From: Sialis fuliginosa
Taxonomy: Eukaryota > Arthropoda > Insecta > Megaloptera > Sialidae
Length of the DNA: 64,000 nucleotides
NCBI GenBank assembly: GCA_961205875.1
Contig: OY540810.1
Span: forward strand, 25,792,001-25,856,000
Reading direction: 5' to 3'
This document shows positions 1 through 64,000 of this stretch, in pieces; position 1 is the first letter of the stretch; the number at the start of each line of letters is the position of its first letter. The translations under genes were made by a program, and so were the position numbers. The notes under the pieces were generated by a model. The model worked only from the letters and a program-made list of their open reading frames with translations. It was not told where the DNA came from and did no database searches.

Positions 1-59
1 AAATAATTAGTTTTTTAATATTATTAATTTTTTTAAATCTAATACATAATTAATTGTAG

Positions 60-997
60 ATGGCATCTATAAAAATTCCAAATTTAATTAGTGTTGATGA
101 ATCTAAAACTTCAGTACAAAAGAAAGAAAATGATAAAAATCAATTTAAACGAGTACCTCCTAACCATCTGAATAATAAAAAGCAAAAACATGAATTCAAA
201 AGCAATCGGAAGAGGTCTTATAGTTTTTCTGGCGGAAGAGTTTTTATTTATAAACGGCGCAAGAAGGAAACCACGCTACCTACGAAATTTTTACTTGGTG
301 GAAATATTTGTGATCCACTTAATTTAAACAGTCTACAAGATGAAGAAATTAATCGTGCCATGAATGCAGTAACTCCAAAATCTTCTCCTATTCCAACGCC
401 TCCTAGAAGAAAAGCACAAATTGAAGTTATCATTCCCCCAAATATACGTGATCCTTTAAATTTGATAAACTGTACAGATGATGCCACATATGAAAAACAA
501 CTCTGTTCTCCAGTCAAAAGGAATCGTAAGAAAAGTAACAGGAAAAAACAGCGTTCTTGTTCATTAACAGTAGAACAAATAGAAAACAATAATATCACAG
601 CAGAAGAAACCTCGGAACCTAAATTGACTGCATCTGCAGAAAAAGAAGCAGTAGAAGTAGATACTTCAAAAGAGAGCCCTGAAGTGATCACAGCAAAAGA
701 AAAAGTGTCAAGAAACCTTCAATTAGATTTGCCTCCCCCACAAGCAAAAGATACTAAAGCAAAAAGAAAGTCGACAGATGATCCAAAAGAATTCAAGAAA
801 ATACGGCGGCATGATTCAATGGATAAAATAGTGAGTCCTGTTATTCCACAACCCGGTGCTTGGAAAAGGCCACTGAATTTCTCTTGGGGTGGAGGAAATA
901 ATCCAAAGAATAATACTGTCCGGAAAATTACACTTCCGGAAAAAAGTCCAGTGTTCAAAGAAAAAAATAAGCAGTATCAATATGGAAATTATAATAG
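60..997 (+). CDS. bin3: bin3 coding exon 1 (basic N-terminal region)
   Basis: Open from ATG 60 to an AG|GTATAT donor at 997/998, ending in phase 2 inside an Arg codon. It encodes a Lys/Arg-rich disordered region with two spaced copies of DPLNL, each preceded by N and I or R ([10 protein letters not shown] and [10 protein letters not shown]), a motif also seen in other Bin3-family proteins. Reading past the donor adds a hydrophobic run and a stop, which supports the splice. Confidence 0.9.
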
Positions 998-2969
998 GTA
1001 TATATTGTATAAAAAGTATTTTCATGTATACATAATATTAATATTTTATTTTATTTTTTAGGTATTACGGCTATAGAAATCCTCACAATGAAATAGATCT
1101 AAGATTAAAGTGTTTTATTGCACATCAAAATTTATTTATTGGCAAAGATGTCCTAGATATTGGCTGTAATATTGGCCACATAACGCTTACCATTGCTAGA
1201 GATTTAGGAGCTCGGAGTATTGTTGGAATTGATATTGATAAAAAACTTATAAATATAGCGAGAAAGAACATATGTTATTATGTTAATTGTGATTCACCAA
1301 ACGGTGATGGTATATCCCAAACTATTAGTAAAAAAGGGAAAAAAATCACTGAAAAGTTTTTTCCTATTTCAATGCCTATGTTATACGGGCCAGTCGATGT
1401 TCCAGGAATGAATAAAATGAGCAAAGAAAAAAAGTTTCCACATAATGTTACGTTTGTACAGGTAAATATTTATATTACATTATAAAGTTCATTGTGTTAT
1501 CATAATGAAAATCATCTAAAATTCCTACCGATAATTGTTTATATATGTAGCCTTATTTGTTTATAATATAATTTTATAAAGACTTAACCTTTACCTTTTG
1601 TTTTGTGTAGTAGAGCATGAACCTTTCACCGTTTATTTACATGCAATTTACTTCTGCTTGTCCTGCTAAAAATTATGTTAATTTTTCATTTTTTTTGTCT
1701 CAAATAAAAACATGAAAATCTCGGAAAATATATTAAATTTTGAGTTTGTAGTAATATCTTAATTATTACAAAAGTTTTTAAAACTTAATAGAAATTAGAA
1801 TTTTACCTCAGGCAGGACCGGCGCTAGGGATTTAGTTGGTGTGTGAAAAATTCATATTGCTGCCTTTTTTTCCACACTTTTGCACCCCTGCTATTTTTGA
1901 TGACCCTTTTTTGTTATCATTACGATTTTGCCGCCCCATTTCTTTAGTCCTCAAATCACTTTTTACTTAATCTTGATAATGCTAATCTCATGCATTTTAT
2001 TCAAATTTTGCCGTCTTCGGTGATTGGCGTCTGTGTGAAAATCACGTATCGTACTCGCCGGCCCTGAAAAAAGTTTATATGGTGGCAGTTAACGTATTAA
2101 AAACTAAAAAAATAAACGTACATAAAAAAAACTAACTGAAATTTCAGATTTGATACATTAATAATATATTCATTTTTTAGGGAAACTATGTTCTTGAAGA
2201 TGATGCTTTGTTAAGTATGGAAACTCCTCAATTTGATGTTATATTAGCTTTAAGTATCACAAAATGGATACACTTGAACTGGGGTGACGGAGGCATTAAA
2301 AGAGCTTTTCGACGTATATATGCACAGTTAAGACCTGGTGGAAAATTTATATTAGAACCCCAAGCCTGGTCTAGTTATTTGAAGAAGAAAAATTTAACAG
2401 TAAATTATTGTTTTTATTTAATAATAACCATTGATTTTAAAAATAAATATTTATTTCAGGAAACTATCTACAAAAATTATAAAGATATTGAATTTTTTCC
2501 GCAAAATTTTACTCAATATCTTCTATCTTCTGAAGTAGGCTTTGCTAAAAGCGAAGTCATTGGATGTCCTTCGCACTATTCCAAAGGTTTCCAGCGACCG
2601 ATTTTGATGTTCACAAAAAGTAACCTATCACCACTGTATTCTCAACGAAGTGAAGATTCAACGCCATCTTATAATACATCTGCATTTAACAAAGCGTATT
2701 GTCTTCCTTCACCTGCTCTTCAATATAATGACACCCCAAAACATATGGATAACCAGAATACTGAAACTAGTTGTAACAATTTAAATACAAACGATGTAGA
2801 AGAAGTGAATGAAAGCAGTGATTGTGGAAAAGAGGATAATCCAGATTTAAAGTCGGATTCATGTAATTCAGAACAAAAACAAATTTCTGAAAATATAGAG
2901 ACAAATTCAAATTGTTTAAAAGAAAGTGATAAGAATACCGCTGAAGAAAATGTTATCGATAAAGTATAA
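60..2969 (+). CDS. bin3: 7SK snRNA methylphosphate capping enzyme (MePCE/Bin3), four coding exons
   Basis: This SAM-dependent methyltransferase adds a monomethyl cap to the 5' gamma-phosphate of 7SK snRNA, stabilising the RNP that holds P-TEFb inactive in the nucleus (family knowledge). Coding exons are 60-997, 1062-1461, 2181-2399 and 2460-2969, joined in frame to about 688 residues. The basic N-terminus carries two DPLNL motifs. The methyltransferase core starts at NRYYGYRNP across the exon 1/2 junction, followed by SAM motif I ([10 protein letters not shown], exon 2) and the acidic GIDID. Exon 3 has the family signature [12 protein letters not shown] and LRPGG..ILEPQ.WSSY. Exon 4 has ETIYKNY, FTQYLL and SKGFQRP. 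A tail of about 100 residues rich in N, E and S follows. The ATG comes directly after TAG (57-59) with a branch-point-like CTAATAC at 39-45, so a 5'UTR exon probably lies before the window. Confidence 0.95.
1062..1461 (+). CDS. bin3: bin3 coding exon 2 (SAM-binding motif)
   Basis: Follows the acceptor TTTTTAG at 1061 and ends at CAG|GTAAAT (1461/1462), phase 0. It completes [17 protein letters not shown] and contains the glycine-rich SAM loop [16 protein letters not shown] and the acidic end of beta-2 (IVGIDID). Its C-terminal part ([12 protein letters not shown]) is the variable insert of the family. Confidence 0.92.
1813..2066. mobile_element. MITE with CAGGnCCGGCG ends, in bin3 intron 2
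   Basis: The ends are inverted: CAGGACCGGCGCTAG at the left and the complement of CAGGGCCGGCGAGTACG at the right. The inner part (TTTTGCACCCCTGCTATTTT) recurs in diverged form near 17895-17945, so the family has at least two copies here. No coding sequence seen. Confidence 0.6.
2181..2399 (+). CDS. bin3: bin3 coding exon 3 (catalytic core)
   Basis: Acceptor CATTTTTTAG at 2171-2180, phase 0; 73 codons to ACA|GTAAAT at 2399/2400. It begins GNYVLEDD and holds [31 protein letters not shown] and [11 protein letters not shown], the most conserved block of Bin3-type methyltransferases. Confidence 0.93.
2460..2969 (+). CDS. bin3: bin3 coding exon 4 and stop
   Basis: Acceptor TTATTTCAG ends at 2459. 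The join KKNLT|ETIYKNY matches the family. It holds the end of the methyltransferase fold ([35 protein letters not shown]), then a low-complexity acidic tail ending at TAA 2967-2969. Confidence 0.92.
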
Positions 2970-3362
2970 AATTTGATTTGAATGCATTTCTTCCTATTTA
3001 TACATGTGTAAAAGTATTTTTGAATATGTTAAAAGTATGGCATAAAAATATGTAACTAATTCCATTATTTAAAAAAATATAAAATCGAATATATGGTATG
3101 TTGTATACTTTTTTATCGTGATGTTTTTTTTAATTTTTATTATTCTGATTAGAGTTACTTAAACTAATTAAAATTTTAAAATTCAACAAGAAATAATTAA
3201 ATTATGGAAGAAATGAATTACAATAAACTATACTAGAAAGTATAATAAGTACAAAAGTATGTATTTAAAAGAAAAAGAATTCACCACAGAAAATTTAAAT
3301 TTCAAAACAATAGTCGGTAATTGAATTAGAAATTTTACACAATAAATTTATTCCTCGTTATT
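2970..3362 (+). other. bin3: bin3 3' UTR and poly(A) signal candidate
   Basis: AT-rich non-coding DNA directly after the stop. The first clear AATAAA is at 3222-3227, and another lies near 3340 beside the foldback element. Which one is used cannot be told from sequence. Confidence 0.4.
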
Positions 3363-4359
3363 CAGTAGCGTAGCGTGGGGAGCCAGAGGGGATGTCTGCC
3401 CTAGGCGGCACTTTGATAGAAGTGGCAAATTAAAAGAAATTATTAAATTTATTATGCAGGGTGGTGCATTTAAAGTGTTACAGATTTTTGTCTCGGAACC
3501 ATACATATTTGAAAGAAATGTTTCAACTAAAAAATGTTTGATTGTGGGGGGGTAATGAAATAGTATTATTTATTTGTTGTTTTAACGTGGCCATCAAGGT
3601 TATTTGAAGATCAACATCATTTTTTTAAATAAGAACTTATAGTTTCTATTTAGTGATCTTATTCTATGTAAAAAAAACACGAATCTTTTACTGAAAACTT
3701 TTTTGAACAACCTAAGTTTTCCAGATATCTAACGAAATAATTCGAGATTTTGGACTTTCAAGAATTTAAGAAAAAAGTACAACATACAAAAAATGTTTAA
3801 TTTAGTCTAATTAAACTTGGAGAATTATTTTAAAAATTTTAAAACTTTTTCTAGTTAACAAAAAAAAAATACAAAATGTTAAAAAAAATTCTAGAATAAT
3901 TCTCCAAGTTTGATTAGATCAAAATAAACATTTTTTTGCATCTTGTACTTTTTCTCTAAAGTTGATGATTTTTGAGTAAAGTAATGTTTAGGTTGTTCAA
4001 AAAGAAGTTTCCAGTGAAAGATTAGAGTTTTTTCACGTAAAATTAGATTACTAAAAGAAAACTATAGGTTCCTATTTAAAAAATGATGTTGATCATCAAG
4101 CATCCTTCAAGGTAACGTTAAAATAATAAATAAATATTACTATTCGATTACCCCCTTACAACCAAACATTTTTTGGTTGAAACATTTTTTCAAATATGCG
4201 ATGGTTCCGAGATAAAAATCTGTAACACTTTAAATCCCCCACCCTGTATAAATATAAAATTATTATTTAAAAAAAGGTCTTCAATTTTCTTATTTTCTCT
4301 TAGTCTAGGGGGAAATTTGCTATCTGCTCTGGGTAGCAGAAACCTATGCTACGCCACTG
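3363..4359. mobile_element. Foldback/MITE element, ~1 kb palindrome with CAGTnGCGTAGC ends
   Basis: The whole unit is an inverted repeat of roughly 400-nt arms. Left-arm segments such as TGTTACAGATTTTTGTCTCGG and GAAAGAAATGTTTCAACTAAAA reappear reverse-complemented at 4160-4230. The tips read CAGTAGCGTAGCG and, complemented, CAGTGGCGTAGC. No intact transposase. Short relatives with the same end occur at 7686-7822, and single ends near 13175, 24640 and 36700. Confidence 0.75.
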
Positions 4360-6050
4360 TCATTGAATATTCAAAAATATGCTTTTTTATGTATGTGGTG
4401 TACATAAAATGGTGCTTTACTGCAGTAAATTAGCAAACCAAAACATGCGCTTGTGAAGTAAATACGCTGAAAAGTTCTTGGACTTAGGTTCTTGTTTTCA
4501 TAATGTGTCACTAGTTTTGCAACTCGACAAGTATAGGGCAAAAATCAAATCATTACATCTCAAGTAATTCAACTATAAACCTTGTCTGAATCATCAATGC
4601 ACCTTATGAAAATGGAACAAAACGCTGTCAAGTTTTAGACCAAAACCAGAACACTAAAAGAAATTTTTGTTTATCAAGAATCTAAACCATTTTATAATGT
4701 GGAAGAGAGTCGATCAAAAACAACTGTCGTTATAGCCTGCCAACAATGGCAGTGACTATCTAAACAGGAGTCCATAGAAGAGGGTGAAAGAACTCTGAAT
4801 AAATTCTCTATAAACAGCAGACACTTCTTCTAAAAATTGTTTTCGAATTTTCTCGGTTTTGGCCAGGAAATTAATGACTGCTCCATTTTCGTAAGGTAAA
4901 GTTAATTGTTTAAATACTCGTAAAGAGTTGTGCAACTAGTAGTACAAGCAATTACGACAGCAAAGATTACCTGAGGCTGACAACTTTTCAACCTTCCTTT
5001 GTATATAAAAAGCTGATTTTATCTTGAGGTTAACGTACTAAAACTCCAAAATTTTTGTAGATGATTTTACCAATAGTTAATGTCTTTTTTCAATATTGTG
5101 ATAATCGTATCTGATGAAAATGAAACTAGGTACTAAAGTCAGCTTTTTACCAATTTAATCCATGAAAATGTTTTATTTATTGGTAACATTTTAATCTTTC
5201 CCAAAAATATTCGCTTAAAATATTTTCATTCGTACATTATTTGTAAATACGGCGGAAATTTTTTTTTAGAAATAAAGAGAATTTGATGTATTTCATAATT
5301 TTTATTTTATGCTAAAACCCGAAACATTAATTTTGTTTGTTTGAATTTTTCTATTTATTTATTCAATTGAGTTAAATTTAAATTTAATTTGTATTTTATT
5401 ATCAAAATATACTTTCTCTTTTTTATAATTTTTATAAACATTAATTTATACATTGTAATTCATTATAATAAAAGAAACTAGTTTCAAATTTATATAAAAT
5501 TGTTACTTATCCGCCAAACGTATATGTATAATATTGTATATTTTTGTGAAAATTTAATTATAAGTTTGTATATACACGTCAAGCAAGAACAGAATGTGTA
5601 AACAATAATATATGCTATTGTATTTTAAAATTTTAAATGATCTATTAAAGATACATTTTTATTATTATTTGATTTCTTCATTTATTTTCCATTTTATCCC
5701 ACTTTACACTTTTAATGCAATCAACATTGTCTTCTGTAGTGTGTCAATTATTCAAAAATGAACTCATAATTTAATGATCTTATATACAAGTCTTGAGGCT
5801 TCCGCGGTGATCTTGTTGTAGATCTTGGCTTCTGGGTGTAAACCGCGTCGGTTTGGTTGTATTATCGGCCAATATTTGGCACTTTTAGAAGGGCCCTGAA
5901 GATGTCCACTGCAATGTGTGATGACACGTTGATAATGATAATTTTTTAACTTCAGAACAGCAAGAATCTATATATCAATATATGTGAACATCGAAAATTG
6001 TCGTACGTTTTTTTTAGTATTTATTATAAAAAGAGGTGAATGAAACTTAT
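4360..6050. other. Intergenic DNA, no gene recognised
   Basis: AT-rich. Positions 4490-4960 are less AT-rich and translate on + into broken fragments resembling no family I can name; it may be a decayed transposon. Positions 5785-5930 contain a GC-richer block (GGCTTCCGCGGTGATC and GGGCCCTGAAGATGTCC) that looks like a repeat fragment. Confidence 0.35.
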
Positions 6051-6067
6051 ATCATTCGAAAGGTACC

Positions 6068-6435
6068 GTGCCATAGATGTACACACAAAAAAAATAGTGT
6101 GTATGTTGCCGTTAAGGCAGGTAAAATAAAGAACATACACAAGATTTCCTCTCTGTTTATTTCCCCTCGCATCGTTCAGCAACATAGCAATACTCCTAGC
6201 GCCACTAAGCAGCAAAAATAAATAGTTTTGGTTTTCTGTCAAACGTAGAGAGAGAATGTGTATAGAGATTTTAATTCGCATTCAATTGCAGCGTTTTTAT
6301 TTGGACATTTTTGTTGTAATAGCAGGTTAGATTTTGTGCCATAGATGTGTACAAAAAAAATCATGTGTGGCATGTGTGTATCATATATATATTTATTATT
6401 CTGTGGTGTGTATGTTGCCGTTAAGGCAGGTGAAA
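6068..6435. repeat. Two direct copies of a short unit ending GTTGCCGTTAAGGCAGGT
   Basis: The unit GTGCCATAGATGT ... GTGTGTATGTTGCCGTTAAG occurs at 6068-6126 and, with an insertion of TGTG/TATA repeats, at 6336-6435. A 17-bp palindrome TGGTCGAATTTCGACCA follows the second copy. Probably a tandem repeat fragment of a mobile element. Confidence 0.5.
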
Positions 6436-7685
6436 TATTGGTCGAATTTCGACCATAGGCGATACGTACTAGTTTAAATAATTAGATATAAAATACTCTG
6501 AATATTTGAAAATTATAAATTAGCTTTAAAAAATAGTACAATGTTGATTTAAATATTTTATTTTCATATCTTTTATAAATTTACAATGTGATATTATATA
6601 TCATTACAAATCTTAATCTACAAATAATGTGTTTATTTAATTAATAAAAACTGTGTTTTTATTTAAATAATTCACTTTTATTAATTACATATTAAAAAAA
6701 AAGTTTTTTTAAACAATAAATAAATGGTATTGACTATTTTTTAAATATTTATATGTAAAACGATTTTATTCTATTATATTTTTTACGAAAATTTAAAATC
6801 ATATTGCAAAATAATATTTCTCAAACCAATTACTTTCATCAAAGATTCATATTTATTTAAAATATTAAAAAAATTAATAATAAACTCAACAATTTATTTA
6901 ATAATAAACTCTATTTAAAGAATTCAAGTTTTTAATAATTTGAGTATGTATACTTATTAGTCAAATATAGCAATAAGTTTTCTTGACGGGAATGAATTAT
7001 TATATATTTTTAAGCCGTTTTACATTTTTATTAACAAATATAATATGGATATATAGCATTTATAAATATTAATCTTTGCTAAATTAGTTGACATAAATAT
7101 TAACAAAAAATATGTTTTATAAGTACGTATACAATAGTACTGAGATATAAAATATAAGAGGCCTATATACACATAGACTACAACAAGTAAGTGAAGCATA
7201 GTGTAGCCGAAGCCGTTGAATGATTGTTAAAGTTATACTCTGTTAGTAAAAATGTTTTTGGATTTTTTGAAAATATTTATGTAAATACATCGATTAACAT
7301 ATAATTAATACAATTTGATGAATATTTAAAATGCAAACTTTTTTTTTTTAATTTACTATTTTATCTAACTGATAATTTTAGTCATTTAACTAAAATTAAG
7401 TTAAATTCTTTTAATAGAATTTAGCATTAAATATTATAACATTTACATTATACATTTAATGCATATTTAAAGACCAATAAAATCCATTTATTATTTACTA
7501 AAATGCAAGACACTATCGGTTTTATTGATTTTAGCTGCGATATATTTCAAATAAATCTGAGGAGCAGTATAACTATTAAATAACAACTATTGTATGAAAA
7601 TAAAAAAATTGTAAATAAATTTAAGATAGTAACAAACAAATAACATAATTAGTTGTTTATATTATCTAATAATTTATAAATACCC

Positions 7686-7822
7686 CAGTGGCGTAACTAG
7701 CAGTACACAATGCATGTAAAATACATATGTTCCTGATCTTGCAGAGCCTCATAAAGTTCAAAAGGTCTTCACCATAAGCGTAATGTACTTCAACAATAAC
7801 CATAAGTCTAGATACGCCACTG
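7686..7822. mobile_element. Short MITE with CAGTGGCGTA ends
   Basis: 137 bp with inverted ends CAGTGGCGTAACTAG and CTAGATACGCCACTG. It shares its ends with the 1 kb foldback element at 3363-4359, so it is a short internally deleted relative. Confidence 0.65.
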
Positions 7823-7908
7823 GAAAAATCAGGCCGATTGACAATTATTTATATTCATACGGCTCGCAGTGAATAAAATAAAGTGATACGTCATCGAATC
7901 ATTTAAGC

Positions 7909-8098
7909 CTTGGTAAATAAGACAGTGCAGTAACTACGCTGCGTCGATCTCAAGAATTCGTAGCAGTTAAATGTATCAAGCTGACATTTTAGCCAGTGTC
8001 GCGTTTTGATGCTGGCTAAAGTGCCAGTTTCATTCATTACATGGTTTGAATTCTTAAGATCGACACGGAAACATTACAGTGCTGTCTTATTTACCGAG
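7909..8098. mobile_element. MITE with GGTAAATAAGACAG ends
   Basis: About 190 bp folding onto itself: TTGGTAAATAAGACAG...GTCGATCTCAAGAATTC at the left pairs with GAATTCTTAAGATCGACAC...CTGTCTTATTTACC at the right. No target duplication identified. Confidence 0.65.
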
Positions 8099-10384
8099 AC
8101 ATTATTAATATAAGAAACATCAGTTTATAGCGTAACTTACCAAGGACAAGGTAGGATGCACGTATATGTATACAGGGCTGCTTCCAGTCTACTCCTGCAG
8201 TGAGTTATAATTTGCGTTTTACATAAAAAGTAAATTAAATTACCTAGTCAATATCTCTATCAATATAAAACAGCGACAGTAATTTTTAAAGTTAAATTCT
8301 AAATTATATACATGCAGTGATATTGAACACAAGCTTAATTAATAAAAATCAACACTTTTAAATTATTATTGGCAGTTTTAGTGTTTTATTTCTTTAATAA
8401 ATTACAGTATGTATTAGTATGTAATATTTCTAAACAAATAATCAAAATATACTTTTTATTTACTTATAATTATAATTAATATTAATTTAGTTGATTGAGA
8501 CAAAATAAATGAATTATATATTTTTTAGTTTAAGACCTCGTTACATTGTGTATTAATAGTTAGGTCTTAAGCTACTCTAAAAGTAATGAACGTATCGTTT
8601 TATTTTGAAAGTATCAGAAAATAGATATTCACTAATTAGTATGAGTCATGAATCATTAACTTTACTTTCAAAATAGTTAAATATTGCATGATTATATTAC
8701 GAGAAGCATTTTTAAAATTAAAACAACAATTCTATTTTTTTCTGGATTTAAGAAATGTCCAAAATCCTAATTTCAAGTATTATGAATTTCTATTCAGTGA
8801 TATATAATTATTTTAAAACAAGGGCCATCAATATCTACGAAATATTCTGTGGGAACTAAACCCTCATCGATGGTCCGTGTTTTAAAATTGCAATGAATTA
8901 AGATTAAAGGTATTTAAATACTTTAAAGGTTTAATCATAACGTAAACATTGATAACAATAATAAATCATATTTTGTTATAATTTTATCTATATTTTCTCC
9001 GGCCAGCGGTTGAAAAAATAATACATTCAAAAACCTTTAATCTTTGTATAAGTAAAATTAGTACAAATATTACATTGTAATCAAGCGTCATTGATACAAT
9101 CCTTTACGTTTCTTTTAATATTATTTTATCATTTGTCCCATATATTATTTCACTAATAAAACAAATCTTATAGTAAAATATTAATATTACAACAATATAA
9201 ATATATTTGTAATATTTATTGCATTCGGAAGTATATTTTATTGTAATCTTATTATTTAATGGACAAGACATTTATTATCATCTGAATAAATGTCTAAAAA
9301 ATCTAGTAATAGTACAAATGACTTTTTTAACGACATTTTATATCATCAAATATTTCATTACCGTGTGTGAAACGTCATAACAATGAATAATTTATTAACA
9401 ATTAAATAAAATAACAATTGCTTCTATATTATATTACAGAAGTGCCCAATTATTTTTTTATCAAGAGCTATATTTAATTTTATAAACCTCTAAAAAAAAG
9501 CCAAGTTGAGTTTGTTTTTACTATAAGCTTAGGAAATATGAATTATTAAAAATTGTATTTCTCTGCAACTTCCATATCATTTCTAAAAGGCAATGGGTAC
9601 CTCTGTACGATCATTTTACTGATTTAGTCTATTTCAGTTACAGTGGTAAAATTCTTATAAATAAATAAATATAATGCATATCGTCGTATAAAAATGTCTA
9701 TTTGTATTTAGTAAACTATTATCAATAGATTATATTCATATAATCATATACAAAATCGACTAAATTTGTAGTGATTTATTCTCTTTTATATAAAACAAAT
9801 TGTCGATTTTGTTGGTAATAAATTTTACATTTAGAAATATAAATTGGATGACTCGATATTATGTCAAATTCGTGTTAAAGGAAATAAATATTGTAAAATA
9901 AATTAGTTTCATATAAATTTTTTAAGACAAAATTTAATCTATTAATATAAAAGAAAAAAACAGTTTCTACACTAAAGAAAAATCCTTTAATACGAACTGT
10001 GCTTACATCCTTTTCTCTTAACTTACATCATTTAATACAAAAATTACTCTACATATCTATCGTGTAAAAAAATCTGCAGTTTCGATGCAATTCTTTATAC
10101 ACATTCTGATCTTTTCTTAATCAAAAATATCCATTATTATTACACACAAACAAATATATTATAGTATTTAAACACCAGTACTTCAATTATACGAAAGAGT
10201 TGTTAGAAATCAATTATATAATTAGTTTTTATACCATATTGTTTGTATGTAATTTGTCAGATATTTTCGAGACATGTACTGCAAAGTAAGGAACATATGA
10301 AAGGGTGTATTCTACAATGATATTACGTCTTACATTTAATTATCTAAGGTGAGATGAAAAGTGGTGCCGAGCCTCGATGTGACC
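8099..10384. other. Intergenic AT-rich DNA, including the probable DCX-EMAP 3' UTR
   Basis: No exon-like or RNA-gene sequence apart from the hairpin at 8811-8887. The right part must contain the minus-strand 3' UTR. A minus-strand AATAAA exists near 9774-9779, but the real cleavage site is unknown. Confidence 0.3.
8811..8887. repeat. Short imperfect hairpin, 77 nt
   Basis: TTTTAAAACAAGGGCCATCA at the left pairs with TGATGG-TCCGTGTTTTAAAA-type sequence at the right: about 20 of 22 pairs around a ~30-nt loop. It could be a tiny MITE or a miRNA-like stem; nothing here decides which. Confidence 0.4.
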
Positions 10385-10525
10385 TCAGGTTATGGCTTCA
10401 AGTACGACAAAAGATTCGTTTTCGGATTCGAGCTCTTCGAGTTGTTCGTAATAATCTATTTCTAGATCTTCATCAGTACTAACACTGGCGCCATCGACTG
10501 GGCCACAATAGGTCGGCTCTTCTTG
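10385..10525 (-). CDS. Candidate stop-codon readthrough extension of DCX-EMAP
   Basis: In the same frame after UAG, 46 codons run to a TGA at 10387-10385. They read QEEPTYCGPVDGASVSTDED, then LEIDYYEQLEELESENESFV and VLEAIT. The stretch is acidic, uses balanced codons and is clearly less AT-rich than flanking DNA. The stop context UAG-CAA is the known leaky type (UAG followed by C or CAR). Alternatives are a sequencing error or a recent nonsense change at TAG, a stop bypassed by alternative splicing (GAG|GTAACT lies just before it), or coincidence. Confidence 0.45.
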   Translation of the reverse strand, partial: QEEPTYCGPVDGASVSTDEDLEIDYYEQLEELESENESFVVLEAIT

Positions 10526-10679
10526 CTATTCGTCAGTTACCTCCCATACCATTAAGGTTGCGTCACTACCACCGACTGTTACAAGGTTTCTGTCGTTGTA
10601 GAGGAATCGTGCGCATGCTATTTGTCCACTGAATACTTTCTCTTCATTATATTCAGCTTTAGGACTGATACATGGGTAC
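10526..10679 (-). CDS. DCX-EMAP: DCX-EMAP exon 17, last blade and UAG stop
   Basis: [21 protein letters not shown] then [20 protein letters not shown] and [10 protein letters not shown], stop TAG at 10528-10526. The blade is complete at VWE, where EML proteins normally end, so this stop is a credible terminus. The next codon is CAA and the frame stays open for 46 codons (see the separate entry). Confidence 0.92.
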
Positions 10680-13600
10680 CTGTATATTAACAAAATTATT
10701 AAAAACATGGTCTTCAGAAAAATTATTATGTAATATTTACCTGAAAAGCCTGAGATATCCATCGGTATCTCCGCTAATAAGTAAATCATGTGCTGAAGAT
10801 CTATTAGCTGTGCTAATTATAGATGTCATTGGATAGAATCTGTTATTCCACATTCCTATAAATGAGTTTACATAATATTAATTTAGTGTTTAATTATACT
10901 GAATTTATATTTAATACTTACCGGCAACTAGGAAGCCAACGGTAGAGTTATACGTATGCCATTTGGTATCTTTCATAGCAATTGGGCTCTTTTCTGGTGA
11001 TAATGACCTCACATCCCCTACAAAAAAAATGTTGTCAATAATAGAACTTTAAACATGTTCTCGTGGACAGATATTAAACTGAAATTATAACAATTACTTA
11101 CAGAAAGCTAAATCATAGTCAGCAGTTACTGTCTGCAAGTAGTTACTATCAGAACTCCAATCTAATTGCATAAGTGGTTGTGATCCACGTATTTTATTTG
11201 ACTTCTTGTACGTGAATCCATCTCTAGCTACTCTGAATAAGTAGATACTGCCGTTTTGTGATCCAATTGCCAGTACATCACCTGCTGGGTTGAACCCTAA
11301 ACAGTTCAAAGGTGAACCACAAACTCGAATTGTTGCTACCATAGCGCCTGTTTCGGAATTGAGTATAACAAGATGTCCTTCGGTGCTTCCAACGGCCAAT
11401 GCAACTCCAAACGGATGGAAACCAAGTGAGACACATTCGTATGGAATCTAAAATAATAAATAAAAACAATTTTTGTTCAAAGGTGTTTTTTCCTTAAAAA
11501 GACAAATTAGATGATATTTTATTCACTGCTCAGCTCTTAAAGTGATAGCGTGATTAAATGTACCTATAACACTTCTGAGATTTTAAGTACGATGGTACAG
11601 GTTTCGCCATAATCAATCCAACTGTTTTAAAATTAATAATAAACATGTTTACACATCTAAACAATTTAGGACATTAAAATTTGTCTCATGGGATCACCAA
11701 AGAAACGTTACATTTGGAAAATTCACTCTAACCTACGATTTTGCATAAAAATGTTTACACATCAATAAATTGATAGAATAAAATTAAATTACCTGGGTAT
11801 GCCAAATAAGTTTATTTTTCCTCCAAAGCGCAATGTATTTATCATGACCAGCAGTTGCAAACATTTCATCATCAGGATGTACAGCCAATCCCCAAAGTTG
11901 TCTTGCATGTCCAAATACGATCTAAAACAATGTACATACATTAATGTAATAAAACTATAGAAATCACAAATTGAATTATGTTATTTACTTGATTGAATCG
12001 TCTTTGCAATGATCCTTCCATGATATTATTTCGAGTAGTTCCAACGTAAATATTACCATCGTTTCTTCCTGGTCTTTGGGGATAAATGCTTCTAACACCT
12101 CCAGCAGATTCTGGTAACTAAAGAGTATTTTTAGAAACAAAGGGTATGTTTTGCTAAATTATACAATGATAATTTGAAATATTATGCATAATAATAAAGG
12201 TTACGATAACAAAAGTATGTAAATTTCATTTTTAGAGTACATGAACGGTAAAATATGCTACTATATACAGCTTCAAAAACATAAAAATGGCTTCTCCAGT
12301 TTTTCAATTTTTGATGATTAAAAATTATCTCTACTCCAAGATCAATTTTTCGTTTCCCGAATTGATTGTAACTTCGAGCCTCACGATATCAAAATCAGGC
12401 CCTATATTAATTGTACTTACTTTAGTATCTGTAATACGTTTATAATTTTGCAAGGAATCCCATGCAGCAATTTTACGATCTTTTTCTCCACCTGATAATA
12501 ATGTGCCTTCCGACAACATAACTAAAGAACTGATTCCTTTATTGTGTGCCTAAAAGAAAACAAAATAGATACAATAAGAATATTCAGCTAAAAAATTTTA
12601 TAATAAAAATATACCTCAAACTCCATTCGTACAAAGTATGCTCCATCACTATCTACACTATAAATTGTAATAAATCCATCACTGTCTGCAGTTACTACGT
12701 CACCATCTTGCTCAAATTGTAGACTAGTAACGTGGGTTCGAGATGGCTGAAATGAAAATCCATTGTTGTAACATTTAAATTACGTTTTGGGATTATAAAA
12801 TATGAAGCAATCTTTAGAATTGTGCACTTACAGGTTTAATAATATCTGTTCTTTCGAAAAATCCGTCTTTCCTACGATTCCAGAAAGTGAGATGGCCTTT
12901 CCCGTGCGTTATTAGAAGATTGTCATCTAACGGATGGAAAGCAGCTCCAGTTAACTCTTCTTGTAGAGTCTATAAAACAAACATTAATTTATATCAGAAT
13001 GTAAATATTTCCTTCTCTTAATATTTAGTCCAGGAAAATTTTCAGACATAAAGCATGGGAAGTCGAACTATAAGTATTGTTTGGTTCCGATTCACGGTTC
13101 ATGAAAATTAATCTGATTTATATTAGTTTGAACTTCTATCTATAGGACATTTCCATTTAAAGCATAACCTAATGCAATGGCGTAACGTGGCGTTTCCGCG
13201 CCCACGGTGAAAACTGAAAATGTCTATACGTATAAATTAATATATTTTTCATAATTTTACTCGCAGGTTGAATTTGTTATCATAAAACACGTTTATAAAT
13301 ATCGGAGACCGATACCGAGCCACGATCTACACTATACATTGGAAAAGGCTGATGTAGGGATTCGAACAGCAACCCTTATAGGAAATTACAAAGGGGCCAC
13401 GGTTAGCTCAAATTTGCGCTAATGCTAGCCAACACTGGGCCAAGATACAAAAGATAACTTCGTTCAAGACTCAGCCAAGGCTTGTCGTGCCAAGGCTGGC
13501 CCAGAGTTGGTCCAATCTTGGGTAAAGAATAGGTGACTGTGACTCGAAGCTCGGTATCTGAAGGTTGGCCTAGACTCGAACCAATATCGAAAAAGCAACA

Positions 13601-16600
13601 CTTGGCAACCCAATGTTGGAGCAAGCTTGGGACTATCGGCAAGGCTGGCATTTCGTACATGGGAATTTCAATTCACGAATTTTTGTTTTAGTTCGTCCTA
13701 TGTACATCCTATAGTTTATGATTATCGACATAATTACGAAAAACTAGCGTACGATGATTAGAAGATCTAATTTTAAAATGTACCATCAAATAGACACATA
13801 AGTTTGTGTCTATACTTATATAATGTATTTTTCCAGGGTTCGAAATTATTATTATATAGAGTATGAAATTATCAGATAATTATTGGAGTCTTTCAACGAA
13901 TAATCGATTTTTTGCCTTTTTGTCTATCTGCTGGTTTTTTAGTAATTGCCTATCAATTACGTTTGTATTTATATATTTATTTTTTACTAAATGACGACTC
14001 TAAAATATATAATTTCGTTTAAAAATCGTTCAATTTTGATTCAAAAAATTTATTTTGGTGGTTAAAATTAATAGATCCTTGTAAATCCAATCCATTAAAT
14101 TAATAATACAAGAGTCAGCGCCTACTACAAATGACAACAAATACATAAATTCCGTAAAATGAGACACTGAATTTAAATAGTAACAATGGGAATTTGTGTA
14201 GTACGTTGATTTAGACAGCTGCATATATTCCTATTCTGCAATATAATTCACGTTCTGATTTACATACAATTTGCATTCACCATTCATGTAATACCTACAT
14301 TATAATTTACACTACTGATACGTAAATCACACGATTTATGCACCAAAAAAGCCGGTGCATTAATTACTGTATTTTATATACGTATGTATGTATGTACACA
14401 AAACATAAACTACCTTACTTGCGAACTGATAAAAAATAATGAACAAATTATAATTATTAGTTTAATTAATGAGAATTAATCATGTGACAGGAGTAGCAAA
14501 TGCTACGGGCCCCGCGTCTGGGGGGCCCGCGGCTTTTCGCAAAAAATATCTCTTATTGGATTTACCATCTACCATCCAATGAATAATACGGGGTGTCCAA
14601 ATCTACAGTAATTAATAATTTAATTTTAGGGTTTCCAATCTTGATTTGATTTAATCGAAAAATCGATTTTTAAAGCTCCGATCTTTAAATCGTTTTTTCT
14701 AAATTTGCCCACATTAAATGCCTCGGGGGACACCCGCCTCATTTGTTAATAAAATAAAACCTATTTACCTTTTTTTTGGTTATTTAAAAGGGTAAAATGT
14801 CTAATAATCAATTGACTTTTTTGGTCATTGAAAGTCTATAAGGAGTGATAATCATCCAATTTATTTAAAAAAATAAAGCCCACTGATATTTTTTTCTGTC
14901 GTAAAAAAATCACAGGGGGTGACACTCGCCTAATGTACAAAAAATAAATCCTATTGACTTTTTTTCGGGGTGGAGGGGGGATGCCACTGCCAATGGCCTC
15001 TTTATAACATTTGCTACAAGCTGATTTAATCCGGCACTGGTCACTCACATTGATAGAAGGGGGGGGGGGGGGGGGGGGGTCTAACAAAAGGGATCGGTAA
15101 ATACCTAAATATAACATCAGTGTTTCACCCAAGATAAGAGCTTTCCACTAAAAATTGTTATTTTTTTGTAATCACTATACTTTAATATTATACAGTACTT
15201 TAGGTATGTATGTAAATAATTAAAAATAATTGCTTCTGCAATAAAAAAAATTCTGAAACAAATACTTTAAAAAATTAAGTATATGTTAATGTTATTCTTT
15301 TTTTCTGTATAACATTAAAATAAATAAATGAATCCAAAATTCTTTGTTATATTTCTACCTAATTCTATATATTGTATCAATTACTATTATACCTTTATGC
15401 AATTTTTCAATAACTTGAATTTAGGTTTAATGACCGAACGATCTTTCGTCACTATAATCATTTTGCAAATATAATTTATCACTGCTATATCTATTCAAGC
15501 CGGCGTCTAATTGTTCTACAACACGCAATCCACCTTTGATTATAATTTTTAATGTACTGAAAAATGTCCTTTATTCAGAAATACGTGTTTTTATGTTCTG
15601 TAGAAATGCCATTATAAAACGGATATTATAATCATGGAAAAAATTAAACAAATATGTGAACGAATACATTAACTATATGTTAACGATTGCCAAGTACATT
15701 TAACGGTGAGATGAAAGAATCAAACATTTTAACTAAAATTAAATTCGATTTTACGAATTTATGAATAAATTATTAACAATCAGAAATTATCTTGGACATT
15801 TATAAATTTGCGCATTGATTAGAACAAATTTAATATTTAGTGACGTAAATAGAAATCGATCTGTTAATGTTAACAAGCGTTTTACATAAAATATCGCGAT
15901 ATGTTGTGATTGGCGGAAACTACCTGATGGAAATAGTTAAATATAACTCATAAATAAAATTTAATGATTATATAACAAGCTATATTAAAATTAAAAAAAA
16001 TATCAGAATGCATAAAAATTTATGAAAGTTTTTCTCGATTACTTACCGCAACTTTTCCTAATAAATGTCCCCATTGCCATTGCCAAACTGAAAGTATACT
16101 TTCTCGTCCACCATCGACAGCCAGAACGTAAGCCCCGCCATTCTGAAATTAAAAAAATCATAAATTAAGAGGCTGTCATATTTTTGGCGATCAAATAAAT
16201 CAATTATTCCTAAATATCTGAAGATTAGATACATAAAATACGTAGCCAGCAGGGCCGTAACTAGAGGCTCTGGGGCCCCAGAGCAGCAAGTGACCGAGGG
16301 ACCCTCACTATATACAAAATATAAAAATTGAAGACCTTTTTTTTGTTCCTCTATCTTGCCAACCCCAGTTTTTACGCTGCAGTGGTAATTACGGCCCTGG
16401 TAGCTAGGAGTGTCTTAATCATATATTTTTTTAATATATAGACTTTGCATATTATTATTTAATTCAACAACATTTATAATAAAACAAAAGTAGTTTATTT
16501 GATTATGTGAATACTTTCATCTATAATCTATATAATAAAACGCCAGTGGTGCAGCCGAAAATGAAGATGTATAAATATTTTGTCAGTAATTTAAAAAATA

Positions 16601-19600
16601 AGTATAATTTATTTTATTTTATTTGTTTATATAATGATTTGCTTAGTCAACATTTCAAGTAAAATAGTAATTTTTTGTAAAAAAAAAACATTTCAATATT
16701 CACGATGAAATGGATAAGGAAAACCTGTGTGTAGTGGGAAAAATAATAAACACTGGAGCTTCTTTGCCCCCTCATCTCTATAAATACGTGTTTGTATTGA
16801 GCTAAAGTTTATTGTTAGACCAGACATGAGTTTTGTATTGTTATTGCGGTAGTCTAAATAATCAAAGACATCATAGTAGATTATTAGAGACCACAGTTTT
16901 ATTCTGTCTTTAAAATATCTGCCTTGGGAACCACGGGACTTTCTTATACGTAATCCTAACAGTGAATAGTATACGTGATTCTTATTTTATTAAAACATTT
17001 CTGACAAACTAACAAGATAGAATAAAATGAATAATATAGGTATGTAATATTATTCTCTACATTATATAACAAATGATTTTTTTAACGTAATAACTGAAAA
17101 CGGATGTTTACTTTTGTAAATTTTTGAGTTTTCGAATTATTTTTGAAATAAAAAAAAATATTTTAGATAAAAAATTTCGAGTATGTTATTATCTATAATT
17201 TATTCCCCACACATTTTTTTCCAACATTTATGATTTAGCCAAAAAGAATTTTTTTATGTAATTATTAAGATTCACCTACACTGTTCACTTTCAGTATTAC
17301 GTATATGGCAGATATTTCTCCTCTGTTATGAACCATTTGAATTATAACAAAAAATTTTTTTTCAAACATGAAAAAATGAATAGAACATAAATTATAGATA
17401 TAGATATTACCTACAATTTTTAACTTGACTATTTTTCTCTATTTCGGTTTCACTTTACTTACTTATACTACATATATGTATATTTCATATACATGGTATG
17501 TATAAGAAAGTAAACAATTAAGTTAGATGGTTTTGATAAGAATATATTATTACTGACCAGTTGTGAGAAAGCCACGGCTGAAACACCGATCTCAAACTCC
17601 CCCATTCCAAAAACATACAGTGTTTGTAATGTCTCAGTGCTCCAAATTCGGATGTGTGCTTGTGTCTTTCTGTTTCTACCTGCGCGTTGGCCGGAAGCTA
17701 CCATCTCGCGAGACGGATGTAAGTCCATGCTGTAAATAAATGTAATATTTGAAAAATATCTCCGCTAAAACAGGTCAGTTATAGGGTGACCAGATTTTAG
17801 TTTTTGTAAACCATGACATGTAAAAAACCCTTATTTTATTTTATTGTTTTTATTTTTATTTTACTAAAATTTATTAAAATTTATTATCCTAATCTGCACT
17901 TTTGCGCCCCCTGCTCTATTTTTGACGACCTTTTTTTGCCATCATCATTATTACAAAACCCGAAGAAATTGCACCGAAACCCTGAGCTCAGAGAAACAGT
18001 ATACAAACCCTGAAACTCCGGGTGAAAACCTTTGACCTATTCACTCTAGTCAGTTATCCCATTTGCTGTTAAAAATGTACATATATTTCAATATATTTGT
18101 GTAGATGTATTTAGATTAGGACAGTTTATGAATGCATAACAGGAATCTTAGTTCATTAAACGAAACTGTTACCAAACCTTGATGGCGGTCATTTTTTTCT
18201 AAATATCATTTTCATTGTATAATACTATATATTCCATAGCCGTCGATTGAAAATTTATAATATGTAAATATGTTTTAAATTACAAATATTACAATTTAAT
18301 TTGGTCTATAAAAGAGATGATTGTTTCAAATAGACAATGAATTATCACTGAAATACTTTTAAAGGCAATATACACATTTATAATTAAATAATTTTATAGT
18401 TTAAAAAAATTGAAAGATATTTTAAAATTCGAATGACACGCTATTGACTTTAAGGAGCACATTTTGCGGAGCACAATGGTAACGATTTTAAGTAGCGTTT
18501 TACGCGTCCTATATCTTTTCTTGTTTAATGCCCGGTATTATAAAGGACCTAACAAAATTTGTTAGCTAGCAATTACATTCAAATGGGGTATTAATACTGT
18601 ACTAGTATCTATGGATTAGTTATGGAATTTAGAGCAGTGACACTTCAACTAATTGTAACACAGTTGGTATCTTTGACCGTACAAAATAATTTTCATAACA
18701 TCACCACTGTTTTAATACCGTTTGTATTTACCTTCAACGCGTGCGCGAAAATTGTCAAAGTCATCAACAAACTCCAAAAGAACTGTCATATAAGTTTGAT
18801 ATCTCAGTTGAAAGTGTTTGTTAGCTAACAAATTTGTTAGGTCCTTTATGATACCGGGCATAATTGTAAGATAAATGCAAACAAAAATATTTCAAAACGT
18901 TTTTATTTTTTGATTTGTTAAATTTTCTAGAAATAAAATTTGACTTTTGTTATTCCGCTAATCCCCTCTTGCCCCAAATTTGTTTAAATGATTTGTTATA
19001 CTATACCTATATAGTATACATTGTTTTATGAAAATAAATATATATAATATGGCACTTTTAGTTAATAATTTAATATTCTAATTTTTTGATTTGATAAAAA
19101 AAAAATGAAATACTTACCATTGAATATCTTCTGTGTGGCCAACATAATGTCTTTGAGTTTCTTCATCTCTATCATACATAACAGCTACGGCAGCAACAAA
19201 ATAAAGAAGTTCTCCTGTAGGAAGGACCCAGAGATTTTTTCTGGAATCTGTTCCTCTATAACCGTATCTATAATTCTGGTTTAAGGAAAATTAAAATACA
19301 TAAATATGAGTTAAGATGATTTTTTGTATAAACATTAAAATAGGTTAATACTTTTATTTGTAAAATATAATAAAAAGTTTGTCGTTTATAATTTATAATT
19401 AGACGATTATTGAATGAATATTTACATTTCAAAATTTTTATATTAAAAAAACAAAGTTTAAGAAAATTTCTCAATCTTCGAAAATTTATGGATAAAAAAT
19501 CGGAAACTCGATACGTTTTATTTCTTTATATAACAATAAGTATCTTAAAATAAAATTGTACAATAGATAAGAAAGAATAGTACTGTTTCTTATCGTGATC

Positions 19601-22600
19601 AAAAAATTTAAATTAGCTACTTTGTAATAAATTCTTACACATTGCTAAAATCGTCATTTTTGGGACTTTTAGGTTAGAATATCTAAAAATACCTGAGCTA
19701 ATTGAGAAAGTTGGGGATCGGATTTGGTTTAAGCATGCCAAAAACCTTCGAAATCACCTATTTAAGTGACTCAGGCAGAATAAAAGTATTTTTGGTTATT
19801 TTATTTCTTATAATATTCAATTTTCATATTCGAAAGTTATATTATTAATATTAAAGTTTGTATAAGAAGGATACACCCATTCAAGGAGTAATTTCTTCTC
19901 TGGCGGTGAATTGTCTATAGGCGCATGGTGTATTGGTGGGTAGAATGTTCTTCTAAGTCCTCGAATTGTGACACGGATAGGCTCTTCTTTTAAAACTTCT
20001 AATAATGTGTAATCTATAATTTAAATACATACAATTATAATCGACTGTCAACCATTAAAAACCTAAACGAATATCCATTTTTACTGCCCAGAAATAATGT
20101 ATATTTTTTAATTTTGGTAATTTATAAAATGTTATTTGTTTTAACTGTTAAAATACACGTTAAGGGTAGTAACCACCTTTTAAATGTTGGTCAAAAATCG
20201 AAATTCATTATTTTGCGTATTGTTAGACAAAGTTATTTGATTTTAATAATTATTTATTTACAATCGTAGGAGAGGCAATATTTTATTAAATTGTATCCTA
20301 AGGCGGTGGCACTTAGTTTCTAATACTTTTTAGTTTTTTTATTAAAAATTAAAGAAATATTCAATCAAAAATTATCAAATTTAAAATTTCACTGCACCCT
20401 TTCGAAATCAATGTTGAAATCAAATCAAGAAATTTCGATATTTAGAAATTTTTCAAGGGTTAAATTGTACACTTACTGCAACTTTTAGCAAATATATCAA
20501 GATTAAAAAATCGAAGGGTATACTATAAAAACTTTATGAGTAGAAAATTGGTTAGTTGATCAGATCATTTTTCTCAACATTTTTGTGGATATCTTCGTTT
20601 TTTCTTTTGAATGGCCTAATTTACACATCGATAATACAGCAGTTTTTTTTACAAACCATGCTCTTAAATACTTAAAATCAGTCAACAATACAAAAGAATA
20701 AAACGCATAGACAATTTCACAAAAAGCTTATTATAATAGCAAGAATAACTGCGTTAATAGTAGTTTCTATAAAATTGATATTTATTATTTTTGTTAACAT
20801 GCAATGCTACATTATAGATATGCAATAAATATCATAAAATGATTTATCTTTATTGATTTAAACTGCTGGATCGTTGATAATAATAGTTCAAGCCCCTTTG
20901 ATAATATATGAATATATGATTTGGTGAATGAATATGAATGTGAAAATTTTATTTGTAACATTTTCTGTTTGATTATAATCGAAAAAAGTTCATTGAGCTG
21001 CATATCAGGGGTTGCAAACTAGTTGATCGTTTACATCTAATTGTAAGAATTTTTGGCTTCTATAAATCAATTAAAAATAATCTCAATGTATTAAAGCAAA
21101 GAAACTTCTCAAACCAACCACTTGTTCTACATTAATCTACATGACCCAAAGAGATTGTATACATAGAGACAGTGAGCTAACCGAAAACGATAACTGTCGG
21201 TAGAAAGAGAAAGAACAAGATTATGGACCACAGAATAGATACTCTAGAAACGATAGTCCACGTCACGTATGTAGATACTCAATATTTTCTTTCTCTTATT
21301 ATTTATGATTGACGCTGACTTATATAAAGTGCTATGGCTCACTTATTGTTAGTCTATGTCATGCAATGTCTTTTACATGATTTCTTCTTTAAACAGCCAG
21401 TATTTGATGAAACTATTTATGTTTTGACGCGAGCATGAATGCAACAAAAATATGTCACACTTTGAAAGCTTATATCTCTAATAATTGTAGAGCAATAAAT
21501 AAAACACTGATCCCTCAATCCTAAAATACAGTAGCATAAAAAGTATATACAGGCTGAGTTATATCGTGAGGAAACTACAGACCTCCAAAGATTTGAATAC
21601 GTGTTATCGATTTCCAGTATCAACCAATGATTATTTAGATTTGGGATGTATCTGGCCAGTGGACCCTTTGATTTTTATCTATTTTTTTTTTTAATTTTGC
21701 TTATGTTTGGCACTTTTGTAAGTAAATAGTAAAATATATGAGTTATCCATAAATAACATATTAAAATTTTAGACTTTTATCTATACTTTGCTTTAATGAT
21801 CGAATAACCTTAAATGAATTATTTTGAAGTTAAAACGACTATATTTTAAATATAATTTAGATCACTTGCTAAAATAACAGTTTTTTTAGCAACCAGGCTG
21901 GTCAGTTTGAAAAGATTCACAGTAAGTATGTATTTATCTAATTATCGTTTTTTACAGACTAAACTGATCTAATCCGGGAATTAAAAAAAAACTACGTTAA
22001 AATACATTTCAATATCGCATTCATAAAAAGCAACAATGATAAATTAAACAAAACAAAACATAATCAACGACACAACAAACAAACAAATGATGTTTGAAAT
22101 AATGACCGTTTCCCCTGACGACCTCACCATCGGGTGCGTAGAGCGCCCGCGGTCTGCTCTTGCTGCGCGCCCGTCGTTGTACCTTTCCCATGTCCTCTAC
22201 GACAGCAGGCGGAGGGGGCGCGGTGCTGATCCCCGCGCGTGAGCGGGAACGGCGTATCGGCGACGCCATCAGACCGCCGACGCCGCCCACTCCTAGATAG
22301 AACGTGTCTATGTCCGCGAACTCGTTGCGCAGCTGTGAGAAGCTACGTACCTGTAATGATACAATGTTGGCGTGGAGATGCTGTTTCTGTTGGTTACGTA
22401 TTTGTTTGGCGGGCTAGGAGACATTGCTTCTGATTGGTTGTATATCTCTATATATAAAAAATGAATGTTTGTTTGTATGAGGCTTATAGACTCGGGAATT
22501 ACTGAACCGATTTCAATGTGAGTTTCACCAATATTTAGATAATTTTTCTGTGTAAGTTCGTGGTTATTAATATTTTATTAAAACCTAAGATTTAACATGA

Positions 22601-25600
22601 AAGACTAAAAAAATCTTTTCTCTTAAATATTTTTTCGAACAAATACTTAGATGATTTTTGACACATACTTACAATTAAATATTTTGAAATATATTGATTG
22701 AACATCGAAATATAAAAAACATTTCACTTCCAAAAAAGGTAAAATATCGAAATTAATTATTATAAATATGATTGTTGGTAACATATTTATTTATTTTTGA
22801 TTTTCATACAAGACGGGACCTGGTGTTTCCTGGCAGTTTGAAAATATAATTCTGGACGTTATTGTAGGAGGTTGTAAGGTGCTCTTGTTTAAATATCGTA
22901 GAGCCACCATGTACAGAATGTTCAAAATTCATTTTCAAATTTTAAGATCTTCAAAGTTATTCTTCTCAACTTTTTCAAATGGAATACCTTATATATTTTT
23001 AACGATGTTGTGTAGAACGAACATTTTTTTTATGTAGGTACATTCTTATTACTATTTGTAACCATTTTTGATTTATTCCGCAAAAAGTATAAAATTCAAC
23101 AATATTTATTTAAAAAATAGGTTTTTTCAAATAAAACAAAACACCATATACATGGCGGCTCTACGATATTTAAAGAGTACCCTACAACCTCCTACAATAA
23201 GGTCCATATTTAAGTGGAGTAATGAAAAATCAATTTTAGATATGAATAAACATCCCAAATAAATATGCAAAAATATTCAGCGTCAGGGCATTCCATTAAA
23301 AAGTACCTTAATTAAGCGTACCCCACTTTTTTGTAACACTGTATAATTTACAATAATTTACCCATAGTTTACATCTGCATTAGAAAGATTTTTTTATCAG
23401 TTATGGTGTACAAGCTATCGAACTTCCACGCACTATTGCCCCACCCTGTACAATGAAGATAAAATGTCTTATATGGAGATGGACATACTTGGGTAGACGC
23501 AAATAACGAATAGATGTTAAAAACGTACTTTATGTTAAACAAAGTATTTCTTGATACGAGTTATTTAATTTAATTTGTTTATAATGTGTAATTACATTTA
23601 GCATGTACACTATAAGTTTATATAATAAAATCATATATACTACCCTATAAAGATTATTCATGAATTGTACGAGGGTTAAAGTAGTTTTTTGTATAAAAAC
23701 TTGAAACTATTTTTTAGATCTACGTGTCTAAGTAACTGACATTAATAAGGTGAAAATTAAAATAATTTTTACAAGAATAAATTGAATATATACGAAAATT
23801 AAATTTGCATGATTATGATCGTTTACATCAGTTATTAGAATTTTTTCAAGGAGCTTTGTTAAAATCAATAATTAAATGCCATATTTTATATACATATATA
23901 GTCCGTTGCATACACATGTTTTTATATGTATATATTTTCTTATCATTGTTTCATTCAATTTAAAAGAGTGATTGCTAAATAAAATAGAGATATAACCTTT
24001 TCTAGTTAGATTGTAGTATAGATTGCAACGCAAGGCGTTAAAAATAAATATTTATAAATACTGAATTTTTTTACAAGGTCTCAAAAGAAAACTTATTTTT
24101 GGATAAATAGAATAGCTGAATTTCTGAGAAGGAAGCTGGATACGCAAGTATTACATAAGAAAGGGGGGTAGATTTTTTCTTACTTCTGCTCGCAAAGTTA
24201 ATAAAATTACTTTTTTGCCTAAAGATTAATGTTCTTTAAAAAAAATTTGATTTTTGTTTTGATTTTAATGTCTAATAAAAATAAATAAACATATTTTATG
24301 GCTTATCATTTAAAGAAGGGGGGGGGGGGGAGTTTAGAATTTTCTTATTTTTGCTTATAAAGTGGGTGCGGTGGGGGTTTGAAATTAACCAATAATGCTT
24401 ACGTAATACTTACGTATATACATTGTACACTTTACATATTATTTCTAATTTACAAAAGATAAAAATACATTCAATTGTAATTGTCTTTACTCAATAGTTC
24501 TAAATATCTGGTTTAATTGTCAGTGTAATTAAAAAGAGGGGGTGTCCCCCCGGTGGGGGGAAGCAGTTGGTTATACCATATAATACATATGTTTTGTAAT
24601 GGTACCTTTGCTTGTAAATATCCCTCCCCTAAAAAATGGTTACGCCACTGTTTGTTGTTTTTTAAAGAAAATTCTTATCTATTCACATAATACGTATTAT
24701 TAAGAGTAAGGAAGATTTAAGATGTCAGCCCGAATAAAATATACATGTATAATGCCCGGTATTATAAAAAAATTGTTTGAGTGCAAAAGCAAATTAGCTT
24801 CCAGCTAACGCTATCTGCTAGGCTATACTACTCAATATATTTTTATAAATAATAACTTTACGTACTTCTTGTCCATGAACTGTGTACATTCTCTTTGCTC
24901 CACTCATTTTTAACACTTGTCCCAAATCGTCCAATACTTCTTCAAAAGGCTGAGAAGTTCGTAAATTTAGAAGAACACGACACTGTAAAAAAATTATAAA
25001 TAATAATTACTTTTCCATGTTCTTACAATCACCATAATACGTAGTGATTAAAATTTTGTACAGTAAAATTACAGACAAATTACACAGTTGCAATTTTATT
25101 TTAATTCCTGCTAAGCAATGGAACGTACACGTATCTTAGATAAGGAAAGTCAATGGATGCATAACAGACCACCTAGTCTATTATACTAAACTGTAATTAA
25201 AACTTTATGGTGACCATTTTTCCCAAATATAATTTTCAATTTCTATAAGTAGTTATGTATCCCATAGTCGTTTTTATAATATGCACATAAATATGCTTAA
25301 AATTAAACTTAAGTCTGTAAGAGAAATGATGGTTTCGAATAGACGTTTCTCTGTTAATGAATTATCACTGAAATACTTTTAAAGGCAATATAAAATATTT
25401 ATTTTAATTTTATTCCAAACAATTAACTTTATTTTAAAATCCGAATGATACGCCGCTGACTTTACGGAGCACGTTTTTGCGGAATACACTGGTTACAATG
25501 TTACAATGATTCTTATATATTTTCTTGTTTATAAAACGTATTATAAAAAGTCGAACATTCAAAATCATCATTTTTGGAAATTTTACGTAAAGATATTTCG

Positions 25601-28600
25601 AAAACCTGGCACGAAAGAGTAAATTAGGTAACTAATTCGGTTTTAGTATGTCCCCAATTTACATTTCTATGTTTTTTCGTTGCTCAATGTATTCAAATTA
25701 TGTAGATGTTTTGTTAAAATATTTATTTGCTTCCAATGATCGGCATTAGAAATAAAAAAATGTATTTAAAATAATATAATTACCTGTACAGAATGATCTA
25801 GATTGTTAATAATACGTATGATCCGTCCAGAACTTGGTTTAATCCCCCCTCCAGGGGGTGGAACATCTGGTTCTATAATGGACGCTTTTCTACTTCCTCC
25901 ACCTTTACTCCAACCTTGTCCTCCTGTATTCGGAGACGCGTACCAATTACCATTCTTCTTGCCATAGCTTGCTGTCTGGAAATAACATTTTATTAATATT
26001 AACTCATAATCAAATTTATTTTTGATTTGATTCAAATAAGACGTATACTCAAGTCTAACTTTTAGATCTACACTAAACCCGAAATGAAGTTTGAATTTTA
26101 TATTTAATTTCTTTTAAGTATTGGCCTTTAATCGTTTGCAATGCAGAAAAATATTTTATTTATTAACAATTTTATATTGTTTATAAATATGAAGAATAAA
26201 TTTATATATTGTAAAGACCAAATAGATTGTAAGATACAGATATCGGTTTCGAATAAGTTATGTTAAAAAACAATTTTAACTTTTTATATTATGATTCCAT
26301 CAACAAATAAACGAAAATTTAAAATTTTAATCGGTTATTAATGCAAATAATTTAAATTGAATCATTACAATGTCAATATGGCACGAAAAGCTCCAATAAT
26401 TCTCCTTAACCCAATTTAACTGAACCTGAGTCTACATAGATTTCTTCTTTAATATTTGAATTTGAAAATTGAGATTGGAAATAAATATTATTTATTTGTA
26501 TAAAATTGAAATCATGTTTACTTGTTGAAATCCGGTTTGACCGGAAATCATTTTATTTAATGATAACCTCATTTTGCTATCGATGAACTAAATCATGTAA
26601 AGATATTAATAAGAAAAGATTTAGTAAAATGCTACGCTATTAATTTAATTATAGTAATTTAAATCATTCATATAAATAAATACACATTCAGCAAAAAAGC
26701 TTTTGGATACTTAATCCAATTGTAATTTTATATGTAACATATAATATTATATGCATGATTATATAAAATTAGATTGAAAAAATTGTGGTTCACTTATTGA
26801 AATGAATACATACAAAAAGGTGTATAAATGATATCTTTTAAAAATGTTTATTTTGTATATAAACTTGTATTTACTGTTGAATTTCAAATCAATTTAATAA
26901 ATCGTTTTGTAGTTTTTTTATATGTTGATAATACTATTATTTCGATTATTTTTGATTCCACAAAATCATCATTGGCAATGAATTAAGCCTTGTTTACACG
27001 AGCTTTAGTACTAACCTCTTGCACCAATATTGGGACATGTAAACCTGAAGTTACTGAAGTATTAGTACTGAGTGTTAGTAAAAATGCCTTCAACACCTTG
27101 AAAGTGCTTAATGTAATTGGTTAGTACTAATGATTAGCACTACGTTCGTGTAAACAAAGCTTTATAAACGTTATGGCAAGAACAACTTACACATTATGCA
27201 AGTAGTAAAAATTCCGATGTAAAGATATTTAGTTCCTAACACCTCCACCATAAAATAAAAAAGTCAACAATTGGAAAATTTGAAGGATCAATAATTTTCA
27301 TAGATTTAAATAAAAATTAAATATAATTGTACTAATTAGTGACAAAGTAATAAATTAAAAATTAAGATATGTATTCATTTAGACCTATGTTTTTTGTACT
27401 TTATCAAAATTCTAAATGCATGTAATTATTAAACGATTTATTGTATTGATTTGAAAGAAGATATGTTTTCTTTTTAACCACCTGGTATATTTTATATTGT
27501 GATATAACGTTTGGACCATAAAATTCAGCAACTATAATAACAAAATAATAATCATTTTACGGTTATATATAAAATTACATTGAGATCAAGTAAATTCAGC
27601 ATCAAAACAGATTAGTAATATAACAACAAACAATCAAACAACAATATAACAAAGCAATACCTACTAACAATAAGATTAAGATCAAATACTAACTTTTAAT
27701 AGAAAAATAGAAATTACTTATTAAGCATTGAGGACTATTTTTTTACTGTCAGTATAGAAAAAAATATTCAATAAATTTGAATACTTTAATTACCTACATG
27801 TATTTGTTTTGAATAAAACTAATTGTAGCTATTGCCCAAAGAATGTATTTTTTATTAATTTTTTTCTGCATATTTAAAACTATAATATGATATTTTTATC
27901 GATTGACCTTTATGGTTTTAAATTTGCGTTATGACTATAAATAAATCAATTTTTATCAATACCACAGACGTGGTTGCCTTGAATATTTTTTATACATAGT
28001 ATTTATATCGTGTCGATACAGTATTGATGGTATTGATATGTGTGGTGTAAATTATTCACACAATGCAATTAAGCTTAAAGAAGTCAATTCGGCAATTCCA
28101 ATTCAGTATAATAGAAATAGAAATCACATAAGTAAACAGGACCGTAAGTACCACCGGGGTAGCCGAGGCAGTACCCCGGACCACCCGAGCATAGAGGGGC
28201 TCCGCAGCAGCGTAAAAATTGGGGTCGGCAAAATTGAAAAAAAAGGTCATGGATTATGAAAAAAGGTCTTAAATTTTTATATTTTGCATATAGTGAGGGC
28301 CCCTCGGCCACTTTCTGTCTCTAGTTACGGCCCTGGAAGAAAATAGATAATGTGATACAACGAATGTAAAAAATATAATAAATATTGAGAGACTGTACTT
28401 TAGCTCCCTTAAGAAGAATTTTCGGACATATGTTTATACGAAGTTTTTTGCTTATTGTAGTTATTGTCGTGCAAACATCATTTCGATAGAATTTAAAAAA
28501 AAACAGGGGATGAAAAGAACAATGATATCTATTATTCAAACGTGAAATTTTAAAGAAATCGACCGATTTAAATTCGAGATAATCGTTATCAAAGTTTACA

Positions 28601-30353
28601 ACTTTTGTACGTATCCGCTATATCAAGTACGTATTACTTAATTGTCCGTTTTCTTAATTTTCATGACTAAACGCTCCGACAGATTTTTATAAAAAAACTA
28701 ACAATCAACAAACGGTAATTATTTTGATATGTAATAAAAAATTCAAAATGATTGACCGTTTTGTATTTGAAATACATTTGCATTTTTTATCACATATAAG
28801 AATAATAACCATTTGCTGTTTGTTAGTTTTTTATCAAAATCTGTCGAAGTGTTTAGTCATAAAATTAATAAAACGGCCCTTATACGTACTAATACAACCA
28901 TGGAAAGTATTAAACTATAACAAAGAATCGACATATCGACTGATTGAATAGAATCAATCTGGCAACACTGTGTGCAGTTAGATGTGTGTACGGAAAAGAG
29001 CGAGTTTTCTTGAATTGTTATAACATCCGTTTGAAGATGCGTGCAGCTGATGGCTTTAATTGTTGATGTGTTTGTAATTTGAGAAAATATATTCATAGTA
29101 TGAGTGTCTTTGTAATAATCTGTATAGACGGCTTTAGGTATAGACGTGATCAAAAATTCTCTGTAGCAACGCAATTATTTTCGATATTTTACCATGGTAT
29201 TATGAGCGTAACTTTTTAATAGTACTGTAGCACGAGAACTACCTTAAAATATTATCCTCGATCCATTGTATAAATTTTTTACATTCATTGTAAATCACCC
29301 TATATAATAGTGTATAAGTTAAATAATTTGGTGCTCTTAATTAAAATTATACTAGATTTCAAATCCTTAGACTATATATACTGGTTAATAAAAATACATC
29401 TAGTTACTAGGGTACCATAAATTTTGTTTTATGTATAAAAGAATACCATCATCTAAAAAAACTACTGGCAAATATGGGGACATTTTTTATGTTTATTGTA
29501 AATGCAAATGTAATGTTACTTAGATATATGCGAGAAGTATTAAGATTCAAGAGTTAATTATTTAAATAAAGAAAACAAATGATAAAAAATGTATAGACTA
29601 TTTATAAATACATGAAAAATAATTATATGAAAAAAACAATCATTGTTGAGATTCAAACATTAAATTTCAACTATGTTATGTATTGGTATATGAATAATAG
29701 GTCAACAAAAATGGTAGGCTGGAATTGGTAACTGAAGTATATAGATCCAATATGAAGAATTTTATTATACTAACAAAAGTAGTATCTCATTATTTGTAGT
29801 CGTAGTCACATAGCTCCCCCCTCCCCCACCACTGAAATTCTACCGGCGTTTATACACCTGCAATATAATAACCTTAATTTCTTCTATTTTAATTTTTCCC
29901 TGAATTTTTCATGACCTATTAACAATTCCTTGACATTTTATTTTTTTGTATCGACATAGATAGCCTGAGATAATTGTAGTAAAAGTTTCGACAGTATCGC
30001 CATTTTTAGACAAACCGGTGGTGACGTGATTTATTCAAAATTTTATTTTTATATTACTTTTAGCAAGAAAAAAATAAAAATTTTATTGAACATAATGTAA
30101 TAAATAATATGAAGTAGGTATATTTCATTGTATTGATTGTTAAAATCAGAAAATACGTCTGTCAGTGAAACTTGAATTATAAATCCATTCGGGCTGTCAA
30201 AATTCTTACTAACAACAATCACAGAATAAAGATACTGACAACAATAAGATCGCCATAGACTAAGAAAGCAATAATTTATATATTATCATATTTTACCTGT
30301 TGAAGCATTGTTGGTAGAGACACTACAACAAAAGCTAATTCTTCTTCGTACAT
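10526..30353 (-). CDS. DCX-EMAP: DCX-EMAP: doublecortin domain plus EMAP/EML WD40 protein, 17 coding exons
   Basis: A microtubule-associated protein. The Drosophila orthologue acts in mechanosensory and auditory ciliated neurons (family knowledge). Exons (high to low): 30353-30297, 25975-25784, 24982-24866, 22350-22107, 20013-19875, 19267-19118, 17729-17558, 16142-16047, 12969-12832, 12746-12615, 12549-12421, 12117-11989, 11921-11793, 11447-11102, 11017-10922, 10855-10741, 10679-10526. All phases agree, giving about 844 residues. Domains: Gly/Ser-rich lead (20-68); one doublecortin domain (about 70-142, [14 protein letters not shown] to IDTFYLG); basic linker with [13 protein letters not shown] motif (about 244-300, EWVYGYRG...VGHTEDIQC); then WD blades ending HIRIW, ILSVW, HLTFW, KIAAW, YIALW, SIYLF, DLAFW, YLRLF and TLMVW, as in the two fused propellers of EMLs. 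The exon 1 choice is less certain than the rest. Confidence 0.93.
10741..10855 (-). CDS. DCX-EMAP: DCX-EMAP exon 16, WD40
   Basis: [21 protein letters not shown] then [17 protein letters not shown], ending AG|GTAAAT. Aligns with G.WP.G.DGTDINA.....K..A..DD...V.LF of EMLs. Confidence 0.92.
10922..11017 (-). CDS. DCX-EMAP: DCX-EMAP exon 15, WD40
   Basis: [21 protein letters not shown] then [11 protein letters not shown], phase 1 at both ends. Corresponds to the EML segment WDI....W.T.TC.LGF.V.G. Confidence 0.92.
11102..11447 (-). CDS. DCX-EMAP: DCX-EMAP exon 14, WD40 blades
   Basis: The longest coding exon (115 codons plus one base): [20 protein letters not shown], then [38 protein letters not shown] and [20 protein letters not shown]. 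Ends F|T-GTAAGT; the next exon supplies GG to make the Trp of DLAFWD. Confidence 0.93.
11793..11921 (-). CDS. DCX-EMAP: DCX-EMAP exon 13, WD40
   Basis: 43 codons: [20 protein letters not shown] then [20 protein letters not shown] and HTQ. GH...LWGLA.HP and the D-K-x-I-x-L-W blade end are diagnostic of EMLs. Third 43-codon exon in a row, consistent with one exon per blade. Confidence 0.93.
11989..12117 (-). CDS. DCX-EMAP: DCX-EMAP exon 12, WD40
   Basis: 43 codons, phase 0: [20 protein letters not shown] then [20 protein letters not shown] and FNQ, aligning with the EML block G(T/S)IRAV...VGT.RN.I..G. Signals CTCTTTAG and CAA|GTAAAT. Confidence 0.92.
12421..12549 (-). CDS. DCX-EMAP: DCX-EMAP exon 11, WD40
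   Basis: 43 codons: [20 protein letters not shown] then [18 protein letters not shown]. This is the conserved EML signature (LL.GG.KDRKI..WD). Donor AAA|GTAAGT. Confidence 0.93.
12615..12746 (-). CDS. DCX-EMAP: DCX-EMAP exon 10, WD40
   Basis: 44 codons, phase 0: [20 protein letters not shown] then [20 protein letters not shown] and MEFE. Flanked by TTTCATTTCAG and GAG|GTATAT. Confidence 0.92.
12832..12969 (-). CDS. DCX-EMAP: DCX-EMAP exon 9, WD40
   Basis: 46 codons: [20 protein letters not shown] then [18 protein letters not shown] and ERTDIIKP. The intron before it is about 3 kb and filled with repeats. Donor CCT|GTAAGT. Confidence 0.92.
13270..13400 (-). mobile_element. tRNA-derived SINE-like fragment
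   Basis: On the minus strand GTTCGAATCCC fits the RNA polymerase III B box, followed by TACATCAGCC and GGCTCGGTATCGGTCTCC. An A-box-like TGGCTAGCATTAGCG lies upstream at about 13415-13430. Not an intact tRNA; best read as a SINE remnant in intron 8. Confidence 0.4.
13400..13655. repeat. GC-rich degenerate tandem repeat (TTGGCCCA-type units)
   Basis: Repeated variants of CCAAGCTTGGG, TTGGCCCAG, TTGGTCCAATCTTGG and CAAGGCTGGC at irregular spacing. The minus strand shows the period as recurring LGQP and LGP in one frame. Much more GC-rich than the intron around it. Confidence 0.55.
14480..15130. other. Intron segment with GC palindrome and poly-G tract
   Basis: GGGCCCCGCG...GGGGGGCCCGCGG near 14507-14531 is a self-complementary block. 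A run of about 21 G lies at 15060-15079. Both look like decayed transposon or microsatellite DNA. No coding signal. Confidence 0.4.
16047..16142 (-). CDS. DCX-EMAP: DCX-EMAP exon 8, WD40
   Basis: 32 codons, phase 0 at both ends: [20 protein letters not shown] then [12 protein letters not shown]. Strong signals AATTTCAG and GCG|GTAAGT. Confidence 0.92.
16250..16399. mobile_element. MITE with CAGGGCCGTAACTAG ends
   Basis: 150 bp with ends CAGGGCCGTAACTAG and TAATTACGGCCCTG. The interior (GACCGAGGGACCCTCACTATAT) is also found, inverted, in the copy at 28137-28335. Confidence 0.7.
16400..17557. other. Intron 7 of DCX-EMAP, nothing further recognised
   Basis: AT-rich with short A and T runs. A single CAGTGGTGCAGCC end-like motif near 16544 may be a transposon remnant. 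Confidence 0.3.
17558..17729 (-). CDS. DCX-EMAP: DCX-EMAP exon 7, WD40
   Basis: [20 protein letters not shown] then [20 protein letters not shown] and [10 protein letters not shown], matching the EML run HPD..IATGQ.AG...HVRIWD. Donor CTG|GTCAGT, phase 0. Confidence 0.92.
17880..18020. repeat. Diverged fragment related to the intron 2 MITE of bin3
   Basis: CACTTTTGCGCCCCCTGCTC followed by TATTTTTGACGACC parallels CACTTTTGCACCCCTGCTAT followed by TTTTGATGACCC at 1875-1910. The ends are not clear. Confidence 0.45.
18115..18510. repeat. Interspersed repeat, copy A (pair with 25145-25530)
   Basis: Shares GAATGCATAACAG, TCCATAGCCGT, AATTATCACTGAAATACTTT and GACTTTA.GGAGCAC in the same order and orientation with 25145-25530. 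Overall identity is moderate, so both copies are old. Confidence 0.6.
18529..18860. mobile_element. Harbinger-like MITE, TAA target duplication
   Basis: 332 bp with 40-bp inverted ends beginning TGCCCGGTATTATAAAGGAC and flanked by TAA (18526-18528 and 18861-18863). A three-base TWA duplication is typical of PIF/Harbinger. A lone end TGCCCGGTATTATAAA sits at about 24753. Confidence 0.75.
19118..19267 (-). CDS. DCX-EMAP: DCX-EMAP exon 6, HELP motif and blade 1
   Basis: Completes [20 protein letters not shown] and continues [20 protein letters not shown] and [11 protein letters not shown]. These are near-invariant EMAP/EML landmarks (VYGYRG, LPTGE, YFVAAV, Q.HY.GHT). Donor TG|GTAAGT is consensus. 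Confidence 0.93.
19875..20013 (-). CDS. DCX-EMAP: DCX-EMAP exon 5, HELP region
   Basis: After TTATAG, encodes [20 protein letters not shown] and [20 protein letters not shown], ending LLLEW plus GT|GTATCC in phase 2. This is the linker and first part of the HELP motif that starts the EMAP/EML fold. Confidence 0.9.
20014..22106. other. Intron 4 of DCX-EMAP
   Basis: AT-rich, with no exon found. Positions 21427-21510 (GAATGCAACAAAAATATG...AGAGCAATAAATAAAA) resemble 49942-50020, so a dispersed repeat is present. Confidence 0.35.
22107..22350 (-). CDS. DCX-EMAP: DCX-EMAP exon 4, end of doublecortin domain and basic linker
   Basis: Acceptor TCATTACAG before [20 protein letters not shown], which closes the doublecortin domain. 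It continues with a Gly-rich turn, an RRSRSRAG basic stretch, APPPPA and [18 protein letters not shown]. Much more GC-rich than its surroundings. The chosen donor AACG|GTCATT is weak; GATG|GTGAGG 21 nt upstream keeps phase and would drop seven residues (GEVVRGN). Confidence 0.88.
22465..22770. repeat. Helitron-type repeat fragment
   Basis: AATGAATGTTTGTTTGTATG followed by GGGAATTACTGAACCGATTT is the pattern of insect non-autonomous Helitron ends. The part 22617-22768 matches 37053-37206 (GATTTTTGACACATA... and GGTAAAATATCGAAATTAAT). Confidence 0.5.
22850..23215. repeat. Inverted repeat with 65-bp arms
   Basis: TTATTGTAGGAGGTTGTAAG and AAATATCGTAGAGCCACCAT (22850-22916) return reverse-complemented at 23148-23210 (ATGGCGGCTCTACGATATTT and CTACAACCTCCTACAATAAG). 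Likely the core of a decayed DNA transposon; CCCCACTTTTTTGTAACACT near 23322 may be its end. Confidence 0.55.
23226..24865. other. Intron 3 of DCX-EMAP
   Basis: AT-rich. Contains a run of about 13 G near 24317-24330, a C/G block near 24545-24560, a CAGTGGCGTAACC-type end near 24640 and the lone Harbinger-like end at 24753. No exon seen. Confidence 0.35.
24866..24982 (-). CDS. DCX-EMAP: DCX-EMAP exon 3, doublecortin core
   Basis: 39 codons, phase 0 at both ends, between TTTTTTTACAG and [29 protein letters not shown] followed by [19 protein letters not shown] is a typical doublecortin core: basic RVLLN, the LxDLG helix, then the K-R-[ML]YT-x-x-G turn. Confidence 0.92.
25145..25530. repeat. Interspersed repeat, copy B (pair with 18115-18510)
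   Basis: Same-orientation diverged partner of 18115-18510; both lie inside DCX-EMAP introns. The best conserved block is AATTATCACTGAAATACTTT followed by TAAAGGCAATATA. Confidence 0.6.
25784..25975 (-). CDS. DCX-EMAP: DCX-EMAP exon 2, start of doublecortin domain
   Basis: 64 codons between TTTCCAG|ACAGCA and HSVQ|GTAATT, phase 0 at both ends. It encodes [15 protein letters not shown], a Gly-rich stretch ([12 protein letters not shown]), PPPGGG, then [15 protein letters not shown], the first strand of the doublecortin fold. Confidence 0.85.
26986..27161. mobile_element. Harbinger-like MITE, TTA target duplication
   Basis: 176 bp, flanked by TTA (26983-26985 and 27162-27164). Ends AGCCTTGTTTACACGA and, complemented, AGCTTTGTTTACACGA. 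The interior is also self-complementary (TTAGTACTAA). Confidence 0.75.
28137..28335. mobile_element. MITE with CAGGnCCGTAA ends, second copy
   Basis: 199 bp. Right end TAGTTACGGCCCTG and interior TAGTGAGGGCCCCTCGGCCA match, inverted, the element at 16250-16399. It carries an extra GC-rich part (CCGGGGTAGCCGAGGCAGTA) absent from the first copy. Confidence 0.7.
28626..28890. mobile_element. Palindromic MITE
   Basis: Arms of about 100 bp: AGTACGTATTACTTAATTGT and CATGACTAAACGCTCCGACA at the left return inverted as TTTAGTCATAAAATTAATAA and TATACGTACT at the right. No target duplication identified. Confidence 0.65.
30297..30353 (-). CDS. DCX-EMAP: DCX-EMAP coding exon 1 candidate
   Basis: Encodes [19 protein letters not shown] (19 residues) from ATG 30353-30351 to CAACAG|GTAAAA, phase 0, matching exon 2. 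No domain. It is chosen for its start codon, good donor and matching phase. The exon at 47569-47844 is a competing first exon in the same phase. Confidence 0.45.
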
Positions 30354-30657
30354 GAGTATAAATTGTTTTTTTAGATTTATTTAAGATAATTAAAGCTCGG
30401 CAATTATATCACCACATTTTAAATACGTAATTATTCACTTCTGTTCTGAACACCGGTGGATTTAATTAAAACCTAATTGTTACTGAAAATTAATTTTAAC
30501 ACACGCAATTTATCATTCTACTCAACGTACCTACACATCAAATTTTGATCTATTGTTTATAAGAACTATAATATTATTCCGGATCATTATTTAAAATTTA
30601 ATATTGTTCCGGTATGAAAACAATTAATTCGTTAAAGACAAGCATTACAATATAATG

Positions 30658-31007
30658 TACTGGCACCAAGTTTACTGTTTTTGTGATTGACAGGCTTCTT
30701 TTTTGTAATTCTCATGTTACTAATAAAACAAGTAACTCTTTATTTAATCTATATAATTACCAAAGTCCGCAAATATAGTTCGTTTTTTAAATTATAGCCT
30801 TTTATTTTGTTTTATAAAAGATATAAAAGAAAGAATCGTCGAATTTGAAACAATGTAAAGCAGTTGCTATGATAACATAATAATTAATAAATAAATTATA
30901 CTAATAATAAGTTTAAATGTCCACCATTTTGACACCTACTGGCCGATTGTCATCAAATCACGCTGTAAGACAGTTAAATGTATATAGATTAAGATTGGTG
31001 CCAGTAC
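30658..31007. mobile_element. Possible MITE with GTACTGGCACCAA ends
   Basis: A 13-bp perfect terminal inverted repeat 350 bp apart. Inner sequence is not clearly inverted, so this is weaker than the other elements. It lies just 5' of coding exon 1 on the minus strand. Confidence 0.4.
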
Positions 31008-31194
31008 CTTATGCAATAGATCAAAATTACTGAAATTTCTTAAATAAAAAATGTTATTTGTAAAATCCAAAGAGATAACACCACTTAATATTTAAACAAG
31101 TATTAATAATTCAAAAATAACTAAATTCCATGCACTAATTTAATTAATTTCTTAAACCGCAATTTAAAATATCACAACAATTACTATTTATTAC

Positions 31195-31400
31195 TTTATC
31201 GCAACGTCCACAAAATATCGGTCGAGAGTTAAGACCGTATTGTTAGCACACGAGCTGAACTATTTCGAAAGTATGCCATGTGTGGGCATGTATGCGACAC
31301 CAACACGTACCAATCCCTTTAAAGCACGATAATCGAATGGTAGCCAAAATGGTAGCGACACACTAGCGTTGCATGGTCAAGATAAATAATGCATGATTTA
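31195..31400 (-). promoter_or_regulatory. Possible DCX-EMAP promoter or 5' UTR region
   Basis: A non-repetitive, CpG-containing, less AT-rich stretch about 850 bp 5' of the exon 1 candidate. It includes an initiator-like TCAGCTCG on the minus strand near 31253. No TATA box in position. Inferred from composition and place only. Confidence 0.25.
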
Positions 31401-33560
31401 GACCGTGCCAATATGAAGTGGAAGCCGGTAAAGTTATACTGCAAGGGGGTAGGTGCCTATGAAACTCAAGGACGACCATACCAGTGGTTCTCAAAAATAT
31501 ATTATTCTGATACCGAAAAGGGGGTCATCAATCATCATATACTGCATTATTTTTTTATAAAAGACATTTATCAACTTGTAAATTACTTAATTATCCCCCC
31601 ACCTCAAAAATAATTTAAAATTTAATTAAAAATTAACCTAAAAGAAACAGTAATTAATAAATATAATGATAAATTATTATTACCATTAGCTGAAAAAAAG
31701 AAGTTAATATTATTTTTATTTTGGATATCATCACGGTTTATCTATTCGAAATATAAATCAAAAAACCATAAAACTGATTGATGCCATGACAGGTATTTGT
31801 TATTTATTACATTTTGATGATCCTATAAGCAAATGGGCCTCATATTTCATAAACAACACATATTGATGGTAAGATTGGTAAGTATGTAATATAATTAAGA
31901 TATTTTATCAAGATAAATTCATCACCACATTAAACCAAATGAAAAATTGAAGGTAAGTTAAAAATATCCATTTCAAATTAGACATTATAATAAAAGTAAG
32001 TATAATCCTCGATTTTTGTTGACTGATAACCGATATTTATGCTATGTAATTCGGTTAATGATATACAGAAGTTTTTACTTAATATGGATTTAGGATATTA
32101 GAGCAATATGTGAACTTTGAAGAAAATATATTAATTAATAATATTCTGTATGAAAAGTCGTCATTGAGCAAGGATTTTACTTCCTGTATTAGCATAAATT
32201 ACCTTTTTAATACCCTTTCAAGTAAAATGATTGTTTGGATTACTTATTTTATAAATACGTTTTATATGATTTCAGTATTTTGTACATTAAAATGATTTTA
32301 TCTGTAGCATTTTAATTTTTATAATATAATAAGTTTGTTTGAGAATTTTAAAAACACTAAAATAAATTTTATTTTATGATGTTGATACATAAATTTTAGT
32401 TGTAATATAAGTTGTACAAACAATAAAAAATAGTGAGTATTTTTTGCTTTAAAACCGCGAATTTACATCCTTTTCAAATTTAAAAAAGTAAGTATAATTG
32501 AGAATATTATTATCTGATAATAGAAATAAAAAATGTCGGCTGACTTTATCTTCTTCCAACAAAAATTATTATTATTATGTAATACCTAATATTATCAAAA
32601 AACGATACAACGCATTTTTTCCACTCCAGTTTTATCAAAATTTGTTATTGGTATCAGCCACGTAAGAACACAATATTTACCAAGCTGTTAGCACAAACAA
32701 ATTGGTAACATAAGCCGAAGAAATCGTCTTAGCTTAATGCCTAATTTAACTAATCTATGTTACCAGTATATTTGTGTTAACAACTTGGTACCCATATGTT
32801 AAATAGCAAATTCTGTACTTTGATTAATCCATTTTGAGATTTACAAGTCTGTAATATGATATATAATATACTTTGAAGAAACTAAAGATAAAACTCTTAG
32901 GTAATTACTTCGTTGATTGTTTTTGACTGATAAAGCCTTTCTCGAATAAACACCTTAAAAAGATTTTAAAAATATTAAAAATATATATAATAGTAAAATC
33001 ACAGAAAATAAAATCATTCCTTGCCAGATTCTTACTGTTAGATAATTTCGATAAAATACATTTAACTATAAAATGTTTAGAAGCACAAGTTGAATTTTGA
33101 CTGACGAAAAATCTACTAGACATGAGCAAGCTGCAAAAGGCTGAGAAGCGTTTATCTTGAATCGAAATCTATTCCTTTTTTTGTTATTATGATTTAAGGT
33201 TTTTGATGAGCTTGCGTGTGAAAGATACAAGAAATTATTTCTCTTTATGCAATTTATTACCGGCTTCAGCAAGGTCATATGTTATTGATTCTTTTTCAGC
33301 AACGTGTATGAGAAGAACTTGACGAATTAAAATTCATTCATACTTCAAATGTATTCATTATGAATAATTTTGAATTTTAATTTCGACCTTGCAGGCAACG
33401 TCTATTAGAAATGATTTTTTATTGGGTGGGAGGATTTATGAAAATCGTGTGGAATTAAAAATAAGGACACTGTTTAAATAAGTTATATTATTAGATTGAA
33501 TATATAGCTCATCCTTCAATTTGAATCGTTTAGTGTATTATTTATAACAACGATTTAATA
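31400..33560. other. AT-rich non-coding DNA with a short inverted repeat
   Basis: Positions 32679-32791 form an inverted repeat (ACCAAGCTGTTAGCACAAAC against GTTAACAACTTGGT). Nothing else recognised. It is probably intron if the exon at 47569-47844 belongs to DCX-EMAP. Confidence 0.4.
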
Positions 33561-33570
33561 AATATGTATA

Positions 33571-33832
33571 TGAGGCGGTGAGTTCTTCCAAAACTCGTTC
33601 ATTCCATTTTTTTTAAATTGAGATGTCAGTGTATTTTGAAAGAACTTTTGGCATTATTTCATATTATAATGTCAGTTTTGAGCAAAACTCGCTCAACCAT
33701 ATTATAACTAAGCGAATTTGACTCAAAAGTGACATTACAATATGAAATAATGCCAAAAATTCTTACAAAATCCACTGACTTCTCGATTTTTTTTTTAAAT
33801 GGAACGAACGAGTTTTGGAACTCACCGCCTCA
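33571..33832. mobile_element. Palindromic MITE, TGAGGCGG ends, TA flanks
   Basis: 262 bp, almost wholly self-complementary: TGAGGCGGTGAGTTCTTCCA at the left, GGAACTCACCGCCTCA at the right, with TGGCATTATTTCATATTATA inside both arms. TA on each side suggests a Tc1/mariner-type target. Confidence 0.75.
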
Positions 33833-35684
33833 TATATACAAAGTACCTAAAAGTTTAGTAGATACCTACTTGTCTTCTAAATTTAAATTTAAATATTGAC
33901 ATGAGTTATCATCTACTATATATAACGAAGTGCCCTGACTGATAATCATTTTTTAGACCATTTCCACTCATCGGAGAACCTTGAAATTTGGTATATATAT
34001 TCCTTGGGGGTAAAAAATAACAACTAGTGGGCCTTTTTTGAAAAAGTTTATAAATGGGGTGACAAGGGCCCCCCAATTTTTCAAAAAAAAAGTTAGAATT
34101 TTTTTATTATTTTTTTTATATTCCTTGGGTGATATAATGTAAGGTTCAAATTTCAGATTTAAAAAAAATGAAAAAAAAAGGAAAAAAAAAGTTTTGATGT
34201 AAAAAAGTATCAAAACGAAAACCGATATTAGATTTTTTTAATTTTTTTCAAATACTTTGGTTAATTGGCAACCATGAACCCGTGTCTGATTTTTGAAAAA
34301 GATATGTTAAAGAGGAGAAAATAAACAAAATACGTTTACATATAATGCGCTTTAAGCATTTACTAAATTAATTGCAAATGTCGTAACTATGGATACGTTA
34401 TATTTTATTGATTATTTTTAAAAATTTTAAATGTCAGTGGCCATTTAAAATTTTGAAGTGAACAATAAAATATAACAAAAAAGAAATATAAAGAGCATAA
34501 CGAACGAAAAAATATGCACAACTCTAATGTAATAAATAATTTAATTTTCATAAATAAATTTGACAAAAAAATTGAAGACAAATAATTACAGCATTCGGAC
34601 ACAATTCGACCAACATTCGGCGATAGATATGTGTTCCCGGTACAAATAAAAATTAAGTAGGTATATAATGACATTTTTTAAATCTTAAGTCATTGAATTA
34701 TCAATATTTTTACTTTCATAGTTATAGGTATTTTATTATATTTATTTGTAATCATAAATATCAGAAGAATTTATATAATTTCAAATTAACATTGTAATTT
34801 TAAATGATATTATTTTAATTGTTGTTTGAAACTGTATATCTGTCATCTTTACCCAATGTACTAACCTAAAATGTACATTTACAAAATTAAAACAAGATGT
34901 TGATTTATTGCAAATTGTTACGAAAGCTTCATTCAATTGACAAGACCTATATTTGATTGTAATTAATTAATTAATTGTACAAAGGGTGTACGAGTATCTA
35001 CAAGAGCTAATAATGTATTTATATAGACACATTGATGAATTTTTGAAAGACACGAGCAGAAAAACCAAAAATGAAATTATTTTTAATATTCATAAAATGT
35101 TCAAATCATGTAAGTACATGATGTAATACAATACATGTACCAGAAGTCATAAAATAATTTTTTGTCGTTGTCATATCAGAAACAAATGTCATAATATGTA
35201 TTTAGTATGCAATATATTTTCATACGACAAGAGTTGAAAACGCATCGTAAACAAATATACAGGTAATCCTCGACTTATAATTGTCTTTGTCTCTTTCTTA
35301 CATGCACATATTACATAAATGAAACAAACAGTTCCGGGAATTTCCCAAAAATGTAATTTATTATTATTTATGTAGATATTTTTGGGAACCCGCAACTGTT
35401 TGTTATGTATAGAAAATGCGATTCGCTTCACATCAAGGAAAACGTCCAAAGCAAAAATATGTACATATTGTACGTGTTAACTTACAACTTATTCTATTTA
35501 TGATCGATGTTTAGAAACCTATCTCGGTTGTAAGTCGAGGAATACCTGTACTACGATATATAACGTATGTCTTATCAGTTTAAGCGTAAAAAATATCAAA
35601 GTTAATATTCAATGTTTTTAAATGCTGCGAGAAGTTCAAACATGCTTGACTGATTTAAATTTACTTTTTTCCTTATTTTATATA
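33833..35684. other. AT-rich non-coding DNA
   Basis: Contains low-complexity A/T tracts at 34080-34250 and a short inverted pair (CAGGTAATCCTCGACTTATA at 35261 against AAGTCGAGGAATACCTG at 35532-35548) that may mark a small transposon. No gene seen. Confidence 0.35.
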
Positions 35685-36354
35685 TGAGGCGTATATTTCC
35701 AAATACCGCCAACTCCGGACCAAGTCAATATGCAAGAGAGCAAAATATCTCTATGCATGTTGTCTGTGTATCCATAGAGTAACTTTTATTTTTTATTGAA
35801 AGTGTTGCCATCAATTATAAAATTAAACCAAGAATATACCAAATAAACTTACTACAGACTAAGAAAATCAATTGTAAATTTGGAGATATTATGGAGTTAG
35901 CGGGAATAGGAAGGCATTAAGGATGATTTTGGTTGTTATTGCCTGATTGTACAGGATGTTTTTAATAAAATTCATATTATTATGTAATTTTTTTAAAACT
36001 ACTTTTCAAATCATACATGATTTTTGTAAATAAATTATAAAAAATCACAAACGCAAACGTACTTGATTGTTAACATGATTCTAAACACTCCGCCATTATT
36101 TATGATTTCTGTCAAATTTACGGGTTCTGATTGGTCAATACCGGATATAGGGGATTCTGGAACTAACTTTAATAGGAGTTAGCGGCGTTTGGAATAAAAA
36201 GTAAATTTTAACTTAAATTTGTTTAGGATTTAGCGTTATTAGGAAGAAAGTAATCTAAGAAACGAACTCCATATTGAAAAATTTACCAAATAAAGTTTTT
36301 AACCGCTATTTTTTGAAAAAGTGGAGTTGGCGGTTTTTGGAAATATACGCCTCA
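35685..36354. mobile_element. MITE, TGAGGCGTATATTTCCAAA ends, TA flanks
   Basis: 670 bp. Ends TGAGGCGTATATTTCCAAAT and its complement, then CCGCCAACTCC. Flanked by TA. The first seven bases equal those of the 33571-33832 element, so the two share a transposase recognition tip. Confidence 0.75.
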
Positions 36355-37364
36355 TATTACTTACAAAATAACCAAGACGTTCCATTAAAATTTCAGGATT
36401 TGTGAAGTGTTCTGTCGTAGGAAAAGTTTAGGAAGCACTGTTCTACATCATACTTCAATATCAACCAAATTGAGTTATTGAGGGTAAAAAATATATTGAA
36501 AAAACCTCATAGAGAAACCATATTTAGTTTGTGCAATAAAGTTTTAACAGGTACGATTTTTCTAAAATATCTTAAAACTAATAAAATTAAAATTGATAAA
36601 AGCCCAGCTCTAATGAATAAATAAGAAAGCACTCCGTCACAGCACTATATTATTCCGTCGCGGGAAAGTACCTACCATATAGGCCAGTCAGGATCCACTC
36701 AGGGCTAGCTACGTCACTGGTTACGATACTATATTATTGTTGGTTACGATATTTCATAAAACAGATATCGGTGCTTAGAATACATTGTCTGGAGGAATAC
36801 GATAAAAGTTTTAACAGATTTTTTAGCGGAAAAGAGAATTTTGTCGCTTATATATGAGATTTTTAGAATCGATAACTCAATTTCGCAAAAAGTGTATCTT
36901 ACGATACTTTGCTTTGGAGGGGACGATATAGAAATAATTTAACCAGGTATGTTATAATTTAGGTATATAAAAACATAGTACCTAGCCATGGAATACGGAA
37001 TTTTATAATTTACGGTTTCAATATTTTATTTTATTAATTTAGGTTACTATGATTATGTCTCTTTAAAATATTTTGTCGAACAATTAAATGATTTTTGACA
37101 CATATTAACAATTAAATATTTTGAAATGCCTATATTGATTGAAAATTTAAATATGAAGAAACATTTCACTTCTATGAAAGGTAAAATATCGAAATTAATT
37201 ATTAGGTTTGGTGTAAATTTTTCGAAACACAATTTTTCGAATCACAATTTTTTGAATCAAAATTCTTCGAATGAACAATTTTTCGAAAAATTTAAGTTTT
37301 ATTGTTCAAATTTTAATTAGTTAATAAAATATTAAGTAAAGTAATATTTGGACATTTTACGATA

Positions 37365-38318
37365 TCCATACTAATATTATAAATGCGAAAGTGTGTTTGT
37401 CTGTCTGTTTTCTGTTTGTTACCTTTTCACGGCTAAACCGCTTTACCGATTTTGATGAAATTTGGCAGTGAGATAGCTTGCATCCCGAGGACGGACATAG
37501 GCTATTTCGTATCTTAAAAATTCAACCCCTAAGAAATTGCAAGGGGGTGGAAATTTTTTATTTTTTTTTAGTAATTATTATTTTACCCCCCGATACATAT
37601 GAAGGGTTGTAAGTGGTTTTATTCGATCCGGCGGGAAAAATACCACGGGGGCGTAGGTTTTAGGGGGCAAAACAACCCTCTATCTCGCATAGGAGCCGAG
37701 ATATTTACGATTTTGTATAATGAAAGAAAACTAAAAATAAGAAAAATTTTATATTTTACCCCCTGTCACATATGAAGAGTTGTAATTGATTACATTCGAT
37801 CTGGCGGGCAAAAATACTACGGAAGAGGGATTATTAGGGGGACAAAACAACCCCTTATCTTACATAGGAGTCGCGACTTATATTATAAATGCGAAAGTGT
37901 ATCTCTCAGTCTGTCTATTTGTTACCTGTTCACGACTAAACTGCTTTACCGATTTTGATGAAATTTGGCAGTGAGATAGCTTACATCCCGAGGACGGATT
38001 AAGGCTATTTCGTATCTCGAAAATTCAACCCCTAAGGAATTGCAAGGGAGAGGAAAATTTTTAATTTTTTTTAGTAATTAATATTTTACCCGTTACATAT
38101 GAAGGGTTGTAAGTGGTTTTATTCGATCCAGCGGGAAAAATACCACGGGGGCGGGGGTTTTAGGGCGGAAAAACCCCTCTATCTCGCATAGGAGCCGACA
38201 CATTTACGATTTTGTATAATTAAAGAAAACTAAAAATAAGATAAATTTAATATTTTACCCCCTGTCACATATGAAGGGTTTCGAAATCCACGCGAGCGAA
38301 GTCGCGGGTAGCAGCTAG
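37365..38318 (+). mobile_element. Non-autonomous Helitron with internal duplication
   Basis: Starts TCCATACTAATATTATAAAT, ends in a CGCGAGCGAAGTCGCG hairpin followed by GGTAGCAGCTAG, and sits between host A and T, the Helitron insertion rule. The GCGAAAGTGT...TTACCGATTTTGATGAAATT head is present twice (about 37380 and 37890), so the body is a tandem duplication of about 500 bp. No Rep/helicase coding seen. Confidence 0.8.
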
Positions 38319-38319
38319 T

Positions 38320-39793
38320 ACTGATATATAAATATGTAGACTTTATATTTATTTATAAATTATAAACAATATTTTTATATTTTATAAAAAATACGTTGCT
38401 CGTTTTATAGGTAATATAATTTTGATATAGTTATTAAAATTTTTGTCTGTTTGTTTCTTTCGACTTGACACAAAAACTACTGAACCAATTTGGATGGCAC
38501 TTTCACTATTTGAAAGTCTAAAACTAAACTAAATTATTTAAGGATATATGGTGATTGAAAAATGAAAATTTACAATCGATTCTTTATTATAAAAATATAC
38601 GAAAATTAAAAGAAAAATGGAGCGTCAGCAAGCCCAGAAAAAAACATTCCTACATTGCAGCTAAATTCAATCCGTAGTACAAACCAAAAAGGTATAAAAG
38701 ACAATTGCATGTTAGCGTATGAAGAACATCTACAATTATGCATATTGCATATGTCTACACTATTTAAACTATACGTAACAAAATACTCTCCATTATTCCA
38801 TAAGTATATGTAATTACTGTCTTACGCGAAAATAATAACTGTTTTTATTTAGGACATCGTGACGTCATCGAGGAGTTACTACGTGTCCCAGTTTGTCAAA
38901 AAACACGAGCGCGTATTTCTAAGCTATTAACGTATCGTTAGCGTGTAAAATGGAATGTTTATATCGTGAGTAATAACGTTGGAACAATAAACCAATAGTT
39001 TTTATGTCATTTTTGTGTGAGGTAGTTAAAATAAAACGGTAATTTTTACGGAATTATATATAAATTTGGAGCTAAATTCATTAATTTTTAAATGATTTTT
39101 TTAAACAAATAACAGAAAATAAAGAACCAAAATTAATTACAATAACTTCTGAATTATCTATGCATAAAGAGAGAAGTCCTGATTTACTCATTAACGTCAA
39201 ATTTTACGTTAAATTTTATGACGTAAGAACCTACAAAGAGATTTTCCGAAATTCAACCCCTAAAGGAGGGAAATGGGTGTTCAATCATAATAAGCATAAA
39301 AAATTATTCCAAAGCAAGTTTGTTCTCATTCACTCACTGACTCATCAACACACAGCCCGAACACTTGGACTTAAGAACATGATATTTTATGAGTGTCTTT
39401 CTTTTATGACGCAAGCACCATCCAAGAAAATATTTTCCGAAATTCAATGGGGGGGGGGGAGATGTGTGTTTAACATTCTTATTTTAATACGATGTATTAT
39501 AAAAATTAATTTAAGGTAAAATACTTTTTTATTAAAATAAAAATACACATGTATCGTGATATCAGATAAAAAATTTCTCCAAAATAACTAAATTTCGAAG
39601 TACCTAATTATATTAATAGCCATATACTTTTTAGTTGTATAGCAGATATACATAAGGTGTTCTATTTAACAATAAACTGTACAAAATTTTAATTTATTTT
39701 AACTTTTAGTTATTTTTTATATACAAATACATATTTAATAAAATATCTTCATAATGTACTAGTAGGGTTTTAAGAAGCTTATGTGAATGTTAA
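38320..39793. repeat. Helitron-related and other degenerate repeats
   Basis: Positions 38440-38510 hold another ACAAAAACTACTGAACCAAT head. Positions 39318-39450 (TCACTGACTCATCAACACAC and a nine-G run) have a relative at 42885-43025 (GTGACTGACTCATCAACGTC). No gene recognised. Confidence 0.45.
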
Positions 39794-40420
39794 GGAACCA
39801 TTCCACTGTGATATGCATGAAAATTGCTGATTTTCATTATTTTTTTTTTATTGAATAAAATTCGATAATCTGTCCGATTATTTTTCGTTTATCACATGAG
39901 TTATGTTCTACACAAAAATAATTTTTAATGATTTACTTTTATTTTTTAACTAATTTTTTTTTTGGCCACTGTAAAATGTCCTTAAAAAAAGCGCCTGACG
40001 GCGGAGAGTCCTAAAAAAAGTTTAATAATCAGTATGAAAAACTGTAGCGTCTTATTTATTTAATTAAATTAAATTAACAAAATGGTGGCCATTTAAAAAT
40101 TAAGTGTCAAATTGGGTCTTTTTCGACAGCTTTTCGTTAAATAAAGGAAATTATTGGAGTGAAGAATGATGTGGCAAAATTTGAGACGGATATCTTGAAA
40201 ACTCTTCGTTTAAAATCTTCTGCCGTTTTGAAAAACGACGTTTCGAGAAAAATGCGTTTAAAGTTGACATGTGATCTCTTTTTTTAAGAAAAGCTGTAGC
40301 GACCGGAATTATTCAAATGTCGCGATCAAAATTTAACAGCATGTTTATGAATATCCATATTTGTCTATAATGCAAAAAAATAAAAAAGATTTTCAAAAAA
40401 TTTTACAGTGGAATGGTCCC
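39794..40420. mobile_element. TTAA-flanked piggyBac-like MITE (GGnACCATTCCACTGT ends)
   Basis: 627 bp bordered by TTAA (39790-39793 and 40421-40424). Ends GGAACCATTCCACTGT and, complemented, GGGACCATTCCACTGT. TTAA is the piggyBac target. The interior has no intact transposase. Confidence 0.7.
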
Positions 40421-41364
40421 TTAATTGTATTGTATTTCAGTAGGACCCAGAATGTTTTTGCTATCCCAGACATCTAAACATTACAAAGAATATACTGATA
40501 TGTGCATATTTTAACTCTATTTCCTTTTCATGTATGTTTTCTTTAATTTTTCACGTGGCCTAGAACTGCCATAATTACACTACTATACTCATAAATAAAG
40601 AGTATTATATTACAAGGTATATAAATGACATGTTTGGCAACTTGGAAAACGAATTAATAAAAGGCATAACAGCAACATACAATTAATATACTGAATAATT
40701 TAGATATAATATATGAATATATAAACGATTTGCTGTAACACTATTGTTCTAATGGTAATATACTTAAGAATATCATAACACCGTATAAAATTGCAGATGA
40801 AAATCAACTTTATAATTATTCTTAGTTCGAAAGGAGTCGTATATAATGAGTAACGCGTTGCGGATAAAACATACATCGAAGGCCGAATGCAAATGTATTA
40901 AAGTAGGCGTAAATTCTTACGCCTATAATCTGTGTTAGATTCGTAAATGTTAAGGACGGAGTTTGAATGTAAAAATAGTCCCTTAACACCAAATTATTAT
41001 TTATTAGCAACTGTTTATCTAAAATAAGTTATAATGATAACCATTTGTCATTTGGATTGGAATTTTTTACTCGGTTACAGATTTCTTTTTCATATGAATC
41101 AAAATTGTAAGTGGTTAAAATACGATTTTTTAACCACATTTTTTAGTTTGATCATGATTATGAAAAATATGAAGTAAACTTTTTTTTTCCAATTATTATG
41201 TATAGTTCTATGAAAATTAAATCTTGATTGGAGATTTTCGATTAAATAAATTTCAGAAAATTTTAGTCAAGCCAGGGCTGTACTTACACGTTTTGAGATC
41301 CGAAAAAGCTAAGAAAAAATTGGGCTAAAGATTTTTTTACACGTGTTAGATTAGGTTAGATTAA

Positions 41365-42027
41365 CCCTCATGTTAATAACCGGGTATCTGGGTACCCTTT
41401 TCGCACTTTCCGACTGAAATTTTTAATATTTCGTGAAAATATCTTAAATTCCAATCAAACCCTCGTTATTTGATCAATTTTTATCGACTTATGCATTTTA
41501 TTTTGAATTTAAATTAAAAAAAGGTTAAAGTTGACTATACGCTTGTTCAATATGCAGGATACTTGGGTCAAAAATAGGAATTTTTCGTACTTCAGTAATG
41601 TATTGTGAGTTATGTGGCCCTTAGCTCATACCATTTTTGGTAAAAAAATTTAAGCTTTGGGCTCATTGCGCGACCTAAAGATACTGACCGATTTAAAAAA
41701 ACTTTGTGATATTATGCTTGTATTATTGAGTAACAACTTTTGTGAACTATTACGACGCACTGTTACGATTCGATCCGCGAAAAATTTCTACTTCGATCCA
41801 TCATAATCTACAATAATTTGCTGGACTTTCCCCTTCCTAAGGATTTTGAGAATCCTCTAATGGTTTCTTCACAGGTAGTAATCCTTTTTTGACGCAGTGG
41901 CTTCGAAAAATCAACAAAGAAAAAAATTCTATTCATGCATTGCCTTAATTATATGAATTCCCCGTAAAGGTACCCAGCTACTCTGGATGTCGAACGACGT
42001 AGACAAGTTTGGTCATTGACATAAGGG
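41365..42027. mobile_element. TTAA-flanked piggyBac-like MITE (CCCTnATGTnAATnACC ends)
   Basis: 663 bp bordered by TTAA (41361-41364 and 42028-42031). Ends CCCTCATGTTAATAACC and, complemented, CCCTTATGTCAATGACC, the usual CCC start of piggyBac. Inner GGGTACC motifs are also inverted. Interior translation is broken. Confidence 0.75.
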
Positions 42028-43736
42028 TTAACTATCATTTCGAGGCCCCTTCATTACCTCGGAGTTCTAGGTAGTTATCCAATTTCTCTACTATATAACG
42101 CGGCCCCTGTCTTCAGTAAGCCCATAACACCTCATGCTCCTGACCATAATACGACTCTGGTTCTATCATATTTATAATATTACTGTTAAAATTTGGCGCC
42201 TGTACTCTTTTCTACTACACGAAATAGTAGGGATAAGTTGAATATTCTGAAATGTTCCAGAGGGTCCAATGTTACTTTAGTACTAATAACAAATTGAAAT
42301 TTAATTTCTCGTTTCAAAATATTGATTTAAAAACTTCCATTGTATTTTCATATTTCTATACAAAAAGAAGTACTATTGGCAATATAATTATAACCTATTA
42401 ATAAATAATAACTACGCTACTAGTAAATTAAAGTTATTCAACAAAACTAAATATTTCAATATATAAATATGAAATAAAAAAAGGTACAACGGAACTGATG
42501 ATCAATATCGTGTTATTATATCCACTTACAAATATGCATTCTTCCAAAAAAACCTTTTGTTAAAATAACATAAATTAATGTTTATCCTTAAGGTCCCATT
42601 AGATTTAACGGTTTATCGCGTGGTAAAAAATGAAGCCAATTTATATACATTATGATTTATTTAGGGCAACCTAAAAGTATTACAGATTTTTCGTAATTAG
42701 CAGTAATTTTCTAGGAAATGTTAAAAATAACAATACAACATCAAGTGCGTTACTCATGAAAATATAACAAACATAAATGTATTAAATAAGTTATTTTATT
42801 GAATTTAAAAAACTAAAATTTGCAATTTGAATTATTAATTTTCTAATTGATCTAAAATATACATTTTATTTAATATTAAGGAGAGAAGTCTTATTGTTAG
42901 TGACTGACTCATCAACGTCCAGCCAAAATTCACAGACCCATGGATCCAGAAACGTGAAATTTCTTTTAATACGTAAGCAATCACTTAGAAGAGATTTTCT
43001 GAAATTCAAACCCAAAAGGGGGAGGAAAAAGTCGTGTAAAATTTAAAGGTTTTTAGTTAAAATTTAAAATACTCTTCAATTAAAATAATAATATACAATT
43101 AATCAAAGTTGTACTGCCTCTCGTATTTCCTTTTCAAAATAATCGAGGGTATAATTAAAATAATAATTTAATGAAACGTTACTAATTAAGAAAAATGTAA
43201 TATGGAAAAAGAAACAAAAAAAAAGTTAATATATTTAACAATTTTGGATATTATAAATGTTTTGATTGATATCAATTGTTACAATGAAATATATAATATT
43301 TATTATATATGTAATAATTCACATGATTTAATGACATCTGTTTTGTGATTTGATACAAGGTTAAACATTTTTCAAGTAAACACACAAATATCTTAAACGA
43401 CCATGAAATGTAATAAAACATAACATTCATTAAATATAACATTAGTACTATAAAATATGATTTAATGTGAACCGGTAACTGAAAAGTACTGAAATGCGAA
43501 AAAATGTATAAACACATTGCGAGTTATTAAATGTAACTTGTCAACATTGCAGAAGTTCCAAAACAAACCAAAACTATGTCAGCATTTTAAATAATATTTC
43601 ACGATTAAAAATACAAACCCACAAAGTACTTTTTTTTATTCTCATTTAACTGGCCATCGGGCATAGCGCCTCACCCAGAACATTTTGGTTTTATCTGTTT
43701 TCTTTTCGATCTTTCAATTTTTGCTTTTCTTCTCTT

Positions 43737-43800
<64 letters not shown>

Positions 43801-44250
43801 TTATAAAAGTACTTATATAAAACCGTATATCGATATTTTAAATGTACATTTTAAATGTGACAGAAAATCTTCGGTCCTCTCACTTAATTAATAGCTTTCA
43901 TTATCAAAAAGAACCAAATATACATATTTGCATTTATTTCGATGATTTTAATAAATAACATGACAATTATAAAAATTTAATTTTTCCGGAAAGCAATTTG
44001 AAAGTTATTATTATTATTATTAAATTTCGACACAAAAAAAACAAATTTTGCTGTAAGCACCAAGTCAAGAAATACCAAGATATTTATTTATAATCATTAA
44101 CAATTTTTTGAAACATTCAAGTATTACATAAGCACATTCTCGTTCATTTTGGACCCCCTCTCCTATGTAAAAAAAATATCGTCTACCTCCCTATAGAATA
44201 AGATGTAATAAGAAGTTTTTTTTAAATTTAATTAATAATTTTATTTATAG
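42028..44250. other. AT-rich DNA with a 61-nt poly-T tract
   Basis: An uninterrupted T run spans 43738-43798. The block before it (GGCCATCGGGCATAGCGCCT) is less AT-rich. The tract may be the A-tail of a minus-strand retroposon, but no body could be identified. Confidence 0.4.
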
Positions 44251-45059
44251 ATTTGACAAACGGCCAGTAATAACTTTTCAATAGTAACAGAAGTCTTCCG
44301 TCTCGTTCATTTCTCAGGTAGCTGTCAAAAATGTCTTTGTGACGTTCTGGGGTGTTTGTTTCGTCATTTTTGAGACATCAAATTTTAATTAATAAATTAT
44401 ATAGATAATATTGCGTTCATTTGGATTATTAGTGCGAATATTAAGTTTGTTTCATAAATCAAATAAAAGAAAATTCTTACATAAGAATTCCCCCGTCACC
44501 TTGTCAGCAAAAATAAGATAAATCGAGATTTCGTCCAAAAAACAATTTAAAACAGTATATTTTCCAAACATTTAAATGTTTTTCTTCTATTGTAAAATGG
44601 TAATTTTAGCGTTATTACAGCAAATATGCTTTCCAGCCACGATATCATAAGATTACCATTTATTTTAATATATTTTTTGGAGAATACAGATACAACACCT
44701 CAGCAGATCTCACCCCATCCCATTCAAAATAAGTATAAAGATAAAATTTCATTAAAAAAATTTTAAAAAATTTTCAAGGGAAGAAGTTACGTTAGGTCAC
44801 CATAATAATTTTAAAAAATTGCTCTCAATTATACAATTTTTAAATTTTACAACGTTAAACGGCTGTATCATCCCCCCTGTAGAGACCATGGATCAAACGA
44901 AATATTATAAAGGCCAAAATGTCAAACCATTGATTTATAATGTGTATAGTCTTATGAGGTCTTAATTTACAAAAAGGTTATAGGTAACAAAATAAATCTA
45001 CAAAATAATCAATCAATAATGAAAATTCTTTCGATCGCACCATACCATCAACATATTAG

Positions 45060-45350
45060 CAATCCCTGCAAGATGGGGTTAAATTCGCGAACGATGGCCT
45101 TGTGCCCGTGTGTGTATAACGAACTAACGGGCTAGAGAACTGTGCACCGTCGCCCCCTCCTTCTCATAGGATAAAGACGCACGTAGTGAAAACGAAACGT
45201 CAAGGTCGAGCATGGTGTTGTAGCATGACTCGGGTCGCTCCGGGGCCGCGGCGGGTTGGAGCGGGGTGCGGGGGGAGGGGAGCGACACCGAGGTCACGAC
45301 GCTGACCGGCGCTTATAGCAAGGCCACAGGAGCGTGCACTACAACAGCTG
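45060..45350. promoter_or_regulatory. CpG-rich block, possible alternative promoter
   Basis: The most GC-rich stretch of the window (GGGGCCGCGGCGGGTTGGAG and GCGACACCGAGGTCACGACG). No convincing exon in either direction. It could be a promoter or CpG-rich repeat. Confidence 0.25.
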
Positions 45351-45554
45351 AGGGTTAAATCTTGCTGGCCATTTGCCAGGGATAGGAAGTGTGTATATAT
45401 ATGTAGGTACATATCTTCTAGATCCGGATTGGATTTTCGATAGGTTAAGTTGGAATTTCTAGCGTCAGTTTTTATTAGATTATCATGTTTTTAGTTACCT
45501 ACATTTAACGAGGATTAAATCCTGTCGGTCATTTTCTAGGGATAGGAAATGTGT
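45351..45554. repeat. 44-bp direct repeat, two copies
   Basis: AGGGTTAAATCTTGCTGGCC at 45351 and AGGATTAAATCCTGTCGGTC at 45511, both continuing into AGGGATAGGAA.TGTGT, are about 83% alike and 160 bp apart. Confidence 0.6.
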
Positions 45555-46670
45555 CATAAATCAGATTTTTATTGTTGAATTAATAATAATAAGTAGCAGA
45601 TTTTCTAAATATTAAAATATAATATGTAGATTACTAAAGTCTGCTAAGATCCCGTACAAATATTTGCACAAAAAAAAGTTTCCAAAAAAATTTGTTGTTA
45701 ATTAAAGACAATCATGATTCCTTTATTAACAATTTAATAAATAATAATAATAATTAAAGATATTAGATCCAAATTTTCGTGAATGAAAAATATTTCTTTT
45801 CAGGAGTTAGATTTTTTCAAAACGGTTGTAGGGAATTTTATAGCAAACAATATTTATTTTAAAACGTTTTTTTCGTATAATGTTTATTTTGACCGCCTTT
45901 TAGCAAAAACCTAAATGGGTGTAAACATAGGGTATTATTCTACACCACATTTGCAAACAAATTCTGGGCTATTGTATTTGAATTTTTTGTATTTTCTGTT
46001 TTAGTTTTCATTGAATTTGTTGTATTTAGAATAATGACTTAAACATTGAGTATCTTAAGTCAAATATTGTACTTGTACCTACTGTTTAATGTTTTAAAAA
46101 ATGTATTTATTTATACTGAAACTAATATGGAAATTATTTTTTAACGGGCATATAATAATGAAAAACTAATAAGTTCCTGAATTGAACTAATCAAATACGT
46201 TTCTAATGAAGTACTCAATAAACATAAAAAATATTCCCACTTTTTTCCACAACCCTTGTCACATACATTTTTTCATTCTTACGAAATAATCCCTATGATT
46301 TCCTCTTCTTGCGTAGGGCTGAAGAAATATTCAAGGACACTTAATTGCATATTTATTATTTTTTATTGTACTGGTAAAACTCGTGTAGAATTAGAGAACC
46401 CATAATGACACCTCAGGGTTGTAACAGATTATCCAAAACTGTTTTTTTGAAAGAGTGAAAATAATTTAATATTGATTAAAGAATAAATTTAACAATGATT
46501 TTGCATATTATGTTGCTGAAAAAATAGATAGAGTAGGAAAGCCAGATAATATTTTTAAATTTAATGTTCAATTTTGAAAACGGTAATAACAATATTTACA
46601 GCAGCAGTCTAAAAAATTTTATTGAAAACATTGTTGGCCTATTAAAGCTAATTTATAACTCTGAATAATA

Positions 46671-47011
46671 ATACTGGGTGGCGCAAAAGTATAAAGGAGT
46701 TTAAAATAAATGTTACTTTTTTAATTTATTTTTTTTACAATTAATATACACCTACACTCTCTGTTTAAGATATCCCCAAAGGAAATAATCAAAAGTTGTT
46801 AAATTCTACGAACGAGGAGACTAGTTAAATTCTACATTTCTGGAAATTAGACGTTATGAGGCTGAAAATAGCAATCACTTACACAATAAAATATTTCACA
46901 TGTTGTTGAAATTAATTTCCAACAGTTAAATTTTATTATTTTGAAAAAAATGTAAATTAAAAAAGTTATGATTGTTTTAAACCCCTTCGTGACTTCGGCG
47001 CCATCCTGTAT
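46671..47011. mobile_element. MITE with ATACnGGnTGGCGC ends
   Basis: 341 bp. Left ATACTGGGTGGCGCAAAAG pairs with right CTTCGGCGCCATCCTGTAT, followed by matching GGAGTTTAAAATAA and TTGTTTTAAACCCC. Confidence 0.65.
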
Positions 47012-47568
47012 ATTTTATATACATAGTTAATATTAACTAACCTAACGATAAATTAAAAATTAATGATTAATAATGTATAATATACACTAGAGACCACTGT
47101 ATGTATGTAAAAGAAATGTTAATTCAACATAAGAGTAAAGAAAATACAACTATAAATTAATTTATACACATTGTTGCAATATCTTCATTTTATTGGAAAC
47201 AGTAATTGAACCATTTCAAAAATAAAAATATGCACGTTTTACAATATGATACTCATATCATGATTATGTGCAATCCATCATTTATGATTTATTGAAATAT
47301 GTATGTGTTTTTTGTTCGTATATTAGAATCGCATTAAAACCTCATTTGAGGAAAGATAATTTAATAGGAATTAATACATTATATATCCTAAATAGTAGTC
47401 GAATAAATCCAAAATGTAATATCGCTAAATCATTTCGAAGTATTAGGTGAAATGAAAAAGTTATCAAAGTTTTAAGATCAACAATCACTTTGTAAACTAA
47501 TTAAAATTCAAGATCATGATGAAGAAGTAGAACAACAAACTCCAAAAGTAAACATATTTAAAACTCAC

Positions 47569-47844
47569 CATCGTTCGTCGATACACGGTGAGGAGGTCTT
47601 CTTCACTGGAGGATTTCCGAGATAAAACAACAAACGGTACTTCCTCACTTATCTCTAAGAAGCTGCCAGTGCTGTGTCTTCGTTTTGTACAGACTTGTAT
47701 CCTAACAACCTTTCGGACACTTCTATACCAGGATCGTCTCCTGGATTCTGATTGAGCACTTTGAAGTGCTCGGGAACGGGACGAAGAAAGGAATATAACA
47801 ATTCGAATCTTATCCTTTGTTAATTTCGAACAGAATCTGTACAT
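47569..47844 (-). CDS. Candidate alternative first coding exon of DCX-EMAP
   Basis: 92 codons from ATG 47844-47842 to a strong donor ACGATG|GTGAGT, phase 0, less AT-rich and rich in CpG. It encodes MYRFCSKLTKDKIRIVIFLS, then SSRSRALQSAQSESRRRSWY, a basic VRKVVRIQVCTKRR, and SRKSSSEEDLLTVYRRTM. An in-frame TAG nine bases before the ATG, plus CpG-bearing DNA at 47880-48060, favour a first exon. The phase fits DCX-EMAP exon 2 (25975), 21.6 kb away, and no other minus-strand acceptor in between was recognised. I do not recognise a domain. It may belong to another gene. Confidence 0.55.
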
Positions 47845-47849
47845 GTCCT

Positions 47850-48060
47850 GCTACTCTGGAAGTTCGGATGAGACTGAGTCGCGAGGGGAAACCCCCCTAA
47901 CCTAATCGCGAGCACGAATGCAAATCTTAACGTTCCCAATCGTGAGTGGACAAAACTCTCACGTGTCGATGCTATATCAAAGTCGTGTCCGAATTATTTA
48001 AAAAAGGAGTTTGCTGTTCAGGGTTGGACAATGTTTGTGCGTCAAACTTGACCTGCTGCG
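47850..48060 (-). promoter_or_regulatory. Possible promoter/5' UTR of the 47569-47844 exon
   Basis: CpG-containing DNA directly 5' of the exon (GACTCAGTCTCATCCGAAC, CGTGAGAGTTTTGTCCACTC on the minus strand). No TATA box in place. Inferred from composition and position. Confidence 0.3.
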
Positions 48061-48330
48061 CCTGACCCACAATTCTTGATTTGGTTGTTTTGGTTTTGAA
48101 ATTTTCATTACACGCTTTTCTTTTTTTGTAACGGTCGAATTTTTAACGAAATTTTTTCTATTTATAGAAATATTTACGTGAATTTAACGTTCATTTTCAT
48201 TCTTAATTTTTCTAGGAGATTTTTTTTATTTTTGAAACCAATCAATCCAATATCAATTTGTATTTTTAGTATCATAATTAAATAAACTCCTATTAGTACA
48301 GATATTTAATATTTAAAATCATATATCTAT

Positions 48331-48861
48331 GAGTACGTTTACACAGCGCTGTTATTCCGGTTTTACTATAACCGGTGTAGTAAAACCGGTTTAAAATGCG
48401 TGTAGATGGTGCACTACACCCGAAATAACTAATCAGGTTTAGTATTCTATTCCTCTTGACCTACAGGCATAGCATAACTAAACTGGAATAGAGATGGAAT
48501 AAAAACGCGTGTAAACTGCACGGACATAGTTATATCTATTTAGCTAACCCCAAAAAATATAAGTATCTACGGATTATAGAGATTTCATCGTAATGCACTT
48601 CGCATTAACATTTGAAAAAGCGTCGTCAGTTAAAACAAGGTTAAAACACCTGAAACGAAGGTGATTCGTGGGACGTTGAGGAGATGAAGTATTTTTGGGA
48701 TTTCTTGTTGGTATGCTATCGAACGTATAGCGAACTTCAAATCGGAATTATAATTCCAGCTGGAGTTACTTATTCTTGTATGGGTAAACAGCACCGCTTA
48801 AAACTGTTGAACTACATCGGTTACAGTAAACCCGGAACAACAGCGCTGTGTAAACATACTC
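48331..48861. mobile_element. MITE with GAGTAnGTTTACACAGCGCT ends
   Basis: 531 bp. Ends GAGTACGTTTACACAGCGCT and, complemented, GAGTATGTTTACACAGCGCT, continuing into GTT.TTCCGG.TTTAC. TAT flanks both sides but may be chance. The GTTTACAC core is shared with the 26986-27161 element. Confidence 0.75.
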
Positions 48862-51800
48862 TATGAGAGTTTTCATAAGGATTTATTTTAAAAGATCTTA
48901 AAACTTTGAGTATATTTTATTGGGTAATTGGGTATTTAAGCTTAACAATATAATACATATTTTGGTTTTATAGCAACATTATTTAGCAATTTCAAATCCC
49001 CAAAAATATATAATCATTGAAGCAATTCTTACATATTAACTCAATTATGTATCTTTGCAAATAAAAAAAAAATATATGTTGAAATTTTTTTGTTCAATTC
49101 TGAAAATATTGCAGTGATGTCAATATTTTTATAATTTTCAGCTATTTCGATTGATTGTGCCAGTTTTAAACTATTTTATTTTATTATGGACAGTATTTAC
49201 AGTCAGAATTACATTTTTTTATAATATTTATAATCTGATATCATAGTTTAAAACATTGGACACTATCAACGTCGATAAAATATTTATAGATGTCTAAAAT
49301 ATACCCACAATCTAATTCGTGAATCTTTAACAAAACTACTGACGTCTGAACTTCCCCATGTTAAAAATACTATATTTCTAATTCAAGGTAAACAGTCATA
49401 TTAAAATATTGCTTATATTTTAATTACATTATGTATGCATAAATTAATCATTACAAATAATGTATTTGGAAAATTTAAAATATATTCGAATTTTTTGAAA
49501 ATATACAAAAACTACATCGTCCCGATTTGCAGTTTATATCTAAACAGTTTTAAAATGTGTATTTTGTAATGAAACTTCTCCAAATCGACTATGGATACTA
49601 TATTTTTGCGTCGATATCATATTATAAACATTATAATATTAATATTAAATACTGGTCATTTAAAGAAGAGGTCATGTTACTGTATGTAGTGGAAATATAA
49701 CTACCTAGGTCGAAATAACAATATAGTTCCACACACCCCCAAAAATATTCTAAATCAAAAAAGGGCACAAAACCCAAAAACATCACAATTTTTGGTTTAG
49801 TACAAAATAATAATTCAAAATTACTAAAATGTTTTTTATTCAGTAATAAATTGTATTCTCACTACATATTGTAAGAACTACCAATATAAAATTTGGTGTA
49901 GAACTACGTCTTCCCCGGCGGTATTAGGGGGTAACCTCGGGAACACGAATGCAACGAAATATATAACACTTTATAAGCTGATATATCCGGAATTAATAAT
50001 CGTATAGCAATAAATAAAATGCCAATAGAAACCTATTTGTCTATATGGGCACAATATAAGATTTGAAAATTACCGAGGGCGCATATTTTACAAATAATCG
50101 AAAAGTATAAATAAATAGGCATTACAAAACAAGATTCAAATGAAAAATTTAATGTAAATGGCTTTAAGTACTTTATAATCTCTCAATCTTTAATCCGGTG
50201 AGAGCGCATTAAAAATCCACCAAGGGCGTCGGGTTGCCGACCCCTGGTTTCAACCCTTAAAAAGATTAGCATCTTAGGGTTTTGTACATACAGCCGACTT
50301 AATTAATCACTAATATTATATGTTTTCTATAGTAAAAAAGTAACAACAGACATAGTTCTACGTTTTTAGTTGAGGCAGGGCACAGTTCTACTGCCTCCTT
50401 AGTCTCTTTTGACAATAAGTTCATCTTTTACATCTAGTTATCTTTTACATATCATACAGAAATATGTATACAATATTACTTGTATGCAAAAATAAAAAAG
50501 GGAGTAACTAGAACCTAGATAAATTAAATAGCAACTCCTTTGTTTAAAAATCAACATGCAAGATTTATATCTTGATTAATTTATTACATACAATTAAGAA
50601 ATAGATCAATACATTGCAAAGATTAATAATTAAATTTATCAATTAGATAATTTTCTATGTTAGACAGTGTAAATTTTGTTTAAAAAAATACAAAAACCAC
50701 GAAAATCGTGTGAATTATCAAACCCCTGGATTAAAAAATACCTGTACACGCATGTGTCACACAACCCCCACCATTTCTGCGTAACACTTCACCCCTCAGC
50801 CACCCTCAATAGAGTTTATATGCAGTTACGTGGTCAAGTGTAAAGGTGTGAATTTGTTGCATGCTCACAGTTAAGGGTTTTCAAACAAAAGGGGTCAAGC
50901 GGCGAAGAGGGATAATGACGAGGGGCGTGAGACGCATTCGAGTGCACAAACCACCCTCTCTTCCTGACCCGGTTACACGTGTACAGGGTTGAATTTGTTT
51001 ACATCAGTTTATATACTATTGTGAAATCATTAATTATAACATATTAAATATTGCTTATCTTGTCTTTTAATCGAAGTAGTTGATATGTCTTCACAAAGTG
51101 TAGAATTTTATTTATTACTAAATTTTATAGATATAACTTTGGAATTATGGAACCAATTTTAATCTAACAAAACCTAACAAGATAATCTACATATCATCGA
51201 AAACCGCATGAAAATCAGATCAGTGCTTCTCGAATTACAAGCAGACAGAGGGTTTTATAAAATTAGAAATTTGGAAAATATTAAAATTATTATAAATTCT
51301 GAAAAGTTATGAGTTGCAATTTTTCAGATTTTATTAATATTTTTTATTAATGTCACACTTTCTGATTTTAATAAATAAATTTATATCATTACAAAATGTA
51401 GGAAATTTCAAAAATAGAAAGAACTAACAAAAATTACTCATTCTTTTTAAATATGTACATAATAAATAAAATAAATGATAAATTTAATTTTTTTATTGTA
51501 TTCTCTCCTGCAGAAAGAAACATTAAATATTATGTTTATTGAAGAAATACCAAAATTAAGATAATTAGTAATTATATCATTGGCAAAAAGGCGTTCAAAA
51601 TTATTTAATATTACTGATATTTCATGAAAGATTGTCTAAATTAGTTTTTAAAAAACACAATTTTTATAATGAGACTGTTAACTGTTATTATTCAGCCATA
51701 GTTTTCAATATTTAGTTTAATTACCCATTAAAAATGAATGTAACTTTTATTAAAAACTGTGGTACCTTTATTTTATTTATTTATAAGGGAATGTCCCCAA

Positions 51801-54550
51801 GCGTCTCAGCGATTTTGATTCAAAACCTATACAGAAGAGTTCTGAAAGTTACAGCCCTTATTCCTTATATTTCCTTATAATAGTGGTAGGTATGATAAAA
51901 AATAAATTAAAAACTATAAAAAATTACTGTTGACAAACTATAAAAAAGTTAAATATATTCGTAAAAATGAATATTACCTGAATAACGTATATATTTTAAC
52001 ACAAGTTTTTTAATTTATAATTAGCATCTTCTAAGAAACCTAGTAACTAGGCCCTAAAATATTTCTGCATTGGTTTTTAATCGAAATCGGCAAGACACCT
52101 TTTTAGTGAATCAAATTTGTATGTTTATCATTTTTAAATATAAACATTTTAAAAAGAAATCAATTATTTAAATACACACATTAATATTCAGTGAAATATT
52201 GGTTCATATCTTTACTAAGAAGTTTGGTAAACTACAATAGATGGCGACGTTCGACAGATTGACAGGACTGTATTGACTTAAAAACTGGACCAAGAAAATA
52301 ATATAAAGACGGTTAAAGAAAAAAACATATAATCGATACAGTATTTAAGCACAAGGTTCATGCAAAAAATATATGGTAATTAGTTCCGTTTGTATTTACA
52401 TTGTCATTGTTTTTATTATTTAATTATATGCAATACAGTATGAAAATTTTATAATAAATATGACAAATAATAAACAAACTTTGTGTATAAAATAAATCTC
52501 AATACAATCCTGTACATTGTGGAATGCACGTAATATGGCAGGTAACCCTAAAAGATTGACCCATATTCACCCTCCTTGTATCAATATAATCAGGTTAAGG
52601 GGCATAACGACTATAATTAGCGGAGGGATTTCTAATGTCTACATAACATTATATACTACGAAGTCATAAATTTTAAATTATCCTGGGTAGATTAAAAAAC
52701 GTCCTCTGTTTGATGACTTAGTACTCTGGAACTATAAATTACATAGACTTCAGATTAGTCATAAAATGTCCACTACATATATTGTCTAATTTTACATTTT
52801 AAAATCTGAAATAATTTTGATGAATCATTTCTTAGTTACAGTCCTTTTAGTGAAGTAAATTAAAAATATCGGTATATTAATAAATATTTTAATTTAAAAT
52901 TATTTTTAACAACATTTTTGTTTAAAAATTTTTTTTATAATCAAACCTCGTTAATTCGTTGTTTTAATTAACAGTAGTATTGATAAAAAATGAGTAAATC
53001 AATTTTAGTACACTACTATCAGCGTTTTAAATTCATTCCAACCGTAAATGAAACCGAATTTCGGTTTTCATCTCAGTTTCAGCTTAAACTGAATCTTTTG
53101 TAGAGTAATTTTGAGACAGGTTCTCTTAAATTTTTGTTTATTTTTGGTTAGGAAAAAAAGTATAGATATAGAATAGTTGAAATTTGTTTTAACATTCATC
53201 ATTAATAGCTTAAAACTATATAAACAATTACATGTGAGTTACGAATCATACGAATTGAGTCGAGTACATCCAGCGCGCGGCGAAATGTGACGTAACAGTT
53301 TTAGTGCCCAAGTTTTTGTTTCGACTAAAAAATGACCAAAACCGAAACATGACCGAAATTCGTATTTTAGGTCGAAATCGAACCTTCGGTCGGTCACTAA
53401 TTTTAATACTATTCCGAAATTTCTGTAAATCAAACGAAGTCGTATTTTTGCCTGTACCATAATCTATACCGATAATAGAAAAACATCCAATCAGTTAGAT
53501 AATACATTGACTGGAATGAAGCTGCTCTATTTGTAACACACCAAAAAATTTTAAATTAAGAAGATAAGATTATATATTTTTTCTGTTCTATTTAGAGACT
53601 AACATTAACTCGGCTCATATTGTCCCTATATATGGTTCCCATTACCCACACCTGTGGACAAAATGGGCCAAAGTTCTATACGTATTTGATTTAATTATTT
53701 TTACCAAAGGTTCTACCAAAAATTAATTATTAATAAATGAGGTAGTTGATTAAATATCTGAATTTTTTAAACTGGCCCGTATTCCTCTATTCTCATATAT
53801 TATGTATCATCCATCCGGTATGTCACGTAATAATATATTATAATTTATAAAAAAAACATCTGTATTTTATATATTGTAAAAATATTCAAGATATATTTGA
53901 TAAATTTTACAAAATACATTATACCAATTATATGAATACGTACTGCAATCTACATACATTAGCGTTTACATCGAATAATCTTCATATTAAATTTTCATTA
54001 AAATATCATTTCTAAGATATAGGAGTGGTTTTAATGGATTTACAAGATTACAGAAAAGGAGTGTTTGAGGTAGAGTAGGTATGTTGCAGGCAAATAAATA
54101 TGTATTTCTAGGTCATTATCTACATAGCTATACAATTAGATATCTGCTTTTAAGAGTAAAGATAAACCAAACAATATATGTATGTATATACGTATGAAAC
54201 TAACGATTATAAAACATTAAATAGCTTTATTTTAAAGTATTGATTATACATACACGTTATATTAATATCGCTATCGGTTTTTTTTCTGATAAATACTATC
54301 TATGTGTATTAGATTCCTATGAAAAAGAAGGACTTATATACAATGAAATTTCTCCAACTTGATTTACACGGTCATTATTTAATGGAGAAAACAATTCTAC
54401 AAGAAGAACACTTCCATAAGACACCTCCTTTTTAGAAATCATAGCTGGTCGTTTTGAAGAAGATTTAATATGTATAAGAATCAATCTGTTGTTTGGTCCA
54501 TTGTCAGTTTTTTTTGGGCGTCAAATTAAACATAACAAATATTTATATTC
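48862..54550. other. AT-rich DNA, no gene recognised
   Basis: Contains a repeat fragment at 49942-50020 (relative at 21427-21510) and a CpG-bearing block at 50860-50990 with a minus-strand TATAAA near 50815-50822. At 53040-53400 CCGAATTTCGGTTTTC and related inverted bits suggest a decayed element. Nothing supports an exon. Confidence 0.35.
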
Positions 54551-55022
54551 GTATTCGCTATGGTCAGTGACCACTCTGCCACCTATCGGATAAAACTTGA
54601 ACCCTTCTGAAGGTCCCAAACAGCGATTTGAATTCAAATTAAGATTTCTATTATTAATATAATTTACCGTTCAATGTAAATGTATTATTAAAAAAGTCAT
54701 TGGGAATAAAGTGTGCACAGCAAACAAATATTTTTATTATTAATGGAGGTTAAGTTTACATTTTTCACCCATATTTCTTTAACAGCTGCTTTTTTTGTAA
54801 CATAAAAACTTAATGTTTTATTGGATGAATTATTGTCACAATTTGGTACAGCACAAAGTTATAATTATTCTTTTATTCTTGATTATATTTTAATAATTTT
54901 AATTGCTTATTTACATAATTTTTACATTATATTTATAAATTACAAATGGCTATTTGGGAATTTCAGAAGGGTTCAAGTTTTATCCGATAGGTGGCAGAGT
55001 GGTTACTGACCATAGCGAATAC
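54551..55022. mobile_element. MITE with 70-bp near-perfect inverted ends
   Basis: 472 bp. GTATTCGCTATGGTCAGTGA to CCTATCGGATAAAACTTGAA at the left is repeated inverted at the right (TTCAAGTTTTATCCGATAGG to TGACCATAGCGAATAC). High end identity suggests a recent insertion. No coding sequence. Confidence 0.8.
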
Positions 55023-55215
55023 ATTTGCCTAAAATACAAATATGTACGAAAATAAATGTGTTGTGTAGAAACGGTATAAAGTCGGTATAAATAAACAGAT
55101 AATTATAATCAAGAATTATTAACTGATGTTAAAAAGTTACCAACTAACTATGTTAGATAGGTATCTATAGAAATAATAATATAATAGTAGTGACGTCAAA
55201 ATATAAAAAATCATA

Positions 55216-55447
55216 GCTTAATTGCGTAAACGTCAGAATTTATCTAATTGTAAGAAAACTGTAATGCCAGCTTTCGATTCAAAGAATCATCGTCTATAGT
55301 TACATTCCCGTAGCTACATGAATACTGTTGATATATGACATCTGTTCTCAAATTTGTTTTCCATCTAAAAGCCTGATGATGATTCTATGAATCGAAAGCT
55401 CGCATTTACTGTTTTCTTAAATACATTCTGACGTTTATGCAACCAAG
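55216..55447. mobile_element. Palindromic MITE with GCTTnnTTGCnTAAACGTC ends
   Basis: About 232 bp. GCGTAAACGTCAGAAT, AAGAAAACTGTAATGC and AGCTTTCGATTCA return inverted as TGAATCGAAAGCT, ACTGTTTTCTTAAAT and ATTCTGACGTTTATGC. Arms of about 85 bp. Confidence 0.75.
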
Positions 55448-56066
55448 CTTTTATTATTTATGTAGAAATAATATATTTTTTTGAAAATATTTTATATGGT
55501 GGAGGCGCAGGGAAGCCATAAAATATGAACTAACATTTAAACACGTTTTCTTCAGAAAACAAAAATACAATTATATAACGATCTACTCAACTCTAAAAAC
55601 ACTGACAGTTCTAAAACGATAAAATATAAAATAAAGAACATATAAGAATATTTAACAACACAATTCGAACTATTTGGACAAAACACGTAAACTTCAAGCC
55701 ACACAAAACTAAGAAGTAATTTTCAAGCATTTCACTTTTTCTAATATTTGATCTACAGTGATTGGTGCATATGCATTGCACATTCTAAACCAGTATTCCG
55801 CAAACTAGGACTGGGTACAAAATGATGGGCAAAAGTTTAAGTTGGTTAAGTGATCTACAAGAGTTAGCTGGCATTATGTATTTTTTTCGTATAAAATAAA
55901 TGTCTTGTTTGAATAATTATTTTTCAGCCATGAGAAGTCATATGTTGGCTATACTGCATGACGAATCTTTAACTTTAATACAAAGATAAAATAAAATCAG
56001 AGGTGTCACAAATACTTATAGACATTATTGTTACGTCCAGTACATTTAGACGAAAAATAACTGTGT

Positions 56067-57821
56067 CTGGGGAAAAATTCGCAATAAGCTGAATTTTTGT
56101 ATACACCTTCATTTTGTCTTTATAAATAAGGTACCAAAAGTCCCCAACAATCCCATGCGAGCATACTTTTTTACAGCCCACAAAAGGTGTTAGCATTTAG
56201 TTTTAAGTAAATATCTCTGTATCTATTTGTTCTATGACTAAAATAGTTATTATCAAATATAAAGTTTAGAAAATTACCTACAATAAAGATCTTACAACTT
56301 TTTTCGTACAAGTAATCGTTTTTGTTTATTAATGTGAAAATATCAAAAACATTTTTTTGCATTTTATCAATAAACAGGGTTTCAAAAATATATGTTCAAA
56401 ACCCTATACCTCAATTCCAAAAAATGACGGAGTTACAGCGATTTGAAGATGATGCGTAGCATTAAATAGCCAGCTATGTATAAACATTGAACGCGTTTTT
56501 CTCACAACTGAAAACTGAAAATGGCTCCCATAATATCACAAGATCTACTGAACCGATTGACTAAAAATTTTCTGTAAACCTTCAGTACACAAGTTATTAT
56601 CACCGTTAGCAGAATTGAGTCAAAAACATTTTTTTTTATTGTATAGATAACGAAAGATTAAAAACATAAAAAAAATAAAAATGAATTAATTGTATGTAGG
56701 TAATTTTTATCGTAATTATATCAGTGGCCAACAAAACCAATAATTTTCATTATATATATAAGTTGGGCTATAGTGGGTTGCAAAAAAAAATAATAATTAA
56801 AATAAAAAAATGGCGGCATTTTGAAAAGTGACTATTATTTTTTATTTTTTTATGTTTTTAATCTTTCGCTGTCTATATAATAAAAATAAATGTTTTTGAC
56901 TTAATTCTGCTAACGGTGATAATAACATATATACTGAAGGTATATACACAGAAAATTTGAAGTCAATCGGTTCAGTAGATCTTGTGATATTATGGCAGCC
57001 ATTTTCAGTATTCAGTTTCGAGAAAAACGCGTTCAAAGATTATATATAGCTGGCCATTTTTTTATTTTAATTATTATTTTTTTTTGCAACCCACTATAGC
57101 CCAACTTATATATATAAAGAAAATTATTGGTTTTGTTGGCCACTGATATAATTACGATAAAAATTACCTACATACAATTAATTCATTTTTATTTTTTTTA
57201 TGTTTTTAATCTTTCGTTATCTATACAATAAAAAAAAATGTTTTTGACTCAATTCTGCTAACGGTGATAATAACTTGTGTACTGAAGGTTTACAGAAAAT
57301 TTTTAGTCAATCGGTTCAGTAGATCTTGTGATATTATGGGAGCCATTTTCAGTTTTCAGTTGTGAGAAAAACGCGTTCAATGTTTATACATAGCTGGCTA
57401 TTTAATGCTACGCATCATCTTCAAATCGCTGTAACTCCGTCATTTTTTGGAATTGAGGTATAGGGTTTTGAACATATATTTTTGAAACCCTGTTTATTGA
57501 TAAAATGCAAAAAAATGTTTTTGATATTTTCACATTTTTAGACTAGAATACCCTCTTCATAAACGAAAACGATTACTTGTACGAAAAAAGTTGTAAGATC
57601 TTTATTGTAGGTAATTTTCTAAACTTTATATTTGATAATAACTATTTTAGTCATAGAACAAATAGATACAGAGATATTTACTTAAAACTAAATGCTAACA
57701 CCTTTTGTGGGCTGTAAAAAAGTATGCTCGCATGGGATTGTTGGGGACTTTTGGTACCTTATTTATAAAGACAAAATGAAGGTGTATACAAAAATTCAGC
57801 TTATTGCGAATTTTTCCCCAG
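56067..57821. repeat. Large near-perfect palindrome, 1.75 kb, with a third partial copy in the loop
   Basis: The left arm (56067 to about 56814) starts CTGGGGAAAAATTCGCAATA. The right arm (about 57054-57821) is its reverse complement with few changes, the largest being about 22 extra bases near 57537-57560. The 240-bp spacer holds a third, more diverged copy in right-arm orientation (CAATCGGTTCAGTAGATCTT occurs at 56964 and 57309, inverted near 56545). Transcription of either strand would give a long double-stranded stem. Confidence 0.85.
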
Positions 57822-58065
57822 TGAAAATCTAATGTTCCTGGACTTGTACTTGTACTTTTTAAATTATAGATGAATACTAAAAGAATTTAAGAACTTTTTT
57901 AATCTCTGAATATTAAGTGTTAAATATTTTTTAGAGAAGTATATAAATACTTTTAAAAGTATTTAAATTCAACGTTAAACTGACACTATGAAAATCGGTG
58001 AGTAACAATCAATTTGTGAATTTTAATTGTTACTATATCTGTTCCAATAAATAGGATATATAATA

Positions 58066-58666
58066 GGGTGTGTAAAAAAAAGCAACTTTTTTTTTCGCTC
58101 TCATTATGTAATAAGTTATTTATTATTATTATATAAGTCATTTATTATATGACCTAAATACATCCTTGCGGAAGGATTACCATGTAGTTCAATTTTAAGA
58201 GGTGCCGCAAATGGGGGTCCCGTTTCCCATTTAAATAACATCGAAAAATTATTCTTTACTATCAAAGTTGGTATTAAAATGCTGACTTTTGTAAAAGAAA
58301 TATTTAGAACACTTCTAAGTTTCAACTCAATGCATTTACACCTTAACTTCTCTAGATTATTTTTATAGAAAATTAAATTTCCGATAAAATTAACATTTAA
58401 TTATTTTTATAGAAGACACCTTTGTAGAGAATTTTATTTTCTGCAAAATTATGTACTTACATTTTTTTAAACAATTATCATAAATCAGTAATACCAAATT
58501 TAAAACTAAAGAATTATTTCCCCATGTTTTTAAATGGGAAACGTGACCCCGCTTTGCGGCACCTCCTAAAATTGAACTATAAGATAATCCTTTGGCGAGA
58601 ACTTATTTTAGGTCATAAACTAACTTATTTCGTAACGAGAGCAAATGTTCATTTTTTGACACACCA
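58066..58666. mobile_element. Palindromic foldback element, ~600 bp
   Basis: Arms share GGTGTGT, GCTCTC.TTA, ATAAGTTA, ATGACCTAAA, AGTTCAATTTTA, AGGTGCCGCAAA and CGTTTCCCATTTAAA in inverted order. Arms are more diverged than in the 56067-57821 palindrome. Confidence 0.65.
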
Positions 58667-60150
58667 CAATATATTCATTCAAAATCTATCTAAATACATA
58701 CAATAATATTTTAATACATATATAAAAAGTATTTTAAATACTTAAGTGTATTTGAAATTTCAAATATTTGACAGCTCTATGCTTAATGTTTGTATTTTTT
58801 AAATCATTCTAAACTAGTCCTTGCGGATAATAAATAAATACTAATTTAGGGTAGTTTAAATTTTATTACAATATTTATAACTCGTGTAGACCACCACGAA
58901 GCAAGGGGAAAAATTTTAAAGTTAAAGAATTTGCGGACTACTGTTCTAAACTAATGTGAATATGTTTTGCAGTACGGTTTTTATTTGCTTTTTATAGATA
59001 CCTTTTCTTCTTTAGTATTGGTGCTGTTTTTCTGTAAAGTTTCGAAATCATTATGATCAAAATTTAGTTTTCAATGAAAAAATGTAATTAATTGTATACA
59101 TATTAATCAAATAAGAATTGGCAAGAACTATATTACGTTTAAAACTATTTTTATTCAGATTTGGTTATTTTGAACTACGTCTTACAAATTTTTGAATAAT
59201 GAATATATTAAACATGATTAGAGCAGAGAGTCCTTCAACTGTTTTAATGTATTCTGAAATCAACAAGGTGAAACACTTTTTGAACTCCAAATTTTTGACA
59301 TATGATTTATGATCATTAAAATACAGAATTATTATCTTAAATTTGTCGATACACTGCATATAGCATGTTAAATGTTATTCATTTGAAGTTAATTCAATAA
59401 ATAAATAAATATTTGTATTATATTATCTATATATTTTTTGTTTTATTAATGATAATTACAAAACTATAAAAACAATTTGAACATTTTATTTTTATTATTT
59501 ATTTATTATAAATAATATTTTAATAAATATCTATACAATTATAATTTCATTATCCAGTAAAATTTATATTATATATTATTTCCAAAAATGATTATCATTT
59601 AAATACGCTATTCAAAAAATCTTTTCACCAAAACATTTTATATGTATTTTTAATAAATTAATATTTAATATGAAAAACAATACCTTATTAGCTTCGGCGG
59701 CTTGAGTGATGATTTCGCTTCCCTAAGATCAATTTATAATAAAGAGTATTAGTGGTTAGATATCCAGATAAAAGTTAGTAAACAAATATTCGAATAACTA
59801 AGAGAACAAGATACTAAATTAAGAAGGAATAACGAATTTATATTAATATGTACATATCTTTGTATGAAAATAGCATCCACATAATGAATTTGTTGAGATA
59901 AAATTAAGAAATAAATAACCAAAATATAAGAAACTAAATAACTTGTACATACACGCATTAATTAAATTAGAGAATAAACATAATTCTAGAAAGAAACGTT
60001 AATATGCTCTGTAAGAGTAAAAATTGGAAAAAAGACAATTTAAAATTTAAAGTTTTTACTTTCCGATTCTTTCTGTAAAACAAATCATTTCTCTTCCACA
60101 AAGTTGTATATTTATAAAGAAAACACACAAAACAAAAGGTTTTAACAATC
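58667..60150. other. AT-rich DNA apart from one microexon candidate
   Basis: Nothing recognised except the minus-strand candidate at 59684-59722. Confidence 0.3.
59684..59722 (-). CDS. Candidate 39-nt microexon of an unidentified minus-strand gene
   Basis: Bounded by GATCTTAG and AAG|GTATTG. One frame reads GSEIITQAAEANK, phase 0 at both ends; another reads EAKSSLKPPKLI. The island is CpG-bearing in very AT-rich DNA. No domain recognised. It could be a 5' exon of DCX-EMAP or of a gene beyond the window. Confidence 0.3.
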
Positions 60151-60690
60151 ACACAGCTACAAAAAAAATACGGAGCCAAAAAAGCAACCTATATATCATT
60201 CTAGTATTGGTCGAGCATAGTCGAAATTCAATTTTTTGGAATTTTCTGCCTACCAGTTTTTTTATTTTAGTTTGAATTTTGGGCTTAGGTTGAATTTTTC
60301 CAAAAAAGGGGGGAATGACAAAAAGGCGACCTACATATATAGCATTGTAGTATTGGTCGAGCATAGTCGAAAACCAAATTTTTGAAATTTTTTGCTTATC
60401 GGTTCTTTAGCTTGAATTTTGGGTTTAGTCAACTTGGAACAATTCAACCTAAACCCAAAATTCAAGCTCAAATAAAAAAAAACTGGTAAGCAAAAAATTC
60501 AAAAAATCTGGGTTTAGACTATGCTCGACCAATACTACAATGCTATATAGGTCCTTTTTTAGTACCCCCCCATTTTTGGAAAAATTCAACATAAGTCTAA
60601 AATTCAAGCTCAAATTAAAAAAAACTAATAAGCAGAAAATTCCAAAAATTTAGATTTTTTGGCTCTGCATTTTTTTTTGTGTAGCTGTGT
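60151..60690. mobile_element. Palindromic foldback with nested repeats
   Basis: 540 bp. Ends ACACAGCTACAAAAAAAA and its complement. TATTGGTCGAGCATAGTCGA appears twice in the left arm and once inverted in the right arm, so the arms are themselves built from a tandem unit of about 155 bp. Confidence 0.7.
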
Positions 60691-61948
60691 AATTATATAA
60701 CTTTGAATGCTAACCTCTTTCTAGAAATATGTTGATTATCTAATTTATTTGATGATAGTATGAGAAAGAAACTTATTGATAATAATTATTTCATACCAGT
60801 AAAACTTTGAACATATTATTATAATTGCAATTCCTTAAATTGATAAACCATAAAGATGAATATCTTCAACAATAAATGAGTAAGAGATTGTAATTGATAT
60901 ATATTTACATATGTATTACAAACGGGGTCTCATTATATGTCAGCAAATTGTTATACATATGATAAAGAGTGTACTGTATTTCCTTGAATTGATAAATAAG
61001 TCCTGCATCGATTTAAATATTTAAAAATTTCCATATTCGCACATATCGTGTGTACATATGCAAGATAAATCTTAGTAGGTCGTTCACGGTGGTTCGGAGC
61101 CCGCGCACGACATCCACTCTATGTGCTCTACTTAGTTCTCAGATACTACACACTCTCTAAAAACCGAAACACGAATATATTAATAAACTAGTTTATGCGT
61201 CGGTTGAAATATGGCTCCTTTCTACCCCCACCCCTCTTTTTTACCATTGTACTTCGCGTAATCAAGGGGTTATGCTTTGTTTCAAATATTTTTATGCTAG
61301 TTTGATATCATTTCCCCTTCCACCCTTATCAAATTTATACATGTCTCAATTTTTTAGAAGTATTTTGATAAAGGGTAATAAAGATTTTTCTTGAGTTTTT
61401 ATGTTTTACTAAATTATTATGTACATTGTACATATATATATATGGAATGATGAAAATAAGTTCATATTTTTTCTGTAAAATTATAAAAACATATAAAACT
61501 AAAAATAATTACTTACAATCAATAGCCAAAATAATTTAATTACTAATCTATTCTAAAGTACTAACTCTATAATTTATTATTATTTAAAATTACAATGATA
61601 ATAATAGAACACTTGTTTTGAAAAAAAAATCAATTAATTTTAAGTTTGTTTTGTATAATTATGATATAATAAAGATTTTGTGAAAATTTTGTGCACCAAA
61701 ATTCACCCCTACGGATGTAACTACCCTAAATTTAAAAAATATACTTTTATTTTTAAATATCGTATCTAGAAATTCGCCAGAATTTTTCTTGTCATACGTA
61801 AAATAAAAGTTCCGTATTTGGTTTTTCTTCACCGGTAAAATTAAAACAATACACTTTCAGAAACGCCTCAGAACGATCGAATTAATTTGAGTCAAACTTG
61901 TAAATAACTAGTAATTTTTTTTTAACGTAGACTTTCACGGTTTTTCAA
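60691..61948. other. AT-rich DNA, one GC-richer block
   Basis: Positions 61080-61175 are CpG-bearing (CGGAGCCCGCGCACGACATC). On the minus strand a short open frame MSCAGSEPP ends at a GTGAAC donor-like site. Too short to call an exon. Confidence 0.25.
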
Positions 61949-62227
61949 TTGTATAAACTTTTTATTATTGGATTTTATTCCGGGTTGTACATTAATTAAT
62001 GTTACTTGGCGTTTCGACCAACATCTCCTGGTCTTCTTCAGAAGTGAAGTGTCGAGTCCAGAAGGTGTATATAGCTGTTTAAATAAAACGTCAACACTTA
62101 TTTAAGCAGCTACACCTTCTGAACTCGATACTTCACTTCTGAAGAAGACCACGAGATGTTGGTCGAAACGTCAAATGACACAAATGTATAACGCGGAATA
62201 AAAACCAATAATAAAAAGTTTATACAA
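61949..62227. mobile_element. Palindromic repeat with Penelope/hammerhead-like core
   Basis: About 279 bp. TTGTATAAACTTTTTATTATT at the left is inverted at the right. Both arms carry CTTCTGAAGAAGACCA and TGTTGGTCGAAACG, resembling the CUGANGA...GAAA hammerhead core found in Penelope-like element pLTRs. The GACCA/TGGTC stem pairs perfectly, but one extra A follows CUGAAGA, so activity is doubtful. Confidence 0.5.
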
Positions 62228-62476
62228 CTAGTAAATTATCCATAAATGTCCATAGTTACCTATATTTTCAATATATGTAAATAAAACTAACACTTATTTT
62301 ATTTTTAAGATATATGGGTTGTTCCTAACAGTGTATTGTTCTATTATCTCTAAGAGTTGCACACCCCCTATTGATGAACGGACAAAGCTGTAACTCTTCG
62401 TCCTTCGAAACCGGGATATCCTGTACTTATATAAAACTTGTTCAAGTTCACCAACTTGCTCACTGCAATACATTTA

Positions 62477-62508
62477 GTTTACTTATTAATTATAATTAAT
62501 AAGTAAAC
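62477..62508. repeat. Perfect 32-bp palindrome
   Basis: GTTTACTTATTAATTA is followed at once by its exact reverse complement, with no spacer. Confidence 0.6.
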
Positions 62509-64000
62509 CAGTTTGAATGAAATGTTTAAGGAGAACAATGTTTTGTATAAAAGAGGAAAGTAATAAATAAATATACTAAATACATTATCATATTACATAA
62601 GTACATAATATATAGGTGTTATTATACTATAACATATATGTTCTATGAATTATTTTTACTACGTTAATATTCGTCCTTCATCTAAAATTACTATTTACTA
62701 TGCAAAATACTAGCTTTATATCCATTAAATATAAAATATGTATATCCGTACAGAATGTTTCCGTATACTCGATAATAAATGTAACAGCCATTTTTATTTT
62801 TTCATATAAAGGCGATTTTCTATCAAATTAACAAAGCAACTCGACTCCCATCTCAGTTTGGCAGATCAAAAAGTTTCAACAGTGGGAATGCTTAATTATA
62901 AAACATCAAATTATTTTTCAGTTTTTTGTTGAAAACTGAAAATGTGTTTGATATAATTTCAAGTTAAAGTATCTTTTTTATTTGAAGAATAATTTTAACT
63001 ATCCTTAAAAATAATAAATACCTATAGATTTTTTAGATGGTAATGGGAAGAATAGGTACAATAATTTATTCGTTCATAACATGATAACTAACAATTTGGC
63101 AATTTAGTTTTGTATATTGTTTCGATTGTGATATTTCATGATAATATTTAACAAAAATTAGCAAAAAATCTAGGATAAAAACAAGACATTGACTATTTAG
63201 TGGATGTCTAGTGAAATTGGAGTCCCGCAGGCAATTATTTTTGTTTCTATTTTGTTTCTATTTTTGGAAATAAAACTTGATTTGTTTGTTTGGTGAAAAC
63301 CCGCCGTAAAATATTTGTTAATATAATATTCTACATATATTTATTAATCAAATACATACATAATTATAAAAAAAAATATTCAAAGACTAAGGTGTTAATT
63401 TCTGTCGATGGAATATTGCAAATAAAAAGTTTTAAGACCTCTATTCTAATTAATTGTGTTCATTGAACTACGACATTTAAATGTATTAAGTTTAATTCGT
63501 TTCACCAGGAAATGATTGATTTTACGACCTTTTTAAAATACCGCCGTAGAGAAATATTTTATCTCGGCATTAATTTTTCAAACACTTTTAACGTGGCTAG
63601 AATTGCCAGAACGCAAACTACTAAATTATTTATGAACAAGAAAAAATTGTGTCACACATTTGTTGCATGCGGTCTCTCGCAGTACGGCCATTTTGTCCCA
63701 AATAACACTTATCGAATTTCAATAACGGTAGAAGCATGAGACCTTACTTCGAGGATATGCACAAAGCCTTGCGGGGAGAACCTGGATAAAATCTTTAGGA
63801 AAATTACCTTTCCTTATATCATAAATTAGGTTTTTCATGCAGAGATATCATTTGATTTTCGATTGTTAATTTATATCATTGTTAAAACGAAAACTTCATT
63901 CTAGTCTTGATACAAACTATTGATAATTTTATATTGAATTTATATTGATTCGACTAACCAGTTTACTGTTAGTTCATTGCATTATCGAAATAGTTGTAAG
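62509..64000. other. AT-rich DNA, no supported gene
   Basis: Positions 63512-63739 (+) hold a 75-codon open frame with less AT-biased codons. It shows no family likeness, splice context or neighbour, so I do not call it a gene; a transposon fragment is possible. Confidence 0.3.

Follow-up and report, generated by a model that had tools for sequence, protein, structure and literature searches.

A candidate stop-codon readthrough extension enclosed by a predicted RNA stem in an EML-type gene of Sialis fuliginosa

The nearest described counterpart to the locus treated here is the Drosophila gene dfr (vvl). Its UAG is followed by CAAUCA, a stem extends from +9 to +59, and the stop codon is read through with insertion of glutamine (PMC8417969, PMC13170385). 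Deletion of this stem or a 3-nt shift reduces readthrough (PMC13170385). The type I consensus for readthrough is UAG-CAR-YYA, and the 3' structures of readthrough sites, often extended stem-loops, typically start some 8 nt beyond the stop codon (PMC3542737). Readthrough is abundant in most of the insects tested, and in D. melanogaster 333 readthrough candidates compare with an estimated 17 recent nonsense changes, cases of which had to be excluded in that survey (PMC5100048). Predicted structures lie 3' of 9 to 10% of the readthrough candidates of mosquito and fly but of <1% of the remaining transcripts, and the 175 orthologues without readthrough have none; the windows of this survey measured 100 nt, in which a stem like the present one would not show, so that the ratio is not directly transferable (PMC5100048). 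Readthrough regions usually score intermediate between coding and noncoding sequence, and UAG, compared to UGA, is used less often and loses its readthrough more easily (PMC5100048). In many species readthrough has been seen at UGA only (PMC4528330). The published counts for structures, for readthrough candidates against nonsense changes, for abundance in insects, and for the bias toward UGA provide the prior for readthrough applied to the present locus.

The window, the whole stretch of 64,000 nt analyzed from the S. fuliginosa genome (assembly of 392 Mb in 20 contigs), contains on its minus strand a gene of the EML type, as identified by Pfam matches and PDB alignment. A HELP motif is found upstream (69.2 bits against a cut-off of 27, in a hand-joined pair of segments), and Beta-prop_EML_2 is matched twice, with 108.1 and 94.8 bits (cut-off 90). 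A further upstream piece of 58 residues from the first propeller reaches 66.3 bits, under its cut-off of 88.2. The HELP motif together with the EML tandem propellers places the gene among the EML/EMAP proteins. Its last exon, with the final residues VWEVTDE, is the end of the second β-propeller. The match of 108.1 bits (6.5e-31) was obtained with this exon joined to the two preceding ones and stops 3 residues short of the UAG. When the exon is aligned with EML1 (PDB 4ci8), the matched region closes at the equivalent point, MQWRV, this stretch being weak alone. The human EML family shares the second propeller, which here ends just before the UAG; its isoforms arise by alternative splicing, mainly N-terminal, and the available portion of that account does not mention readthrough (PMC12182296).

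The doublecortin part is less clearly marked. The DCX domain shows one weak match at 24800-25000 (E 0.01, 16.3 bits, under the cut-off of 22), and three longer frames of 20001-26000 contain no doublecortin domain at E 0.1. The EML-type gene is perhaps DCX-EMAP, with a weakly supported doublecortin part. As a protein, the last exon has a single match in the 392-Mb genome, namely, itself, and scans of viral contigs and of bacterial/archaeal genomes turned up no relative. Among the matches listed in literature searches, no work treating DCX-EMAP as a readthrough gene was found, and these searches yielded nothing joining CG42247 to readthrough or EMAP-like proteins to stop codon readthrough. The main texts of PMC5100048, PMC13170385, and PMC4528330 do not contain the term "emap"; the fly orthologue may already be among the published supplementary candidates.

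Other features of the window and the genome were recorded alongside this gene. The plus strand holds at 61-2970 a gene in four open pieces with a methyltransferase-like stretch, which we take to resemble the 7SK capping enzyme MePCE/bin3. Positions 33601-33779 are probably a strong inverted repeat (z of -13.6 on the plus strand and -12.1 on the minus strand in 179-nt windows), and 60321-60499 are probably a second one (z -10.0 on the plus strand). The sequence GTGTATGTTGCCGTTAAGGCAGGT was seen by eye twice, at about 6097-6122 and 6406-6431, some 300 nt apart, and perhaps belongs to a repeat element. A tandem array of 4.8 copies of a 15-nt unit occupies 37216-37288, and a T tract of 65 nt (96% matches) occupies 43738-43802. 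In the genome, five tandem units of TTAGG, the arthropod type of telomere repeat, match the forward strand at 2,537 positions and the reverse strand at 3,660, with many overlaps among these matches, and the reversed control gives none. On one contig (G000:C1), interstitial TTAGG arrays lie far apart in at least 18 places, perhaps as telomere-targeted elements or old fusions.

Table 1. Features at the candidate readthrough site of the EML-type gene (window positions)
Feature	Position	Strand	Remarks
Last coding exon before the UAG	10529..10679	-	Open frame; 50 codons and one shared base; ends VWEVTDE
UAG stop	10526..10528	-	Context GAA-UAG-CAA-GAA
46-codon acidic second ORF (candidate readthrough extension)	10388..10525	-	Codon score, position information
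UGA closing the extension	10385..10387	-	Coding signal ends here
5' arm of predicted long-range stem	10490..10517	-	23 pairs; helices 5+3+7+3+5; pair probabilities 0.89-1.0
3' arm of predicted stem	10366..10396	-	Last extension codons, UGA, 19 nt of 3' UTR
Optional extra 5-bp helix	10518..10522 with 10360-10356	-	Probability ~0.53
ESFVVL, extension codons 37-42	10400..10417	-	Fits canonical LIR (Atg8-binding) pattern

A sequence-only reading of this locus had reported 46 in-frame sense codons after the UAG followed by UGA, and these coordinates prove exact on the minus strand. It had also described the stretch as protein-like and strongly acidic, which agrees with the analysis: the translation, QEEPTYCGPVDGASVSTDEDLEIDYYEQLEELESENESFVVLEAIT, contains 15 D/E residues and no K/R (net charge, -15), and a codon model derived from 968 codons of the window's two genes, with the extension excluded, assigns it 21.4 bits. 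The further remark that the stretch is less AT-rich than the DNA on both sides holds for the downstream side only. The GC content of the extension is 0.442, compared to 0.314 in 10200-10384, 0.235 in 9000-10380, and 0.284 in the whole window, but the other side (10526-10680) reaches 0.432. The GC-rich stretch continues for about 40 nt beyond the UGA, in part because the 3' arm of the stem described below lies there.

The openness of the frame is weak evidence when taken alone, with 398 of 14,206 noncoding 46-codon windows (2.8%), 36 of 2,000 shuffles of the downstream untranslated region (UTR), and 157 of 5,000 shuffles of the extension being open. An open and acidic-looking 3' UTR without coding history draws its plausibility from these 2 to 3% of comparable stretches, yet none of the 398 open noncoding windows and none of the 157 open shuffles equals the codon score, and this reading is very improbable. 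Glu and Asp codons, which are numerous, account for most of the score, and amino acid composition contributes more than codon choice, as 285 of 5,000 synonymous redraws made with noncoding codon frequencies reach it. The G+C content by codon position is 0.674/0.304/0.348. The position information is 23.1 bits, reached by 3 of 20,000 shuffles; for the last exon, 74 of 5,000 shuffles reach the corresponding value, and for the 46 codons 3' of the UGA, 1,455 of 5,000 do. The third ORF, which follows the UGA and has 14 codons, has a codon score of -0.23 bits. The five remaining frames of the extension DNA contain 1 to 4 stops each and score lower; an antisense gene over the extension is unsupported. 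An in-frame coding signature is found between the first and the second stop in the composition of this single genome. Since this composition passes the controls and the signal ends at the UGA, the sequence up to that codon, judged by its makeup, is protein-coding or was so until lately.

The coding signature is also what a recent nonsense change would leave behind. Here, the 46 codons would be an ordinary C terminus, the UAG would be new, either fixed or polymorphic, and the extension would be a fossil that has not yet decayed. The frame is unbroken and its composition is exon-like or better: the score per codon is 0.46, compared to 0.29 to 0.42 in five tested exons of this gene, which themselves belonged to the training set of the codon model. 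This value above all five exons fits a stop gained recently and counts against readthrough. The acidic run TDE/QEEP, moreover, spans the UAG without interruption, and recent nonsense changes are a known confounder in a published survey (PMC5100048). On the other side, a nonsense change leaves both the stem 8 nt past the stop and the UAG-C context unexplained, and the 17 estimated cases in D. melanogaster stand against the 333 readthrough candidates mentioned above; such a change is unlikely here. A related explanation is an error of assembly or sequencing in which a sense codon was misread as TAG. One base decides this question, and the sequence has one copy, so there is no second allele for comparison. 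The assembly is contiguous, though contiguity does not give base accuracy, and the stem would then be a coincidence, which leaves an error improbable. Taken together, a recent nonsense change and an error are still rather unlikely.

The stop codon context agrees with published readthrough sites in one half of the motif. The sequence-only reading had called UAG-CAA a leaky context, and UAG is indeed followed by CAA; the positions +7 to +9 are GAA, in contrast to the YYA of the consensus (PMC3542737), so that CAAGAA at +4 to +9 departs from CARYYA. The stop is also UAG and not UGA, which together with this departure weighs against readthrough. The accompanying statement that insects use readthrough widely is in line with its abundance in most of the insects tested (PMC5100048).

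A long-range RNA stem, absent from the earlier reading, is predicted around the extension (Table 1). After an 8-nt spacer from the UAG, CAAGAAGA, 28 nt pair with 31 nt across the second stop to form 23 bp, and the core stem starts at +12 counting from the U of the UAG. The mean pair probability is 0.98 to 0.995 between 20 and 37°C in four contexts of up to 701 nt. The fold from just after the UAG to 10347 has an energy of -51.0 kcal/mol (z -3.35, 0 of 200 shuffles). In a second run (z -2.95), 3 of 500 dinucleotide shuffles folded as strongly; with the codons kept and their order permuted, 2 of 500 did so. Folds ending at 10385, 10400, or 10430, where the 3' arm is wholly or partly absent, show z values from 0.01 to -1.24. 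The region 3' of the other gene's stop, serving as the negative control, gives z +1.10. Rfam contains no match at E 1 within 9800-11000. The 201 nt of 10330-10530 match the 392-Mb genome once, at their own position, and with this single match a repeat origin of the stem arms is unsupported.

The strength of this signal varies with the stretch that is folded, and the stem is not unique in the window, both of which count against readthrough. The first 99 nt from the UAG, approximately the window size of the published surveys, show no unusual fold (z -0.54), and 16 short folds contain small hairpins only. A 401-nt stretch gives z -1.63 (7 of 100 shuffles) and pointed to the stem. Shorter and longer folds were tried first, so the nominal significance of the stem has to be discounted a few-fold. 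A duplex of the same strength (-35.3) occurs at 5 of 482 window sites with an equally GC-rich arm and at 101 of 11,946 sites with arms of 13 to 23 G+C, with sites ≤60 nt from the target left out; all the sites that attain this strength fall into 9 clusters. Among windows of equal length, 29 of 798 have z ≤ -2.95, and 1 of 63 does so at a GC content of ≥0.38. As modeled, the stem offers moderate evidence for readthrough, which its position at the spacing described for stimulators strengthens.

Two further explanations act on the mRNA itself. Alternative splicing could remove the UAG, for example, from the donor GAG/GTAACT at 10540 to the AG before 10432, which would continue in frame as VWE-LESENESFVVLEAIT. 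The donor-like sequence is present, four further phase-0 GT sites lie in the exon, and 10432 is an in-frame acceptor for phase-0 donors, to which the acceptor pairing was applied with the phase determined by hand. This acceptor has 9 pyrimidines in 20 positions, compared to 11 in the acceptor of the exon itself; since the latter is hardly richer, the pyrimidine count does not speak against it. The part removed, codons 1 to 31, nevertheless scores 16.7 bits as coding, and the acceptors at 10484 and 10478 (10 of 20 pyrimidines), which are in frame with the upstream exon, would leave out the final 150 coding bases that precede the UAG. Splicing of this kind is improbable. A-to-I editing of UAG to UGG (Trp), after which all ribosomes on an edited mRNA would continue, is very improbable as well. 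In its favor, the UAG is mostly paired in the 701-nt fold (unpaired probabilities of 0.09, 0.03, and 0.01 at 37°C), and DCX-EMAP counts among the sensory genes of flies (PMC8044454, PMC3048163). In the 481-nt fold, however, the UAG is mostly unpaired (0.86, 0.80, and 0.56 at 37°C), and the main stem starts after the UAG, so that no stable duplex over the stop codon is established.

Programmed stop-codon readthrough yielding a minority isoform whose tail carries a charge of -15 is the probable explanation of the locus, based on the sequence and on modeled folding. It is favored over its rivals on account of the stem, which would be expected under neither a nonsense change nor an error. In its support, the coding composition reaches the UGA and does not extend beyond it, UAG-CAA is present, and the prior drawn from the surveys of insects points in the same direction. 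The sequence-only reading had proposed such an isoform, and this remains the best-supported explanation, more so with the predicted stem, while the stop context bears it out by half. In the proposed mechanism, the majority of ribosomes would terminate at the UAG and release the ordinary EML-type protein. A minority would decode the UAG by a near-cognate tRNA, probably inserting glutamine as in Drosophila dfr, and the product would gain 46 residues that end in SFVVLEAIT. The UAG-C(AA) context and the 23-bp stem would assist this step, with the 5' arm beginning 8 nt after the stop and the 3' arm covering the second stop together with the 19 nt of 3' UTR that follow it.

As in Drosophila dfr/vvl, the UAG of the locus is followed by CAA, and a stem, here a predicted one, starts no more than about 12 nt from the first base of the UAG (PMC8417969, PMC13170385). 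The positions +7 to +9 are UCA in dfr and GAA here, the dfr extension of 286 residues, said to hold disordered regions, contrasts with 46 residues, and a local hairpin of about 50 nt contrasts with a predicted stem that encloses the entire extension. This likeness is not taken as a sign of common ancestry. A probable vvl/dfr orthologue was itself located as a positive control in the same genome (L002, 853-2124; G000:C4 near 234973) with an open frame of 424 residues; it ends with UAG-CAUUUC followed by a second ORF of 24 codons, in which it differs from the fly gene, whose UAG is read through (PMC8417969). The extended 3' stem-loops of RNA viruses resemble the present stem as long imperfect stems that start some 8 nt past the stop (PMC3542737). 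The alphavirus and coltivirus examples combine them with UGA-C and an epsilonretrovirus example with UAG-R (PMC3542737), whereas the stop here is a cellular UAG-C and the 3' arm crosses the second stop. The type I site of tobacco mosaic virus (UAG-CAR-YYA) has CAA after the UAG in common with this locus but continues with YYA in place of GAA. If real, the case would add to the known readthrough of insects, and its unusual trait would probably be a stem that encloses the extension and crosses the second stop.

The tail itself suggests two possible functions. EMLs bind the acidic tubulin tails through a basic N-terminal region (PMC12182296), so that acidic residues added at the C terminus could reduce tubulin binding or direct it elsewhere. 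Alternatively, the tail may recruit an Atg8-family protein through ESFVVL, which fits the canonical LIR pattern taken from PMC5119064 and is a lead toward a candidate Atg8-binding motif. The pattern arises in 13,684 of 200,000 residue shuffles of the tail (6.8%) and does not occur in any of nine further exon pieces examined (968 residues). A Pfam search with the extension gave only a subthreshold match to ATG4_LIR (E 0.1, 13.4 bits, below the cut-off of 24), and a PDB search gave one chance-level match (E 1.4). A more far-reaching model, which is improbable, combines these elements into a self-enclosed readthrough cassette. Here, the helix between the sequence just past the first stop and that across and beyond the second would promote readthrough, delimit the extension, and be opened by the reading ribosome, and the product would be an EML with a switchable Atg8-binding (LIR) tail.

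In insects readthrough is frequent, and where a possible mechanism is legible in the sequence, a case is easily tested. Some 170 nt contain the stop context, the spacer, the stem, and both ends of the extension, so that a single reporter construct suffices. DCX-EMAP marks the ciliary dilation in the hearing neurons of the fly (PMC3048163). If readthrough takes place, a relative of this marker would have two forms, one with and one without the tail of charge -15, set by termination rather than by splicing. If the cassette and the LIR tail were also true, ciliary and axonal microtubules would be tied to autophagy at a rate set by the efficiency of termination.
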